Assembly (NCBI GenBank): GCA_030753675.1
Contig: JASMBU010000002.1
Span: 62,001 to 126,000, forward strand
Length of the DNA stretch: 64,000 bases
Source of the DNA: Methylococcales bacterium
Lineage (GTDB): Bacteria > Pseudomonadota > Gammaproteobacteria > Methylococcales > Methylomonadaceae
Direction of reading: 5' to 3'
In this document: positions 1-64,000 of the stretch, piece by piece
Layout of the letters: every line of letters starts with the position of its first letter
Numbering within the stretch: the first letter of the stretch is position 1
Translations under genes and position numbers: made by a program
The notes under the pieces: model-generated
What the model was told of the DNA's origin: nothing
What the model saw: the letters and a program-made list of their open reading frames with translations, nothing else
The model's database searches: none

Positions 1-140
1 TGCGAGTTGTAAACGGGAACATTGAGATTGTGCGAGGGCTTGATCTCAGTGAGTTTAGTATTGGAAAAATGAAAGAAACAGAGTTGGAGTTAAAAGCAGA
101 ACGCGATGCTGTTAAGCATTTGTTGCCCAGTAGTGATTAG
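1..140 (+). CDS. C-terminal fragment of an unidentified protein
   Basis: An open frame runs from the window edge (first full codon at base 3) to a TAG at 138-140, giving the last 45 residues of a protein. The tail is charged and helix-like (residues K-M-K-E-T-E-L-E-L-K then D-A-V-K-H). I do not recognise the family. It ends 20 bases before the convergent hprA stop. Its place beside serine-cycle genes makes a C1-metabolism role possible, but that is a guess from position only. The even codon use and clean stop support it being a real gene end. Confidence 0.6.
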   Translation, partial: RVVNGNIEIVRGLDLSEFSIGKMKETELELKAERDAVKHLLPSSD

Positions 141-160
141 TTTAGCGACGGGTTGTTTGG

Positions 161-1132
161 TTAGCGAATGATGTCTCGAGGGGTCTGTCCTGAAAAGAAT
201 TCTTTAATGTTTTCAATAACGCGAAGGCCCATGGCATTTCGGGTTTCTTCGGTAGCACTCCCTAAGTGTGGAAGTAAGGTGACATTGTTGAGGCCTAGGA
301 GTTCAGGGTCTATTGCGGGTTCATTTTCAAAAACATCTAGTCCAGCACCGGCAAACCAGTTGTTTGAAAGTGCTGTGATTAAAGCCTTAGTATCAATAAC
401 ACTGCCACGTGCCGTGTTAATCAGATGGGCTTTAGGGTGTAGAAGTTTTAACCGATCTTCATTTATGAGGTGATGGTTTTGAGGTGAGCCCGGGCAGTGG
501 ATTGAGATAAAGTCTGCAGTTTCTAGCACGGCATCGATTGAGTTGCAGTTCTGTGCTTTAACGGGTTGTGTTAGGTTTAACGGTACTGGGCTGGTGTTGT
601 AGAAAATGATTTTCATATTAAAGCCAAAATGTGCCTTGTAAGCGGTCGCTTGAGCAATGCGCCCGAAACCAATAAGTCCTAATGTTTTTCCAGTCACCTT
701 TTGCCCTAGCATTTGGGTAGGGTGCCAGCCGTGCCATTTTTTTTGACGGATTAGGCGATCTCCTTCGGTACCGCGCCGAGCAGACATCAGTATTAACATC
801 ATTGTTATATCGGCGGTGCAGTCCGTTAAGATATCCGGTGTATTGGTAACGCAAATGCCCTGATCTTGGGCGCTTTGGATATCAATATGATTAAAGCCGA
901 CACCGAAATTACCAATGATTTTAGTGCGGATTGGTGTGGTTTTAAAAATAGCGGTGGATAATGGGTCGGTAACGGTCGAGAGGATGGCGTCGAAATGGCT
1001 TAAGGCATCTTTAAGCGCTTTAGGCGTTAAGGGGTGGTCCTGATGGTTGAGCGTGCTGTCAAATTCTTTTGTAAGGATTTCTTCAATTGCATAAGGCCAT
1101 TTGCGGGTGACCAGAATCTTGGGTCTTTGCAT
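161..1132 (-). CDS. hprA: Hydroxypyruvate reductase (D-2-hydroxyacid dehydrogenase family)
   Basis: NAD(P)H-dependent reductase of 323 residues, the usual family length. A Rossmann motif G-L-I-G-F-G-R-I lies at about residues 152-159. The catalytic triad of the D-isomer 2-hydroxyacid dehydrogenases is visible: Arg242 in T-A-R-G, Glu271 in D-V-F-E-N-E-P and His289 in L-P-H-L-G-S. In the serine cycle this cytosolic enzyme reduces hydroxypyruvate to glycerate. That function is inferred mainly from the adjacent serine-glyoxylate aminotransferase, which makes hydroxypyruvate. Glyoxylate reductase or another 2-hydroxyacid dehydrogenase are the alternatives. It lies downstream of sgaA on the same strand, separated by 106 bases that contain a perfect hairpin. 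Confidence 0.88.
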   Translation of the reverse strand: MQRPKILVTRKWPYAIEEILTKEFDSTLNHQDHPLTPKALKDALSHFDAILSTVTDPLSTAIFKTTPIRTKIIGNFGVGFNHIDIQSAQDQGICVTNTPDILTDCTADITMMLILMSARRGTEGDRLIRQKKWHGWHPTQMLGQKVTGKTLGLIGFGRIAQATAYKAHFGFNMKIIFYNTSPVPLNLTQPVKAQNCNSIDAVLETADFISIHCPGSPQNHHLINEDRLKLLHPKAHLINTARGSVIDTKALITALSNNWFAGAGLDVFENEPAIDPELLGLNNVTLLPHLGSATEETRNAMGLRVIENIKEFFSGQTPRDIIR

Positions 1133-1191
1133 GGTTAACTACCAGTTGCAAGTAATAGTTGGTAGTTTAGCAGATAATAAGCTCTAAAGAC

Positions 1192-1227
1192 CCGTGGATA
1201 AACAGCCTCTTTGCTGTTTATCCACGG
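1192..1227. repeat. Perfect 15-bp inverted repeat between sgaA and hprA
   Basis: The arms at 1192-1206 and 1213-1227 are exact reverse complements around a 6-base loop. The hairpin sits between sgaA and hprA, which both read leftward. No run of T follows it in the leftward direction, so it is not a classical intrinsic terminator. An RNA processing or stability element in the sgaA-hprA transcript, or a protein-binding palindrome, fits better. Each arm contains TTATCCACG, one base from a DnaA box, but the pairing itself looks like the main feature. Confidence 0.75.
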
Positions 1228-1238
1228 ATTATGCGCGT

Positions 1239-2405
1239 TTAGTTGGCAGTGGCGCGGTAATATTCAATAGCTGCAGCCACACCACTTCCGGGTGTTATGT
1301 CAAAGCCATTGTCAAGTAATGCCATTTCTACGCCGGCGATGGCGCCCAGCATGGAAACGTCATTCATGTTGCCCATATGGCCAATTCTGAAAACTTTTCC
1401 CGCAACTTCGGTCAGTCCGCCGCCCAGTGATATGTTGTATTTATGGTAGGCAGTAGCAATAACGTCACGGGCATCTTTGTCTTCAGGAACGACAACAGCG
1501 GAAACGGTATTGGATTCGAAACCGGGTTGGGCACAGAGCGATAAACCCCAAGCAGCAATGGCTTTTCGGGTGCCTTCAGCAAGACGATGGTGTCGTGCAA
1601 AAACATTTTCAAGGCCTTCTTCCAGTAATAAATCTATCGCCTTGCGGAGGCCATGTAAGATTGGGGTAGAGGGGGTGTAGGGCGTATAACCGTCTTTATT
1701 CGTGTTGATGTGGTCTTTTAAGTCTAAAAAGCAGCGAGGGTACGTGTTGGTGCCGCAGGCAGCCATAGCTTTTTGGCTAAAAGCAAGAAAAGCCCCGCCA
1801 GCAGGTAGCATAAAGCCTTTTTGTGAGCCACTAATTGCGCCGTCAACGCCCCACTCATCCATTCTAAAATCAAGACTTGCAATTGAGCTGACGCCGTCAA
1901 CAAACAATAGCGCGGGATGTTGGGCTGCATTTATGGCTAGACGAACGCCGCCGATATCGGAAGTAACGCCGGTTGATGTTTCGTTGTGGGTTGCTAAAAC
2001 AGCTTTAATTTCATGGCCGCTGTCTTCCTTTAGGCGTGTTTCTAGAGTATCAAGAGGGATGCCCTGACCCCATTCAACTTCATGGCATTCCACTTCAAAC
2101 CCTAAGCGCTTTGCCATGTCCATCCAGAGGTGAGCGAATTGACCAAATCGGTAAATGAGTACTTTATCGCCGGGATTGAGGGTGTTTGTCAGGGCTATTT
2201 CCCAGCCGGCAGTACCTGTGGCGGGAAAGATGAACGCTTGGCCTTGTTCGGTTTTAAAGATTTTTTTGAGGTCGTGCAATAGCGGCTTGAGAAGCTCTGG
2301 GAAGGTCGGTGACCGATGGTCTTCCATGTCGACGCGCATAGCATTGCTGACTTCAGTTGGAACGTTCGTAGGACCTGGGATGTAAAGATGATTTCGACCC
2401 GCCAT
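1239..2405 (-). CDS. sgaA: Serine-glyoxylate aminotransferase
   Basis: Class V PLP aminotransferase of 388 residues, close to methylotroph SGAT length. The N-terminus (G-R-N-H-L-Y-I-P-G-P-T) is characteristic. The PLP-contacting Asp170 is in F-V-D-G-V-S-S and the Schiff-base Lys196 in S-G-S-Q-K-G. The enzyme transfers the amino group of serine to glyoxylate, giving hydroxypyruvate and glycine, and so closes the serine cycle. Its neighbours hprA (next step) and the divergent mcl-mtkAB arm (source of glyoxylate) support this over alanine-glyoxylate transaminase. The start is the ATG whose complement ends at 2405. Confidence 0.92.
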   Translation of the reverse strand: MAGRNHLYIPGPTNVPTEVSNAMRVDMEDHRSPTFPELLKPLLHDLKKIFKTEQGQAFIFPATGTAGWEIALTNTLNPGDKVLIYRFGQFAHLWMDMAKRLGFEVECHEVEWGQGIPLDTLETRLKEDSGHEIKAVLATHNETSTGVTSDIGGVRLAINAAQHPALLFVDGVSSIASLDFRMDEWGVDGAISGSQKGFMLPAGGAFLAFSQKAMAACGTNTYPRCFLDLKDHINTNKDGYTPYTPSTPILHGLRKAIDLLLEEGLENVFARHHRLAEGTRKAIAAWGLSLCAQPGFESNTVSAVVVPEDKDARDVIATAYHKYNISLGGGLTEVAGKVFRIGHMGNMNDVSMLGAIAGVEMALLDNGFDITPGSGVAAAIEYYRATAN

Positions 2406-2685
2406 GGTTTGCCTCTATAAATAAAAGTTAAAGTAATTTGATATGCTTTAGAGCAGCAAATCAATAAATAACCCGATATTATCCCATATAAGATGTTAAG
2501 CAGCAATGCTGTTGTCAAATGGCGTTACGGGTCATGGTGGCTGATATTTTTGTAGCAAATAAAAACAGGAGTATGGAAAAAAAGACGGCTGGAATATATA
2601 ATGATGGGTTGCTTTTAGTTGCTTTGAAATTTACGGTGGTAGCTAAGATAATCTGATTGAAATTATAGAGGTTTGGGTATTAATT
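2406..2685. promoter_or_regulatory. Divergent intergenic region between the two serine-cycle arms
   Basis: These 280 bases separate sgaA (leftward) from mcl (rightward), so both promoters and any shared operator must lie here. The stretch is AT-rich. I could not assign a convincing -35/-10 pair. The mcl ribosome-binding site is AGAGGT at about 2668-2673. No LysR-type regulator gene is adjacent. Confidence 0.5.
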
Positions 2686-3636
2686 ATGAGCTATACATTG
2701 TATGAACCATCAGTCCAACGCGTTCAACGTTGTGAACTAGCTGTCCCAGGGTCAAGTCCAGAGATGTTTGAAAAAGCACTGACGAGTGGTGTTGATTTTG
2801 TTTTCTTAGATTTAGAAGATGCTGTTGCGCCTGATGATAAGTTGCAGGCACGTAAAAATGTGATTGAGGCCATTAATGATTTAGATTGGGCGGGGCATGG
2901 GATTGCTGTTTCTGTCAGGATCAATGGTCTGGATACTCAATATATGGTTCGTGATGTTGTTGACTTGGTCGAGCAGGCTGGCGATAAACTAGATACGATC
3001 TTAATTCCCAAGGTAGGGGTTTATGCGGATGTCTATATGGTGGAAGCCATGTTGAGCCAACTGGAAGTACAAGAAGGGTTAACGCATAAAATTGGAATTG
3101 AGTGTTTGATCGAAACAGCCTTGGGAATGGCAAATGTTGAAGATATAGCTCGTAATGGGGCAACCGGTAGGTTAGAGGCATTACATTTTGGGGTTGCTGA
3201 TTATGCGGCGAGTAATCGTGCCAGAACAACTAATATTGGCGGATTAAACCCTGATTACCCAGGTGACCAGTGGCATGCGGCGATTAGTCGAATGACAGTG
3301 GCGTGTAGGGCTTATGGTTTACGTCCTGTTGACGGACCTTTTGGAGATATTAAGGACCCTGAGGGTTTTACTGCTGCTGCAAAGCGAGCTGCTGCATTAG
3401 GTTGTGAAGGGAAATGGGCTATCCATCCGTCGCAAATTGCCTTAGCTAATGATGTGTTTACACCACCACAAGCAGAAGTTGACAAAGCTAAACGTATTTT
3501 AGTGGCATTGAAAGAAGCTGCTGAACAGGGTAAAGGTGCTGCGGCTCTGGATGGGCGATTGATTGATGCGGCTTCTGAAAAAATGGCAACTAATGTTGTT
3601 AAGGCTGCCGAAGCAATTGCGTTAAAGACTAAATAA
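2686..3636 (+). CDS. mclA: Malyl-CoA lyase (HpcH/CitE family)
   Basis: TIM-barrel lyase of 316 residues that splits malyl-CoA into acetyl-CoA and glyoxylate. Family landmarks are F-L-D-L-E-D-A-V (about residues 40-47), Arg78 in V-R-I-N, and the Mg-binding pair Glu143 (I-E-T) and Asp172 (F-G-V-A-D-Y). It is the first gene of a rightward arm, 30 bases before mtkA, which together with mtkB makes malyl-CoA. That pairing is why malyl-CoA lyase is preferred over citrate lyase beta or citramalyl-CoA lyase. The start ATG follows AGAGGT at good distance. Confidence 0.93.
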   Translation: MSYTLYEPSVQRVQRCELAVPGSSPEMFEKALTSGVDFVFLDLEDAVAPDDKLQARKNVIEAINDLDWAGHGIAVSVRINGLDTQYMVRDVVDLVEQAGDKLDTILIPKVGVYADVYMVEAMLSQLEVQEGLTHKIGIECLIETALGMANVEDIARNGATGRLEALHFGVADYAASNRARTTNIGGLNPDYPGDQWHAAISRMTVACRAYGLRPVDGPFGDIKDPEGFTAAAKRAAALGCEGKWAIHPSQIALANDVFTPPQAEVDKAKRILVALKEAAEQGKGAAALDGRLIDAASEKMATNVVKAAEAIALKTK

Positions 3637-3666
3637 ACAGTATTAGATTAAGGAAGGGGAAGGCAC

Positions 3667-4854
3667 TTGGATATTCATGAGTATCAGGCTAAAAATATTT
3701 TAGCAGGTTATGGCGTTAAAATAGCTGAAGGTGGACTAGCATATAGTCCTGAACAAGCGACTCAGCGTGCTCGCGATATTGGCGGCAATGTTTGGGCTGT
3801 AAAAGCACAGATTCATTCAGGTGCGCGTGGTAAAGCAGGCGCTATTAAAATTTGTAAAACACCTGATGAGGTCTTTTCAGCTGCAGATGGCTTATTAGGT
3901 AAAACTATTGTGACGCATCAAACAGGGCCGCAGGGAAAAGTTTGTTCTCGTCTTTATATTGAAGCGGGAACAGATATTGTTCGAGAGCTATACCTGAGTT
4001 TCTTAATTGATAGAGAGTATGAGCGTATTGTGATGATTGGCTCATCTGAAGGCGGCATGGATATTGAAGAAATGGCTGAAAGTAACCCAGAGGCTATTAT
4101 AAAGATTTATATTGAGCCGGCGATTGGTTTGCAGGATTTTCAAGCCCGGGCAATGGCTTTTTCATTAGGTCTTCCTGCCAGCATGTTAAGTCAGGCGGTA
4201 AAGGTGATTGAAGGTTGTTACCGGGCATTGCGCGATACCGATGCTAACATGTTAGAGGTTAATCCCTTGGTGATTAATGGCCATGATGAGCTTATTGCGC
4301 TAGATGCTAAGATGGACTTTGATGACAACGCCTTGTTCCGACGTCAAAATATTTCGGAATTACGAGATAAATCTCAAGAAGATGAGCGAGAAATGGCCGC
4401 TGCCGATAGAGGCTTGAGTTATGTGGGTCTGGACGGTGATATTGGTTGTATGATCAATGGTGCTGGGTTAGCTATGGCTACGATGGATATGATTAAGCTA
4501 GCAGGGGGTGAACCTGCTAATTTTCTTGATGTTGGAGGCGGTGCTTCACCGGAACGAACTGAAAAGGCGTTTCGATTGGTGTTGGCGGATGACAATGTTA
4601 AAGTCATGTTGGTTAATATTTTTGCAGGCATTAATCGCTGTGACTGGATTGCGGAAGGTGTGGTTAAGGCGGTTAAGAATATTGAATTAACGATGCCATT
4701 GATTGTGCGGTTATCTGGAACCAATGTCGATGAGGGAAGAGAAATTATTTCAAAAAGTGGCCTTCCGATCATAATGGCGGAAACATTAGCTGATGCGGCT
4801 GAAAAGGCTGTAGCAGCACGAAATGACGTGATAGCAAAGGGACAAGGAGAATAG
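3667..4854 (+). CDS. mtkA: Malate-CoA ligase (malate thiokinase) beta subunit
   Basis: ATP-grasp protein of 395 residues resembling succinyl-CoA synthetase beta. The N-terminal M-D-I-H-E-Y-Q-A-K opening and the nucleotide-binding [14 protein letters not shown] stretch (about residues 45-58) are typical, with E-V-N-P-L further on and N-I-F-A-G-I-N near the C-terminal domain. With MtkB it forms malyl-CoA from malate, CoA and ATP. The sequence alone does not separate malate from succinate ligase; the upstream malyl-CoA lyase does. The start is TTG at 3667, preceded by a strong purine-rich AGGAAGGGGAAGG. No ATG fits, since the family motif begins at this codon. Confidence 0.92.
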
Positions 4855-4857
4855 ACG

Positions 4858-5745
4858 ATGGCAATTCTAATTAATGAAAGAACACCCATTGTTATTCAAG
4901 GGTTTACCGGAAAAATAGGGACCTTTCATGCCCAAGATATGATTAATTATGGTTCAAATATTGTGGCTGGAATCACCCCTGGAAAGGGCGGGGTCCAGCA
5001 TTTAGGGCGTCCGGTTTTTAATACGGTTAAGGAGTCTGTAGAACAATTAGGTGCCGAAGCGAGTATTATTTTTGTACCACCTGCTTTTGCCGCTGATTCG
5101 ATTATGGAAGCTGCAGAAGCCGGCATTAAATATTGTGTGGCTATTACTGATGGTATACCTACGCAAGATATGATGAAGGTCAAAAATTATTTAAAAAATT
5201 TCCCTGAAGATAGACGTATGGTTCTTACCGGGCCGAATTGTGCCGGTACGATCAGTCCAGGACGTGCCATGCTTGGTATTATGCCGGGACATATTTATAT
5301 GCCTGGTGACGTTGGTGTTGTGGGTCGCTCTGGGACGCTTGGCTATGAGGCTGCTGATCAAATGAAAGCCTTAGGTATCGGTATTTCAACATCAGTTGGT
5401 ATTGGTGGTGATCCTATTAATGGTAGTTCACACCGTAAAATATTGGAAAAGTTTGAGCAAGACCCAGAGACTAAAGTTGTTCTCATGATTGGTGAAATTG
5501 GAGGGCCTCAGGAAATTGAAGCAGGCTTTTTTGCCAAAGAACAAATGAGTAAGCCGGTTGTCGCATATATTGCTGGTTTGACGGCACCGAAAGGTCGACG
5601 GATGGGGCATGCCGGTGCAATTATTTCATCCACAGGTGAGAGTGCGAGTGAAAAAGTAGAGCAACTTCTTGACATGGGTGTCACCATTTCCCCTACGCCC
5701 TCTGCAATGGGTGAGACGGTTGCCAAGGTTCTGGCAAGTTTGTAA
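4858..5745 (+). CDS. mtkB: Malate-CoA ligase (malate thiokinase) alpha subunit
   Basis: CoA-binding and phosphohistidine subunit, 295 residues, of the succinyl-CoA synthetase alpha type. The CoA-binding Rossmann domain begins with V-I-Q-G-F-T-G-K-I-G. The phosphorylated histidine is His251 in R-R-M-G-H-A-G-A-I. The start codon is three bases after the mtkA stop, so the two subunits are almost certainly translationally coupled. Together they activate malate for cleavage by malyl-CoA lyase. This ends the serine-cycle arm; recA follows after 128 bases. Confidence 0.93.
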   Translation: MAILINERTPIVIQGFTGKIGTFHAQDMINYGSNIVAGITPGKGGVQHLGRPVFNTVKESVEQLGAEASIIFVPPAFAADSIMEAAEAGIKYCVAITDGIPTQDMMKVKNYLKNFPEDRRMVLTGPNCAGTISPGRAMLGIMPGHIYMPGDVGVVGRSGTLGYEAADQMKALGIGISTSVGIGGDPINGSSHRKILEKFEQDPETKVVLMIGEIGGPQEIEAGFFAKEQMSKPVVAYIAGLTAPKGRRMGHAGAIISSTGESASEKVEQLLDMGVTISPTPSAMGETVAKVLASL

Positions 5746-5804
5746 GGTGTAAAAAGGTGTTTTTATATTGCATGGTATTGCCCAGAGTAAGCTATATTTA
5801 TGGC

Positions 5805-5844
5805 TAGGTAGTTGGGTGCGTTATGATTTCAGTCGTAGGTAGTT
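5805..5844. promoter_or_regulatory. Pair of 9-bp direct repeats upstream of recA
   Basis: TAGGTAGTT occurs at 5805-5813 and again at 5836-5844, 31 bases apart, close to three helical turns. A possible -10 hexamer (TATGAT, 5822-5827) lies between them. The region has no CTG-N10-CAG LexA box: the trinucleotide CTG is absent between mtkB and recA. An operator role is inference from spacing and position. Confidence 0.35.
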
Positions 5845-5873
5845 AGTTAGTTGGTATATAAAAGGGACAGTTA

Positions 5874-6902
5874 ATGGATGACAATAAAAAGAAAGCGTTA
5901 GATGCTGCATTAATGCAGATAGAGAAACAATTTGGTAAAGGGTCTGTCATGCGGATGGGTGATTCCGCTGCATCAAGAGATATTGAAACGGTGCCGACAG
6001 GGTCTTTATCCTTAGATATTGCTTTAGGATGTGGTGGCCTGCCGCGTGGACGAGTTGTTGAAATCTATGGTCCAGAGTCTTCAGGTAAAACCACGATGAC
6101 CCTTGAGGTTATTGCACAGATGCAAAAATTAGGCGGTTCAGCGGCATTTATAGATGCTGAGCATGCTTTAGATCCCTTGTATGCTGAAAAAATTGGTGTC
6201 AATGTTGATGATTTGTTGGTTTCTCAGCCCGATACCGGCGAGCAAGCCTTAGAAATCACGGATATGCTGGTCCGCTCTGGTGCTGTGGATATGGTGGTTA
6301 TTGATTCTGTTGCAGCGCTTACACCCAAGGCGGAAATTGAAGGCGATATGGGTGATTCGCATATGGGGCTCCAGGCTCGGTTAATGTCTCAAGCGTTAAG
6401 AAAGTTGACCGGTAATATTAAACGATCGAATACGCTGGTTATTTTTATTAATCAGATTCGTATGAAAATTGGTGTTATGTTTGGAAATCCAGAAACAACT
6501 ACGGGTGGAAATGCATTGAAATTTTATTCTTCAGTGCGCTTGGATATTCGTCGTATTGGAGCCATAAAGAAAGGCGACGAAATAGTCGGCAATGACACCC
6601 GTGTAAAAGTAGTTAAAAATAAAGTTGCCCCCCCATTTAAGCAAGCAGAGTTTGAAATTTTATATGGTCAGGGTGTTTCTTTTTTAGGTGAGCTGATTGA
6701 TCTTGGTGTGAAGTATGGATTCGTGGGTAAAGCGGGATCATGGTATAGCTGTAATGGTCAAAAAATTGGCCAAGGTAAAGATAATGCACGTACATATTTA
6801 AAAGAGAATGTAGCGGTTGCTATGGAGTTGGAGCAGAAAATTAGAGCGGAAGCTTTTGGTCTTCAAGAAGACGGTAAAGCGTCTAAAAATGAAGACACTT
6901 GA
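5874..6902 (+). CDS. recA: Recombinase RecA
   Basis: Strand-exchange ATPase of homologous recombination and SOS co-protease, 342 residues, normal length. Walker A is G-P-E-S-S-G-K-T-T at 66-74. The Walker B region is [10 protein letters not shown], followed by a DNA-binding loop 2 region with [15 protein letters not shown]. The tail is acidic and short (ending K-N-E-D-T). The start ATG follows AAAGGGAC. recX follows after 53 bases, as is common in gammaproteobacteria. No recognisable LexA box lies upstream. Confidence 0.98.
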
Positions 6903-6955
6903 TTGAATAAGTCGTTATTTAAGTCAGTTGCTGACTAAGTTAGGGGTGAGTTTTC

Positions 6956-7417
6956 ATGCTTGAAACGCATGATAGGCTGGAAATAAAACGGTTTTGTTTT
7001 CAGTATTTAGCGCGACGTGAACACAGTCAGCAGGAATTGCACCAGAAACTATCTCGTAAAGGTTTTGAAAAAGCAGAAATAACTATTGTCTTAGATGAGT
7101 TTGTCATCAATGATTGGCAAAGTGATCAACGCTTTGCAGAAAGTTTTTTTAAGCAATGTTTAACCCGAGGGTTGGGGCCGATACGAATTAATTATGAATT
7201 AAGGCAGCGCGGCATTACTGATGAGCAAACAGTAATGAGTGAAGAAGACATTGACTGGGGCCAGCACCTGTTAAATGTTTTTCAAAAGAAATTTGACGAT
7301 AACATGGTTTTAACAGCTCAGGAATGGGCTAAAAGATTACGGTTCTTGCAATATCGAGGTTTTACAACTGAGATGATTCGCGAATTATCTAAAAGCTTAG
7401 GTATTGTGATTAAATGA
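6956..7417 (+). CDS. recX: Regulatory protein RecX
   Basis: Small helical modulator of RecA filaments, 153 residues, with the tandem three-helix RecX repeats. The first has the family-typical L-A-R-R-E-H-S-Q-Q-E-L-H-Q-K-L (about 20-34), and another ends with F-L-Q-Y-R-G-F. It directly follows recA, probably in one transcript, and precedes alaS. Assignment rests on length, the R-E-H-S-x-x-E-L motif and the conserved recA-recX-alaS order. Confidence 0.95.
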   Translation: MLETHDRLEIKRFCFQYLARREHSQQELHQKLSRKGFEKAEITIVLDEFVINDWQSDQRFAESFFKQCLTRGLGPIRINYELRQRGITDEQTVMSEEDIDWGQHLLNVFQKKFDDNMVLTAQEWAKRLRFLQYRGFTTEMIRELSKSLGIVIK

Positions 7418-7563
7418 ATTTTTGATTGCGTTGATTTGGCGTTGTCTTGACTTTTTTTAATGCAGTATTAGTGCTAGGTAATGGCGTCGCTTTCCGGAGC
7501 GACTGAGAGCAATTTAAATAGAGAGTTTTTTCGTTTTTAATTAGATAAAATTATTTTGAATTT

Positions 7564-10176
7564 ATGAAAGCTATGTCGACCGAACAGCTGCGCGCTGTTT
7601 TTTTACAATATTTCGAAGCTAATGATCATGTCATTCAGCCGAGTAGTACGCTTGTTCCGGGAGATGATCCTACGTTGTTATTTACCAATGCAGGCATGGT
7701 TCCATTTAAAGATGTTTTTTTAGGACGCGAAAAGCACGCTTTTAAGCGAGCGACATCGAGTCAACGGTGTGTTCGTGCGGGGGGAAAACATAACGATTTA
7801 GAAAATGTTGGTTATACCGCTCGACACCATACTTTTTTTGAAATGTTGGGGAACTTTAGTTTTGGCGATTATTTTAAGAAAGAAGCCATTCATTTTGCTT
7901 GGGACTTTTTGACTAATAAGCTCGAAATACCGAGTGAAAAATTATGGATTACCGTTTTTGATGAAGATGCCGAGGCGGAAGCTATTTGGCTTAATGATAT
8001 AGGCGCTGACCCGGCGCGATTTTCACGTATTGGAGCAAAAGATAACTTTTGGTCCATGGGCGAAATAGGACCGTGTGGCCCTTGTAGTGAAATATTTTAT
8101 GATCATGGCGAGAGTGTTGAAGGAGGACCGCCTGGGTCTCCGGATGAAGAAGGGGATCGCTATATTGAGATATGGAATTTAGTTTTTATGCAGTATGACC
8201 GGTCTGCTGATGGGGTCTTAACGGATTTACCGAGTCCTTCAGTTGATACCGGTATGGGCTTAGAAAGAATTGCTGCTGTTTTACAAGGTGTTCACAATAA
8301 TTATGAAATTGATCTGTTCCAGAATTTGTTACAGTCTGCCGCGACGGTAACAGGAGTCACAGATACCACGCACAGTTCATTGCGCGTTATTGTCGATCAT
8401 ATTCGTTCTTGTGCATTTCTTATTGTTGACGGTGTAATGCCTTCGAACGAAGGGCGAGGGTATGTGTTACGGCGAATAATTCGCCGAGCAATTCGACACG
8501 GTTATCGATTAGGGGTTCATGATGTGTTTTTCTACCAATTAGTTCAGGGATTGGTAGAGCAGATGGGGGCGGTTTATCCGGAACTGGTTGCCAATCAAAA
8601 ACAGGTTGAACGTGTATTGGAGAAAGAAGAGCAGCGTTTTTCTGAAACTTTACAGAAAGGTATGGCGATTTTAGAAGGGTGTGTGGATGATCTAGAAGGA
8701 CAAGTGATTCCTGGCGATATTGTCTTTTTGCTTTACGATACCTATGGCTTTCCCGTTGATTTAACAGCGGATTTTGCCCGTGAAAGTAATTTGCAAATTG
8801 ATCATGAGGGCTTTGAGAAAGAAATGCAAAGCCAACGTGAAAGAGCGCGTGCAGCCAGTAATTTTGGCTCGAGTCATGATAAAAATATAGCGAGTAATGT
8901 TGAAACGGAATTTGTTGGTTATCAGGAGTTGGAGTGTCAAGCTGTTTTAAAGGGATTATTTTTAGACGGTCATGCGGTTGATTGTTTAAACGAAGGTGAT
9001 GAAGGTATTTTGGTCTTGGATTCAACGCCTTTTTATGCCGAGTCAGGAGGGCAGGTTGGAGATACCGGCGTCATTACTTTTGAAGGTAATCAGTTTGAAG
9101 TTGTTGATACACAAAAACAAGGTAGTCATACTTTCTTACATAAAGGCAGGATGATTTCTGGTGTTCTAAAGCAAGGCCAGAGGTATGAGGCAATTGTTGA
9201 CCCAATCAGTCGGCAGTTGATTGCTTTAAATCATTCAGCCACTCACTTGTTGCACGCAGCTTTAAGAGAGATATTAGGTGAGCATGTAATACAAAAAGGC
9301 TCACTGGTTAATGCTTCACGGTTACGCTTTGATTTTTCACATTTTGAGCCGATTGGATTGAAGCAATTGGTACAAATTGAACAGTTAGTGAATCTGCAGA
9401 TTAGAAAAAATAATCCCGTTTCTGTTGATTTAATGACTAAAGATCAGGCTGTTAAAGCGGGGGCTATGGCTCTATTTGGTGAGAAATACGGCGCTGAAGT
9501 TCGTGTGTTGAAGATAGGTGGTTTTTCCACAGAATTATGTGGTGGTACGCATGTGGATCGCTCAGGGGACATCGGTTTTTTTAAGATTGTGGGTGAAACA
9601 GGGGTTGCTGCAGGCGTTCGGCGTATTGAAGCAATGACGGGTGAGGGGGCGCTAAATTGGTCTGAAACCAGAAATAAAACATTAAGTAGTATTGCTGAAG
9701 TCGTCAAGAGTACACCCGAAAAATCATTCGATAAAGTTTGTAAATTAATTGAAAAAAATCGTCAATTTGAGAAAGAGTTAGAAAAGTTAAAGTTGAAATT
9801 AGCACAAGCCTCACAAGGTGAGTTGAGTGCGCAAGCAGTTGAAATAGAGGGTTTAAAGGTTTTAGCTGTTCAGTTAGATAATGTGGATGCGAAAGGGATG
9901 CGCGATGTTTTGGATCAACTAAAAAATAAGTTAGGTAGTTCCGCCATTATTTTAGCTGTTGTTAATGCTGAGAAAGTTAGTTTGATAGCCGGTGTGAGTA
10001 AAGATCAGATTGGCCGTATTAAAGCTGGTGATCTTGTGAATCATGTCGCGGCGCAAGTGGGTGGAAAAGGAGGGGGCAGACCCGAAATGGCGCAAGCGGG
10101 GGGTAATGATCCTAAAGGTCTAACACAAGCATTAGCGAATGTTCCTGAATGGATTCGTAGTCAAATCAGTAGTTAA
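7564..10176 (+). CDS. alaS: Alanyl-tRNA synthetase
   Basis: Class II synthetase of 870 residues charging tRNA-Ala. In order: catalytic core (N-terminal S-S-T-L-V-P and L-L-F-T-N-A-G-M), tRNA-recognition region, editing domain with zinc ligands His557 and His561 (H-S-A-T-H) plus Cys659 and His663 (C-G-G-T-H), and a C-terminal C-Ala domain rich in G-G-K-G-G-G-R. All hallmark metal ligands are intact. ATG codons at 7564 and 7573 are both possible starts; neither has a strong ribosome-binding site. lysC follows after 18 bases, so the two are likely co-transcribed. The 146-base upstream gap holds a small GTCGCT/AGCGAC hairpin near 7484-7501. Confidence 0.98.
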
Positions 10177-10194
10177 AAGTGAGTTAAAATAACT

Positions 10195-11421
10195 ATGGCA
10201 AGATATGTTTTTAAATTTGGTGGCACCTCGGTAGGGGATGCTGAGCGGATTAAGAGTGTTGCTGAAAAAGTAAAACAGGCGCGTTCTGAAGGTCACGAGA
10301 TTATAGCTGTGGTTTCAGCTATGAGTGGGGAAACAAATAGGCTCACTGCCTTGGCCGGTGAGTTGTTAGTAAAACCCAACCCTCGTGAAATGGACGTGTT
10401 GTTATCAACAGGCGAGCAGGTGACTATTGCGCTGCTGAGTATGGCGTTGGATGCTTTAGGATGCCCCGCAGAATCTTTTACTGGTGCTCAGGTCGAAATA
10501 TTAACGGACTCGATTCACAGCAAAGCAAGAATAAAAGATATTGGTGTAACGGCCATACAAAAATGTCTGAAGAGTGGGAAGGTTGCTGTTGTTGCTGGTT
10601 TTCAGGGCATTAATGAACAGGGACATATAACGACCTTAGGGCGTGGCGGTTCAGATACGACAGCTGTTGCTTTAGCTGCGAAACTGGAGGCGTCTGAATG
10701 TTATATTTATACCGATGTGGATGGTGTGTATACCACAGACCCACGTGTTGAGCCGACAGCACGAAAAATGGATTCGATTACTTTTGAGGAAATGCTTGAA
10801 ATGGCTAGTTTAGGCTCAAAAGTTTTGCAAATTAGAGCGGTTGAGTTTGCAGGAAAATATAATGTACCTTTGAGAGTGTTGTCTACTTTTTCTGAGGGTA
10901 ATGGAACGTTAATAACTTATGAGGATGATGGCATGGAACAGGCATTTATTTCCGGTATTGCATTTAATCGTGATGAGGCTAAGTTGACCATCAACGGGGT
11001 ACCAGATTTACCCGGTGTTGCTTCAAAAATAGTGGGTCCGATAGCGGCTAATAATATTGAAATTGATATGATCATTCAGAATATAGCGGATGATGAAACC
11101 ACTGATTTTACTTTTACAGTTCATCGAAATGATTATCATAAGGCGGTGGCTCTTCTGGAGGAGATTAAAACATCGTTGTCCGCAAAGAAGGTTTCAGGTG
11201 ATGATACCATTGTAAAGGTCTCGTTAGTCGGTGTTGGTATGCGATCTCATTCGGGTATAGCGAGTAAAATGTTTGATGTTTTGGCCTCAGAAGGTATTAA
11301 TATCAAAATGATCTCAACATCAGAAATAAAGATTTCGGTTGTTATGGATGAGAAGTACCTTGAAGCAGCCGTACGCGCGCTACATAAATCTTTTGAATTA
11401 GCTGAGCAACCGGTACTTTGA
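10195..11421 (+). CDS. lysC: Aspartate kinase, lysine/threonine-sensitive type
   Basis: Phosphorylates aspartate as the first step to lysine, threonine and methionine. 408 residues, the length of the monofunctional ACT-regulated class. It begins with K-F-G-G-T-S-V-G (residues 6-13), has the L-G-R-G-G-S-D-T-T substrate loop, and ends with two ACT domains (about 265-400), so feedback inhibition by end-product amino acids is expected. It sits in the frequent alaS-lysC-csrA arrangement, 18 bases after alaS. Confidence 0.96.
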   Translation: MARYVFKFGGTSVGDAERIKSVAEKVKQARSEGHEIIAVVSAMSGETNRLTALAGELLVKPNPREMDVLLSTGEQVTIALLSMALDALGCPAESFTGAQVEILTDSIHSKARIKDIGVTAIQKCLKSGKVAVVAGFQGINEQGHITTLGRGGSDTTAVALAAKLEASECYIYTDVDGVYTTDPRVEPTARKMDSITFEEMLEMASLGSKVLQIRAVEFAGKYNVPLRVLSTFSEGNGTLITYEDDGMEQAFISGIAFNRDEAKLTINGVPDLPGVASKIVGPIAANNIEIDMIIQNIADDETTDFTFTVHRNDYHKAVALLEEIKTSLSAKKVSGDDTIVKVSLVGVGMRSHSGIASKMFDVLASEGINIKMISTSEIKISVVMDEKYLEAAVRALHKSFELAEQPVL

Positions 11422-11495
11422 TGATTCCTTTTCTATTTAAAAGATGGTAGAATTCTTTGCCTTGATGTGGGTGTAACTTTAGGAGGAGGGTGGCC

Positions 11496-11681
11496 GTGTT
11501 AATATTGACTCGCCGTATTGGAGAGACATTGATGATAGGAGATGAAGTCAAGGTTACTGTCTTAGGTGTAAAGGGTAATCAAGTTAGGATTGGTGTTGAT
11601 GCACCAAAACACGTATCGGTTCATAGAGAAGAGATTTTTGACCGCATCAAAGAAGAAAAAGAACAAAAAAAACCAAAATAA
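11496..11681 (+). CDS. csrA: Carbon storage regulator CsrA/RsmA
   Basis: RNA-binding translational regulator, 61 residues. It opens [12 protein letters not shown] and contains the conserved [13 protein letters not shown] and V-H-R-E-E-I-F stretches that form the dimeric beta-barrel and RNA-binding face. I place the start at the GTG at 11496, not the in-frame GTG at 11490. The family begins at M-L-I-L-T-R-R, and AGGAGG at 11481-11486 is then nine bases away. It lies downstream of lysC and just before tRNA-Ser, as in many gammaproteobacteria. Confidence 0.96.
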
Positions 11682-11696
11682 ATATCATTTTTAATT

Positions 11697-11788
11697 GGAG
11701 AGATGGCCGAGCGGCTGAAGGCGCTCCCCTGCTAAGGGAGTATGGGTTTTAAAGCCCATCGAGGGTTCGAATCCCTCTCTCTCCGCCA
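11697..11788 (+). tRNA. tRNA-Ser (anticodon GCU)
   Basis: The acceptor stem GGAGAGA (11697-11703) pairs with TCTCTCC (11778-11784), followed by discriminator G and encoded CCA. The anticodon stem CTCCC/GGGAG encloses loop CTGCTAA, anticodon GCT. A long variable arm (ATGGGTTTTAAAGCCCAT region), typical of serine tRNAs, is present. It follows csrA by 15 bases. Confidence 0.97.
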
Positions 11789-12432
11789 TATTACTAAAAT
11801 AAATACTGTAAAATCAACGAGTTAATACTAATCTGGATTAGCTTCCCACCAATTGGCCCCCAATTTTTTAACGCGTTAACGCTCAAATTAAACGTCACAC
11901 ACAGTCTCGTTGAAGTTTACCGCACCGGGCTATATTCAATTCAAAAACTTTATTACCTATCCAAACAGCCCTTTGTTAAAAACCAAGAGCTATGCTCGTG
12001 GTCAACTTGTTTGTCCATAGCTTAAACCCGAGTCGACACGGGTGCCAGGATGCACAGTAGCACGCCATGGAAGGCATATTAGCGCTTAGAATACAGCTCC
12101 TTGAACGGTTGAATTATAACGTACAAAAAGCGTTGTGATTTGCGCTAAGAAATGTCGATCTTAGAGTAAACTCTTATTGATATTTGTCCTCGGGTAGAAC
12201 TGCTACGTGCTCGGCGCTAAGTGGCTTTAAAACTGCTCTTAGGATCTGATGGTTTCAAGGAGATGACCCTTGAAAATGGACTAGACCAATAGGGAGGGGC
12301 GTTTAGAAATCGTGTTGTCCTATGTGGATGCCGGCTGCCTCGCAGTTGGGCCCATTTGTGATTCATCTGTTCATCTACTGGTTGAGAAATTTCAATTAGC
12401 CAGATTTAAGCGTATTCGATAGACTTATAACG
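11789..12432. other. Long stretch without a recognisable gene
   Basis: These 644 bases follow tRNA-Ser and contain no open frame I can support on either strand. The composition is more mixed and GC-richer in patches than the neighbouring genes. A short open run near 12311-12422 ends at a TAG just before the next gene but lacks a recognisable family. Decayed mobile or gene DNA is a plausible origin, but I see no transposase motif, no terminal repeats and no second copy of the tRNA-Ser 3' end. Confidence 0.45.
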
Positions 12433-12915
12433 ATGATAGATATATCTACCAATCATAACCTTTTTGTAATTGCTCGAGCTTTGCATGTAATTGCTGTTGT
12501 TCTATGGATAGGTGGTGTTGCTTTCGTTACTACCGTCGTAATTCCATACTTAAAAAACTCTCATTCGCCAGAAAGTAGGTTGCATATATTTGAGTCTGTA
12601 GAAGGTAAATTCAGTTTTCAAGCCAAATTAACAACGTTACTTACGGGTTTATCTGGCTTTTATTTACAGTACGTAACGAATGCAGTGACATCTATCCAAT
12701 GGTGGGTTTATCTCATGGTTTTTGTATGGGCAATATTTATGACTGTATTGTTCGTTCTTGAACCTTTATTTTTACACAATTGGTTTCATCGGCAAGCTGA
12801 AATCAATAGTGAAAAAACTTTTTTTATCTTGCAAATTATGCATATTGTTTTACTCGCCATTAGCTTAATCGTGGTTTTTGTCGGGGTCGCCGGTGTACAT
12901 GGGCTTTTTTATTAA
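12433..12915 (+). CDS. CopD-like integral membrane protein
   Basis: Hydrophobic protein of 160 residues with about four membrane helices (near 10-32, 55-75, 80-108 and 128-155). The first helix contains A-R-A-L-H-V-I-A-V-V-L-W-I-G-G-V-A-F, resembling the H-x-x-A-x-x-x-W-x-G-G pattern of CopD and related copper or haem-linked membrane proteins. Further histidines (R-L-H, F-L-H-N-W-F-H, M-H) could bind metal or haem. The function is not established. It stands alone on the plus strand next to two exported proteins on the minus strand. Confidence is high that it is a real gene and moderate for the family. Confidence 0.7.
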   Translation: MIDISTNHNLFVIARALHVIAVVLWIGGVAFVTTVVIPYLKNSHSPESRLHIFESVEGKFSFQAKLTTLLTGLSGFYLQYVTNAVTSIQWWVYLMVFVWAIFMTVLFVLEPLFLHNWFHRQAEINSEKTFFILQIMHIVLLAISLIVVFVGVAGVHGLFY

Positions 12916-13021
12916 ATAGTTCACCAGTTTTCAGGTCATAGCAAAGCCGCGTTGTTCAGATTATTGTATCCATAGATAATCCAGACTTAAAAAGTAAGCC
13001 ATACCTAAATCATTTAGCACA

Positions 13022-13456
13022 CTAAAGTGATTTTAATGTGCTAAGTTGATATGACTCATGGCAAATAATACACTTACCCATAGACTGGCTCAACTGTCTT
13101 AACGTGTGCTTTGGGTCATGAATTGACTCTGCATCTGCTGCTATTTGATCAAAATCTTGGTGTGCTGCCATCCCAAGTTGCATAAATGCCTTGGGTAAGG
13201 TGCCTTTAAGAGAATCCTCAGCTTTTCGAGCCATCCCCATGCCTAAGGCTTTTGCATGGCGAGATACAGTCACCATATCTTCTTCAGTTAACGCAATTAA
13301 AATTGCCTGTGTACCAGATAATAAAGCTCTCATTTCTCTTAATATATGCCCTCGCTGCACATCAGTAACCTGAAGCACTTGGCGGTTATTAATTTCTTCA
13401 GCCTGACAAGAAATAGAAACTATTCCCAATATTAGAAAAACCAATATTTTTTTCAT
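13022..13456 (-). CDS. Exported cytochrome c'-like protein
   Basis: 144 residues. A Lys-rich signal peptide of about 19 residues (M-K-K-I-L-V-F-L-I-L-G) precedes a mainly helical domain, with a single haem-binding C-I-I-C-H motif near the C-terminus (about 132-136). One C-terminal CxxCH after four helices is the layout of cytochrome c' and c-556. A periplasmic haem protein for electron transfer or gas binding is the inference. It lies 12 bases downstream of the LTxxQ-like gene on the same strand, so the two are probably co-transcribed. Confidence 0.72.
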   Translation of the reverse strand: MKKILVFLILGIVSISCQAEEINNRQVLQVTDVQRGHILREMRALLSGTQAILIALTEEDMVTVSRHAKALGMGMARKAEDSLKGTLPKAFMQLGMAAHQDFDQIAADAESIHDPKHTLRQLSQSMGKCIICHESYQLSTLKSL

Positions 13457-13468
13457 CTATTTCCCCCT

Positions 13469-13984
13469 TTAACTTTTAGCGTAAATAACTAAGAAATTTG
13501 TATCGTTGCCAATAACTATTTTTTTAATAGTCATTAGTACCTTCAACCGTTTTTGCATCTTTCCACGCTGAGAAGGTGTTAAAATAGCTTCAATTTTTTG
13601 ACGAACTTCGATTCCCTTTTCGGCCATTTGCGTATGAATTTTATTGTGCTCTCGATTCAATGTCCGAACTTGTTCTGCATAAAAGGTGGGTGCGAGTAAA
13701 CCCTTTTTTAATTTCATCATCGCTTGTTTCATCTTAGCTTTTTTAGCTTTAGTTCCCTGCTTAGCTACAACAACGATGCGCGCAATTTGACCCAACTGAA
13801 CATCGGTTAGTTGTAATTCAGACTGATATGCCATAACAAGCTGGCCGTAGTCTTTTTTTGCCTTCATCATGCCTGTCTTCTTGTCCATCATGGATCCCGT
13901 CGTTAATACTTTGGATTTAGTACTCGACTGATGATTCGCAGCTATAGAAACCTGAGTATTAAACGTCAGCAACATTACTATCAA
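13469..13984 (-). CDS. Exported LTxxQ/Spy-like protein with an unusual start
   Basis: About 171 residues from the first canonical start, a TTG at 13984-13982. The body is very basic (many K and K-K) and has L-T-D-V-Q-L-G-Q and L-T-P-S-Q-R-G segments, reminiscent of the LTxxQ repeats of Spy/CpxP periplasmic proteins. A signal peptide ends around S-I-A-A. From the TTG this signal lacks its usual positive N-terminus. Extending six codons upstream to an ATA at 14002-14000 gives a textbook signal (then K-G-I-L-F-L-I-V-M-L-L) behind AAGAGG. So either a non-standard ATA start is used or an ATG has been lost. The family assignment is tentative. Confidence 0.6.
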   Translation of the reverse strand: MIVMLLTFNTQVSIAANHQSSTKSKVLTTGSMMDKKTGMMKAKKDYGQLVMAYQSELQLTDVQLGQIARIVVVAKQGTKAKKAKMKQAMMKLKKGLLAPTFYAEQVRTLNREHNKIHTQMAEKGIEVRQKIEAILTPSQRGKMQKRLKVLMTIKKIVIGNDTNFLVIYAKS

Positions 13985-14065
13985 AAATAAAATACCTTTT
14001 ATAAATACCTCTTAATAAAAAATATCTATCATAGTACCATTCTATAAACGTTAACTTCCGTTAAT

Positions 14066-14278
14066 GTGACTTGGGGTTACCTACAACGAAGAGAGGCAGA
14101 TGCTGATATCATGACAATGCAGCGACTCAGTCAAGGGTATGATATTCCTGCTTATCCTGTTTATGGCAGTCTTATTGTTAAACGATCCGATGCGCCTTTG
14201 GTGAAGCGCATCATGAAGGAATCATTTGAAAGTGGAATAGGCTTTACGCCCATCTTAAAAGTAAATGTAGCTAACTAA
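14066..14278 (+). pseudogene. Short open frame, probably the 3' remnant of a larger gene
   Basis: Up to 70 residues from a GTG at 14066; the frame opens only six codons earlier after a stop at 14045. The sequence starts abruptly inside what looks like a domain (T-W-G-Y-L-Q-R-R-E-A-D-A-D) and continues with a well-ordered G-Y-D-I-P-A-Y-P-V-Y-G-S-L-I-V-K-R. It ends naturally. No ribosome-binding site precedes it. I do not recognise the parent family. A truncated C-terminus is the most economical reading; a small intact gene cannot be excluded. Confidence 0.4.
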
Positions 14279-14672
14279 ACCAGTGGGCGACATCGTTTCT
14301 GTTTATTGAGATCCAAAAAAACACTAGGCTTTAAGGTATTGTTTTTTGGTGTTAAGAGGTCTTAAAGAGTAATTGTTGCTTAGGCGAGTTTTTGGTTTTC
14401 AGCGCCGTCATCCTGAGGATTATAGAATCTAATAGCGTGATTATAAACGCAGGTTGAGTTTATAAATTGCCATGGTATAATTCCTCCTCGTTGTTATTTG
14501 GTAGATTGTTGAACAGGATATTTTTTTCTAAACGGTAGTCATATCGAGACATTTGTTTCGAACGGGTATAATCGTTAACCTACTGATTTATCATATATTA
14601 TCTTTTGTTTTTAGCATTTCCACGGAGGGTGGTTTGTTCATTGCGCACCCTTTGATAACTTGCTTTTTGGTC
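14279..14672. other. Non-coding stretch before tRNA-Arg
   Basis: About 390 bases with no supportable open frame. It is AT-rich. The only structure noticed is an imperfect CCAAAAAAACA / TGTTTTTTGG pairing near 14313-14358. No insertion-sequence ends or tRNA fragments were recognised. Confidence 0.5.
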
Positions 14673-14701
14673 TTGACGGAAATGATATTATAAAGGATAA
14701 T
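14673..14701 (+). promoter_or_regulatory. Sigma-70 promoter of tRNA-Arg/tRNA-Asn
   Basis: TTGACG at 14673-14678 and GATAAT at 14696-14701 with a 17-base spacer, placed so that transcription would begin a few bases before tRNA-Arg at 14715. Confidence 0.7.
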
Positions 14702-14714
14702 TACTTGTTGTTAT

Positions 14715-14791
14715 GCGCCCGTAGCTCAGCTGGATAGAGTACTCGGCTACGAACCGAGCGGTCGGGAGTTCGAATCTCTCCGGGCGCGCCA
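14715..14791 (+). tRNA. tRNA-Arg (anticodon ACG)
   Basis: The acceptor stem GCGCCCG pairs with CGGGCGC, followed by G and encoded CCA. The anticodon stem CTCGG/CCGAG holds loop CTACGAA, anticodon ACG, whose A34 is expected to be inosine-modified. It forms a small unit with the following tRNA-Asn, 11 bases away. Confidence 0.97.
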
Positions 14792-14802
14792 TAAAAAATT
14801 AA

Positions 14803-14878
14803 TCCCCTGTAGCTCAGTTGGTAGAGCGGGTGACTGTTAATCACTAGGTCGGCGGTTCGAGCCCGTCCGGGGGAGCCA
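14803..14878 (+). tRNA. tRNA-Asn (anticodon GUU)
   Basis: The acceptor stem TCCCCTG pairs with CGGGGGA (one G-T pair), discriminator G, encoded CCA. The anticodon loop CTGTTAA lies between GGTGA and TCACT, anticodon GTT. The D-loop sequence AGCTCAGTTGGTAGAGC is canonical. Confidence 0.97.
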
Positions 14879-14894
14879 TATATAAGTACTACTG

Positions 14895-14928
14895 AAAGGT
14901 TTGCAAGTTATCTTGCAGACCTTTTTTA
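14895..14928 (+). terminator. Intrinsic terminator of the tRNA-Arg/tRNA-Asn unit
   Basis: The 13-bp stem AAAGGTTTGCAAG / CTTGCAGACCTTT (one G-T pair) closes on a four-base TTAT loop and runs into a short T tract. It lies 16 bases after tRNA-Asn. Confidence 0.85.
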
Positions 14929-15016
14929 TTTTGTACTGCCAGTAAATTGATAAGATGGGTAATGGGGTTCAGTGTACTTATTAAGCGTAAGCTGGGTATT
15001 TAAATGAGGTGAAGCG

Positions 15017-16255
15017 ATGTATTGTTTAGGTTATTTGAATCGATTGTTCTTTTTGGCGATAGTTTCGACAGTGGGCATGGCTGAAAATTATCACAATAAT
15101 CCGGTTACCTTGCAATATGACAGTGACTTGTCGTTGTCTGTATTGGTTGAAAATACGTTAGCTAAATCGCCTGATCAATTCTGGTTAGAGGCGTTAGCAA
15201 CGGAGGTTAAGGCGTTACGTAAAAGAAGCGATAGTTGGGCGGCGGGTGCTGCAAGCATTGACTTGGGGTATCAAGAGGCATCAAGTGGAACGCTCCATTT
15301 TATTGATGGTGGTGTTAGTGTACCCATATGGCACTGGGGCCAGCAGGATGCTGAAGCACAAGTTGCACATGCGGCCGCACAGGGATTTTTAGATCAAACT
15401 GCCACTTTTCAATTGCAGGTAGCAGGAGTTATTCGTGCGGTCTTATGGGACTATGCGTTGAGTGAATTTAAATTAAAAGAGGCGATGCTTGCGGTTGAGT
15501 TTTCTGAGCAGGCTTTAGTGGCAGTTTCGCAATCTGTTCAATTAGGTGAGTTGTCGCATTTGGATTTATTGCCTATCAAAAGAGACTTGTTAACTCAAAG
15601 GACACGGTTAGCTCAGATTAAAACAGATTTAAATAAGATGGCTAAACGTTTTCAAACAATCACGCATTCAAATGCTGTTCCTTATCGGTTTGATGAAAAG
15701 CGTACAGACTCGAATGAAATTAATGTTAATCATCCGCTATTGGCATTCATTAACAGTAAAATAGCTAGAAAAAAAGCTGAATATCAGGCATTAGTTTTAC
15801 GTGGATCAGGACAAACAAGGTTATCTTTAGGGGTGAATAGTGATCGAGGTGATATTCGCAGTAATGATACGGAGAGCTTTAATATTGCACTTAATATTCC
15901 TTTAGGTAGTGAGGCTCACAATGGTCCCGCATTGTCAGTTATAAGTATTAAATTAACTAAACTAATTGCGGATAGAGCGCATTTGATTCATGACCTTAAT
16001 GATAATGTTTTTGATTTATCACAGAATATTGCTTTAGGAGAGGATGTTTTAGTGATGGTTAAAGAAATTGCGAAATTAGAAAGTGATCGTTTGAAAATAT
16101 CTGAGCGTAGTTATCAAGCGGGAGAGTTGAGCTTGTATAAGTTTAAGAAAATTCAATTGACTCAGCGACGAGCCGAGTTGAAAGTTATGGAGCAAGTCAT
16201 TATTAATAATAAGACTATCGCCTTGTATAATCAATCGTTAGGCGTGCTCCCATAG
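15017..16255 (+). CDS. TolC-family outer membrane protein
   Basis: 412 residues with an N-terminal signal (hydrophobic to about residue 20, ending near G-M-A-E) and two long alpha-helical regions typical of outer membrane efflux proteins. The S-V-Q-L-G-E-L-S-H-L-D-L-L stretch in the first half and S-Y-Q-A-G-E-L-S-L-Y-K-F in the second match the paired repeats of the family. GAGGTGAAG precedes the ATG. There is no membrane-fusion protein or pump next to it, so its partner must be encoded elsewhere. Heavy-metal (CzcC-like) or type I secretion channels are both possible. Confidence 0.82.
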   Translation: MYCLGYLNRLFFLAIVSTVGMAENYHNNPVTLQYDSDLSLSVLVENTLAKSPDQFWLEALATEVKALRKRSDSWAAGAASIDLGYQEASSGTLHFIDGGVSVPIWHWGQQDAEAQVAHAAAQGFLDQTATFQLQVAGVIRAVLWDYALSEFKLKEAMLAVEFSEQALVAVSQSVQLGELSHLDLLPIKRDLLTQRTRLAQIKTDLNKMAKRFQTITHSNAVPYRFDEKRTDSNEINVNHPLLAFINSKIARKKAEYQALVLRGSGQTRLSLGVNSDRGDIRSNDTESFNIALNIPLGSEAHNGPALSVISIKLTKLIADRAHLIHDLNDNVFDLSQNIALGEDVLVMVKEIAKLESDRLKISERSYQAGELSLYKFKKIQLTQRRAELKVMEQVIINNKTIALYNQSLGVLP

Positions 16256-16371
16256 CGTGTAAAATATTAATAGGTATGTTCTTAAGTTTTGTTAGGACTT
16301 GATTGCGTGCTTGAAGTGTAAAAATCTATTATGATATCAGCGCGAATTAAATTGAAGAGGGTCAACATAAT

Positions 16372-17796
16372 ATGACGGTAATGGAAAATCAACTCACCAC
16401 GGAAGTATTAGTTATTGGTGGCGGTCCAGGAGGTTATTCTGCTGCATTTAGGGCGGCTGATTTGGGTAGACAGGTCACCTTAGTGGAGAGGTACCCTGTA
16501 TTAGGCGGGGTGTGTTTGAATGTGGGTTGTATTCCTTCAAAAGCATTGTTGCATGTTGCTAATATTTTAAGTGAAAGCAAAGAAATTGGTGTGTCTGGGG
16601 TTACTTTCCAACCGCCTGAGATCGATAAAGAGAAGTTAGTTAAATGGAAGAGCAGTGTGACTTCGCAATTAACAACGGGTTTGTCAGCCCTTGCTAAACA
16701 AAGGAATGTCACGGTACTGCAGGGAACTGCTCGATTTTCTGGAACCCATGAGGTTATTGTTGAAAATGAAGAAGGCGAGAGGGCGGTAAAATTTGAAAAT
16801 GTGATTGTCGCTGTCGGTTCTCAGCCGGTTAAAATCCCTTCATTTCCAAATGAAGATAGCCGCTTAATGGATTCAACGGGTGCTTTGAAGCTAAAAGATA
16901 TTCCCGCTAAGCTACTGATTGTGGGTGGTGGAATTATCGGTCTTGAGATGGCTACCGTTTACCATGCGCTAGGGAGTCAGATAACTATTGTTGAAATGAT
17001 GGATCAACTTATACCCGGTTGTGACAAAGATTTAGTTAGGCCGTTGGCGCAAAAGGTTAAAAAGCAGTACGACAATATTTTTTTGTCTACCAAAGTAACA
17101 GAGATTCTAGCGCAAGATGATGGCTTAAAGGTTACTTTTGACAAGCAAGGTACTGTGGAAACGGATCTTTTTGATAAGGTCTTAGTTGCTGTAGGTCGTA
17201 GCCCAAATGGTCATTTTATTGATGCTGAAAAAGCAGGGGTAACGGTTACCGAAAGAGGGTTTATTGAAGTTGATAAACAAATGCGTACTAACGTCGACCA
17301 TATTTTTGCAATTGGTGATGTTGTTGGCAATCCTATGTTAGCGCATAAGGCGGTCCATGAGGCTAAAATAGCAGCAGAAGTGATTGCCGGTGAGCGTGTT
17401 GAGTGGCAGGCGTTAACGATACCGTCAGTAGCCTATACTGATCCTGAAGTTGCGTGGATGGGGTTAACTGAAATCGAAGCTAAGGCGCAAGGTATTGCTT
17501 ATAATAAGGGGGCCTTTCCATGGGCAGCCAGTGGTCGATCGTTAAGCATTGGGCGTAAAGAGGGGCTGACAAAATTAATTACCGATAAGGAAACGGGGCA
17601 AATACTGGGTGCTGGAATTGTAGGTACTAATGCCGGTGAGTTGATTGGGGAAGCCGTCTTGGCATTGGAAATGGGTGCGTGTGCAGAAGATATAGCTTTA
17701 ACGGTTCATCCACATCCGACCCTCTCAGAGACATTGGGTTTCTCTGCGGAAATGATTGAAGGCACAATAACGGATTTATTGGTTAAAAAACGGTGA
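16372..17796 (+). CDS. lpdA: Dihydrolipoyl dehydrogenase
   Basis: FAD-dependent disulfide oxidoreductase of 474 residues, the E3 component of 2-oxoacid dehydrogenase or glycine cleavage complexes. The FAD-binding G-G-G-P-G-G-Y is at about 17-22. The redox-active cysteines are Cys48 and Cys53 in G-V-C-L-N-V-G-C-I-P-S-K. An NAD-binding V-G-G-G-I-I-G-L-E follows near 180, and the catalytic His448-Glu453 pair lies in H-P-H-P-T-L-S-E. No E1 or E2 gene is adjacent, so the complex it serves is not shown by context. ATG at 16372 or 16381 could both serve as start. Confidence 0.95.
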   Translation: MTVMENQLTTEVLVIGGGPGGYSAAFRAADLGRQVTLVERYPVLGGVCLNVGCIPSKALLHVANILSESKEIGVSGVTFQPPEIDKEKLVKWKSSVTSQLTTGLSALAKQRNVTVLQGTARFSGTHEVIVENEEGERAVKFENVIVAVGSQPVKIPSFPNEDSRLMDSTGALKLKDIPAKLLIVGGGIIGLEMATVYHALGSQITIVEMMDQLIPGCDKDLVRPLAQKVKKQYDNIFLSTKVTEILAQDDGLKVTFDKQGTVETDLFDKVLVAVGRSPNGHFIDAEKAGVTVTERGFIEVDKQMRTNVDHIFAIGDVVGNPMLAHKAVHEAKIAAEVIAGERVEWQALTIPSVAYTDPEVAWMGLTEIEAKAQGIAYNKGAFPWAASGRSLSIGRKEGLTKLITDKETGQILGAGIVGTNAGELIGEAVLALEMGACAEDIALTVHPHPTLSETLGFSAEMIEGTITDLLVKKR

Positions 17797-17861
17797 CCAT
17801 AGGTTAGAAGCGGTCAGGATTAGGGTAGAAATTTATTTAAATTATCAATGGTAATATTTGT

Positions 17862-19079
17862 ATGAGTTCAGAAACAAATAAGGTTGTTTTAGCGTATTCA
17901 GGTGGTCTGGATACATCAGTTATCTTGCAGTGGTTAAGAGATAGTTATAATTGTGAGATTGTCACGTTTACGGCTGATTTGGGGCAAGGTGGTGAGGTGG
18001 AGCCTGCCCGAGAAAAAGCGAAAGCGCTGGGTATTAAAGAGATATATATTGATGATTTAAAAGAAGACTTTGTGCGTGATTATGTTTTCCCTATGTTTCG
18101 CGCAAATGCTGTTTATGAAGGGGAGTACTTGTTAGGAACATCGATTGCACGGCCGCTAATTGCTAAACGGTTGATTGAGATTGCTAATGAAACTGGCGCT
18201 AATGCAGTATCACATGGGGCGACAGGTAAAGGTAATGACCAAGTTCGTTTTGAATTAGGGTGTTATGCGTTACGTCCAGACATTCAAATTATTTCACCTT
18301 GGCGTGAATGGGACCTAAATTCACGTGAAAAGCTTTTAGCGTATGCTGCAAAACATAGGATTCCTGTGGAAATGAAGCGTGGTAATGCTTCGCCTTATTC
18401 TATGGATGCTAATTTATTGCATATTTCCTATGAGGGCGGAGTGCTAGAAGACCCATGGGCAGAGGCTGAAGAAGATATGTGGCGATGGAGTGTCGCGCCG
18501 GAAAATGCACCTGATCATGCGCAGTTTCTTGATTTAACGTTTAAAAATGGTGATGTTGTCAGTATTGATGATGTTCCGTATTCGCCAGCAGAAGCATTAG
18601 CATTGTTGAATAAAATAGCTGGTTCTCACGGTGTTGGGAGACTGGATATTGTAGAGAATCGCTATGTGGGGATGAAATCGCGGGGGTGTTATGAAACTCC
18701 AGGTGGATCGGTTTTGTTAAAAGCACATCGTGCGATAGAGTCTATTACATTGGATCGTGAAGTTGCACATTTAAAAGATGAATTGATGCCGCGTTACGCT
18801 AAGCTAATTTATAACGGTTATTGGTGGAGTCCTGAAAGGGCTATGTTGCAGAATATGATCGATGCCTCACAAGTGACCGTAAACGGAAAGGTGCGCGTTA
18901 AGTTGTATAAAGGCAGTGTCTCGGTTGTCGGTCGAATGTCAGACACAGATAGCTTATTTGATGAAAATATTGCTACCTTTGAAGATGATGGCGGAGCTTA
19001 TAATCAAAAAGATGCGGAAGGGTTTATTAAGCTAAATGCACTAAGGTTGCGCATTGCTGCAGAGAAACAGCGAAGTTAG
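17862..19079 (+). CDS. argG: Argininosuccinate synthase
   Basis: Joins citrulline and aspartate with ATP in arginine synthesis. 405 residues, the usual length. The N-terminal ATP pyrophosphatase P-loop [10 protein letters not shown] lies at about 10-19, followed by T-A-D-L-G-Q-G. The citrulline/aspartate site has [14 protein letters not shown]. It is the non-extended class. It is monocistronic here; argA, argF and argD lie further on in the window on the minus strand. Confidence 0.98.
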
Positions 19080-19205
19080 TCATTTTTCATGATTTTTGGA
19101 CACTTTTAGTGGATAAAGGCGCTTTTTAAGCTCAGTGTTTTGAAGCGATAATGGCTGCTTTTTCGTCGTCATAAAATTTTCAAGGGTCAACGATGTAAAA
19201 AGTGC

Positions 19206-19233
19206 TTTGATTAGAGGGTGAAGGTTGTATACT
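19206..19233 (+). promoter_or_regulatory. Possible promoter of the two-helix membrane protein gene
   Basis: TTTGAT at 19206-19211 and TATACT at 19228-19233, spacer 16 bases, in the 221-base gap after argG. The -10 is good and the -35 is weak. Confidence 0.4.
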
Positions 19234-19300
19234 GAACTACCCATTATTAAATGTATCGTTGGAATAGCTACGGTTACTCTTGTTGAGAGAGAGTTGTTTG

Positions 19301-19936
19301 ATGCAAAAATATGATATACAAAATCATTCTGAGCAGGCTGTATTGGGCTTAAATAATCCTTCCTTTGTTCGGTTGCAATGGATGGGCCGCGCAACTGTGG
19401 TAAGTAGTTTTTTGGTTTTGATTGTTACCGTTTTCTTTGGTTATTCCGTTTTTTCTCAGAATCCGCTTACCAGCTTGGGTCGTTATCAGAGTCCTAATCC
19501 TGTCTCGATAAACAAAATAGTTGCGAATCCGGCTTTGTCAGCAGAGATTGATATGCTCAAAGGTCAGATGGTTTCGATGATTAGTGGTTCCATAAAAGCT
19601 AAGTTAACACAACTGCAAGAGAGCATTAATGCCGGTAAGGTGACGAAAAAAGAGTTAGTTATTCTTAGTGACTTAACTAAAGAACTGGATGCGTTAAGAG
19701 CGGTTTCGAGGCCGCGTATTGGCGTGGGTTCGGTTGATCAATCGGTTTTAGTGTCAAAAGGACCTCAAGACCCCGCTATCTTATTAAAAGAATTGTCAAA
19801 CTTGAAACTATTGGTTTATTTATCGATTGTTTCTTGTGGTTTAATGTTTGTAGCGTCGGCGGGTGTTTGGTTGCAAACTCGGTTTGTATTACAGCATTAT
19901 GATACATACCAACCTAGTTTGACGCGCAAAGATTAG
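19301..19936 (+). CDS. Uncharacterised membrane protein with two transmembrane helices
   Basis: 211 residues from the ATG at 19301, which follows a purine-rich GAGAGAGAG. An in-frame TTG at 19280 is possible but worse placed. One helix lies at about 33-52 and a second at about 172-192. Between them is a roughly 115-residue, mostly helical region containing M-L-K-G-Q-M-V-S-M-I-S and L-S-D-L-T-K-E-L-D-A-L, likely periplasmic. I do not recognise the family. It is probably monocistronic, with a terminator just downstream. Confidence 0.65.
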   Translation: MQKYDIQNHSEQAVLGLNNPSFVRLQWMGRATVVSSFLVLIVTVFFGYSVFSQNPLTSLGRYQSPNPVSINKIVANPALSAEIDMLKGQMVSMISGSIKAKLTQLQESINAGKVTKKELVILSDLTKELDALRAVSRPRIGVGSVDQSVLVSKGPQDPAILLKELSNLKLLVYLSIVSCGLMFVASAGVWLQTRFVLQHYDTYQPSLTRKD

Positions 19937-19947
19937 ATTATGTGTAC

Positions 19948-19989
19948 AAAAAAACCGGACATGGTTAAAGAGCCATGTCCGGTTTTTTT
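19948..19989. terminator. Bidirectional intrinsic terminator
   Basis: A perfect stem with CCGGACATGG and its complement, flanked by A7 on the left and T7 on the right, works in both directions. It separates the convergent membrane-protein gene (ends 19936) and the cytochrome c gene (ends 20002). Confidence 0.95.
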
Positions 19990-20001
19990 GTGAATCTTAT
20001 T

Positions 20002-20367
20002 TTATTTCTTAGGCTTTTTGATTTTGCCGCCACCAGCGCTTAAGTAATCATAAACAGCTTTGATCGCTTTATCACCTGTGTAACCTTTCTTCTTACCAAC
20101 AGCGTCGATTGCCGCGCCAGCTTTAGGCATTGCTTTTTTTCCGTTAGTAATTGTTTCTTTGAATTTACTAAAAGATAAAGAACCGTCTTTAATGTTTTTA
20201 ATTAAATTTGGGTTCGTTGCAATGTCGTGACAAGTTGCACAACCACGTCCAAATGCTCGATCATAAATTTTACTACCTACCCAAAGATCCATGTCGCTTG
20301 CTGCAAAAGTTTGACTGCTTAATACAAGTGTTACAACACCTGCCATTATTGCTAATGATTTTTTCAT
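20002..20367 (-). CDS. Small exported class I cytochrome c
   Basis: 121 residues with a signal peptide of about 22 residues (M-K-K-S-L-A-I-M-A-G, cleavage near T-F-A-A). One haem site C-A-T-C-H lies near residues 43-47 in G-R-G-C-A-T-C-H-D. An axial Met is likely in K-K-A-M-P-K-A-G (about 79). The C-terminus is lysine-rich. A periplasmic single-haem electron carrier is the natural reading. Its electron-transfer partner is not evident from neighbours. It is a separate transcript with its own terminator. Confidence 0.85.
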   Translation of the reverse strand: MKKSLAIMAGVVTLVLSSQTFAASDMDLWVGSKIYDRAFGRGCATCHDIATNPNLIKNIKDGSLSFSKFKETITNGKKAMPKAGAAIDAVGKKKGYTGDKAIKAVYDYLSAGGGKIKKPKK

Positions 20368-20526
20368 ACTAACCTCAATAGATTTAAAGAAAGATGACTT
20401 AAATTAGATGAAAAAACTTAAGCCACTAATTAAAATTTCGAAAGAGATAGGATAGATAATTTACAACAAAAAGACAAATAAATTTGTCAGTATCTACGGT
20501 AAAAAATGATTTAATCAAGTATTCAC

Positions 20527-21921
20527 TTAAATATTAGGCTTAAACCAGTTTAATTTATCGTGTAACCGAACCACATTGCCAACGATAATCAAAGTGGGGG
20601 CCTTGATAGGGTGTGTAAGAATGCGTTGAGGTAAAGATTCTAGTGTGCCGGTAATGACTTTTTGATGTTTAGTGGTGCCTTGTTGTATGAGCGCTGCCGG
20701 TAAATCTTTGGAGCAACCATGTTCAATCAGGGATTCACAGATATGTTTTAAACCCAGTAATCCCATATAAATCACCAGTGTTTGATTAGGATTTACAAGG
20801 CCTTCCCAATTTAAATTTATTTGATTATCTTGATAGTGACCGGTGACAAAAGCACATGATTGTGCATATTGACGGTGTGTCAGTGGAATCCCCGCATAAC
20901 TGGCGCAACCGGAGGCAGCAGTGATGCCGGGAACGACTTGGAAATTAATGTTATTTTCCATTAACGTCTCAATTTCCTCACCGCCTCGACCAAAAATAAA
21001 TGGATCGCCCCCTTTGAGACGTACAACGCGATGACCTTCAAGAGCAAGTCTTGTGAGGAGTTGGTTAATGGATTCTTGTGGAAGGGTGTGTTGGTCGCGT
21101 TGTTTCCCAACATATATTTTTTCAGCATCACGTCGAATAAGGTTAAGGATATCCTCTGAGACTAGGCGATCGTAAACAACAATATCAGCTTGTTGAATAA
21201 GTCTTAAGGCTCTGAGGGTAAGGAGGTCTGGTTCTCCTGGTCCTGCGCCTACCAGATAAACTTCCCCATGTGTTTTGGCATCTGTAGCGTATGTAAGCAT
21301 TTCTTTGTTCAGAGCGTCTTCAGCTTTTTTCTTTTGTCCTGCAAAAATCAACTCAGCAACCCGACCTTGGAAGGCCTGTTCCCAAAAAAAACGACGCTGT
21401 TGAGGGCTTTGGATATGTGCTTTGACTTTGTCTCGATAATTTCCAGCCAGTTCAGAAAGGCGACCATAACCATTAGGAATGAGTGTTTCTATGCGTGTCT
21501 TTAACAATCGAGCGAGCACTGGTGCGGTTCCCCCTGAAGAAATAGCAGCAATGATTGGGGAGCGATCAATAATAGCAGGAAAAATAAACTGACATAATTT
21601 AGGGTTATCAACGACGTTCACTAAGATGTTAAGTGAGTTGGCTGTATCGGCAACAAGCACATTAATGGTTGGGTTATTAGTCGCAGAAACAATGAGTCGA
21701 AAACCTTGAGCATCGCTTAAACCGTCGAATTCTTTTTGGATAAGTGTTAGGGCTAATTTTTTTTCAAGGGATTTAACGGTTGTAGAGAACGATGGGGCTA
21801 ATACGGTTATCAGAGCACCTGACTTTGACAGAATTTCAATTTTACGGGCTGCTATTTCGCCAGCGCCGACGATAAGACATTTTTGTTTATTAAGGCGTAA
21901 AAAGACAGGAAAAAATTGCAT
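20527..21921 (-). CDS. cysG: Siroheme synthase CysG
   Basis: Multifunctional enzyme, 464 residues, converting uroporphyrinogen III to siroheme. The N-terminal precorrin-2 dehydrogenase/ferrochelatase part has the NAD-binding V-G-A-G-E-I-A-A-R-K (about 18-27). The C-terminal SAM methyltransferase part begins V-G-A-G-P-G-E-P-D-L-L-T near 224 and has G-G-D-P-F-I-F-G-R-G-G-E-E. Full length and both domains are intact. Siroheme would serve sulfite or nitrite reductase, not seen in this window. Confidence 0.97.
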   Translation of the reverse strand: MQFFPVFLRLNKQKCLIVGAGEIAARKIEILSKSGALITVLAPSFSTTVKSLEKKLALTLIQKEFDGLSDAQGFRLIVSATNNPTINVLVADTANSLNILVNVVDNPKLCQFIFPAIIDRSPIIAAISSGGTAPVLARLLKTRIETLIPNGYGRLSELAGNYRDKVKAHIQSPQQRRFFWEQAFQGRVAELIFAGQKKKAEDALNKEMLTYATDAKTHGEVYLVGAGPGEPDLLTLRALRLIQQADIVVYDRLVSEDILNLIRRDAEKIYVGKQRDQHTLPQESINQLLTRLALEGHRVVRLKGGDPFIFGRGGEEIETLMENNINFQVVPGITAASGCASYAGIPLTHRQYAQSCAFVTGHYQDNQINLNWEGLVNPNQTLVIYMGLLGLKHICESLIEHGCSKDLPAALIQQGTTKHQKVITGTLESLPQRILTHPIKAPTLIIVGNVVRLHDKLNWFKPNI

Positions 21922-21994
21922 GGGTTAACCTAAAAGTATTTTATAAAGGGTTATGGTTTATAATAAATTATTATTCACGGTGACATGAAAAAAT

Positions 21995-22231
21995 ATGCTT
22001 GCTATTGATTACGATTATGATGTTGATGCGAGTGGTTTGAATTGCCCGCTCCCATTGTTGCGACTAAAAAAGGCGTTGATAGCAATGTCCTCTGGTGAAG
22101 TGGTACGTGTGATCGCTACTGACCCTGCCGCACATTTGGATTTTGGCGTTTTTGCTGAGCAATCAGGTAATCCTTTACTTGAGGTGGCTAAATTTGGAGG
22201 CCAGCAGGTTTTTTATTTTCAGAAAAAATAA
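21995..22231 (+). CDS. TusA-family sulfur carrier protein
   Basis: 78 residues with the family signature D-A-S-G-L-N-C-P-L-P-L-L-R-L-K-K-A-L, the active cysteine being in the C-P-x-P motif (about residue 18). TusA-like proteins pass persulfide sulfur, in tRNA 2-thiouridine synthesis or in other sulfur-transfer routes. The gene diverges from cysG and ends four bases before the stop of the convergent HAD gene. The specific partner is unknown, so the name is kept at family level. Confidence 0.88.
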   Translation: MLAIDYDYDVDASGLNCPLPLLRLKKALIAMSSGEVVRVIATDPAAHLDFGVFAEQSGNPLLEVAKFGGQQVFYFQKK

Positions 22232-22235
22232 GTTA

Positions 22236-22910
22236 TTAAGTGTTTGCTTGGGTGCACTCACGGAGGCTGATAACAGGCCATTTTTGTTTTTCTGCAATGC
22301 TTCTTAATTTATTATCAGGATCAACAGCAACAGGATTGTCGACGATGTTTAATAAGGGTAGGTCGTTATGGGAATCACTGTAAAACCAACTATCGGTCAG
22401 ATTAATTTCTGTTGTTTTAAGCCACTCGTTGAGTAATTTTACTTTGCCATCTTGAAAGCAGGGGATACCGGAAACTTGTCCAGTAAAACGCCCTTGTTTA
22501 TATTCAGGGACAGTCGCCAGAAGGTTGTCGATACCATACAAGTTGACGATAGGTTCAGTGACAAATTTATTGGTCGCGGTGATGACAATGAGTGTGTCAT
22601 CTTTTGATTTGTGGTGTGCTATTAATTTTTTTGCAGGTGTTAGTAGAATAGGCTTGATGTTTTTTTCAATGAATTGTGCTCTAAGTCTAAAAAGGTGATT
22701 AATATTTATTTCGGCCAGTGGTTTTAGTGCGAAAGCCAAGAATTCATTGATATCAAGTGTTCCGAGTTTATAGTCCTCATAAAAACGCTGATTTGCTAAT
22801 TCATAGAAAGTGCTGTCAACCATGCCTTGGGAGACTAAAAATTGTCCCCATAAAAAATCGCTATCATCGGCTAATAAGGTATTGTCTAAATCAAAAATGA
22901 CTAAGCTCAC
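22236..22910 (-). CDS. HAD-superfamily hydrolase, SerB-like (subclass IB)
   Basis: 224 residues. Motif I is F-D-L-D-N-T-L-L (Asp7 nucleophile, Asp9). Motif II is the I-V-I-T-A-T-N segment, and motif III/IV is Y-S-D-S-H-N-D-L-P-L-L. The helical cap insert and length match the HAD-IB group that includes phosphoserine phosphatase-like enzymes. The substrate is unassigned. It lies leftward, with its start about 150 bases from the divergent rppH. Confidence 0.88.
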   Translation of the reverse strand: MSLVIFDLDNTLLADDSDFLWGQFLVSQGMVDSTFYELANQRFYEDYKLGTLDINEFLAFALKPLAEININHLFRLRAQFIEKNIKPILLTPAKKLIAHHKSKDDTLIVITATNKFVTEPIVNLYGIDNLLATVPEYKQGRFTGQVSGIPCFQDGKVKLLNEWLKTTEINLTDSWFYSDSHNDLPLLNIVDNPVAVDPDNKLRSIAEKQKWPVISLRECTQANT

Positions 22911-23057
22911 GTAAAAAAGTCCTGTGGTAGTGAATAAAAATTAGCACTATACATAATCTCTTTTATTATGAAACAATGTAAAGCGATTTAAGGGTTTCTT
23001 TGATGCCTTATTATAACAATAAGCGTTCGATAAAAAGAGGGGTTGGATGGTATTAAA

Positions 23058-23618
23058 ATGATTGATTCGAATGGATATCGAGCCAATGTTGGCATTGTTA
23101 TTTGTAATGATGATGGCAAATTATTTTGGGCAAAGCGGGTTGGTGCAGATGCTTGGCAGTTTCCGCAAGGTGGCATTAAATTCTATGAAGACCCAGAAAC
23201 GGCAATGTATAGAGAACTTGAGGAAGAGGTTGGGCTAACGTCTAAAGATGTACAGTTACTGGGTCGAACGAGATATTGGCTACGTTATGATTTACCAGAA
23301 CATTATATTCGCAAGAAATCAAAACCTTTATGCATTGGACAGAAACAAATTTGGTTTCTGTTACGGTTGCTTGGTTCTGAGGATGCTATTGTTTTGAATG
23401 GACATGAGAGTCCTGAATTCGATGATTGGTGTTGGACTGATTATTGGGAGCCGTTGGAAGGGGTTGTTTATTTTAAACAGTGGACTTATCAGCGGGCATT
23501 ACAAGAACTTGGGCGTTTGTTAGTTGGAAATGCAAACCCTGTACGTGCTGAGGGTTATTTGTCTAAATCCATAGATGGTCAAATAAGTTCGTTGGGGCGT
23601 GAATTACCTAGGGGTTAG
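23058..23618 (+). CDS. rppH: RNA pyrophosphohydrolase
   Basis: Removes 5' pyrophosphate from mRNA and so opens it to RNase E decay. 186 residues from the ATG at 23058; an upstream in-frame TTG at 23043 is unlikely because the family starts M-I-D-S-x-G. The Nudix box G-G-I-K-F-Y-E-D-P-E-T-A-M-Y-R-E-L-E-E-E begins near 40 and has all glutamates. The N-terminal Y-R-A-N-V-G-I-V-I-C-N is typical of RppH. The 3' end overlaps the convergent phosphodiesterase gene by 15 bases. Confidence 0.95.
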   Translation: MIDSNGYRANVGIVICNDDGKLFWAKRVGADAWQFPQGGIKFYEDPETAMYRELEEEVGLTSKDVQLLGRTRYWLRYDLPEHYIRKKSKPLCIGQKQIWFLLRLLGSEDAIVLNGHESPEFDDWCWTDYWEPLEGVVYFKQWTYQRALQELGRLLVGNANPVRAEGYLSKSIDGQISSLGRELPRG

Positions 23619-24380
23619 CGTATTGATGGTTGACGTTATTTCACCGTCTGGAAACAACGTTACCGAACGATAACAAGGGGGCTCTTGGGTAATGGCAAAG
23701 TGTTTACTGTTGGGCTTAAATTGATAACACGTTGACGGTGTTCCTAGAATAGCGGTGCCGGCCGTGTGTGTGTCTAGTATTTGGTGGGTGTGGCCGGAAA
23801 GAATTAGTTTGACGTTGTTGTAGTTTTGGAGTGTTTTTAAGAATTGCTCACTTTGTTCTAGTTGCATATGATTCATCCACGAACTTCCCGTTGGAATGCA
23901 ATGATGATGGAGTGCTATAACGGAAAAGTAATCCCTTGAAATACTCAAAGTATCCTGTAAGAAAGCCATTTCTGGAATGGCAATCGCACCTTGTTTTTCT
24001 CCTACAATTTGACTATTCAAAGCAATTATTTGCCAGTTGCCGAGGCGTGTTAGTTTGTTACAAGTCATCGGCGGTTGGGAAAATGTTTTCAACATGACCG
24101 GGTAGTTATCGTGATTCCCAGGCAAACAAACGATTGGGATTTGATACCACGAGAGTCGCTCTTTCAGGCGATTATAAACGGTTTCAACAGGGTCTTCTGC
24201 TAGATCACCCGTGATAAGGATTAAATCAATAGCAGGGTGTGTTTCGATGGCTTGCTCGAATATTTTTAAGAAGGATTGTTCGGGACAAATATCATGGGCG
24301 TATTTTTCGGTTTGTTCAAAAAGATGTAAATCAGAAAACTGTAGCAACGTGAATGCATCATTTTTTATGGTTGTCTGCAT
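23604..24380 (-). CDS. cpdA: CpdA-like calcineurin-type phosphodiesterase
   Basis: 258-residue metallophosphoesterase. The dinuclear metal motifs are present in order: F-S-D-L-H-L-F (about 15-21), I-T-G-D-L-A-E-D, L-P-G-N-H-D and later A-L-H-H-H-C and S-G-H-T-H-Q. Length and motif spacing match 3',5'-cyclic AMP phosphodiesterase CpdA. The cAMP specificity is inferred from family, not shown. It follows argA by seven bases on the minus strand, and its end overlaps rppH. Confidence 0.85.
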   Translation of the reverse strand: MQTTIKNDAFTLLQFSDLHLFEQTEKYAHDICPEQSFLKIFEQAIETHPAIDLILITGDLAEDPVETVYNRLKERLSWYQIPIVCLPGNHDNYPVMLKTFSQPPMTCNKLTRLGNWQIIALNSQIVGEKQGAIAIPEMAFLQDTLSISRDYFSVIALHHHCIPTGSSWMNHMQLEQSEQFLKTLQNYNNVKLILSGHTHQILDTHTAGTAILGTPSTCYQFKPNSKHFAITQEPPCYRSVTLFPDGEITSTINTLTPR

Positions 24381-24387
24381 TAGATTA

Positions 24388-25710
24388 TTAACTAATCAGT
24401 TTGTGAAGTATTTTAGCCTTTCTTTCAATCTGTTGTGGTTTGATACCGATTTCAGCGATAGCTTCGAGCCCTATTTCTAGGAAACCATGCTCAAAAAACC
24501 AGTGGGAGGATTGCGTAGAAAAGGCAATCACTTGACGAGTTTTGTTTTGTTTTGCTTGGGTTAGCGTGTGGGCCAGTAATTGTTGACCGCGTGCAGCATG
24601 CTGATAGTCAGGGTGTACTACTAAGCAAGCGACTTCAGCTATAGTAGTGTTGGGGAAAGTATTTAAAGCAATGCAGCCAATAATCAGACCATCCCTTTCT
24701 AGGATTGAATAATTTTCAATATCTATTTCAATGTGTTCGCGAGAGCGTGTAACCAGTTTGTTTTCGGCTTCTAAAGGTCTGATGAGATCAAGAATTCCAG
24801 GGATATCATGGGTTGTGGCGGTTCTCAATTTTTCATATGAGTTGGCACTGATTAAAGTGCCAACGCCGTTTCTGGAAAATAATTCTAGCAGCAATCCACC
24901 TTCTAAATGGCGGTTGATGAGGTGAACTCGGTCAATATTTTTTTGACAGGCTTTTATAGCCGCTGTCAGTGATGGTTTGAGGCTATGGTCAGATGCTTTT
25001 GTTAATAAAGCACTGGTTTCTGAGACGGTGAGTTGAGGGATTAGATGCTGAGTGGTCTCATTCAAGCAGTTCTCTTCGGTCATTAAAATGAGTTTATCGG
25101 CTTGTAATGCAATGGCAATGTCAGTGGCAACCTCTTCAGCTGATAGGTTGAATACTTCGCCTGTAGGCGAGTAGCCAATAGGAGAAATGAGAACAACGTT
25201 ATGATTCTGAAGGTGAGCATTAATAGCCGTACTGTCGATACGTCGAACCGTCCCTGTGAAACAGAAATCAGTACCCTTGAGAATGCCAATGGGCTTGGCC
25301 GTGACAAAATTTCCAGAGGTTACTTTTATTTTAGCGCCAGACATAGGGGAATTAGCCAGCCCCATAGACAGTAATGCCTCTATTTCAACTCGAGCATGAC
25401 CGGCTGATTCTTTAACATATTGTAATGTGGTGCTGTCCGTGATGCGGTGAGGGCCGACAAAAGTTGACTGCTGGTTGTTGTTTTTTAGACGTTGTTCTAT
25501 TTGGGGGCGGATGCCATGAACTAAGACAAGTCGGATTCCTAAGCTGTTTAACAGTGCAAAATCATGGACGTGATTTGCAAAAGATTTACTTTGAACAGAT
25601 TCCCCGCCGAAGAAAATGACAAACGTTTTATTTCGGTGGGCATGGATATAAGGTGAAGAATCGCGAAACCAATTGATAAAAGAGGCTTGTTGTGTCGATG
25701 ATTCAGGCAT
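24388..25710 (-). CDS. argA: N-acetylglutamate synthase (ArgA type)
   Basis: First enzyme of arginine synthesis, acetylating glutamate from acetyl-CoA. 440 residues. An amino-acid kinase-like domain (about 1-280, with V-I-F-F-G-G-E-S and L-V-L-V-H-G-I-R-P-Q) senses arginine. A C-terminal GNAT domain (about 295-430) has C-L-V-V-H-P-D-Y-Q-H-A-A-R-G-Q-Q as its acetyl-CoA loop. This is the classical gammaproteobacterial fused form. ilvD lies 29 bases upstream and cpdA seven bases downstream. Confidence 0.95.
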   Translation of the reverse strand: MPESSTQQASFINWFRDSSPYIHAHRNKTFVIFFGGESVQSKSFANHVHDFALLNSLGIRLVLVHGIRPQIEQRLKNNNQQSTFVGPHRITDSTTLQYVKESAGHARVEIEALLSMGLANSPMSGAKIKVTSGNFVTAKPIGILKGTDFCFTGTVRRIDSTAINAHLQNHNVVLISPIGYSPTGEVFNLSAEEVATDIAIALQADKLILMTEENCLNETTQHLIPQLTVSETSALLTKASDHSLKPSLTAAIKACQKNIDRVHLINRHLEGGLLLELFSRNGVGTLISANSYEKLRTATTHDIPGILDLIRPLEAENKLVTRSREHIEIDIENYSILERDGLIIGCIALNTFPNTTIAEVACLVVHPDYQHAARGQQLLAHTLTQAKQNKTRQVIAFSTQSSHWFFEHGFLEIGLEAIAEIGIKPQQIERKAKILHKLIS

Positions 25711-25739
25711 GGGCTTTTAAGGGTTTGCGATAGATGACA

Positions 25740-27437
25740 TTATTCAAAGCGATCGGTCACAGCGCCTTCAGAGGCGGAGTTAACAAGTTTGGCATATTTG
25801 GCTAAAACACCACGAGTGTAACGAGGAGCCGGTGCTTGCCAGCGTTCTAGGCGACGATTTATTTCATGTTCGTTTAAATCAATATGTAGAATGTTTTTTT
25901 CAGCATCGATCGTGATAGTGTCGCCATCTTCAACAATGGCAAGTGGACCACCAACATAAGCCTCAGGGGTAATATGCCCAACAACAAAACCATGGGTGCC
26001 ACCTGAAAAACGACCGTCAGTAATCAAGGCAACATCTTGCCCCAGACCTTTACCCATAACGGCTGAGGTAGGTGAAAGCATTTCACGCATTCCTGGGCCA
26101 CCTTTGGGGCCTTCATAACGAATGACAATAACGTCGCCTTTAATAATATCCCCATTTAAAACGCTTTGCAGGGCCTGTTCTTCACAATCAAAAACTTTTG
26201 CAGAACCTGTGAAAGTAAGCCCCTCTTTACCCGTTATTTTGGCAACAGCACCTTCAGATGCAAGATTGCCGCGTAGAATGACTAAATGGCTCTCGGATTT
26301 GATTGGCTTGTCTAGTGGTCGAATCATATCCTGGTTTTTGGGGTAGGGGGCTACATTAGCGAGGTTTTCTGCCAAAGTTTTGCCGGTGACTGTTAAGCAG
26401 TCACCGTGCAGTAAGCCGTGGTCGAGTAAAATCTTCATGAGTGGTTGAATGCCGCCAATTTCAATCAGTTCAGCCATCTGGTAGCGGCCGCTAGGTTTTA
26501 AATCAGCAACCATTGGGACTCTTTTTCCGATGCGGGTAAAGTCATCTAAAGTGATATCAATATCAGTGGCGCTGGCCATGGCTAGAATATGTAAAACGGC
26601 ATTGGTAGACCCTCCCAGCGCTATAATAACGGTAATGGCATTTTCGAATGCCTGTTTAGTCATAATATCACGTGGCTTAATGTCATTATTGACTAGGCTT
26701 AGTACGGCTTTCCCAGCACGTTCGCAGTCCATTTTCTTGTCGTCTGAGATCGCTGTTTGGGCTGAGCTATTGGACAAGCTCATACCTAATGCCTCAATGG
26801 CTGAAGCCATCGTATTAGCCGTGTACATGCCACCGCATGATCCGGCACCAGGGATGGCTTTGCTTTCAATAGCAGACAGATCAGCATCATCAATTTTATC
26901 GTTAGCGCGTTGGCCTACGGCTTCAAAAACAGAAACCACGTCGAGTTTTTTTTTGTTATGGCAGCCGGGCATGATCGTTCCACCGTAGACAAAAATGGCT
27001 GGACGATTTAAGCGGGCAAGGGCAATCATGCAACCGGGCATATTTTTATCACAGCCACCAATAGCAACAACGCCATCAAACCCCTGGCAGCCGACAACGG
27101 TTTCAATTGAATCGGCAATAACTTCCCTGGAGACTAATGAATATTTCATCCCTTCAGTGCCCATCGAAATGCCATCTGAAATAGTTATGGTGTTAAAAAT
27201 AACGGCTTTGCCATCAACGGAATTAATACCCTCGGCAGCATAATCGGCTAATTTGTTAATGTGCATGTTACAAGGGGTAACCATGCTCCACGTTGAAGCG
27301 ACACCTATTTGTGGTTTAGAGAAATCGTTGGTCGTAAATCCTACAGCATGAAGCATGGCGCGACTCGGGGCGCGCTCCATTCCATCTACTATTTTGGAAG
27401 AGAATGTTCTGTTATTTTTGTCAGCTGAATTTGTCAT
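25740..27437 (-). CDS. ilvD: Dihydroxy-acid dehydratase
   Basis: Fe-S dehydratase of branched-chain amino acid synthesis, 565 residues. Cluster cysteines are in [10 protein letters not shown] (about 118-127) and in [12 protein letters not shown]. The C-terminal G-L-T-F-T-G-S and [11 protein letters not shown] motifs are intact. The length is that of the shorter IlvD group. It lies between the SH3-domain gene and argA on the minus strand. Other ilv genes are not in the window. Confidence 0.97.
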
Positions 27438-27476
27438 GGCCTGATGTCCTAAATAATCTGTTGAGAGGTGGGTAGT

Positions 27477-28148
27477 TTATAAACTGTCCCAGCTATTAGT
27501 GCGTCTATGCCAGCTTATTTTGGGAATAAGCAGGCCAAAAAATATGCCAAAAAAAGTAAGAATGCCACCGTAAAGGAACCAATCTTGGTTTGCACTATCT
27601 TGTAATGTTTGTTTTTCTCTTTTAAGTTTTTCGTTTTCGCGTTCAATTTTAACTAAACGTTCTTGGAATTGGTCGCGTTGTTGTTTTAAGAGAATGGCAT
27701 TGGCTGCAGTTTGTTTGATTTCGGCGAGTTCATTGCTAAGGCGTATTTTTTCTTTGCCGAGTGTATTGTTTGATTGGGCATTTTTTTTATTCGATGCCGA
27801 AAGCGTGGTTAATCTTTGTTGTGCGGTTTTAAGGTCTGATTGTAATTGTGCATTGTTTTTCTTTACGTCATTCAGTAACCAGCGCGCCGTGGGTTGCTTT
27901 TTTGTGTAACGCGTTAGGATGTAGCCTGTTTGATTTGCATCGATTTGTACGGCGGTATAGCCTGTGTCTGCGTTGTGATTAATAACCTCTAGTGGTGATC
28001 CGCTTGGGAGCATTGTGAGGATTTTGTGTTGTGTACTCATTCCGCTACGAACCTCTATTTTTAATGTATCAGTGACGTAAACAGTTTCAGCGAAAACGTT
28101 ATAAGCGTTACTTAACAAAAGAGTGAGTAAAAGTAATTTTTTTATCAT
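27477..28148 (-). CDS. SH3-domain protein with coiled coil and C-terminal membrane anchor
   Basis: 223 residues from the ATG at 28148. A TTG 36 bases further up would only lengthen the n-region. Signal peptide (M-I-K-K-L-L-L-L-T-L-L-L), then a bacterial SH3 domain (V-Y-V-T-D-T-L-K-I-E-V-R-S-G to about 80), then a long coiled coil (about 95-185), then one transmembrane helix near the C-terminus followed by basic residues. This is the YgiM-type architecture. Its role is unknown; envelope or peptidoglycan association is the usual suggestion. It is flanked by argF and ilvD on the same strand. Confidence 0.85.
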   Translation of the reverse strand: MIKKLLLLTLLLSNAYNVFAETVYVTDTLKIEVRSGMSTQHKILTMLPSGSPLEVINHNADTGYTAVQIDANQTGYILTRYTKKQPTARWLLNDVKKNNAQLQSDLKTAQQRLTTLSASNKKNAQSNNTLGKEKIRLSNELAEIKQTAANAILLKQQRDQFQERLVKIERENEKLKREKQTLQDSANQDWFLYGGILTFFGIFFGLLIPKISWHRRTNSWDSL

Positions 28149-28203
28149 GGTTGTTTTAGAATTGACGTTTGCGTAGGAGTACAAGTTTTTATCATACTTG
28201 ATT

Positions 28204-29100
28204 TTAGGTCATTAATAATTCTAGAAGCGCTTTTTGAGCATGTAATCTGTTTTCTGCTTCATCAAAAACAACGCTTTGTGGTCCGTCAATAACGTCAGCA
28301 TCAACTTCTTCTCCTCGGTGTGCGGGTAGGCAGTGCATAAACAAGGCATCAGGATGAGCATTGTCCATTATTTTATCGGTTACCGCAAAGTTGGCAAATG
28401 CTTGTTCACGTTTTTGTTGTTCTTGTTCTTGCCCCATGCTGGCCCAAACATCAGTGACAATTAAATCTGCATTTTTGCTGGCAGTTAAGGCGTCTGGAAA
28501 TAATTTTATATTTGATTGTGCCGATGCGATTAGGGTGTCATCAGGGTGGTAATCTGTTGGGCTAGCAATGTTAAGATTAAAGTTAAGTATTTTGGCCGCG
28601 TTGATATATGAATTGCACATATTGTTTCCATCACCAATCCAGGTGACTGTTTTTCCAGTAATGTCGCCACGGTGTTCAAAATAGGTTTGCATGTCAGCAA
28701 GAAGTTGGCACGGGTGTAGTAGATCTGTTAAGCCGTTGATAACGGGGACGCTCGAGAACTGCGCAAATGTTGTAACAGTTTTATGGTGGTGTGTTCTGAG
28801 CATGATCACATCAACCATACTAGAGATTACACGGGCACTATCTTCTAACGGTTCGCCACGGCCTAGCTGGGTATCTTTGGGAGATAAAAAAATGGCGCTA
28901 CCACCAAATTGAATCATGCCGGTTTCAAAAGAAATTCGTGTCCGGGTCGATGATTTCTCGAAAATCATGCCTAATACTTTATTTTTTAAGGGTGTGTAGT
29001 CAGGGTCTCTATGCTGCTTAAGTTCGATAGCACGATAGATGAGTTGCTTAAGTTCTATAGTCGTTAAGTCAGCTAGGCTGATAAAATGTCTTGGAGTCAT
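28204..29100 (-). CDS. argF: Ornithine carbamoyltransferase
   Basis: Forms citrulline from ornithine and carbamoyl phosphate. 298 residues. The carbamoyl-phosphate site S-S-T-R-T-R is at about 50-55, H-P-C-Q-L-L-A-D near 130, and the ornithine-binding D-V-W-A-S-M-G and [10 protein letters not shown] follow. These residues distinguish it from aspartate carbamoyltransferase. The start lies 18 bases after the argD stop, so the two genes form an arginine operon. Confidence 0.97.
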
Positions 29101-29118
29101 GGGTTTTGAAGTAAAAAA

Positions 29119-30294
29119 TTAGAGAGGCCGGGTATTTTCGACAAGGACCTGAATTGTATCTGCTAATAAAGTAATTTGTTCGTCAGAAATAATCAGTGGT
29201 GGTAGCAGTCGAATGACCTTTTCTGCCGTAATATTGATCAGGACTTTTTGATCAAGTGCTTCTTGAGTTAAAGCCGAGCAAGGTTGTGTCAGTTCAATAG
29301 CAATCATCATGCCTTGGTGACGAATTTCAGCCACAAGGGGGTGGCAATTTAGGCGTTTGCTAATTTGATCGACAATTTTGTTGCCTTGGGTTGTAGCGGC
29401 TTGAATTAAATTATCTTTTTGGATGACATCTAGTACGGATAATGCAGCGCGACAAGCTAATAAATTGCCGCCAAAGGTAGAGCCATGTTTTCCAGCGGTA
29501 AGCAGTTGTGCGGCTTTTCCGGTTGCTAAGCAGGCGCCAATAGGGACGCCATTACCTAGTGCTTTAGCTAAAGTGCAAATGTCAGGTAATATGTCGTTAT
29601 GCTGATAGGCTAAGAAGCGACCGGTTCTTCCTATTCCTGTTTGGATTTCATCAAGTATAAGTAATAGCTTGTGTTGGTCACATAATTGTCGAACCTTGTT
29701 AAGGTAGTTGGGTGCTGGAATATTGACCCCACCTTCGCCTTGGATAGGTTCAGCCATAACGGCAACAATGTCTGAGTTGTCGGCAATCACTTTTTCAATG
29801 GCAGATAGATCATTAAACGGGACGTGTATGAACCCGTCCACTAATGGCGTAAATCCCTGATGTACTTTGGGGTTGCCCGTGGCACTTAGTGTCGCTAATG
29901 TACGGCCATGGAAACTATTGTTCATGACTATAATGGTCGGTTGCGCAATGCCTTGTGAGTGGCCATAAAGACGCGCCAGTTTAATAGCAGCTTCATTCGC
30001 TTCGGCACCTGAGTTGCAGAAGAAAGCATTACTCATTCCAGAAAGTTGCGTTAATTGATTGGCCAGCTCGCTTTGTAATGTTATTTCATAAAGGTTAGAG
30101 GTATGCAATAGCAGGCGACTTTGTTCCGCAATGGCTTGGTGAATGGCTGGGTGGGCATGGCCTAGATTACAGACAGCAATGCCAGAGAGCGCGTCAAGGT
30201 AACGAACATTATTTTGATCCCATAGCCAAGCACCTTGTCCTCGAGTAAAACTGACAGGTAGTCGTGCATAGGTTGGCATTATAGCGTTGCTCAT
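29119..30294 (-). CDS. argD: Acetylornithine aminotransferase
   Basis: Class III PLP aminotransferase of 391 residues. Family motifs are F-C-N-S-G-A-E-A-N-E-A-A-I-K, the cofactor Asp in L-I-L-D-E-I-Q-T-G-I-G-R-T-G and the PLP lysine in T-L-A-K-A-L-G-N-G. It may also act as succinyldiaminopimelate aminotransferase, as related enzymes do. It is the first gene of the leftward run argD-argF-SH3-ilvD-argA-cpdA. Confidence 0.96.
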   Translation of the reverse strand: MSNAIMPTYARLPVSFTRGQGAWLWDQNNVRYLDALSGIAVCNLGHAHPAIHQAIAEQSRLLLHTSNLYEITLQSELANQLTQLSGMSNAFFCNSGAEANEAAIKLARLYGHSQGIAQPTIIVMNNSFHGRTLATLSATGNPKVHQGFTPLVDGFIHVPFNDLSAIEKVIADNSDIVAVMAEPIQGEGGVNIPAPNYLNKVRQLCDQHKLLLILDEIQTGIGRTGRFLAYQHNDILPDICTLAKALGNGVPIGACLATGKAAQLLTAGKHGSTFGGNLLACRAALSVLDVIQKDNLIQAATTQGNKIVDQISKRLNCHPLVAEIRHQGMMIAIELTQPCSALTQEALDQKVLINITAEKVIRLLPPLIISDEQITLLADTIQVLVENTRPL

Positions 30295-30453
30295 AAGTGT
30301 TTCATTAATCTAGTTTCTTCTCTGAAGAAGTTTAAGAAACTCTTCATTATATAGGTATAGATTTAATAATTCAGTAAGTAAATGGGTGGTTTGGTGGGAT
30401 ATGTTTAGTTTTTTAAATATTTTTTGATAGAATATCCCTTTTAGGAGTGAAAA

Positions 30454-30774
30454 ATGGGTGTAAACGAAAGAATTAAAGAGCAGTTAGAGGCCAATCCTAT
30501 TATGCTTTATATGAAAGGAACGCCTGATTTTCCACAATGTGGTTTTTCAGGACAGGCCGTTCAAGTGTTAAAAGCTTGCGAGGTAAAGTTTTCTCATACG
30601 AATGTTTTTGAAGATCTTGAGATTAGAGAAGGGTTGAAAATATATTCGCAGTGGCCAACTTATCCGCAGTTATATGTTGACGGTGTTTTGGTCGGCGGTG
30701 CTGATATTGTGATGGACCTTTATCAAAAAGGTGAATTGCAAACTTTGTTAGCTAATGTAGGTCAGTCTACATAG
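30454..30774 (+). CDS. grxD: Monothiol glutaredoxin (Grx4 family)
   Basis: 106 residues. The monothiol active site is C-G-F-S within F-P-Q-C-G-F-S-G-Q-A-V (about 27-37), after M-K-G-T-P. W-P-T-Y-P-Q-L-Y and G-G-A-D-I form the glutathione site. Such proteins bind and transfer [2Fe-2S] clusters with BolA partners rather than acting as classical reductases. AGGAG sits just before the ATG. It is monocistronic and diverges from argD. Confidence 0.95.
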   Translation: MGVNERIKEQLEANPIMLYMKGTPDFPQCGFSGQAVQVLKACEVKFSHTNVFEDLEIREGLKIYSQWPTYPQLYVDGVLVGGADIVMDLYQKGELQTLLANVGQST

Positions 30775-30835
30775 CTGTTCTTTGACGCGAGAGAGTAACC
30801 ATCTTGTGTCAAGGCGATAGAGTCGCATTTTTCGG

Positions 30836-31465
30836 TTACTTATGCTCCTCAAGGTTGGACAGAGCCTGCCATCGATTCACAATGCCGCAAAATAATTCAG
30901 CAGTTTGTTGCGCATCATAGAGAGCAGAATGCGCTTTGTTATTATCCCATTCGAGCCCTGCTTTCTTCGCTGCTTTTGCGAGAACGGTTTGACCGTACGC
31001 AAGCCCGCCAAGTGTTGCTGTATCAAATGAGCTAAAAGGGTGAAAAGGGCTTCTTTTGATCTTTGAGCGATGTAAGGCGGCATTTAAAAAACTTAAATCA
31101 AAGGCTGGGTTGTGCCCAACAAGGATGGCCCGGGTACACTCATTGCGTTTAACGGCTTCCTTAATAGGCTTGAATATTTCTTGCAGTGCAGTTTTTTCTG
31201 CTATAGCCATCCGAAAGGGGTGGAAAGGCTTGATGCCGGTAAAATCAAGAGCGGCTTGGTCGAGTTCGGCATTGTCAAAAGGAATTATGGCTTTTGAATG
31301 GCTTTCTGTAATTGTTAATTGCATGTCTTCATTGTATTCAACGACAATGGCTGCAATTTCTAATAAAGGATTTTTTTTGGGGTTGAAGCCGGCAGTTTCT
31401 ATATCAACAATAACAGGAAGGTAGCCACGAAATCGTTCATTGATGGGCTGTTTTTTTGCATTCAT
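30836..31465 (-). CDS. rnt: Ribonuclease T
   Basis: DEDD-type 3'-5' exonuclease that trims tRNA and other stable RNA 3' ends. 209 residues, the normal length. Exo I is V-D-I-E-T-A-G-F (Asp and Glu), exo II is V-G-H-N-P-A-F-D, and exo III is H-S-A-L-Y-D-A-Q with the catalytic His and Asp. The N-terminal R-F-R-G-Y-L-P-V-I-V-D-I-E-T-A-G-F is a close match to gammaproteobacterial RNase T. Confidence 0.96.
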   Translation of the reverse strand: MNAKKQPINERFRGYLPVIVDIETAGFNPKKNPLLEIAAIVVEYNEDMQLTITESHSKAIIPFDNAELDQAALDFTGIKPFHPFRMAIAEKTALQEIFKPIKEAVKRNECTRAILVGHNPAFDLSFLNAALHRSKIKRSPFHPFSSFDTATLGGLAYGQTVLAKAAKKAGLEWDNNKAHSALYDAQQTAELFCGIVNRWQALSNLEEHK

Positions 31466-31609
31466 AAGTTATAGGGCGTTGTCGAGTTGGCTTAAGGCAA
31501 TGTTGAATAGAAACTTGATTGTCTTAGATAAGGTCGAAAAAAAAAATCTTTTATGATATGTTAACGCTTTATACACGATATTATATGGAAACTTTTAGGT
31601 GTTAGGGAA

Positions 31610-32332
31610 ATGAAAATAAATAATACAGGTGCTAGTTGGTTGACAGCTGTGGCGTTAGCTTTTTTTATGCTTGTGGGTTCGGGTAACGTTTTAGCCGACG
31701 ATCCCATGGAAGATTGGAACCGCGATGTTTTATCATTCAATGATGGAGTAGATGATTATTTCCTAAAGCCGGTCAGTGAAGGCTATCAGTGGGTGATGCC
31801 TGATTTTGCAGATACAGGGGTCAGTAATTTTTTCAACAATCTGGATGATATCGGTGTTTTTATCAATGACCTTTTTCAATTGAAACTAGTGCAGGGTGGG
31901 TCGGATTTGGGTCGTTTTTTAGTGAATTCAACCGTTGGAGTCGGTGGCTTTATTGATGTGGCAACGATGATTGATTTACCTAAGCATCAAGAAGATTTTG
32001 GTCAGACCCTAGCTTTTTGGGGAGTATCGTCAGGTCCTTATATGGTTGTGCCTTTTCTGGGCTCCTCCACGCCACGTGGGATTGTTGGTCTGTTAGGTGA
32101 TATTGCCATGCACCCCTTATCTTATATAGGTATTCCGGCTGTGAGTTTTGGTGCAGGTGCATTGCTTGCGCTTGATGAAAGTTCAGATAACTTAAATACG
32201 CGGAAAATTGCTGAAGAAGCAGCTTTAGACCGTTATTCGTTTTTGAAAGATGCTTATATACAGAAGCGGCAATTTTTGGTTTCAGATGGTGACATGCCAG
32301 ATGATTTTGAAGTTCTGATTGATATGGAGTAA
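31610..32332 (+). CDS. mlaA: MlaA/VacJ-family outer membrane lipid-asymmetry protein lacking a lipobox
   Basis: 240 residues matching the VacJ/MlaA domain: D-P-M-E-D-W-N-R-D-V-L-S-F-N-D at the start of the mature part, then F-F-N-N-L-D-D-I, L-G-R-F-L-V-N-S-T-V-G and W-G-V-S-S-G-P-Y-M-V-V-P-F-L-G-S-S. The family removes misplaced phospholipids from the outer leaflet. The signal peptide (residues 1-29) ends V-L-A-D-D with no cysteine, so the usual lipid anchor is absent. It stands alone, without mlaBCDEF nearby. Confidence 0.88.
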   Translation: MKINNTGASWLTAVALAFFMLVGSGNVLADDPMEDWNRDVLSFNDGVDDYFLKPVSEGYQWVMPDFADTGVSNFFNNLDDIGVFINDLFQLKLVQGGSDLGRFLVNSTVGVGGFIDVATMIDLPKHQEDFGQTLAFWGVSSGPYMVVPFLGSSTPRGIVGLLGDIAMHPLSYIGIPAVSFGAGALLALDESSDNLNTRKIAEEAALDRYSFLKDAYIQKRQFLVSDGDMPDDFEVLIDME

Positions 32333-32366
32333 CCAAAGCGTCAGCTTTTTATTTCGACTTTTTGTA

Positions 32367-32402
32367 AAGGGGTGTGTTTTAAGATAACACGCCCCTTTTT
32401 TT
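32367..32402. terminator. Intrinsic terminator between mlaA-like gene and pyrC
   Basis: AAGGGGTGTGTT pairs with AACACGCCCCTT (one T-G pair) around a short AT loop and ends in a T tract. It ends the mlaA transcript. On the other strand it would also follow pyrC, though the A run there is weaker. Confidence 0.85.
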
Positions 32403-32404
32403 AT

Positions 32405-33436
32405 TTATATAATTTTCCAGGTACAGTGTTGGCCTGCATTGAGCGGTATGATTTCGTGCTCATCTGACGGGTAGGCTGTAGGAATGTCCCAGTTTTCTTT
32501 AACGAGACAAAGTGTTGACGTATTCCGCGGGAGTTGATAGAAATCAGCGCCAAAATGACTGGCAAATCCTTCTAGCTTTGAGAGTGCGTCGGCTTGTTCA
32601 AAAATTTCGGCATAAAATTCAATAGCAGCATGAGCGGAAAAGCAGCCGGCACATCCACAGCTTGATTCTTTATGGTGTCTTAGGTGTGGGGCACTATCCG
32701 ACCCTAGAAAGAACTTAGGGTTGCCGCTGGTTGCGGCGGCGATGAGTGCTTGTCGATGGATTTCTCGTTTGATGATAGGGAGGCAGTAATGATGGGGTTT
32801 AATGCCGCCCACTAAAAAAGCATTTCGATTAAACATAAGGTGTTGAGGCGTAATCGTGGCTGCAACGTGTTGAGGTTGTGTTTGAATGAAATGAACAGCT
32901 TCTTTTGTTGTTATGTGTTCGAGTACGATGCGTAACGCAGGAAATTTTTGAATTATCGTGGTTAAGTGGCGTTCAATAAAAACTTTTTCACGGTCGAAGA
33001 TATCTATATCACTGTCGGTGACTTCACCATGAATTAGCAGTGGAATAGCCAGCTTCTGCATGGTTTCTAGCAACGGGTATGTTTTTTCTAATTGTGAGAT
33101 GCCTGATTGAGAATTAGTGGTGGCACCTGAAGGGTACAATTTAAAACCATGGATGTGCTCGGATTCAGCGGCGTCATGAATGTCTTTTACTGAGGTGGAG
33201 TCAGTTAGGTACAGAGTCATTAAAGGGTTGAAGTCACTTTTTTTAGGAAGTGCGTGAAGAATTTCATTGCGATACTGAAGCGCTTTAGAGACCGTTGTTA
33301 CCGGCGGATTCAGGTTAGGCATAATAATGGCTCTTTTGAAGCGTTTAGCTGTGTGTGAAATAACAGTTTTTAGTAATTTTCCTGATCGCACATGGATGTG
33401 CCAGTCGTCCGGGGTGGTAATGGTTATCTTATTCAT
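32405..33436 (-). CDS. pyrC: Dihydroorotase (class II)
   Basis: Zinc amidohydrolase of pyrimidine synthesis, 343 residues. The metal-binding D-W-H-I-H-V-R lies at residues 11-17, followed by M-P-N-L-N-P-P. The carboxylated lysine is in F-K-L-Y-P-S-G-A-T-T-N. Further ligands are in L-I-H-G-E-V and L-E-H-I-T-T. The F-L-G-S-D-S-A-P-H segment holds the catalytic Asp. Length and motifs fit the short PyrC type rather than the longer class I enzymes. Confidence 0.97.
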   Translation of the reverse strand: MNKITITTPDDWHIHVRSGKLLKTVISHTAKRFKRAIIMPNLNPPVTTVSKALQYRNEILHALPKKSDFNPLMTLYLTDSTSVKDIHDAAESEHIHGFKLYPSGATTNSQSGISQLEKTYPLLETMQKLAIPLLIHGEVTDSDIDIFDREKVFIERHLTTIIQKFPALRIVLEHITTKEAVHFIQTQPQHVAATITPQHLMFNRNAFLVGGIKPHHYCLPIIKREIHRQALIAAATSGNPKFFLGSDSAPHLRHHKESSCGCAGCFSAHAAIEFYAEIFEQADALSKLEGFASHFGADFYQLPRNTSTLCLVKENWDIPTAYPSDEHEIIPLNAGQHCTWKII

Positions 33437-33526
33437 AACACCTTGTTGTTTAAGAGGCAGGTTGAAGTTGTTTGTGTGCCTGCGATGTGACTTTTTAGGC
33501 TAGGTTTTACGGGTTAACAAAGTAGA

Positions 33527-33847
33527 CTAAAACAAATGATCTTTTCTTTCGATAGTCCCTTTGAAAATATTAAGGTGGCTGAATAAGTTTTTGGGTGTGA
33601 GGCTTGTGTGCATGACGAGCTTAGTGCGAATGACAGCGGCAACCAAGAATCCTGCTATGCGGGGTCCCCATACGGGTCTGGTTTCTGATAAAAAAAGAAA
33701 GTTATCAATCCACGCCCATGCAAATTGTATGGCAAAGAAGGTGACTGCGTTGATGACAACCCATTTAAATAAGTTTGTTTTACCCGTGCGTACGCCGCCT
33801 TGATAGGTCCAGCAAAGAATGTAAATCGTTATTAAGGCATTAATCAT
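33527..33847 (-). CDS. Small uncharacterised membrane protein
   Basis: 106 residues with hydrophobic segments at about 1-14 and 28-50 and a more polar, basic C-terminus. No family was recognised. GAGCC before the ATG could serve as a weak ribosome-binding site. It is transcribed leftward and lies 90 bases upstream of the pyrC start, so co-transcription with pyrC is possible. The role is unknown. Confidence 0.6.
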   Translation of the reverse strand: MINALITIYILCWTYQGGVRTGKTNLFKWVVINAVTFFAIQFAWAWIDNFLFLSETRPVWGPRIAGFLVAAVIRTKLVMHTSLTPKNLFSHLNIFKGTIERKDHLF

Positions 33848-34196
33848 GATTGAGGCTCCTTGTTTATTTACGGTGTTGATGTCTGAAAAAATATGATTTT
33901 ACAGGCCACAGTGAAGCTATTCGTTAATAATATAACTGATTTCAACCCCCTAAACTATGCTTTAACATGGATTTTTTTTGTTGTGGTGAGGCGAGTGTTT
34001 TTTACAGTAACGTACTGGGTAAATGGGTGTTAACTTGGCGTGAGCTATGCTATCATCATGAATTTTCAAGGTTTTGACGTGTTTTAAGTACTAAGTGAGT
34101 CCCGCCACCTGAATGATTTAATACATGCGTTGTCAGTTTTCTTGTTGTTTATCCGGTTGAGAGGGTAGACGATTAATTTAAATTTTGGAGTTACAA
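33848..34196. other. Intergenic region with a possible long fmdB leader
   Basis: 349 bases between the leftward membrane-protein gene and the rightward FmdB-type gene. There is no supportable open frame. An extended -10 promoter at 34048-34056 would leave a leader of about 130 bases before the coding region. The leader has no obvious riboswitch or terminator structure by eye. Confidence 0.45.
34048..34056 (+). promoter_or_regulatory. Possible extended -10 promoter
   Basis: TGCTATCAT matches the TGnTATAAT extended -10 form with one mismatch. No good -35 lies at the usual distance, which extended -10 promoters tolerate. Confidence 0.4.
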
Positions 34197-34457
34197 ATGC
34201 CTATTTATGAATACAAATGCAAGTTTTGTGGTAACGCGCATGATGCCTTGCAGAAAATGAATGCCGAGCCGTTAACGGACTGTCCAGCGTGTCAAAAACC
34301 GGGCTTGAAAAAAATGATTTCAGCGGCGGGTTTTAGATTAAAAGGTACCGGGTGGTATGAAACTGATTTTAAAGGAAAATCTAAAACTAAAAACGAAAAA
34401 TCCACTACGGGACATTCCGCCAGTTGCGAGACAAAATCTGGCAGTTGTGGGCACTAG
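34197..34457 (+). CDS. FmdB-type zinc-ribbon protein
   Basis: 86 residues from the ATG at 34197, preceded by GGAG. An in-frame TTG at 34185 overlaps the ribosome-binding site and is rejected. M-P-I-Y-E-Y-K-C-K-F-C-G, then D-C-P-A-C-Q-K-P-G-L-K-K-M-I-S, form the FmdB/putative regulatory zinc ribbon. G-T-G-W-Y-E-T-D-F follows, then a low-complexity lysine/serine tail with C-E-T-K-S-G-S-C-G-H. It lies 150 bases before aspS, a common neighbourhood for this family. The function is not established. Confidence 0.9.
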   Translation: MPIYEYKCKFCGNAHDALQKMNAEPLTDCPACQKPGLKKMISAAGFRLKGTGWYETDFKGKSKTKNEKSTTGHSASCETKSGSCGH

Positions 34458-34606
34458 TTTAACCGCATGTTGTTTTGACCGTTGAGTGAATGTAGTGATG
34501 ATTATTTTATTGTTTGGCTTGCGTCAATATTTTTAAGGCCTGTACTTGCAATAGTTAGGCTAAAAAAGTAATATCGACGCTTTTTTTGATTAGGTAAGAG
34601 AGCATT

Positions 34607-36400
34607 ATGCGTACCCACTACTGTGGTGAAGTTAACCAGAAACATTTAGAGCAGAAAGTAATCGTATACGGGTGGGTGCATCGACGCCGCGATCATGGTG
34701 GTGTTATCTTTATTGACCTTAGAGATAGAGAAGGCTTGTTGCAGATAGTTTTTGATCCGGATTCACCTGAAACCTTCATGCTTGGCGAGAGCGTACGCAG
34801 TGAGTATGTTCTTTCGATTGAAGGCGTTGTCCGTCCAAGACCAGAAGGAACCATTAATCCTAATATGGTTACGGGGGAGATCGAGGTTTTGGTGACTAAG
34901 GCTGAAGTATTAAATGCTTCTGAGACACCGCCATTTCCTATTGAAAGTGACATTGAAGTTAATGAAGAAATGCGTTTGCGTTACCGATACTTAGATTTAC
35001 GGCGAACCGAAATGCTAAATAAAATGCGTTTTCGCCGTGATATTACTAAGTGTTTAAGGAATTTTTTGGATGCCAATCAATTCTATGAGATTGAGACACC
35101 TTATTTAACAAAAGCAACACCCGAAGGGGCGAGAGATTATATTGTTCCAAGTCGGACTCATGATGATGCTTTTTTTGCTTTACCTCAGTCGCCTCAGCTT
35201 TACAAGCAGTTGTTGATGATCTCTGGTATGGATCGTTACTATCAAGTGGTTCGTTGTTTTCGTGATGAGGATTTACGCGCGGACCGTCAGCCAGAATTTA
35301 CCCAGTTAGATATTGAAACGTCTTTTATGAATCAAGACGAGATCATGGCCATTATGGAACAAATGATTCGCCATTTGTTTGCTGAGACATTGAACGAGTC
35401 TTTGCCGGAGTCATTCCCTCAGATGACTTATGAAGAATCTATGCGGCGCTATGGGACGGATCGTCCTGACCTTAGGATACCTTTAGAATTAGTCGATATT
35501 GCTGACGAAATGAAGGGAGTTGAATTTAAAGTGTTTTCTGGACCTGCAAATAATCCTTTAGGACGTGTGGCAGCGTTGAGGTTACCTCAAGGGGCGAAAT
35601 TATCGCGTAAAGAAATTGACGGGTTAACAAAGTTTGTGGGTATTTATGGTGCTAAAGGGTTGGCCTATATTAAGGTTAATGACCGTGCTGCCGGCATGGC
35701 AGGATTGCAGTCACCTATTTTAAAATTTATACCCGATGACGTGGTTGAGAAAGTGTTGCTCAAGGTTGGTGCTGAGACCGGTGATTTGGTTTTCTTTGGG
35801 GCCGATAAGACCACAGTGGTTAATGATTCACTCGGTGCACTGCGTGTTAAACTTGGCAATGATCATGGCCTAATTGAAGGGAAGTGGAAGCCGGTTTGGG
35901 TCGTTGATTTTCCAATGTTTGAGCGTTCGGATGAAAAGGAAAATTGGCATGCTATCCATCATCCTTTTACAGCACCCAGTTGTGAGCGTGAAGAGATGCT
36001 TGAGAATCCGGGCGGCGCGTTGTCAAAAGCTTATGATCTTGTTTTGAATGGTAGCGAAGTGGGTGGTGGTTCTATTCGTATACACAACAGTGAGATGCAA
36101 CAAACGGTATTTGACTTATTAGGTGTTGGTGCTGAAGAGGCGCGGGAAAAATTTGGGTTCTTACTTGATGCTTTGACGTTTGGTTGTCCTCCCCATGGCG
36201 GTATTGCATTTGGCGTTGATCGATTGGTTATGTTGATGACAGATTCAGCGTCGATTCGTGATGTTATTGCTTTTCCTAAAACGCAAACAGCTGCATGCCC
36301 ATTGGTTAATGCCCCTGCGCCAGTGAGTGATAAAGATTTAAAAGAATTGGGTATAAAACTACGGTCTAAGCCTATAGTAGAGAGTACTAAGGGTAGTTGA
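34607..36400 (+). CDS. aspS: Aspartyl-tRNA synthetase
   Basis: Class IIb synthetase of 597 residues with the bacterial insertion domain. The N-terminal OB-fold ([19 protein letters not shown]) is followed by motif 2 ([16 protein letters not shown]) and motif 3 (G-I-A-F-G-V-D-R-L). Whether it is discriminating or non-discriminating toward tRNA-Asn cannot be told by eye. AAGAGAG precedes the ATG. nadA follows within a few bases. Confidence 0.98.
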
Positions 36401-36405
36401 GTGTT

Positions 36406-37503
36406 ATGACCAATGGTGCTTATCCTATTCAAGACTATGCTCTTCTGGATGATCTGGAGTGTGAGCGACGGATTATTCAGGCCAAAGAGAGTCTTGGGCG
36501 GCGATGTGTTGTTTTGGGACACCATTATCAACGTGATGAGGTGTTTAAGTTTGCGGATCTTTCTGGGGATTCGCTGAAGTTATCCAGAAATGCAGCAAAA
36601 TCAGAAGCAGACTATATTGTCTTCTGTGGTGTTCATTTTATGGCAGAAGTGGCAGATATCTTGTCTCGGCCCGAACAAATTGCAATTTTACCTGATTTAG
36701 CGGCAGGTTGTTCGATGGCTGATATGGCCAATCAATTTAATGTGCAAAAATGCTGGGAAGAGTTAGCGGACATTATTGATGTAGAGTCAAGGGTTACACC
36801 GATTACCTATATTAATTCGGCGGCTGACCTCAAAGCTTTTTGTGGGCAGCATGATGGAATTGTTTGCACCTCATCGAATGCTAAAAAAATATTGCAATGG
36901 AGTTTTGATAAGCGTGAAAAAGTTTTGTTTTTCCCGGATCAGCATCTGGGTCGTAATACAGGCTTTGATATGGGGATTCCTTTAGATGAAATGGTTCTGT
37001 GGGATTTCAGAAAACCACAGGGTGGACTCACTATTGAGCAGATACAAAATGCTAAAATAATTCTGTGGAGTGGTTTTTGTTCTGTTCACCAGGTGTTTCA
37101 GCCGGAACATATTGACGATTTTCTTCAGCAATACCCTGAGACTCTAGTTATCGCCCATCCTGAGGCTAGTTTTGAAGTATGCCAGAAAGCTGACTATATA
37201 GGCTCAACAGAAACAATTCTCCAAATCATTAGAGATGCTGAGCCTAATACACGTTGGCTAGTGGCAACGGAATTGAATCTAGTTAATCGGTTGCATGAAG
37301 AATGTAAAGGTCAGGGTAAAAACGTACACTTTATGTCTGCAACAGTGAGCATGTGTTCAACGATGTTTAGAACTGATCCACAGCATTTAGCCTGGGTTCT
37401 AGAGAATTTGGTTGCGGGCCATGTTGTCAATCAAGTAGCAGTACAAGAGCCTAACGCCACGTTGGCTAGAAAAGCATTAAATAATATGCTTTTGGTTGTT
37501 TGA
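36406..37503 (+). CDS. nadA: Quinolinate synthase A
   Basis: [4Fe-4S] enzyme condensing iminoaspartate with dihydroxyacetone phosphate to quinolinate for NAD. 365 residues from the ATG at 36406. The TTG at 36397 overlaps the aspS stop and is less likely. V-L-G-H-H-Y-Q-R-D-E-V, C-G-V-H-F-M-A-E, G-C-S-M-A-D-M and H-P-E-A mark the family. Cluster cysteines are spread along the protein, as in other NadA. nadB and nadC are not adjacent. Confidence 0.96.
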   Translation: MTNGAYPIQDYALLDDLECERRIIQAKESLGRRCVVLGHHYQRDEVFKFADLSGDSLKLSRNAAKSEADYIVFCGVHFMAEVADILSRPEQIAILPDLAAGCSMADMANQFNVQKCWEELADIIDVESRVTPITYINSAADLKAFCGQHDGIVCTSSNAKKILQWSFDKREKVLFFPDQHLGRNTGFDMGIPLDEMVLWDFRKPQGGLTIEQIQNAKIILWSGFCSVHQVFQPEHIDDFLQQYPETLVIAHPEASFEVCQKADYIGSTETILQIIRDAEPNTRWLVATELNLVNRLHEECKGQGKNVHFMSATVSMCSTMFRTDPQHLAWVLENLVAGHVVNQVAVQEPNATLARKALNNMLLVV

Positions 37504-39071
<1,568 letters not shown>

Positions 39072-39072
<1 letters not shown>

Positions 39073-40277
39073 TGGCGGCGACAAGAAAGTTATTAGATAA
39101 AGTCGAGCCGCATTTTACAGAGGGTGGTAAGTTACAGAAATATTATGGCCTCTATGAAATGGTGGATACTTTTTTGTATACCCCGTCGGATGTAACTCAG
39201 GGGGCTACACACGTACGAGATGGTAATGATCTAAAAAGAACCATGACCTATGTGGTTTTGGCAACGTTACTCTGTGTAATGATGGCTTGGTATAACACCG
39301 GTTATCAGGCTAATTTAGCATTAGAGTCTATGGGCAAAGCCAGTACCGATGGGTGGCGAGATTTGATAATGAATTCATTGGGGTATAATTCCAGTAATCC
39401 ATTGTCATGTATGGTTCACGGGATGCTTTATTTCTTCCCTATTTATATAGTAACGCTTGCAGTAGGTGGCATTTGGGAAGTTATATTCGCAACTGTAAGA
39501 AAACATGAAGTCAATGAGGGTTTTTTAGTTTCATCTATGCTCTTTACACTCATTATGCCGCCCGATATTCCTTTGTGGCAGGTTGCATTGGGAATTTCTT
39601 TTGGTGTTGTTATCGGAAAAGAAGTTTTTGGTGGAACCGGTAAAAATTTCTTAAATCCTGCTTTAACAGGAAGAGCCTTTTTATTTTTTGCATACCCTGC
39701 ATCCTTATCGGGTGATGCAGTGTGGGTTGCTGTAGATGGTTTTACGGCGGCGACACCTTTAAGTTTGGCGGTAACCGGAGGTGTTGAGGCTATTAATGCC
39801 GCTAATATCACTTGGATGCAATCATTCTTTGGTTTTATTCCGGGTTCTATTGGTGAAACATCTACGTTAGCCTGTATGGTAGGGATCGCCTTTTTGTTAT
39901 ACACACGAATTGCATCGTATCGCATTATCGTGGGTGTTTTTTCAGGTATGGTTCTGATGAGTTTGTTGTTGAATATTATTGGTAGTGAAACAAATCCGAT
40001 GTTCGCTTTGCCATGGTATTGGCACTTAACATTGGGTGGCTTTGCATTTGGTATGGCTTATATGGCAACAGATCCTGTTTCTGCTTCGATGACAAATACG
40101 GGACGTTGGTTTTACGGGGGGCTCATTGGTGTCATGGTGGTTTTGATTAGGGTCGTAAATCCTGCTTTTAGTGAGGGTATGATGTTAGCTATTTTGTTTT
40201 CTAATATGTTTGCCCCAATTATTGATTATTTTGTAATTCAAGCCAATATAAGCAGAAGGATTAAGCGTCATGTCTAA
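39072..40277 (+). CDS. nqrB: Na+-NQR subunit B
   Basis: Integral membrane subunit of 401 residues with about ten helices. It carries a covalent FMN on a threonine within D-G-F-T-A-A-T-P-L (Thr228), attached by ApbE, and takes part in quinone and sodium handling. The N-terminal soluble stretch and the P-P-D-I-P-L-W-Q and [18 protein letters not shown] loops are conserved. The ATG overlaps the nqrA stop, and the end overlaps nqrC by eight bases. Confidence 0.97.
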
Positions 40278-41145
40278 TGATAATAAAGATCAAAATGATC
40301 TAGAGACTTCTCCATCAGCATCAGGGTTGAGTGCCTATAAAGACCGCATATTGGCATTAGGGAATGATAGCTTAGAGAAAACCATTGCGGTTGCCTTGGC
40401 GTTGTGTCTGGTGTGTGCGGTATTAGTATCTTTTTCAGCAGTGGGTTTAAAGCCATTGCAAATCTACAATAAAGCATTGGATATGAAAAAGAATATCCTT
40501 GATGTAGCGGGTTTGCTTGAAGCAGATATGGATATTGATCAAGCCTTTGAAACCCAAATAGAAGCTAAAATTGTAGACTTAAAAACAGGTGAATATGACG
40601 ATTCAATTAATGTCGTCAGCTTTGACCAGCGAAAGGCGGCTAAAGACCCACAGCAAAATAAAGTTATTCCACGTAAATTAGATATAGCAAGTATTAAGGT
40701 CAAATCTAAAAAAGCTAAAGTTTATTTGGTTAAAAAAGGTGGACAAATAAGCAGTATTATTTTACCGGTTCATGGTTACGGATTGTGGTCTACTATGTAT
40801 GGGTTTTTAGCGCTTGATGCGGATGGTCAGACCGTCCAAAGTATCAATTTCTATGATCAGGCTGAAACTCCAGGCCTAGGGGGCGAAGTCGTTAATCCAA
40901 CTTGGCGAGCATTATGGAAAGGAAAAAAAGTTTATAGTGCGGACTCAGTACCAGTTTTACGACTGGTAAAAGGGATTGTGGACGTATCAAGGGCAGGAGC
41001 TGAACATCAAGTTGATGGTTTAGCCGGAGCGACTCTTACCAGTAACGGTGTTTCTAATTTAATACGTTATTGGATGGGGGATGAAGGATTTGCACCTTAT
41101 TTAAATAAGGTTAGGACAACTAAGGGTAAGGAAGAAGGCGTATGA
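40270..41145 (+). CDS. nqrC: Na+-NQR subunit C
   Basis: Periplasmic flavoprotein subunit with one N-terminal membrane helix (about 38-60), 291 residues. The covalent FMN site is in [10 protein letters not shown]; the residue before G-A-T is Ala, where the usual family motif has Ser. E-T-P-G-L-G-G-E-V and G-Y-G-L-W-S lie ahead of it. It starts with an ATG inside nqrB and ends overlapping nqrD by four bases. Confidence 0.97.
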
Positions 41146-41810
41146 AGGCTGAAACTAAAAAAGTACTTGTTGACCCGTTAGTCGACAATAATCCTATTAC
41201 ACTACAGGTTCTTGGGATTTGTTCTGCGCTGGCGGTCACCTCGCAGATGAAAACATCTATTATTATGGCTATTGCGTTAACGGCCGTTGTTGCTTGTTCT
41301 AGTGCGGCGATTAGTATGGTGCGGAACCATATTCCAAGTAGTATTCGGATTATTGTTCAGATGACGATTATTGCTTCATTGGTTATCGTTGTTGATCAGA
41401 TTCTGAAGGCATTTGTTTATGATATCAGTAAGCAGTTGTCTGTTTTCGTTGGATTGATTATTACCAATTGCATTGTAATGGGACGGGCAGAAGCCTATGC
41501 CATGAAAAACCCACCTTGGGATAGTTTCGTTGATGGGATTGGTAACGGCTTAGGTTATAGTTTAATTCTTTTAATTGTTGCTTTTTTCAGGGAATTACTC
41601 GGCGCCGGGAAATTGTTCGGTATAGAAATTTTAAAACTAACCAAAGATGGCGGATGGTATGAGCCGAATGGATTAATGTTATTACCGCCCAGTGCTTTCT
41701 TTATTATTGGTCTGATTATTTGGGCCTTTAGATCTTGGAAACCTGCTCAGGTAGAAGCACCCGATTATAAGATTTCAGCTATTGCTCATGGTGAAGGGGG
41801 GCATCACTGA
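41142..41810 (+). CDS. nqrD: Na+-NQR subunit D
   Basis: Six-helix membrane subunit of 222 residues, paralogous to Nqr[19 protein letters not shown] and [12 protein letters not shown] contain the conserved cysteines that coordinate an intramembrane Fe centre with NqrE. It overlaps nqrC by four bases and nqrE by one base (TGATG). Confidence 0.97.
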
Positions 41811-42418
41811 TGGAAGCTTATATTAGCCTTTTTGTTAAAGCCGTTTTTATAGAAAATTTAGCACTGTCATTTTTTCTGGGAATGTGTACGTTTTTAGCCG
41901 TATCGAAGAAGATATCGACGGCCATGGGCCTTGGTATTGCCGTGATGGTAGTTCAAACACTAACTGTACCGGTTAATAACTTTATTTATAACGCGTTGTT
42001 AAAAGAAGATGCGCTGTCGTGGCTGGGTATTACAGGTGTTGATTTAAGTTTCTTAGCACTATTAAGTTTTATTGGCATTATTGCGGCAATGGTTCAGATT
42101 CTGGAAATGATTCTGGATAAGTATTTTCCGGCGTTATTTCATGCTTTAGGTATTTTCTTACCGCTGATTACCGTAAACTGCGCTATTTTAGGGGGTAGCT
42201 TATTTATGCTTGAGCGCGATTATGACTTTGGTGAAAGTGTGGTTTATGGCGTCGGTAGTGGTTTAGGTTGGGCGCTTGCAATCGTTGTGATGGCGGGCGT
42301 ACGTGAAAAACTTAAATACAGTGATATTCCAGATGGCTTAAGAGGTCTTGGAATCACATTTATTACAGCAGGTCTGATGTCACTTGGCTTCATGGCGTTC
42401 TCTGGAATTCAACTCTAA
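41810..42418 (+). CDS. nqrE: Na+-NQR subunit E
   Basis: Six-helix membrane subunit of 202 residues, inverted-topology partner of Nqr[18 protein letters not shown] and [15 protein letters not shown] carry the conserved Cys of the shared iron site. The start overlaps the nqrD stop by one base. nqrF follows after 11 bases. Confidence 0.97.
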
Positions 42419-42429
42419 AAGGTATAGAA

Positions 42430-43653
42430 ATGCTGGAAATTGGATTAGGCGTTATTTTATTTACAGTAATTGTAATTGCGCTTGTTTTTATTATCGTTGG
42501 CGCTAAAAGTAAACTTGTTTCATCAGGTGATGTTGAGATATTAATTAATAATGAAAAAACCATTCATGTGCCTGTGGGTGAAAAATTGTTATCGGCATTA
42601 GCTGATCAAGGTTTATTTGTTCCCTCTGCTTGCGGAGGTGGTGGAACGTGTGCGCAATGTAAAGTTAAAATTTACGAGGGCGGTGGTGAGATTTTAGCGA
42701 CGGAAACATCTCACATTACTAAAAGAGAAGCGGCTGAAGGTGATCGTTTATCTTGTCAAGTCACTGTCAAACAAGATATGAAAATACATGTTGAAGAAGA
42801 TGTATTTGGTGTTAAAAAATGGGAATGTAAAGTTAGATCTAATAATAACGTTGCCACGTTTATTAAAGAATTAGTGTTGGAGTTACCACTCGGTGAAAAT
42901 GTAGATTTTAGAGCTGGCGGGTACATTCAAATTGAATCACCTGCGTATCTAGCACATTATAAAGATTATGATATTGGTGAAAAATTCCGAGAAGATTGGG
43001 ATAAGTTTAATTTATGGAGATTCACTTCAGATGTGAAAGAACCTTCTTTACGAGCTTACTCAATGGCAAATTATCCCGACGAGGAAGGGATTATTATGCT
43101 TAATGTTCGGATAGCAACACCACCACCGGGTGCAGCAGAAGACGTGCCTCCTGGCATTATGTCTTCTTATATTTTTAATTTAAAAGAAGGTGACTCATGT
43201 ACTATTTCGGGACCATTTGGTGAGTTTTTTGCTAAAGAGACTGAAAATGAAATGATTTTTGTGGGCGGCGGTGCAGGTATGGCTCCTATGCGGTCACATA
43301 TTTTTGACCAATTAAGACGTGTTAAGTCGAACCGTAAAATTTCATTTTGGTATGGGGCACGAAGTGTTAAAGAAATGTTCTACGTCAATGATTTTGACGA
43401 ATTAGCCAAGGAAAATGATAATTTTGAGTGGCATTGTGCGTTATCGGATCCGATGCCTGAAGATAATTGGGACGGTTATACCGGCTTTATTCATAACGTA
43501 TTGCTAGAGAACTATTTGAAAGACCATCCTTCTCCGGAAGATTGTGAGTTTTATATGTGTGGGCCTCCCATGATGAATACGGCGGTTATCAACATGTTAG
43601 AGAATTTAGGTGTTGAAAGTGACCACATTATGTTGGATGACTTTGGTGGTTAA
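42430..43653 (+). CDS. nqrF: Na+-NQR subunit F (NADH dehydrogenase module)
   Basis: Entry point for NADH, 407 residues. N-terminal membrane helix (about 3-24), then a 2Fe-2S ferredoxin domain with Cys68, Cys74, Cys77 and Cys109. A ferredoxin-reductase domain follows, with FAD motif R-A-Y-S-M-A-N-Y and NADH-binding [12 protein letters not shown]. The C-terminal Y-M-C-G-P-P-M-M is intact. A strong terminator lies 50 bases after the stop, before apbE. Confidence 0.98.
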
Positions 43654-43702
43654 TTATTTTTTTTAAAGTAACGATATTTTCAAACCTTAAGTTTTTTAAG
43701 GT

Positions 43703-43744
43703 AAAAAAACGAGGAAAAGGTACTGTCTTTTTCCTCGTTTTTTT
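43703..43744. terminator. Strong bidirectional terminator hairpin after nqrF, inside the apbE signal region
   Basis: The stem CGAGGAAAA/TTTTCCTCG (43710-43718 and 43729-43737) is extended by A7 on the left and T7 on the right around a 10-base loop. It is a textbook intrinsic terminator. It lies between nqrF and the first canonical apbE start and coincides with the codons of the apbE signal peptide. Confidence 0.9.
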
Positions 43745-43781
43745 ATTAGTAGGTTGTCAGCAGCAAGAAGTTGATAAGCCA

Positions 43782-44735
43782 TTGTATGGTGTTGAATACA
43801 ATGATTTGACAATGGGAACGCAGTTCACTGTCAAAATCCCTCATCTACCCGATACGCTTACAGCACAGGCCTTAAAGGATTTAATTAAATTAAGGTTAAA
43901 CGAATTAGATAGTCAATTTTCAACGTATAAAACTAAGTCTGAAATTTCTAGAGTCAATGCGCAGCCTAGTGGCCAGTGGATAACGGTGACGCCTGCTTTC
44001 GCTAAAGTATTGACCGAAGCAGTAAGAATAAATAAATTATCTCACGGTGCTTTTGATCCAACCATTGGGCCTCTGGTTAATCTGTGGGGGTTTGGTCCTG
44101 ATCCTTCTGATGCTCAGATACCGGCGAAGGAAAAAATCCAGAGTCTTTTAGCTGTAACCGGGACTGAAAATATAGTTTGGGATACTTCCCGTTTAATGTT
44201 AAAAAAGTTGAAAAACAATTTGTTTTTAGATTTTTCGGCATTGGCAAAAGGTTATGCTGTGGATGAGGTAGCCCAATTGCTTGAAAGTCATAAGGTCAAT
44301 AATTTTATGATTGAAATTGGTGGCGAGTTACGTTTAAAAGGGGTCAGTGGAGCGGGGCGTTCGTGGCGAATTGCCATTGAAAAGCCAACAGTGAATCGGC
44401 GGACAATTCAGCAAATTTTAGCTGTTAGCGATGTCGCAATTGCGTCATCAGGTGATTATCGTAATTATTTTGAGAAAGCCGGTGTGCGTTATTCTCATAC
44501 GATTGACCCCAGAACGGGTTATCCGATTGCTCATACGGTGGTGTCGGTTACAGTTTTACATGAGTCAACGATGACAGCAGATGCTTTTGCGACTACTTTT
44601 ATGGTGCTCGGAGAAGAAAAAGGGTTAGAATTAGCTAAACAACAAAATTTAGCGGTTTTATTTATTTTAAAAACAGATGATGGGTTTGTAGAGCGTAGTA
44701 CGCCACAATACCAATTACTTGAGCAGGTGCATTAA
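43782..44735 (+). CDS. apbE: FAD:protein FMN transferase ApbE (lipoprotein; true start unresolved)
   Basis: Attaches FMN covalently to NqrB and NqrC threonines. The coordinates begin at the first canonical codon, TTG at 43782, giving 317 residues with N-D-L-T-M-G-T-Q-F near the start, the D-P-T-I-G-P-L-V-N-L-W-G-F-G motif, K-G-Y-A-V-D and T-I-D-P-R-T-G-Y-P. The same frame upstream (43701-43781) encodes a fine lipoprotein signal: basic K-K-R-G-K-G, hydrophobic F-F-L-V-F, then lipobox L-L-V-G-C at 43743-43757. Back to the in-frame stop at 43638 there is no ATG, GTG, TTG or CTG. The protein is exported in the family, so the real start must lie upstream, on ATA (43674), ATT (43653 or 43656) or similar. 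Confidence 0.9.
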   Translation: MYGVEYNDLTMGTQFTVKIPHLPDTLTAQALKDLIKLRLNELDSQFSTYKTKSEISRVNAQPSGQWITVTPAFAKVLTEAVRINKLSHGAFDPTIGPLVNLWGFGPDPSDAQIPAKEKIQSLLAVTGTENIVWDTSRLMLKKLKNNLFLDFSALAKGYAVDEVAQLLESHKVNNFMIEIGGELRLKGVSGAGRSWRIAIEKPTVNRRTIQQILAVSDVAIASSGDYRNYFEKAGVRYSHTIDPRTGYPIAHTVVSVTVLHESTMTADAFATTFMVLGEEKGLELAKQQNLAVLFILKTDDGFVERSTPQYQLLEQVH

Positions 44736-44911
44736 TGAATATCTTTATTATTACCTTTTTTTTCATGCTAACTATTGTATTAATAATGGCCGTAGGGGTC
44801 ATTTTTGGTCGACAAGCCATTAAAGGTTCGTGTGGTGGTGCTAACAATGGCAGTTGTGTCTGTTTGAAAAAATGTGCTAAACGAAAGAAATTAGAAGCGG
44901 ATAGCGCTTAA
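44735..44911 (+). CDS. nqrM: Na+-NQR maturation protein NqrM
   Basis: 58-residue protein: one N-terminal membrane helix (about 3-24, M-N-I-F-I-I-T-F-F-F) then G-R-Q-A-I-K-G-S-C-G-G and a cysteine-rich C-terminus with Cys33, Cys41, Cys43 and Cys47, ending in basic residues. This is the NqrM (DUF539) pattern, needed to deliver iron to the NqrD/NqrE site. The ATG overlaps the apbE stop by one base. The position after apbE completes the operon. Confidence 0.93.
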   Translation: MNIFIITFFFMLTIVLIMAVGVIFGRQAIKGSCGGANNGSCVCLKKCAKRKKLEADSA

Positions 44912-44995
44912 TAATCTATTTTTATGTTGTTTTGAACAAAATTCAAGGTGTCTTCTAATAGAGGGAAAATCATTCACTAGGCTCTGGAGGTTGTA

Positions 44996-45388
44996 ATGCT
45001 TACTAAAATTAAAGTTTCAGATTATATGACAGCATCTGTTGTGACTTTTTCAACGTCAACTAACATCTTTGAAGCCATTAGAACCATGGTAAAAGCCAAG
45101 ATAACCAGTGCACCTGTGATTAATGATGCCAATGAACTTATTGGTATTTTTACAGAAAAAGATTGTATGGCTATCGCCATTGGTGCAACCTATAATCAGG
45201 ATATGGGGGGTAGTGTGGGTGATTTCATGACTTCTGATGTGGTGACTGTCAAGGCGGAATCAAGTATTCTTGAGGTGGCTCAACAGTTCAACAATACTCA
45301 TATAAGAAGTTTTCCTGTTTGTGATGACGATGGTTTTGTTGGGATCATTAGTCGAACGGATGTGTTAAAGGCTATTGCAGCTTTTTAA
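44996..45388 (+). CDS. CBS-domain-pair protein
   Basis: 130 residues made almost entirely of two CBS domains (about 8-60 and 72-128): V-S-D-Y-M-T-A-S-V-V-T-F with L-I-G-I-F-T-E-K-D, and V-G-D-F-M-T-S-D-V-V-T-V with F-V-G-I-I-S-R-T-D-V-L. Such stand-alone pairs bind adenine nucleotides and sense energy state. GGAGG precedes the ATG at good distance. The target is unknown. It may be transcribed separately from the nqr operon, which ends 84 bases upstream. Confidence 0.9.
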   Translation: MLTKIKVSDYMTASVVTFSTSTNIFEAIRTMVKAKITSAPVINDANELIGIFTEKDCMAIAIGATYNQDMGGSVGDFMTSDVVTVKAESSILEVAQQFNNTHIRSFPVCDDDGFVGIISRTDVLKAIAAF

Positions 45389-45659
45389 TGACAATGGCTG
45401 TGTCGGTTAGTTGGCCCACAAAGGCGCTGTAAAATGTGTGGGTCAGTTTGACGAACACCGTTCAATTATTGTTGTTCCAGTTGGCTCGTTGGTCTTTTGA
45501 GTTAACAATAATAGTTACCATTAGAATTGGCTTGAATAGGATTAATTATAAGCATTTTCAGTGACTAATTAATCGGCTAAAGGTAATATTTCATATTAGC
45601 GTTCGCTATAATCCTTTATAATTATTTTTTATTTTTACGGCCTGAGGAAGGAAATCAGC
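45389..45659. other. Intergenic region upstream of the MxaD-like gene
   Basis: 271 bases without a gene. Two dyads are visible: CCCACA/TGTGGG around 45414-45442, and ATTATTGTT (45465-45473) with AACAATAAT (45504-45512), 9-base arms about 30 bases apart. A TATAAT-like hexamer lies near 45608. The second dyad could be an operator; this is untested. Confidence 0.4.
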
Positions 45660-46262
45660 ATGAAACAAGTTTCTGTATTATTAAGCATTTTATTTTTTAT
45701 TTTTATGTCTGCTGCACAGGCTCATGGCCCAGTGCGTGGAAAACTAACAGCCACGGTTAAAATTAATGCGCCTGCTGATAAAATTTGGGCAGTTATCAAG
45801 AATTTTGATGATATGAGTTGGCACCCTGCAATCGCAGGCACTGAAGGAAAAGGCGGCAATAAGAAAAAAGCAACTCGGGTGCTTACGTTAAAAGGCGGTG
45901 GCACTATTACTGAACAGTTAAAAGCCTATAAAGCCGATAAAATGTCGTATAAGTATAAAATTACTGAGATGAGTACGGTTAAAACCATTACCCATTCTGG
46001 TCAAGATGAGAAGGTACCAGTACTTCCTGTGAGCAATTATGCAGCAACCCTTTCTGTTAAAGGAAAAGGTGGTAGTTCAGTAGTTAAATGGGTTGCGACT
46101 TATTACCGTGGTTATTTGAATAATAATCCACCCAGTGAATTAAATGAAGATGCCGCTGATAAAGCGGTCACGGCTGTTCTTAAAGCAGGGTTAGCAAATT
46201 TATTAGGCAAATTTGAATCAGGCGCTAAAGATACAGCGATTAAATTTAAAATAAAACGATAA
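45660..46262 (+). CDS. Exported SRPBCC-fold protein, MxaD-like
   Basis: 200 residues. Signal peptide of about 21 residues (ending A-A-Q-A-H-G), then a START/SRPBCC domain: A-T-V-K-I-N-A-P-A-D-K-I-W-A-V-I-K-N-F-D-D-M-S-W-H-P-A-I, with G-T-I-T-E-Q-L and Y-A-A-T-L-S-V later. MxaD proteins of methanol oxidation clusters have this layout and are thought to help methanol dehydrogenase interact with cytochrome cL. The link is by fold, export and context, since no mxa structural gene is in the window. AGGAAGG lies before the ATG. Confidence 0.78.
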   Translation: MKQVSVLLSILFFIFMSAAQAHGPVRGKLTATVKINAPADKIWAVIKNFDDMSWHPAIAGTEGKGGNKKKATRVLTLKGGGTITEQLKAYKADKMSYKYKITEMSTVKTITHSGQDEKVPVLPVSNYAATLSVKGKGGSSVVKWVATYYRGYLNNNPPSELNEDAADKAVTAVLKAGLANLLGKFESGAKDTAIKFKIKR

Positions 46263-46293
46263 CTATTCACATGTCACCGAGGGGTTTATTGGC

Positions 46294-47310
46294 ATGACAA
46301 CAGCGCTTAAATTAGATTTATTTAATAATTCTAAAGTGTCAATAAATTCTAAGATGACAATGTTTGGCGTCATTGTTTTGCTGGTTTTAGCAGTGGTGCC
46401 ATCTTTAACCGTCGCGGCGTCTTTTGCCTTTATTTCCAATCAATTGGATAATAATGTTTCGGTAATTGACACCACCAGTAATGAAGTGATTGAAACAGTT
46501 ACGGTTACTGGTAAGCCTGTTGGCGTTGCCGTTAATAAACAAAAATCACATGTGTATATCAGTACACCTATAGGGAATGGTTTTAGCGTTCTCGATGCTA
46601 ATAATTTTAAACTTAAACGCAAGGTCACGACCAGTAACGGCGCTTTGGGGATTGTTAGTGATAACCAAGGCGAACGTGTCTTTGTGGCCGATTGGTATGA
46701 AAATAATATTGCTGTTTTTGATACGCACGATTTCAAATTATTAACCACGATAGCAGTGGGTCAATCCCCTTCGGGGATGGCTGTCAGTCCAGATGACCGG
46801 TGGCTTTATGTCGCTAACCGTGTTGATGACAGTGTTTCTCAAATTGATCTGAACACCTTCAAAATAAGGAATACAACTAAGGTTGGAACGCATCCTTTTG
46901 GTCTGACTATAGATCAAGATGGACAGCGAATTTATGTGTCTAATGTTGAGAGTGATGATGTTTCAATTCTCACAACAGCAGGCTTAAAAAGAGTGGGTAA
47001 AGTTAAGGTTGGCAGTCGTCCTTATGCCAGTGCCTTAGCATTGCACGACACTTTATTATTTGTTACTAATCAAGATGACACCACTGTTTCAGTGATTGAC
47101 ACGCAGACATTAACCGAAATTAAGCAAATCGAAGTCGGTGAAAAACCTGAAGGTATTAGTACGCATCCTGATGGTAAGCGGGTATATGTTGCGAATTGGT
47201 TTGATGGTACCGTTAGCGTAATTGATGCAACAACCTTAACAATCATGACGACCATCGAAACAGGGGATGGAAGTCGGGCTTTTGGACAGTTCATTTCTCA
47301 ACAACGATAA
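46294..47310 (+). CDS. Exported YVTN-type beta-propeller protein
   Basis: 338 residues. An N-terminal hydrophobic segment (about 22-43) is preceded by a long polar stretch; a second ATG at 46354 would give a shorter, more normal signal peptide. The rest is six to seven YVTN repeats, each with patterns such as D-N-N-V-S-V-I-D-T, G-x-x-P-x-G-V-A-V, V-Y-V-A-N-W and a central T-V-S-V-I-D. Such propellers occur near PQQ dehydrogenase systems. It follows the MxaD-like gene by 31 bases, probably in one transcript, and is paralogous in form to the propeller at 52999-53979. Confidence 0.85.
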   Translation: MTTALKLDLFNNSKVSINSKMTMFGVIVLLVLAVVPSLTVAASFAFISNQLDNNVSVIDTTSNEVIETVTVTGKPVGVAVNKQKSHVYISTPIGNGFSVLDANNFKLKRKVTTSNGALGIVSDNQGERVFVADWYENNIAVFDTHDFKLLTTIAVGQSPSGMAVSPDDRWLYVANRVDDSVSQIDLNTFKIRNTTKVGTHPFGLTIDQDGQRIYVSNVESDDVSILTTAGLKRVGKVKVGSRPYASALALHDTLLFVTNQDDTTVSVIDTQTLTEIKQIEVGEKPEGISTHPDGKRVYVANWFDGTVSVIDATTLTIMTTIETGDGSRAFGQFISQQR

Positions 47311-47329
47311 TAAATTTTAAGGAACTGAT

Positions 47330-47617
47330 ATGGCGGAAACAATAGATGAACTCACCGTTAATTATACGGATGGAGATATTCAAACGGTTAAAGAATTAGA
47401 TAAGAAAGTACTCAGTAAAGGTGCGTGGTCAACAATCATCTATCGTTACCAAGATTGGAACCGTAGTGCCGAAGAATATGGCCCGGATAAATATACGATA
47501 CGTCGTTACCAAAAGAGAAATGGTGAATATCAACAGAAGTCAAAATTTAATATTTCCAGTGAGAAACAAGCCAAAGAAGTCATCGGGGCACTTTCTGAGT
47601 GGCTAGAGGAAGCTTAA
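47330..47617 (+). CDS. Small uncharacterised soluble protein
   Basis: 95 residues, no signal peptide or membrane segment. There is a charged N-terminal helix, then an aromatic-rich middle (W-S-T-I-I-Y-R-Y-Q-D-W-N), then Y-T-I-R-R-Y-Q-K-R-N-G-E-Y and a C-terminal helix ending W-L-E-E-A. The strand-strand-helix arrangement faintly recalls PC4-like single-strand binders, but I would not name it so. AAGGAA precedes the ATG. It lies 19 bases after the propeller gene, suggesting one operon. Confidence 0.7.
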   Translation: MAETIDELTVNYTDGDIQTVKELDKKVLSKGAWSTIIYRYQDWNRSAEEYGPDKYTIRRYQKRNGEYQQKSKFNISSEKQAKEVIGALSEWLEEA

Positions 47618-47637
47618 TTTAAACGGCAAGGGCCAGA

Positions 47638-48075
47638 TTAATCGAGCCAATGGATAATATGTTCCTCAATGGCATCAATTTGTGATTCTTTCATGGCATA
47701 ACTTCGTATTGAAACCCCTGCATCGTGAACGGATTCTTTGTCCTTAGCAATTAAAGGGTGCCAATCTGGGAGCTTTTCGCCGTCAGCTAATAATTTATAG
47801 GCACAGGTTGTGGGAAGCCAGATATAGTCACTGAAATTGTGTTGTTTCAAATTTAGACAATCAGGAACTAAATGGGTTCGTTCACAATAACGTGTGCAGG
47901 TACAGGTGTCCAGATCGATTAGATCACAAACCACACTGGTATAAAATATTTCCTCCGTGTCTTCGTCTTCCAATTTATGTAAACAGCATTTACCGCATGA
48001 GTCACATAAAGATTCCCATTCGCTGTGGCTCATTTCAGACAGCTTTTTTTCTTCCCAGAAGGGTTTTGGAGTCAT
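47638..48075 (-). CDS. ycgN: YcgN/UPF0260 cysteine-cluster protein
   Basis: 145 residues matching the YcgN family. F-W-E-E-K-K-L-S-E-M-S-H-S-E-W-E-S-L-C-D-S-C-G-K-C-C-L-H-K is split by conserved cysteines, then C-T-C-T-R-Y and W-L-P-T-T-C-A-Y-K-L-L. The CxxCGxCC arrangement suggests metal or Fe-S binding; the function is unknown. The stop faces the convergent small-protein gene across 20 bases. The PHP gene lies just upstream on the same strand. Confidence 0.93.
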   Translation of the reverse strand: MTPKPFWEEKKLSEMSHSEWESLCDSCGKCCLHKLEDEDTEEIFYTSVVCDLIDLDTCTCTRYCERTHLVPDCLNLKQHNFSDYIWLPTTCAYKLLADGEKLPDWHPLIAKDKESVHDAGVSIRSYAMKESQIDAIEEHIIHWLD

Positions 48076-48096
48076 AAGTCGATAACGTAACAGTGA

Positions 48097-48927
48097 TTAA
48101 AATAAATCCCAAATGGGTTTAATGTCATGGGGGAGTGGTGCTAAACGACCGAGTTCAATCCATTTGTTTTTATCAGAGTGGAAATCTGATCCTACAGAAC
48201 CATAAAGATCAAATGTGCGTGCAAATTGGCTGGCCTTGCGTATATCATCCGGATTGTTATTGCCAGTAACGATTTCAATCCCTGCACCGCCAGCCAGTTT
48301 AAATGCAGTAAGTAATCTTTTTAACTTGTTCGTTGTTAGTTTATATTGTAAAGGGTGCGCAATAATAGCCTGGCCACCAGCATCTGTAATCCAGTTCACC
48401 GCGGTTTCTAATTCCACCCAAGAGGTACTCACAAAAGCTGATTTTCCATCACCCAAATATTTATCAAATGCACTTTGAAAAGAACTGACATGGTTTTCTT
48501 CGAGCAAGTATTGGGCAAAATGTGAGCGGGTAATCATACCATGTCCTGCTTTTTTTAAAACGTAATCCATGGCGCCGGGAATACCTCTCTTGGAGAGTTT
48601 ATAGGCAATCTTTTCTGCGCGTTCGAATCGAGTTTGGCCTAATAATAAAGTTCCACGTTGTAAAGTAGAATCATTAGGGTCGATATTAAGTCCCACAATG
48701 TGAAAGCATTGATTATTCCATGTTGTGGAAAGTTCAATGCCATTGATTAGGGTTAATGGGCTGGCTTGGGAATGACTATGGGCTTCAATTAGGCCGGCTA
48801 CGGTGTCATGGTCGGTGAGTGCTAAGTGACTCACTTGCAGTGTTTCAGCACGAATAATGAGTTGCTCTGGGGACAAAGTGCCGTCTGAGAAGTATGAGTG
48901 GCTGTGTAAGTCAATTTTAAAGGACAT
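48097..48927 (-). CDS. rnm: PHP-domain phosphoesterase (RNase AM/YciV type)
   Basis: 276 residues with a PHP metal centre: D-L-H-S-H-S-Y-F-S-D-G (residues 5-15), T-D-H-D-T-V-A-G, I-A-H-P-L-Q-Y and G-S-D-F-H-S-D. Length and motif order match the YciV group, which acts on 5' ends of short RNA and on 3',5'-bisphosphonucleotides. Family membership is clear; the exact substrate is inferred. The start is two bases after the exporter stop, so the two are co-transcribed. Confidence 0.9.
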   Translation of the reverse strand: MSFKIDLHSHSYFSDGTLSPEQLIIRAETLQVSHLALTDHDTVAGLIEAHSHSQASPLTLINGIELSTTWNNQCFHIVGLNIDPNDSTLQRGTLLLGQTRFERAEKIAYKLSKRGIPGAMDYVLKKAGHGMITRSHFAQYLLEENHVSSFQSAFDKYLGDGKSAFVSTSWVELETAVNWITDAGGQAIIAHPLQYKLTTNKLKRLLTAFKLAGGAGIEIVTGNNNPDDIRKASQFARTFDLYGSVGSDFHSDKNKWIELGRLAPLPHDIKPIWDLF

Positions 48928-48929
48928 TA

Positions 48930-50726
48930 TTATTCACCGTATAATTGAGCATAGAGTCCTTTTTGCTTGATAAGAGTTTCGGGGTGGCCTTGTTGGCAGA
49001 TTTGACCATTATCGAAAACATAAACGTGATCAGCTTGTTTTACAGCGCTCAGGCGATGAGCAATGATAATAGTCGTACGATCCTGTAAAAATTCTTTTAA
49101 GGCGTTGTGTAAATCATTTTCAATCTGACTATCCAGTGCAGAAGTGGCCTCATCTAAAATGACAATATTGGGCTTTGAAAGGATCATTCGCGCAATAGCA
49201 AGACGCTGTCGTTGTCCGCCGGATAATTTTAATCCTTGACGACCGACGGGAGTTTCTAGTGCTAAGTTAAGGCCTTTGACGGTGGTTTTGAGTTGAGAAA
49301 TTTCCAAAGCCGTCCATAAATCAGCATCGGGACAGTCGCGTCCTAAGGTGAGATTGGCTCGAATCGTATCATTAAATAAAATAGGGTTTTGTAATACGGT
49401 GACTACGTTTTCACGGATGGTATTAAGCCCGATTTGGTTCATGGGTACACCATCATAATATATATTTCCCTGTGTGGTCGGGTATAGCCCGATAAGGATT
49501 TGGATTAGGGTTGATTTTCCACCCCCACTAGCACCGACTAATGCCACCTTATGTCCAGCCGGAATGTGTAGGTTAACGCCCTTTAAAATAGGGTGAGAGG
49601 CGTTGTAATGAAAGTGCAGGTTTTCAATCGTAAGGCTAGAGCTGTGCGTGCTTGAGAAAGGATTTTTGCTTTCTATGATGACGGGTTCTTGTTTTAAGTC
49701 ACTGATGTTGTTTAGACGTAATAGAGCGGCTTTAGCGCTGAAATAAGCATATTGAATGCCGAGTATTTCTTGGATGGGTCCCATCATGAGCCAAAGGTAG
49801 CCAAAGACTGCGAGCATTTGACCAATAGAAAGACCTGAATATAAAACCATTAACATGGACAGAGCGCGAAAAATATCAAAACCAAATAAGAAAATAATAA
49901 AACTGAGGCGGTTTGCGGCCTCATTTTTCCATGCAAAAGCGGTCGCTGTTGTTTTAACGGTTTCGGCGGTTAACTTCAGTTCACTAAAGTAATGCTGATC
50001 GCGGTTACTGGCACGAATTTGGTGAATCGCTTCCAAGGTATCAGTTAACGATTGTTGAAAGATGCTGAGAGCAGTCGTCTCATTTGCTTTTAAGGTTTTT
50101 ATTCGCTTTCCGGCTAATCGTGTGAAATAAATAACAATCGGGTTAAGCAGTAAAATAAATAAGCCGAGCTGCCAATGAAGCCATAATAGGATGATGGCTA
50201 TGCCAGTAATGGATAAAAAGGAAATCAGTAATTTACTGATGGTAGAGCCAATAAAGGTATCCAGTGTTTCTAGGTCAGTGACCAAATGCGTGATGACACG
50301 CCCAGAACCCAATGATTCGTATTCTTTCATTGAGACGGTTTGTAGTGTTTGGATGAGTCGGCAGCGTAAATTAAAGATGATATCTTTTGAGATCAAGAAA
50401 AAACTTCGACTTTGTAAAATAGCCAGACTGGTTGAAGCTAAGCGAAGTAGTAGGCTGAAAACCAAGATGGTTATAATATAAACAGGCGGGTTATGCCATT
50501 GAGAGGGAAGTAATTGGTTTAGTGTTGTTAAGGTGATGTCAGGCTTGTTGAGGAGAATTTCATCAACCAACAAGGGCATCAGCAGTGGTATTGGAACACT
50601 AGCCATGGTCGCTAGCAGGGCCATAATATGAGCACTAATTAATTTGGGTTTATGTCTTCGTGCTAAGTGATAAATATCGGCCCAGGAAATTTTTTTGTTG
50701 GGTCGATGAGAAAGGGAGGAAGTCAC
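48930..50726 (-). CDS. MsbA-like ABC exporter (fused permease and ATPase)
   Basis: 598 residues. Six transmembrane helices fill about 30-320. The ATPase domain has Walker A G-A-S-G-G-G-K-S-T (near 407), signature L-S-G-G-Q-R-Q-R-L, Walker B I-V-I-L-D-E-A-T-S-A-L-D and switch H-R-L. This is the half-transporter type that dimerises to export lipids, peptides or drugs. The substrate cannot be read from the sequence; msbA proper usually sits with lpxK, which is absent here. Confidence 0.92.
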   Translation of the reverse strand: MTSSLSHRPNKKISWADIYHLARRHKPKLISAHIMALLATMASVPIPLLMPLLVDEILLNKPDITLTTLNQLLPSQWHNPPVYIITILVFSLLLRLASTSLAILQSRSFFLISKDIIFNLRCRLIQTLQTVSMKEYESLGSGRVITHLVTDLETLDTFIGSTISKLLISFLSITGIAIILLWLHWQLGLFILLLNPIVIYFTRLAGKRIKTLKANETTALSIFQQSLTDTLEAIHQIRASNRDQHYFSELKLTAETVKTTATAFAWKNEAANRLSFIIFLFGFDIFRALSMLMVLYSGLSIGQMLAVFGYLWLMMGPIQEILGIQYAYFSAKAALLRLNNISDLKQEPVIIESKNPFSSTHSSSLTIENLHFHYNASHPILKGVNLHIPAGHKVALVGASGGGKSTLIQILIGLYPTTQGNIYYDGVPMNQIGLNTIRENVVTVLQNPILFNDTIRANLTLGRDCPDADLWTALEISQLKTTVKGLNLALETPVGRQGLKLSGGQRQRLAIARMILSKPNIVILDEATSALDSQIENDLHNALKEFLQDRTTIIIAHRLSAVKQADHVYVFDNGQICQQGHPETLIKQKGLYAQLYGE

Positions 50727-50799
50727 GTCAAGTAGGCAGTATGAATAAGAGCGCTAATAAGATTTGTTTTAGGTTAATAGCATTTTAACATGAGTTGCT

Positions 50800-51624
50800 C
50801 TAAAGAGGGGGTTGTTGAGGGCCTTCTTGATTGACAATAAGTAGGTCGCCAATGTGCAGAATGCCGGTGTTTTTATGAATTGCATTTTGACCAAAAAAAA
50901 CTTGATTGTTCCATTTTCTGAGTTTGTTCAGTGTTGTGAGTGGTTCTTTCCCCATTGTTCCTGCCGTGGTGTCTATAGTGGTGATTGCACAACGTGAACA
51001 GGGTTTAGGGAGTCGGAAGAATATCTCACCTACTTGTATTTCACGCCAAAAATCTTCGGCATAGCTTGAGCAATTAGCAATGACCAGATTGGGTCTAAAC
51101 CGTAACATGGGTAGTGATAGATTCATCGCTGAATTTAAGCTGGCTAAGGAATTTTCCGAGATCAAAAGAAAAGGAAAACCATCCGAAAAGTAAATTTGGT
51201 CAGAGGCTAGGCCAAAAGTTTGATCAATAAGGCGAGTATATTGTTCTGGTTGATAGACGAGTTGACAAAAACAATTTAAAACATCACTCAGCCATTTATT
51301 AGCGATTGTTGAGACAGTCCAAGCCATGCATTGATCGTTCCAAATTGAAACAGAACAATCTTCTTTTTTATCAGGGGTTAAGTCCAGAGTCAGGTCCTCA
51401 ATACCTTGTGCAGATAAGATTAAGTGGTTTTTCGTGATGGTGGTTTTGATTAATGACATTTTGGGGAGTTGACGTTGACTTAAAAACTGTCCTTGTTGAT
51501 CAACAATCATCCATTGACGGTCGTATTTTAAGCCACGTGAAGTCACAGGCCATTGATTAACCGAGATGCCCGCTAAGGATTTGATCGGATAGATTGTAAT
51601 TTGACTAAGGTAAGAAGATTGCAT
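50800..51624 (-). CDS. MOSC-domain protein with N-terminal beta-barrel (YcbX-like)
   Basis: 274 residues. An N-terminal MOSC beta-barrel (L-S-Q-I-T-I-Y-P-I-K-S-L-A-G, R-G-L-K-Y-D-R-Q-W-M) is followed by a MOSC domain with the conserved cysteine in P-C-S-R-C-A-I-T-T-I-D (about 211-221). The C-terminal 2Fe-2S domain of some YcbX proteins is absent. Such proteins carry sulfurated molybdenum cofactor and reduce N-hydroxylated compounds. The physiological role here is unknown. Confidence 0.9.
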   Translation of the reverse strand: MQSSYLSQITIYPIKSLAGISVNQWPVTSRGLKYDRQWMIVDQQGQFLSQRQLPKMSLIKTTITKNHLILSAQGIEDLTLDLTPDKKEDCSVSIWNDQCMAWTVSTIANKWLSDVLNCFCQLVYQPEQYTRLIDQTFGLASDQIYFSDGFPFLLISENSLASLNSAMNLSLPMLRFRPNLVIANCSSYAEDFWREIQVGEIFFRLPKPCSRCAITTIDTTAGTMGKEPLTTLNKLRKWNNQVFFGQNAIHKNTGILHIGDLLIVNQEGPQQPPL

Positions 51625-51809
51625 GGTGATTTCAGTGGCTATGAAACAAGACAGTTTTAAAGAATAGCTTAATTTTACCGCTAAAAATGAAAATCGATTT
51701 ATAATTTCATATTATTGTTGATAACGAATAAGGCATAATATCGAGCCTAAGTTCTACGTGAGTTATAGCGGTTGCGAGAAATTTATCATGGCTAGCAGAG
51801 GTAATCAGT

Positions 51810-53006
51810 TTGAATTTAAGTAAACCACAAGGGATGAATTTTCTTTCTAATCGGTGGTTTGGTCTGTCCGTTATTCTATGGTTTGTTCCGCTGACTGTTT
51901 TCTGTGCAGATACGGTACCTATTGAGATTGTTTATATCTCTCAAAAACAAGCGCAAAAACCAGCGTTATCAAATCTTGATAGTATTCCTAAAGATGAAGG
52001 CCTACAGGGGGCTTTGTTAGCGATCGAAGATAATAATACCACCGGGAAATTCACAGGTCATCAGTTTAAGCTCCTTGAAAAACAATGGTCTGAACAGGGC
52101 GTTAATCCAAAAGATAACAGTATTTTTTTCGAGGAAAAAGCACTGATTGTGGCAGCGCTCGGCGATAATGCTTTGTTGGAAATGAAGCAATTAGCCATGA
52201 ATAAATCTACCCTAATTATGGATGTCGTTTCACGTGCAGATCATTTTCGTCAACAAGGGTGTGGTAATCATGTTTTTTATCTTGCACCCAGTCGCGCCAT
52301 GCGTGCGGATGCCTTGGCGCAATATTTATTAAAGAAACGTTGGGTGAAATGGTTTCTAGTGCAAGGACTCACGAATGAAGATAAGCTTTTTTCTCAAGCT
52401 TTGAAGCGTGCGGCTAAGCGTTTTGGTAGTACTCTTGTTGCTCAGAAAACTTGGCTGCATGATTATGATGCACGCAGAACAGCCCAAGAGGAGGTCTCTG
52501 TTTTCACGCAGGGTGTCGACTACGATGTCTTGGTGGTAGCAGATGAGCAAGGTCTTTTTGGTGAGTATTTAAGTTACCGAACTTGGAAGCCTAGGCCAGT
52601 CGTGGGGACTCAGGGGTTGGTACCTACCGCATGGCATAAAACCCATGAACAATGGGGTGCGGTACAAATTCAAAATCGTTTTAAAGCCCAATCAGGACGG
52701 CGTATGACAGAAAAAGACTATGCGGCCTATTTGGCTATCCGTAGTTATGGGGAGGCAATTATTCGAGTGGGATCTAGTGAGCCAGAAAAAATTAAGGCTT
52801 ATTTGCTGAGTGATCAATTTACCTTACAAGGATACAAAGGGAAGCCTTTGTCATTCCGCTCTTGGAATGGACAATTAAGACAGCCTGTTTTATTAGCAGC
52901 ACCGCGTGCCATGGTGGCTACGGCGCCGATACAGGGTTTTTTACACCCCATAACTGAGTTGGATACATTAGGTTATGACCAGCGGGAAGTAGATTGTAAT
53001 GAGTAA
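51810..53006 (+). CDS. Substrate-binding-like protein of the PQQ-alcohol-dehydrogenase-associated ABC system
   Basis: 398 residues. A signal peptide ends near V-F-C-A-D. The rest resembles a periplasmic branched-chain amino acid-type binding protein (I-E-I-V-Y-I-S-Q-K, G-A-L-L-A-I-E-D-N-N-T). I take the TTG at 51810 because AGAGG is eight bases upstream; the ATG at 51834 has its purine run too close. It is the first of four overlapping genes (binding protein, propeller, ATPase, permease), the set that accompanies PQQ-dependent alcohol oxidation. It overlaps the propeller gene by eight bases. Confidence 0.85.
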   Translation: MNLSKPQGMNFLSNRWFGLSVILWFVPLTVFCADTVPIEIVYISQKQAQKPALSNLDSIPKDEGLQGALLAIEDNNTTGKFTGHQFKLLEKQWSEQGVNPKDNSIFFEEKALIVAALGDNALLEMKQLAMNKSTLIMDVVSRADHFRQQGCGNHVFYLAPSRAMRADALAQYLLKKRWVKWFLVQGLTNEDKLFSQALKRAAKRFGSTLVAQKTWLHDYDARRTAQEEVSVFTQGVDYDVLVVADEQGLFGEYLSYRTWKPRPVVGTQGLVPTAWHKTHEQWGAVQIQNRFKAQSGRRMTEKDYAAYLAIRSYGEAIIRVGSSEPEKIKAYLLSDQFTLQGYKGKPLSFRSWNGQLRQPVLLAAPRAMVATAPIQGFLHPITELDTLGYDQREVDCNE

Positions 53007-53979
53007 AGGAATAGTCTGTTGTATTTATCTGGTTTTGCTATGGGTGCCATCGTGTGTGTTGAGGACAGTGGCGGCTGAGACAATTTATATCACTCTTGAA
53101 AAAGATAATGCCTTGGCAGTGGTTGATCCAGATCTAGGGGAGTTGGTAGCAACCATTCCAATAGGTCAACGGCCGCGAGGTATCGCACTCAGTCACGACC
53201 AGAGTCAATTGTATGTTGCCACCAGTGATGACCATGTGATTCAAATTATTGACATTAAAACATTGGCGCCAGTCGGTGTTCTGCCATCGGGGAATGATCC
53301 GGAAACATTTGCACTGCATACCGCTGCGGATATTCTTTTTGTTTCTAATGAGGATGATAGTTTAGTCTCTGTCGTTGACGTTAATAAGCAGCAAGTCATT
53401 CATGGCATAGGTGTGGGTGTTGAGCCAGAGGGTATTGCCGTGAGTCCGGATGGTCAGTGGGTTGTTAGTGCATCGGAAACGACTAATATGATTCACTGGA
53501 TAGATGCTGAAAGTTATAACGTGGTTGATAATACCCTGGTTGACCCTAGACCGAGAGGGGTTGCTTTTACAGCAGATAGTCAATACTTATGGGTGACTTC
53601 CGAGTTGGCTGGAACGGTGGCTATTTTAGATGTTAAAACACATCAAATTATTAAAACCATTACGTTAGCCGTTCCTGGCTTAAATGCTGATCGTAATCAG
53701 CCGGTGGGGGTGGTTATCGACCCTGAAACACAGTGGGCTTATGTGGCAATGGGGCCTGCTAATCGTGTTGCTATTATTAATGCCAAAACGTTCGCTATAG
53801 AAGATTATCTCTTAGTGGGGGAGCGGGTTTGGAATTTATCTTTTTCACCGGATTATAGTCGACTTTATTGCACCAATGGGGTCAGTAATGATATCTCTAT
53901 TATTGACCTCACCCGTAATAAAGTGGTTAAGTCGATTAAAGTAGGTCATTTCCCATGGGGGCTGGTGGTAAAGCCATGA
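52999..53979 (+). CDS. PQQ-associated exported beta-propeller protein
   Basis: 326 residues with a signal peptide (hydrophobic to about residue 22, A-A-E-T). It is built of YVTN-like repeats: N-A-L-A-V-V-D-P, I-P-I-G-Q-R-P-R-G-I-A-L, L-Y-V-A-T-S-D-D, and repeated P-x-G-V-A-F/V with W-V-T-S-E-L-A-G-T-V-A-I-L-D. It belongs to the propeller family that travels with this ABC system. The ATG lies inside the previous gene, and its TGA overlaps the ATPase start. It may bind the dehydrogenase or a small ligand in the periplasm; the role is not established. Confidence 0.87.
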   Translation: MSKGIVCCIYLVLLWVPSCVLRTVAAETIYITLEKDNALAVVDPDLGELVATIPIGQRPRGIALSHDQSQLYVATSDDHVIQIIDIKTLAPVGVLPSGNDPETFALHTAADILFVSNEDDSLVSVVDVNKQQVIHGIGVGVEPEGIAVSPDGQWVVSASETTNMIHWIDAESYNVVDNTLVDPRPRGVAFTADSQYLWVTSELAGTVAILDVKTHQIIKTITLAVPGLNADRNQPVGVVIDPETQWAYVAMGPANRVAIINAKTFAIEDYLLVGERVWNLSFSPDYSRLYCTNGVSNDISIIDLTRNKVVKSIKVGHFPWGLVVKP

Positions 53980-54716
53980 TGGATTCAATGGCGCTTTCGG
54001 TTAAGGGGTTGAGTTTTTCTTATGGGCCTCAAGCGGCGCTTTTGGGTGTTGGTTTTGACGTGCAACGGAGTCAGTGTTGTATTCTATTAGGCCCTAATGG
54101 TGCCGGTAAAAGCACTTTGTTTGCCTTGATTACAGGCCTTTACCATGCAAGAGAAGGCCGAATAGCCTTAGGGGGTAATGAGATTAAAAAGTCGAGCTTT
54201 CAGGCATTATCTCAATTAGGTGTAGTTTTTCAACAATCGACGTTGGATTTGGATTTAACCATTAAGCAGAATTTACATTACCATGCTGCATTGCATGGAA
54301 TTTCTCGAAAACAAGCGAATAACATCATTCACCAGGAATTAGAGCGCTTTGAAATGTTTGAGCGTTTGAATGAGAAAGTTCGTCATTTAAATGGCGGTCA
54401 TCGGCGCCGAGTAGAAATAGCAAGAGCGTTATTACATAAGCCGTCAGTGTTGTTGTTAGATGAGCCGACAGTTGGATTGGATCTCCCTTCACGGCAAGCG
54501 ATAGTTAGCTATATTCATGACCTAACAAAAGAACAAGGGTTAGCGGTCCTTTGGGCAACGCATTTGATCGATGAAGTGTATCCCACCGATCAATTGGTTG
54601 TGTTGCACCATGGAAAAATTCAAATAACGGGAACGGTGAGTGGGGTCATAGAAAAGGTACATGCAGAAAACCTTCAGGATGCCTTTGCGCATTTTACTCA
54701 AAAAGAGGTTGGCTAA
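53976..54716 (+). CDS. ABC transporter ATP-binding protein, PQQ-associated system
   Basis: 246 residues from the ATG at 53976, which overlaps the propeller stop (ATGA). An in-frame ATG at 53955 lies deeper inside the previous gene and seems less likely. Walker A is G-P-N-G-A-G-K-S-T, and Walker B is V-L-L-L-D-E-P-T-V-G-L-D. The signature is L-N-G-G-H-R-R-R, a departure from the usual L-S-G-G-Q that is worth noting. The D-loop and H-loop (W-A-T-H-L-I-D-E) are present. It powers the permease that follows after two bases. Confidence 0.92.
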   Translation: MMDSMALSVKGLSFSYGPQAALLGVGFDVQRSQCCILLGPNGAGKSTLFALITGLYHAREGRIALGGNEIKKSSFQALSQLGVVFQQSTLDLDLTIKQNLHYHAALHGISRKQANNIIHQELERFEMFERLNEKVRHLNGGHRRRVEIARALLHKPSVLLLDEPTVGLDLPSRQAIVSYIHDLTKEQGLAVLWATHLIDEVYPTDQLVVLHHGKIQITGTVSGVIEKVHAENLQDAFAHFTQKEVG

Positions 54717-54718
54717 GG

Positions 54719-55522
54719 ATGTTATTACTTCATTATCTTAGAGCAATGAAGGGGATTGTTGGCCGTGAATTGTGGCGTTTTGTTCAACAACGGGAACGAT
54801 TTTTTTCGGCGTTAGTGAGGCCGATGATATGGTTATTTGTTTTTGCAGCAGGCTTTAAGTCTGTGTTAGGGATTGCTATTGCACCGCCGTATGAAACCTA
54901 TATTTTATATGAGGTTTATATCACACCTGGTTTGTTAGGGATGATTCAGTTATTTAATGGTATGCAAAGTTCATTATCGATGGTTTATGATCGTGAAATG
55001 GGTAGTATGCGTATTTTATTGGTGAGCCCTTTGCCGCGAAGTTTTTTATTGATAAGCAAATTATTGGCTGGAACTGCTGTGTCTATTGTGCAATGTTATG
55101 TCTTTCTAGCGATTGCCTGGTGCTATGGTATTGAGCCACCGGTGATGGGTTATCTGTGGCTTTTTCCTGCGTTAGTGGTTTCTGGATTAATGTTGGGTTC
55201 ATTGGGGATGTTATTGTCGTCTTTTATTAAGCAATTGGAAAATTTTGCAGGTGTTATGAATTTTGTTATCTTTCCCATGTTTTTCATGTCCAGTGCGTTA
55301 TACCCGTTGTGGAAATTACAGGAGTCGAATGAGTGGTTAGCGCGGTTAGCGGAATATAATCCCTTCACTAAGAATGTTGAGTTGATTCGGTTTGCGTTAT
55401 ATGGGCAATTAAACATTGAGGCCTTATATTATACGGTGGCATCACTTTTGTTGTTTTTATTCGTAGCAATCCAAGGGTATAATCCTTCAAGAGGAATGAT
55501 GAATAAAAAGAAAGGCCGTTGA
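54719..55522 (+). CDS. ABC-2 type permease, PQQ-associated system
   Basis: 267 residues with six hydrophobic segments and an R-F-V-Q-Q-R-E-R-F-F cytoplasmic start, typical of ABC-2 export permeases (DrrB/NodJ-like). M-G-S-M-R-I-L-L-V-S-P-L-P-R is the conserved coupling region. It lies two bases after the ATPase gene and ends the operon. The transported molecule is unknown. Because ABC-2 permeases normally export, the pairing with a binding-protein-like partner is puzzling. Confidence 0.9.
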   Translation: MLLLHYLRAMKGIVGRELWRFVQQRERFFSALVRPMIWLFVFAAGFKSVLGIAIAPPYETYILYEVYITPGLLGMIQLFNGMQSSLSMVYDREMGSMRILLVSPLPRSFLLISKLLAGTAVSIVQCYVFLAIAWCYGIEPPVMGYLWLFPALVVSGLMLGSLGMLLSSFIKQLENFAGVMNFVIFPMFFMSSALYPLWKLQESNEWLARLAEYNPFTKNVELIRFALYGQLNIEALYYTVASLLLFLFVAIQGYNPSRGMMNKKKGR

Positions 55523-55673
55523 TTTAATATTGTAGTTTTTGTCTTTTTGTTTTACATTACTGGTTTATCTGGGAGATGATCTTATGCTGATGATTTTGAG
55601 TCTGCGGGTCATTTGGTTATTTTAAGGTTGTTGGCTAAATATAATTACTAAAGTTTAATGAGGGGGCTTTTTT

Positions 55674-56168
55674 ATGAGTACTGAAGAAAATAAAAAGAAG
55701 ATTAACAAGGCTAAAGAGCAGGCAATTAAAGTGCTGAAAGATGTTATTGGCAAAGCTAATGACCTTAGGGTGGAAAAACCTGCCAAGTTTTATGGTGGGG
55801 TTGTTGTCTTTTTAGTGCTATATATGTTTGTTTCTAGTGACCGTAACCCGGAAGTCATTAGTGATGGGGAAGGTAATAATTTAAAAGTGGGTGCAACTTA
55901 CTTTTTGAAGAGCCCTAATGCTGAAACACTTGGCGCTGAAAATACAAGAACAGCCATTGTTAAAGAACCTTGTGTATTAACCGGTTGGGATCGCACTGAA
56001 AATGATGACTTAAGTGTTTGTCAAGCGGTTGATGGAACTCAGGTTAATATTCTAGAGTTAAGACAAGCTTTCGGCGTGGCCAATAACTGTGCACGTGTGC
56101 TTATTGAAAGCGGTAATTGCATGAGTAAAGAAGGATGGACGTTAGCAAGTAATATTGCTGAAAGATGA
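55674..56168 (+). CDS. Uncharacterised protein with one membrane helix
   Basis: 164 residues. A charged, helix-forming N-terminus (K-K-K-I-N-K-A-K-E-Q-A) leads to one transmembrane segment at about 41-56. A probable periplasmic domain of about 100 residues follows, with four cysteines (C-V-L-T-G-W, V-C-Q-A-V, N-N-C-A-R, N-C-M-S). AGGGGGC precedes the ATG. No family was recognised. The stop codon touches the tRNA-Gly promoter. Confidence 0.65.
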   Translation: MSTEENKKKINKAKEQAIKVLKDVIGKANDLRVEKPAKFYGGVVVFLVLYMFVSSDRNPEVISDGEGNNLKVGATYFLKSPNAETLGAENTRTAIVKEPCVLTGWDRTENDDLSVCQAVDGTQVNILELRQAFGVANNCARVLIESGNCMSKEGWTLASNIAER

Positions 56169-56196
56169 TTGACAATCGAGTATTTGCATTTATAAT
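56169..56196 (+). promoter_or_regulatory. Consensus sigma-70 promoter of tRNA-Gly
   Basis: TTGACA at 56169-56174 and TATAAT at 56191-56196, both perfect consensus, spacer 16 bases, 20 bases before the tRNA. It starts right after the stop codon of the upstream gene. Confidence 0.85.
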
Positions 56197-56204
56197 ACTC
56201 GATT
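56174..56204. repeat. Perfect 11-bp inverted repeat overlapping the tRNA-Gly promoter
   Basis: AATCGAGTATT (56174-56184) and AATACTCGATT (56194-56204) are exact reverse complements around a nine-base centre. The dyad covers the promoter spacer, half of the -10 hexamer and the start-site region. No T run follows, so it is a poor terminator for the upstream gene. Confidence 0.8.
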
Positions 56205-56215
56205 CAAGTTCTAGA

Positions 56216-56290
56216 GCGGGAATAGCTCAGTGGTAGAGCACAACCTTGCCAAGGTTGGGGTCGCGAGTTCAAGTCTCGTTTCCCGCTCCA
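56216..56290 (+). tRNA. tRNA-Gly (anticodon GCC)
   Basis: The acceptor stem GCGGGAA pairs with TTCCCGC, discriminator T and encoded CCA follow. The anticodon stem CAACC/GGTTG encloses TTGCCAA, anticodon GCC. The D arm (AGCTCAGTGGTAGAGC) and T arm (GAGTTCAAGTCTC) are standard. Confidence 0.97.
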
Positions 56291-56298
56291 AAAAGATT

Positions 56299-56330
56299 AA
56301 AAAGCCGCATGTCACTGCGGCTTTTGTTTT
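56299..56330 (+). terminator. Hairpin between tRNA-Gly and tRNA-Cys
   Basis: AAAAGCCGCA and TGCGGCTTTT pair around TGTCAC, followed by more T residues. It looks like an intrinsic terminator after tRNA-Gly. It may also pass transcription to tRNA-Cys, which starts just four bases later with no clear promoter of its own. Confidence 0.75.
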
Positions 56331-56333
56331 TTA

Positions 56334-56407
56334 GGCTGCGTAGCAAAGTGGTTATGCAGTGGCCTGCAAAGCCATCTACACCGGTTCGATTCCGGTCGCA
56401 GCCTCCA
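56334..56407 (+). tRNA. tRNA-Cys (anticodon GCA)
   Basis: The acceptor stem GGCTGCG pairs with CGCAGCC, discriminator T and encoded CCA follow. The anticodon loop CTGCAAA in stem GTGGC/GCCAT gives GCA (one T-G pair). It lies a few bases after the preceding hairpin. Confidence 0.95.
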
Positions 56408-56543
56408 AAAAACATTCATGATTCATTTTTCTGTGCAATAAGATCATTTTTTAAAGCCTGTCTTGTGGGGTTTTTTTCTTAAAATGTTGCTAACTTATTA
56501 ATTGCTTACAATACGCCTGCTGAAGAATTAGGAAGATACTTTA

Positions 56544-58334
56544 ATGCGTATACAACCCTTGCCCACCCAACTGATCAATCAAATCGCTGCGGGCGAAGTG
56601 GTTGAGAGACCCGCTTCGGTGGTTAAAGAATTATTGGAAAATAGTTTTGATGCCTCTGCAACCACTATCGTTATTGAAATAGAACAAGGCGGTATTGGTT
56701 TGATTCGTATCCGAGATGATGGCAATGGTATTATCAAAGAAGATATCTCTTTGGCAGTCTCTCGTCATGCGACCAGTAAGATAACGTCGTTGGGTGACCT
56801 TGAAAAGGTTCGTACCATGGGATTTCGCGGAGAAGCCCTGCCCAGTATTGCTTCTATTGCCAGGTTAACCTTGACATCGAGAATAGTGGATAGTGATTGC
56901 GCCTGGCGATTAGTGATTGAGAATTCAAAAGTTGATAACGCCTTGGAGCCTGCTTCAAACCCTGAGGGTACGACGGTGGAGGTGCGAGATTTATTCTACA
57001 ATACGCCGGCTCGTCGAAAATTCTTAAAGACGGAAAAGACGGAATTTAATCACATAGAAGTATTGATTAAGCGTTTAGCGTTAAGTCGATTTGGAACAGG
57101 CTTTATGTTACGGCATAACAGTAAAGAGGTGCTCTCTTTAAAACCTGCCCAGACAGAATCAGAGCAACAAGCACGAGTTGAAAAAGTGTGTGGAGACGAC
57201 TTTATAGAACAATCGGTTAAAGTCTTCTTTGAGGCAGCGGAATTACAACTGGAAGGCTGGGTTGGGTTGCCTACATTTTCTAGGAGTCAAGCCGATCGGC
57301 AGTTTTTTTATGTGAATGGGCGTTTGGTACGCGATAAATTAGTTACGCATGCTATTAAACGAGCCTATTATGATGTTCTTTTTCATGGTCGCCATCCTGT
57401 GTTTGTTTTGTTTTTAACGTTAAATCCAAAAGTGGTGGATGTTAATGCACATCCGACTAAATTGGAGGTACGATTTAGAGAAAGTCGTTTAGTGCATGAC
57501 TTTATATTTAAAGCGCTGCATCGCTCGCTGGCCGATATTAAGCCGGAAACTCATAGCTCTCCTGAGTTTATGTTTGTTAATAATGAACCCTCTACTGTGC
57601 CCTCTGTGCAGGCTGAATTATCACCCGGTACGATCCAGTCCCGTTTGCCTCAAGGAGGATCAAGTGATATTGAAAGATATGCATCACGGGGTATTTCGGG
57701 GCAAGGCAGGGAGGCTGGCCTTCCTCCTTTGCCACAACCCGGTAGTGATATCCCGCCTTTAGGGTTTGCTATTGCACATATTCATGATATTTATATTTTG
57801 TCAGAGACCGCCACTGGAATTATTTTAGTGGATACGCATGCAGCGCATGAGCGCGTTGTTTATGAGCGATTAAAACAACAAAAAGCAGCGGGTATTATTC
57901 CAAGTCAACCGCTATTATTACCGGTTCGTTTTCAAGTGACGCAGGAAGAGGCGGAATTAGTTGAAGAACACAGTGACTTATTTCAAGGCCTAGGGTTTGA
58001 GCTCAATAGATTAGGTCCTGAATCGTTAATTATAAGAGCCATTCCAGTCTTATTGATGCAGACTAAAATAGAGCAATTGTTGCGAGATGTTTTAGCGGAT
58101 CTGTTGACGTACGGGACTACGCGACGTATTGAAGAAGTAGGGGATGAGCTTTTAGGGACGCTTGCGTGTCACAGCTCCGTACGTGCACATAGGCGGTTAA
58201 CTGTTGCTGAGATGAATGCATTACTACGTGATATGGAGATGACCGAGCGCGCGGGTCAATGTAATCACGGTCGACCTACCTGGGTGGAAATAAGTGCTCA
58301 GGAATTAGATAAGTTTTTCTTGCGTGGTCAGTAG
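56544..58334 (+). CDS. mutL: DNA mismatch repair protein MutL
   Basis: 596 residues. The N-terminal GHKL ATPase has I-A-A-G-E-V-V-E-R-P-A-S-V-V-K-E-L-L-E-N-S-F-D-A, D-D-G-N-G-I and T-M-G-F-R-G-E-A-L. A linker of about 80 residues rich in P, S and G precedes the C-terminal dimerisation domain. The endonuclease motif D-Q-H-A-x-x-E-R is replaced by D-T-H-A-A-H-E-R, so the metal-site Gln is changed. The end C-N-H-G-R-P-T is conserved. miaA follows after two bases. Confidence 0.97.
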   Translation: MRIQPLPTQLINQIAAGEVVERPASVVKELLENSFDASATTIVIEIEQGGIGLIRIRDDGNGIIKEDISLAVSRHATSKITSLGDLEKVRTMGFRGEALPSIASIARLTLTSRIVDSDCAWRLVIENSKVDNALEPASNPEGTTVEVRDLFYNTPARRKFLKTEKTEFNHIEVLIKRLALSRFGTGFMLRHNSKEVLSLKPAQTESEQQARVEKVCGDDFIEQSVKVFFEAAELQLEGWVGLPTFSRSQADRQFFYVNGRLVRDKLVTHAIKRAYYDVLFHGRHPVFVLFLTLNPKVVDVNAHPTKLEVRFRESRLVHDFIFKALHRSLADIKPETHSSPEFMFVNNEPSTVPSVQAELSPGTIQSRLPQGGSSDIERYASRGISGQGREAGLPPLPQPGSDIPPLGFAIAHIHDIYILSETATGIILVDTHAAHERVVYERLKQQKAAGIIPSQPLLLPVRFQVTQEEAELVEEHSDLFQGLGFELNRLGPESLIIRAIPVLLMQTKIEQLLRDVLADLLTYGTTRRIEEVGDELLGTLACHSSVRAHRRLTVAEMNALLRDMEMTERAGQCNHGRPTWVEISAQELDKFFLRGQ

Positions 58335-58336
58335 GA

Positions 58337-59266
58337 ATGGAATCATCGTTGCCAGTGATTTGCTTGATGGGGCCGACAGCAGCAGGAAAAACGGCGCTTT
58401 CGGTTGATATTGCAAAAACCTTCGGTGCTGAAATTGTCAGTGTTGATTCTACTTTAGTTTATCGGGGCATGGCTATTGGCACCGCTAAGCCGACAAAAGC
58501 GGAACAGTGTGGCATTCCGCATCATTTATTAGATATTTTAGACCCGCACCAATCCTTTTCAGCAGCCGAATTTAGGACCCAGGCATTATTACATATTAAA
58601 ACCATTCAACAGCAAGGAAAAATCCCCTTGTTGACCGGTGGTACGATGCTTTATTTCCATGCTTTATTTAATGGGTTAGCTGAATTGCCAGCGGCTGACC
58701 CCGTTGTTAGGCAGCGCTTAGTGGATCAATCTGAGCGATTCGGTAGTGCCTTTATGCATCGGAAACTACAACAAATTGACCCGGTTTCAGCGTTACGTAT
58801 TCATTCGAATGACCCGCAGCGGATACAGCGCGCGTTAGAAGTCTATGAGTTAACGGGACAGCCTTTATCACACCATTTAGTGGCTAAAAACCAACAGCGA
58901 CTGCCCTTTGTTGTCCTGAAGTTGGTGTTAGCACCGGACAATAGACAAGGGTTGCATGAAAAAATTGCTTTACGGTTTCACGCGATGCTTGCAAATGGGT
59001 TGGTTGAAGAGGTTGAAGCTTTGTTTCAACGCGGTGATTTGACTGCACAACATTCGGCTATGCGCGCCGTTGGTTACCGGCAGGTCTGGCAATATCTGGA
59101 CGGCCAGCTTAGTTATGAAGAAATGGTGTTTAAAAGTATTGTGGCAACTCGGCAGTTAGCCAAAAGACAGTTTACGTGGCTGCGAAAAATAGACGATACC
59201 CTTTGGTTTAATGCAGATAATAATATTAAGTGTGAACTCTATGGAGTATTAAAGGAATATTATTAA
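58337..59266 (+). CDS. miaA: tRNA dimethylallyltransferase
   Basis: Adds an isopentenyl group to A37 of tRNAs reading U-starting codons. 309 residues. The P-loop is G-P-T-A-A-G-K-T-A-L (about 12-21), then V-S-V-D-S-T-L-V-Y-R-G-M. The D-I-L-D-P motif and R-A-V-G-Y-R-Q-V-W are intact. The start is two bases after mutL, in the classic mutL-miaA-hfq-hflX order. Confidence 0.97.
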   Translation: MESSLPVICLMGPTAAGKTALSVDIAKTFGAEIVSVDSTLVYRGMAIGTAKPTKAEQCGIPHHLLDILDPHQSFSAAEFRTQALLHIKTIQQQGKIPLLTGGTMLYFHALFNGLAELPAADPVVRQRLVDQSERFGSAFMHRKLQQIDPVSALRIHSNDPQRIQRALEVYELTGQPLSHHLVAKNQQRLPFVVLKLVLAPDNRQGLHEKIALRFHAMLANGLVEEVEALFQRGDLTAQHSAMRAVGYRQVWQYLDGQLSYEEMVFKSIVATRQLAKRQFTWLRKIDDTLWFNADNNIKCELYGVLKEYY

Positions 59267-59330
59267 GTGGGCGCGGTTTTAGAAAAAAGAAAGAGGTGTC
59301 ATGGTGTTGCTTTTTACTTTGGGAAAATCA

Positions 59331-59359
59331 TTGCAAAGATAGGGCTAAGTGGGTATCTT
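59331..59359 (+). promoter_or_regulatory. Possible hfq promoter
   Basis: TTGCAA (59331-59336) and TATCTT (59354-59359) are 17 bases apart in the miaA-hfq gap, about 40 bases before the hfq ATG. AAGGGGAGA is the ribosome-binding site. Confidence 0.45.
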
Positions 59360-59399
59360 GTAATGGAATAATAAAAATAATAAATTAAGGGGAGATGGA

Positions 59400-59639
59400 A
59401 TGTCTAAATCCCATAACTTGCAAGATATTTTTTTAAATACACTTCGAAAAGAACATACGCCGGTGTCAATATTCCTAGTCAATGGGATTAAATTGCAGGG
59501 TAAAATTGATTCCTTTGATCAATATGTTATTTTGCTTAAAAGCAATGTAAGCCAAATGGTTTACAAGCATGCCGTTTCCACGATTGTCCCAACCAAACAG
59601 GTTAAAATTCATTCCGATAATGTCGAGCATGAAGGTTAG
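59400..59639 (+). CDS. hfq: RNA chaperone Hfq
   Basis: 79 residues. The Sm-like fold is clear: [12 protein letters not shown] (residues 7-18), then [22 protein letters not shown] and [11 protein letters not shown]. The C-terminal tail is short. Hexameric Hfq pairs small RNAs with mRNA. Together with CsrA in this window, it covers the main post-transcriptional regulators. Confidence 0.97.
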
Positions 59640-59667
59640 TTTGTGTAACTTTAAATAGGAATCTTCC

Positions 59668-60936
59668 TTGTTTGATCGCCCGAAGAACGGTAAGCAAGCC
59701 GTATTAGTTCATATGGCCTTGTTCAGAGAGAGTAATGACTTAAATGAGCTTCAAGAATTGGTTTTATCTGCAGGTATTCAGCCACTTGCGGTGATGACCG
59801 GTCGTCGTAATCGACCCGAACCCAAGTATTTTATTGGTACAGGAAAGCTTGAAGAATTAAAGAATATCATTCAGCAGCATAATGCCGATGTGGTTGTTTT
59901 TAATCATACGCTGTCACCACGGCAAGAGCGTAACTTAGAAGAATCTTTAGAGACGCGTGTTGTTGATCGCCAAGGGCTGATCTTGGATATTTTTGCGCAG
60001 CGAGCGAAAACCCACGAAGGAAAATTACAAGTTGAGTTGGCGCAATTACAACATTCGTCGACACGGCTTATTCGAAGCTGGACTCATTTAGAGCGTCAAA
60101 AAGGGGGGGTAGGATTAAGGGGGGGGCCAGGCGAGACGCAATTGGAAGCGGATAGACGATTAATCCGGGTAAGGATGCGGCAAATCAGAGGGCGTCTAGA
60201 GAAAATAATCAAGCAACGCCATCAGGGGCGTATTAAGCGTAAACGCGCCGAGATCCCTTCAGTGTCATTGGTGGGTTACACGAATGCCGGTAAATCAACA
60301 CTCTTTAATGCTTTGGTAGGTTCTGATGTTTATGCAGCAGATCAATTGTTTGCTACCTTAGACCCAACTTTGCGACGCTGCCGTCTGCCGAATGATTCTG
60401 AACTTATCTTAGCGGATACGGTGGGTTTTATTAGGCAATTGCCCCATGAATTAGTGGCGGCTTTTAGATCCACATTACAAGAGGCAAGTGAAGCTAATTT
60501 ATTGTTGCATGTGGTTGATTGTAATGCTGAGAAAAGAGACGAAACTATCACTGAAGTTAATCATGTGTTGCAACAAATAGGTGCTGGTAAAATAAGGCAG
60601 TTACAAGTTTTTAATAAGATTGATTTGGCAGAGCATGCGGAACCGAGAATTGACTATGATGCTGATGGGGTTCCTTTTCGGGTCTGGGTTTCAGCTAAAG
60701 AACAACGGGGATTCGATTTGTTGTTATCGGTTCTGGAAGGTATTTATGCCTCGAGTCGCATACGCAAAGAATGTTATTTATCCCCATTGCAAGGGGGGGT
60801 GCGGGCTAGTTTATATAACCATAGTCAAATAATTTCTGAAGAAATGCTTGAAAATGGTGGTTGGCAGATAATAATAGAGATTGAAAAGAAGCATTTAGGA
60901 TTATTAAAAGATATTAATGAAAAAGAAATGGACTAG
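59668..60936 (+). CDS. hflX: GTPase HflX
   Basis: Ribosome-associated GTPase of 422 residues that splits stalled ribosomes. The start is the TTG at 59668 (giving M-F-D-R-P), with TAGGA seven bases upstream. The HflX N-domain is followed by a G domain with G1 G-Y-T-N-A-G-K-S-T, switch A-T-L-D-P-T, G3 D-T-V-G-F-I and G4 N-K-I-D. A G-G-x-G-x-R-G-G-P-G-E-T-Q motif is present. Confidence 0.96.
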   Translation: MFDRPKNGKQAVLVHMALFRESNDLNELQELVLSAGIQPLAVMTGRRNRPEPKYFIGTGKLEELKNIIQQHNADVVVFNHTLSPRQERNLEESLETRVVDRQGLILDIFAQRAKTHEGKLQVELAQLQHSSTRLIRSWTHLERQKGGVGLRGGPGETQLEADRRLIRVRMRQIRGRLEKIIKQRHQGRIKRKRAEIPSVSLVGYTNAGKSTLFNALVGSDVYAADQLFATLDPTLRRCRLPNDSELILADTVGFIRQLPHELVAAFRSTLQEASEANLLLHVVDCNAEKRDETITEVNHVLQQIGAGKIRQLQVFNKIDLAEHAEPRIDYDADGVPFRVWVSAKEQRGFDLLLSVLEGIYASSRIRKECYLSPLQGGVRASLYNHSQIISEEMLENGGWQIIIEIEKKHLGLLKDINEKEMD

Positions 60937-61048
60937 TTGTTTGAATAAATTCTTATTATCAAGGATAATTACTAAGTTAAGTGGGGGCTAGGCGCAATAG
61001 GTGATGGTCGTCCAGTAAAATAATATGAAAGTTAATAATGGAGCATTT

Positions 61049-62251
61049 ATGGCTTGGAATGAACCTGGGGATAAAGATAGAGACCCGTGGAATGATAAAA
61101 AAGGGCAGCAACCACCTGATCTTGATGAGGCCATTCGGTCATTTCAAGAAAAGATAAGTAATATTTTTGGTGGTGGAGGCAGTGGTAGTGGTGAGATTAA
61201 AATGCCTGGTGGATCTGGTTTAGGCCTCGCGATACTCGTTATTGCGGCGGCCATTTTATGGTCGCTGAGTGGCTTCTATATTGTTGATGAAGGTAATCAG
61301 GGTGTAGTGACACGATTTGGAAAGTATGTTGAAACAACTAGCCCGGGTTTAAATTGGCATTTACCTACACCTATTGAAACTGCTGATATTGTTAATGTTC
61401 AAAAGCAACGCTTTATTGAGATAGGCTATCGTAGTGGCGGACGTGAGCGGGGCTCTGGCTCAGTGCCCAGAGAATCACTAATGTTAACAAAAGATGAGAA
61501 TATTGTTGATGTTCGTTTAGCGGTTCAATATCAAATTAAAGATGCGAGTAATTATATCTTTAACGTTAAAGATCAAACAGCCACGCTTAAACAAGCTACA
61601 GAAAGTGTTGAGCGGGGTGTGATTGGGCGTAATGATATGAACTTTGTTTTGCTAGAGGGGCGATCAGAGATTGTTGCTGATATTAAAAAAGAATTACAAA
61701 CGTTGCTTGATCGCTATGATTCAGGAATCATTATTACGGATGTGAACTTACAGGATGCTCAACCACCAGAGCCGGTTCAAGCCGCTTTTGAGGATGCGAT
61801 TAAAGCGCGAGAGGATAAAGAACGTTATATCAATGAAGCTGAAGCTTATCGAAATGATGTTGTTCCTAAGGCGCGGGGTGCCGCGTCAAGAAAAATTCAA
61901 GAAGCAGAGGGGTATAAACTGCGGGTAATTGCGGAGTCTGAAGGTGAGACAGTACGTTTTACGAAGTTACTTGCTGAGTATAAAAAAGCGCCGGATGTCA
62001 CGCGTAAACGTCTCTATATTGATGCAATGGAATCTGTGTTAAGTAATACAGACACGGTTATGATTGACCTTAAAAAAGGTAATAATGTGATGTATTTACC
62101 GTTAGACCGGTTAGGTCGAGGCCAGAGTGGACAGAAGAATAGTGGTACAGCAAATAACGCCGGCAATAATGGTCAGCATTCAAGTAATCAACACGATTCG
62201 GCAGATCGCCGTGAAAAATCACGTGGCCGTGAATTAAGGGGGCGTAAATGA
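61049..62251 (+). CDS. hflK: HflK, FtsH regulator subunit
   Basis: SPFH-domain membrane protein of 400 residues from the ATG at 61049, preceded by GGAG; an ATG 24 bases earlier is in frame but lacks support. M-A-W-N-E-P-G is the family start. A membrane helix (about 60-80) follows a glycine-rich stretch, then the band-7 domain. The C-terminal tail is rich in N, S, G and R. With HflC it forms a cage controlling the FtsH protease. The stop overlaps hflC by four bases. Confidence 0.96.
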   Translation: MAWNEPGDKDRDPWNDKKGQQPPDLDEAIRSFQEKISNIFGGGGSGSGEIKMPGGSGLGLAILVIAAAILWSLSGFYIVDEGNQGVVTRFGKYVETTSPGLNWHLPTPIETADIVNVQKQRFIEIGYRSGGRERGSGSVPRESLMLTKDENIVDVRLAVQYQIKDASNYIFNVKDQTATLKQATESVERGVIGRNDMNFVLLEGRSEIVADIKKELQTLLDRYDSGIIITDVNLQDAQPPEPVQAAFEDAIKAREDKERYINEAEAYRNDVVPKARGAASRKIQEAEGYKLRVIAESEGETVRFTKLLAEYKKAPDVTRKRLYIDAMESVLSNTDTVMIDLKKGNNVMYLPLDRLGRGQSGQKNSGTANNAGNNGQHSSNQHDSADRREKSRGRELRGRK

Positions 62252-63105
62252 TGTCAAATAAAATTTTGGTGGGCTTAGGGCTGGTCATGTTTGTATTTAT
62301 GTCGTGTGTCTTCACGGTACATGAGACCCAAAAAGCGATTAAATTTCAATTAGGTGAAATTATTAAGGCGGATTATACGCCGGGCTTATATTTCAAATTT
62401 CCTTTTGTGAATAACGTTAAGAAATTTGATACACGTATTTTGACCTTAGATTCAAAACCAGAACGGTTTCTGACTTCTGAAAAGAAGAACGTTATTGTTG
62501 ATACTTTTGTTAAGTGGCGCATCATTGATGTATCTAAATTCTATACCTCGGTAGCCGGTGATGCTGTTCAGGCAAATCTTCGTATTGATCAGATTATTAA
62601 AGATGCGGCACGTAGTGAATTCAGTAGTCGAACGATTAAGTACTTAGTGCGAACTGAGCGTGAAGCTATACGGGATGCCTTGATTATTACTGCGGCACCA
62701 CAAGCCATAAAGTTGGGTATTGAACTGATTGATATTCGAGTCAAACGAATTGATTTACCACCTCAGGTTAGTAAGTCTGTATACAGTCGTATGGATGCTG
62801 AGAGAAAGCGTGTAGCGCATGAGTTACGTTCAGAAGGGAAAGAGACCTCTGAGGGTATTCGAGCGAATGCAGATAAGCAACGTGAGGTTATTTTGGCGAA
62901 TGCCTACCGTGAAGCTGAAAAGACTAAAGGTGAAGGTGATGCTCAGTCGGCCGATATTTTCGCCCAGGCTTACGGAAAAGATGTTGAATTTTTCCAATTT
63001 CTTCGGAGTATGTCAGCCTATGAGAAAACCTTTAGAAGACAAGGGGATATGCTAGTCGTTGAACCTGATTCTGACTTTTTTAAATATTTTAAAAAGCAGA
63101 AATAA
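62248..63105 (+). CDS. hflC: HflC, FtsH regulator subunit
   Basis: SPFH-domain partner of HflK, 285 residues. One N-terminal membrane helix (about 5-22) is followed by V-H-E-T-Q-K-A-I-K-F-Q-L-G-E-I and Y-T-P-G-L-Y-F-K-F-P-F-V. The M-D-A-E-R-K-R-V-A-H-E-L-R-S-E-G region continues into the conserved A-N-A-Y-R-E-A-E-K-T-K-G-E-G. The ATG overlaps the hflK stop, so translation is coupled. Confidence 0.97.
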   Translation: MMSNKILVGLGLVMFVFMSCVFTVHETQKAIKFQLGEIIKADYTPGLYFKFPFVNNVKKFDTRILTLDSKPERFLTSEKKNVIVDTFVKWRIIDVSKFYTSVAGDAVQANLRIDQIIKDAARSEFSSRTIKYLVRTEREAIRDALIITAAPQAIKLGIELIDIRVKRIDLPPQVSKSVYSRMDAERKRVAHELRSEGKETSEGIRANADKQREVILANAYREAEKTKGEGDAQSADIFAQAYGKDVEFFQFLRSMSAYEKTFRRQGDMLVVEPDSDFFKYFKKQK

Positions 63106-63173
63106 AGGTTAGATAATAATTTATGTGAGGTTGCTTTAGTATTGGCTTGCTTGACCAATTATTTTAAACAGTG

Positions 63174-63200
63174 AAACGCTCCGTACTTTAGGGGCGTTTT
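63174..63200 (+). terminator. Likely intrinsic terminator after hflC
   Basis: AAACGCTCC pairs with GGGGCGTTT around an eight-base loop, with one T-G pair, and ends in T residues. It is modest in strength and would allow some read-through to hisZ. Confidence 0.6.
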
Positions 63201-63222
63201 GTGTGCATGAGAAATGAAATTT

Positions 63223-64000
63223 ATGACAGATCCTCGCTTATTACCGGAAGGTATTGAAGATATTTTACCCGATGATGCGCTTGATATTGAGGCCTTGAGA
63301 AGGCGTATACTTGATTTGTTTGTTACTTGGGGATATGAGCGAGTCACGCCGCCATTAATTGATTATTTAAGTACCTTACAAATTGGGTCGGGGAAAGACC
63401 TTGATTTGCAAACATTTAAATTAATTGATCAGCTTAGTGGGGCTATGTTAGGTATTCGTGCCGATATGACGCCTCAGGTAGCGCGTATTGATGCGCATCA
63501 ATTAGGGCATGAGTGGCCGACACGGTTATGTTATGCCGGTACGATTGTTCATGCGTGCGGTGATGCACTCGATAAAAGTCGGACGCCGACTCAAATTGGT
63601 TCAGAGCTTTATGGTTATTCAGGAATAGAAGGTGATCTGGAGATTGTTAAATTAATGCTCGAAATGTTGGCCATTACAGGGTTACAAGAAATTCACATTG
63701 ACTTAGGTCATGTGGGTGTATATCGAGGGTTAGTCAATGAGGCTGAGTTAAATGAACGCCAGATTACTGATTTATTTGATATATTACAGCGTAAGTCTAA
63801 GCCAGAGCTGGCGAGTTTTATCCGTGAATTAGATTTAAATGATGCGTTTAAATCCATGTTTATGGCTTTACCTGATTTAAATGGTGGTCGGGAGGTTTTT
63901 GCTAAGGCGCGACAAGTTCTAGTTCAAGCAGGTGCTTCAGTACAGACTGCTTTAGATGATTTAGAGCAAGTTTCATTGCAACTAGAGCAAGTATTTCCGC
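63223..64000 (+). CDS. hisZ: ATP phosphoribosyltransferase regulatory subunit HisZ, cut by the window end
   Basis: Open frame from the ATG at 63223 (an ATG at 63214 is also in frame) to the window edge with no stop, at least 259 residues. L-L-P-E-G-I-E-D-I-L-P, Y-E-R-V-T-P-P-L-I-D-Y and R-A-D-M-T-P-Q-V-A-R-I match the histidyl-tRNA synthetase-like HisZ fold. HisZ is the regulatory partner of short-form HisG. The absence of the anticodon-binding region cannot be checked here, but the R-A-D-M-T-P-Q motif and the hflC neighbour favour HisZ over HisS. Confidence 0.92.
   Translation, partial: MTDPRLLPEGIEDILPDDALDIEALRRRILDLFVTWGYERVTPPLIDYLSTLQIGSGKDLDLQTFKLIDQLSGAMLGIRADMTPQVARIDAHQLGHEWPTRLCYAGTIVHACGDALDKSRTPTQIGSELYGYSGIEGDLEIVKLMLEMLAITGLQEIHIDLGHVGVYRGLVNEAELNERQITDLFDILQRKSKPELASFIRELDLNDAFKSMFMALPDLNGGREVFAKARQVLVQAGASVQTALDDLEQVSLQLEQVFP

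Follow-up and report, generated by a model that had tools for sequence, protein, structure and literature searches.

A PedA1A2BC/Lut-type operon of a Methylococcales bacterium and its association with lanthanide-type PQQ dehydrogenases

Lanthanides are the most recent addition to the metals with a known role in enzymes, and the way in which they pass the inner membrane, or remain outside it, is unsettled. In Pseudomonas putida KT2440, the pedA1A2BC operon is reported, on the basis of mutants, to be required at low La3+ concentrations, and its loss raises the La3+ requirement about 100-fold (PMC6839425). According to the same report, cytoplasmic La is not needed for switching on pedH, which led its authors to ask what purpose it serves, and the PedH apoenzyme accepts Ln in vitro unaided. 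In Methylorubrum extorquens AM1, the receptor, exported protein, ATPase and permease of the lut cluster are described as needed for La-dependent growth on methanol (PMC7391723). Mutants in lutE and lutF did not grow, unlike mutants in lutA and lutB, which retained slow growth. Microscopy located the La deposits in the cytoplasm of the wild type but in the periplasm of lutA, lutE and lutF mutants (PMC7391723).

Composition of the operon and its dehydrogenase partner

The window analyzed here is a stretch of 64,000 nucleotides from a Methylococcales bacterium. Family profiles and the layout of the open reading frames reveal an intact operon of four genes at 51810-55522, with all frames open:

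51810..53006, plus strand: PedA1/LutA-type periplasmic binding protein of type I fold, 398 aa; TIGR03863, 452.7 bits (cut-off 413.6); Pfam Peripla_BP_6
52999..53979, plus strand: PedA2-type YVTN propeller, seven-bladed, 326 aa; TIGR03866, 443.3 bits (cut-off 287.3)
53955..54716, plus strand: PedB/LutE-type ABC ATPase with the signature LNGGH, 253 aa; TIGR03864, 344 bits (cut-off 302.25)
54719..55522, plus strand: PedC/LutF-type ABC-2 permease, 267 aa; TIGR03861, 404.3 bits (cut-off 241.35); Pfam ABC2_membrane, PF01061

All four cut-offs are exceeded within one operon, which is the composition of PedA1A2BC/Lut, and the operon is almost certainly a member of the Ped/Lut family. The initial annotation had named these four parts, including the altered ATPase signature, and the family profiles bear out each of them. 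The first two junctions are overlaps of 8 and 25 bases, and a gap of 2 bases separates the ATPase and permease genes. The receptor gene probably starts at TTG 51810, or else at the in-frame ATG 51834, and its product has a signal peptide, as judged by eye. The predicted structure of the receptor (mean pLDDT 80.2) was used for fold assignment alone; its top Foldseek matches are branched-chain amino-acid binding proteins. Across the sampled order the permease is better conserved than the other three parts (72-79% identity), and its second-best NCBIfam model is DrrB. Its Pfam matches are ABC2_membrane families only, and neither the EAA loop nor the FecCD/BtuC fold of importer-type permeases was found among them. 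A profile built from 36 PedC sequences retrieved no solved structure at E <= 0.01.

The NosDFY copper assembly machine is an ATP-driven system in which an ABC-2 permease, an ATPase and a periplasmic protein serve a periplasmic metalloenzyme. NosD is not known to be a YVTN propeller, nor NosDFY to include a receptor of type I fold; here the partners are a YVTN propeller and a binding protein of type I, in place of a NosD-like partner and a copper client, which sets the operon apart from that type. The zinc system AztABCD also differs in its permease, as AztB is presumably a zinc-importer permease and not of the ABC-2 kind. In that system the propeller AztD is reported to supply an ABC importer's receptor with metal (PMC6689063, PMC7463823). 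AztD is among the Foldseek matches of the present propeller, but its model matches the sequence only weakly (21.7 of 400 bits), and this score together with the ABC-2 permease places the operon outside AztABCD. A close likeness is to PedA1A2BC of KT2440, which, as described, contains the same four types of component in identical order (PMC6839425), the likeness being drawn via the TIGR models of this group. The KT2440 operon lies near the ped dehydrogenases, whereas the present operon stands alone. With the lut cluster of AM1 it shares XoxF as the client; judging from gene order, LutB would be the propeller. The AM1 cluster additionally carries lutC, lutD, lutG, lutH and lanM (PMC7391723). Neither a TonB receptor corresponding to lutH nor lanM was found among the translations of the window; two matches to TonB receptors lie elsewhere in the genome.

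No dehydrogenase adjoins the operon, as had been noted from the outset. The sole TIGR03075 match in the genome (E <= 1e-60) lies on a different contig (C84) and is a XoxF of lanthanide type. Its frame is 100% open, its closest solved relative is the lanthanide-dependent XoxF 6dam, and its metal-Asp site reads WDFDGINE, which identifies it as a lanthanide-type PQQ dehydrogenase. Separation of the operon from XoxF is usual in this order. Of the 36 sampled relatives with both on one contig, two have the best XoxF 27 kb and 67 kb away, and in the other 34 the distance is at least 177 kb; the 20 operon stretches that were fetched contain no dehydrogenase. The source is a methylotroph with a genome of 1.7 Mb, in which XoxF is apparently the only PQQ alcohol dehydrogenase, and the operon should be near-essential there for the use of methanol.

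The signature LNGGH occurs in 89 of 165 PedB sequences surveyed, which rules out an oddity of one genome; because it is conserved among relatives, it is explained as a lineage trait. A quick tree built from 111 reduced PedB rows needs at least three changes to account for it, but with 49 of 108 inner branches weak, the number of its origins is unsure. According to the initial annotation, a signature unique to this genome together with loss of the dehydrogenase would have pointed to decay; instead, many relatives carry the signature and XoxF is present.

Distribution across genomes

The co-occurrence with dehydrogenases was determined in 377 evenly sampled proteobacterial genomes, using the motif W/F-D-F/Y-D-G-V/I-N-D/E as the marker of lanthanide-type enzymes. 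The motif was present in 78 genomes; 36 had a PQQ alcohol dehydrogenase without the motif, and 263 lacked the dehydrogenase family. PedC was found in 68 genomes, all of them among the 78 motif-positive ones, and in none of the 36 motif-negative carriers or the 263 genomes without the family. Its distribution in this sample is therefore restricted to genomes with lanthanide-type dehydrogenases. The link to PQQ alcohol dehydrogenases proposed initially was right but too broad, and "PQQ-linked" should be replaced by "lanthanide-linked". The receptor accompanies PedC in 67 of the 68 carriers; in the exception (G412), neither PedA1 nor PedA2 was found and the stretch stops at a contig end. PedA1 was absent from all 46 dehydrogenase carriers without PedC and present in 8 of 9 PedC carriers checked alongside.

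The motif does not mark every lanthanide-type enzyme. For each of the 36 motif-negative genomes the best dehydrogenase was surveyed, plus 15 further ones: no such Asp was seen in the dehydrogenases examined of 29 of the 36, three (G495, G364, G405) had the metal Asp with different flanks, and the assignment was ambiguous in four (G281, G354, G382, G313). Ten motif-positive genomes lack PedC. Within the sampled order, all 151 genomes give a match to the PedC family, 146 of them above the cut-off. In one relative of the sample (G083, 95% complete), XoxF is accompanied by no PedC or PedB match above the cut-off, and three Cycloclasticus-like assemblies (93, 83 and 80% complete) have PedC without a dehydrogenase over the cut-off.

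The propeller and the proposed movement of the metal

The operon itself is of an ordinary, known kind; less expected is the occurrence of the propeller beside the dehydrogenase in genomes without the transporter. The predicted structure of the propeller (mean pLDDT 94.5) has 28 strands, and a set of invariant Glu and Arg residues is located at strand ends, an arrangement that suggests one shared charged face; the two controls for the face (six and ten positions) come from a distinct YVTN subfamily of lanthanide loci and are weak ones. Of 13 genomes without the transporter, 8 have a charged-face propeller within 12 kb of a lanthanide-type dehydrogenase, and in two genomes (G197, G521) pedA1A2 lies alongside the dehydrogenase, apart from or beyond pedBC. 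One of the 29 genomes without the Asp (G522) has a propeller below the cut-off (6e-39). Our literature search retrieved no report of the invariant Glu/Arg face or of such propellers beside the dehydrogenase in transporter-less genomes. The chances that the propeller carries the metal or a metal complex are about even, and its charged face is a specific candidate metal site that is open to mutation.

The operon very probably serves lanthanide use. The initial annotation regarded the cargo of such systems as unexplained, which no longer holds since mutant genetics tie them to the use of La3+ and, by inference, to its uptake (PMC6839425, PMC7391723); the receptor beside an exporter-type permease is still puzzling. 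Net inward movement of Ln through PedBC, deduced in the published work from mutants, appears reasonably probable. In the model that best explains the data, and which we consider plausible to a similar degree, propeller and receptor pass Ln3+ to the exporter-type ABC transporter, which carries it inward. Ln3+ or an Ln chelate would arrive in the periplasm, where PedA2 would hold the Ln on its charged face and presumably hand it over to PedA1. PedA1 would then dock on PedC, ATP use by PedB would power inward passage via the exporter-type permease, and XoxF would be supplied from periplasmic or returned metal. The comparative data and the charged face bring two questions within reach of testing: what component the metal binds to, and for what reason a permease of exporter type requires a receptor. 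Arguing against import are the DrrB-like permease, for which receptor-driven import has no precedent, and the puzzle over what cytoplasmic La is for (PMC6839425); leaky growth of lutA and lutB but not of lutE and lutF mutants argues against a strictly receptor-dependent importer. Also counted against the model are the relative with XoxF but without PedC and PedB, the PedC-bearing assemblies without a dehydrogenase, and the ten motif-positive genomes without PedC.

The main rival, which we consider unlikely, is that PedBC transports no metal through the membrane and that, much as in NosDFY, its ATP strokes move PedA1 and PedA2 so as to load Ln3+ into the dehydrogenase in the periplasm or to strip it from chelates there. 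This reading would suit an ABC-2 permease and an ATPase whose partners and metalloenzyme client are all periplasmic, but PedC is of the PF01061/DrrB kind and NosY presumably belongs to another ABC-2 Pfam family. It is favored by the positions of the charged-face propellers and of pedA1A2 described above, by the leaky receptor mutants and by the published puzzle over the use of cytoplasmic La (PMC6839425). It is opposed by the cytoplasmic La of the wild type versus the periplasmic La of the lut mutants, which favors real import (PMC7391723), and by the unassisted uptake of Ln by the PedH apoenzyme (PMC6839425). Similarly doubtful is a related proposal, in which PedA2 would be an autonomous periplasmic carrier of Ln or Ln-PQQ, kept next to the dehydrogenase where ABC transporter and receptor were lost or never arrived, and PedBC an energized loader using PedA2 rather than a classical importer.

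Export of a chelator or of surplus Ln by PedBC, with PedA1 and PedA2 receiving it outside, is improbable. Permease and ATPase do group with the drug-efflux families DrrA/DrrB, and the permease is the most conserved part; yet loss of the system reportedly raises the need for La3+ about 100-fold instead of causing sensitivity (PMC6839425) and leaves the cytoplasm devoid of La (PMC7391723), and the receptor accompanies PedC almost throughout. The family names (TIGR03861 "alcohol ABC transporter", PQQ_ABC) imply PQQ or alcohols as cargo, and an anionic ligand would be in keeping with the eight invariant Arg residues of PedA1. This cargo is very improbable and was rejected on genome distribution: the 36 motif-negative genomes, 29 of them without the Asp in the dehydrogenases examined, also need PQQ and alcohols but have no PedC, and the P. 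putida mutant seems still to use the PQQ-requiring PedE (PMC6839425). That the operon is a decaying remnant, as the altered signature and the lack of a dehydrogenase alongside might suggest, is refuted with virtual certainty by the open frames, scores above cut-off, shared signature, intact XoxF and usual unlinking in relatives.

Outside the operon, three neighboring genes were noted:

45660..46262, plus strand: exported SRPBCC protein (Polyketide_cyc2, PF10604)
46294..47310, plus strand: second YVTN propeller of another subfamily, 184 of 287 bits, below the TIGR03866 cut-off
55674..56168, plus strand: small membrane-anchored protein 3' of pedC, no NCBIfam or Pfam match

Weak homologues of the small membrane-anchored protein (28-35%) follow pedC in 22 loci, a count that includes duplicate genomes. 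The SRPBCC protein, which we take to be MxaD-like, has homologues in 11 fetched lanthanide-type loci, and its pairing with the second propeller recurs in 5 fetched loci. In other genomes the homologues of this pair sit together near PedA1/PedC or XoxF.

The operon and its host genome

The four open reading frames at 51810-55522 are undamaged, each overlaps or abuts the next, and the four products score over the curated NCBIfam cut-offs:

51810-53006 (+), PedA1, binding protein (receptor), TIGR03863
52999-53979 (+), PedA2, propeller, TIGR03866
53955-54716 (+), PedB, ATPase, TIGR03864
54719-55522 (+), PedC, permease, TIGR03861

This bears out the initial annotation, which had described a receptor, a propeller, an ATPase and an export-type permease, and the operon belongs to an already known kind of system. 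PedC is an exporter-type permease (Pfam ABC2_membrane, with DrrB as the next NCBIfam model). PedA1 has the type I binding-protein fold, and the structures that best match its model (mean pLDDT 80.2) are branched-chain amino-acid receptors. Among relatives in the order conservation is highest in the permease rather than the ATPase, with identities to the window of 72-79% for the permease, 56-65% for the ATPase, 54-70% for the propeller and 51-62% for the receptor. The operon is split in three genomes: the permease is separate from the ATPase and propeller in G147 (stretches L056, L270, L271), and pedA1A2 from pedBC in G011 (L051, L269) and G197 (L267).

The altered ATPase signature that had been singled out for a check of its conservation is indeed conserved. 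LNGGH occurs in 89 of 165 PedB sequences (some genomes counted twice), beside LSGGQ (67), LSGGN (4), LSGGY (2) and single cases of LSGGL, LSGGS and LSGGT. In these 165 sequences N at the second place is invariably paired with H at the fifth, and in a quickly built tree of 111 reduced PedB rows the trait requires at least three changes. Judged from the sequences, LNGGH is a lineage trait and the family is active.

By sequence, the relatives of the host are Methylococcaceae and kin. Its genome (1.72 Mb, 99.5% complete) contains a single match at E <= 1e-60 to TIGR03075, the family of PQQ alcohol dehydrogenases. This is a XoxF, a lanthanide-dependent methanol dehydrogenase, located on another contig, C84, so that the reported absence of a neighbouring dehydrogenase holds. 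It scores 1223.6 bits against the solved lanthanide-dependent XoxF 6dam and has WDFDGINE, in which calcium enzymes in the same comparison show Ala at the second Asp. Since no calcium-type MxaF was found in the genome at that threshold, methanol oxidation in this organism should depend on lanthanides. The genes at 161-5745, in the first 6 kb of the window, are presumably serine-cycle enzymes, which we take to be hydroxypyruvate reductase, serine-glyoxylate aminotransferase, a lyase and malate thiokinase subunits. Two TonB-receptor matches lie elsewhere in the genome, outside the window.

Co-occurrence with lanthanide-type dehydrogenases

All 151 sampled genomes of the order have a PedC-family match, 146 of them over cut-off; the others are G083 (95% complete) and G014, G016, G062 and G107 (70-87%). 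A XoxF query matched in 149 of the 151 at E <= 0.001, in some weakly. One genus of 18 genomes, probably Cycloclasticus, yielded only distant XoxF matches; in 15 of the 18 a dehydrogenase scores over the TIGR03075 cut-off, and in all 15 at least one such enzyme has the lanthanide-type Asp (e.g. WDFDG, FDYDG). G047, G050 and G065 (93, 83 and 80% complete) have PedC and no TIGR03075 enzyme over cut-off. Operon and XoxF are unlinked in this order: where PedC shares a contig with the best XoxF hit (36 genomes), the two are 27 kb apart in one genome, 67 kb in another and at least 177 kb in the other 34, and 20 fetched operon stretches contain no dehydrogenase.

The motif [FW]-D-[FY]-D-G-[VI]-N-[DE] was fixed from the dehydrogenase comparisons above before it was applied to the phylum, from which 377 genomes, each at least 95% complete, were evenly drawn. 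Of these, 68 have PedC, 78 have the motif and 114 have a TIGR03075 dehydrogenase. The proposed association with PQQ dehydrogenases stands for motif-positive genomes, which include all 68 PedC carriers, and fails for dehydrogenase carriers without the motif (0 of 36); PedC was likewise absent from the 263 other genomes (Fisher p ~1e-64 overall and 7e-21 among dehydrogenase carriers, related genomes not being independent). The carriers are spread over 40 of 223 genera, and 49 of the 68 have a motif site on the PedC contig at a distance of no more than 30 kb. Among the 36 motif-negative genomes the Asp occurs in another context in G495, G364 and G405, is ambiguous in G281, G354, G382 and G313 and is absent from the dehydrogenases read in the other 29. 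Wehrmann et al. (PMC6839425) noted that the transporter was present in all lanthanide users then known; its exclusiveness with the lanthanide motif in an even sample is new here.

The propeller

Receptor and propeller differ in their distribution. PedA1 was found in 67 of the 68 PedC carriers (62 of 67 fetched stretches, together with a further search, the window and G003) and in none of the 46 dehydrogenase carriers without PedC. PedA2 is also present in 67 of the 68, but it is independent of the ABC: it scores over cut-off without PedC or PedA1 in G324, G328, G342 and G364, each time with an Asp-bearing dehydrogenase no more than 2 kb away, and a more distant propeller lies 2-11 kb from a lanthanide-type dehydrogenase in PedC-less G478, G375, G495 and G441. 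Of the 13 PedC-less genomes whose lanthanide-type Asp is clear, 8 thus have a propeller near the dehydrogenase; in the remainder (G341, G346, G405, G419, G518) none was found at E <= 1e-30. XoxF3 gene clusters from weathered granites also hold this propeller family, according to PMC10875860. Between a lanthanide-type dehydrogenase and what look like pqq biosynthesis genes, G495 has another kind of ABC-2 permease and ATPase that lacks a receptor (L273, 6308-12875) and is a candidate for PQQ export.

In the PedA2 model (mean pLDDT 94.5) the strands of the blades start right at R58/R60, D100/E102, E142/E144, R184/R186, R276/W278 and W320, and others end directly before E34, D77, E118, E160 and E202; propeller geometry puts such strand ends on one face. 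Fifteen positions show a single letter in 35 family members: E34, R58, R60, D77, E102, E118, E142, E144, E160, R184, R186, E202, R276, W278 and G294. The four PedC-less propellers over cut-off retain this set, except D77 in G342, and the four distant ones retain E102, E118, E144, E160, R186, E202, R276, W278, G294 and W320. None of these ten is found in six propellers of another subfamily, including window 46294-47310, a weak control as the subfamily is separate. Because seven or more carboxylates share one face of the model, a putative Ln3+ site there is plausible. Foldseek neighbours of the model include AztD, a zinc chaperone that hands metal to an ABC receptor, and cofactor-handling propellers such as NirF, NirN and BtuG. 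Neither the charged face nor the independence of the propeller from the ABC was found in the literature on the system, of which few subscription papers and preprints were covered.

Import or enzyme loading, and neighbouring genes

The phenotypes of published mutants link the system to lanthanide use. Two studies report that without pedA1A2BC the La3+ requirement of Pseudomonas putida is about 100-fold higher (PMC6839425), that in Methylorubrum extorquens loss of lutE or lutF abolishes growth and loss of lutA or lutB slows it, and that La deposits are periplasmic in lutA, lutE and lutF mutants (PMC7391723). Their authors infer import. We likewise favour import, with some reserve, as the most likely reading: the propeller would hand the lanthanide to the receptor, and the receptor would pass it to the permease for inward passage. 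Four observations fit import poorly: the permease is of exporter type, mutants of the receptor are leaky, La in the cytoplasm is dispensable, and the propeller is independent of the ABC. All would be accounted for if PedBC used ATP to load a periplasmic enzyme and no metal crossed the membrane, an alternative we consider rather unlikely.

Upstream of the operon, at 45660-47310, lies a pair consisting of an SRPBCC protein, which we take to be MxaD-like, and a second YVTN propeller (46294-47310). Other bacteria have homologues of the pair next to pedA1 or XoxF; SRPBCC relatives occur in 11 fetched lanthanide loci, in 5 with a relative of the second propeller alongside, every locus compared having been chosen for its PedC or its lanthanide-type enzyme. 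An 'MxaD homolog' is among the genes hit in a XoxF screen, as described in PMC7391723. A MOSC-domain gene at 50800-51624 (-), upstream of pedA1, also adjoins the operon in three relatives (L054, L059, L061), and a small membrane-anchored protein at 55674-56168, with no family match, is weakly conserved 3' of pedC in 22 Methylococcales-type loci.
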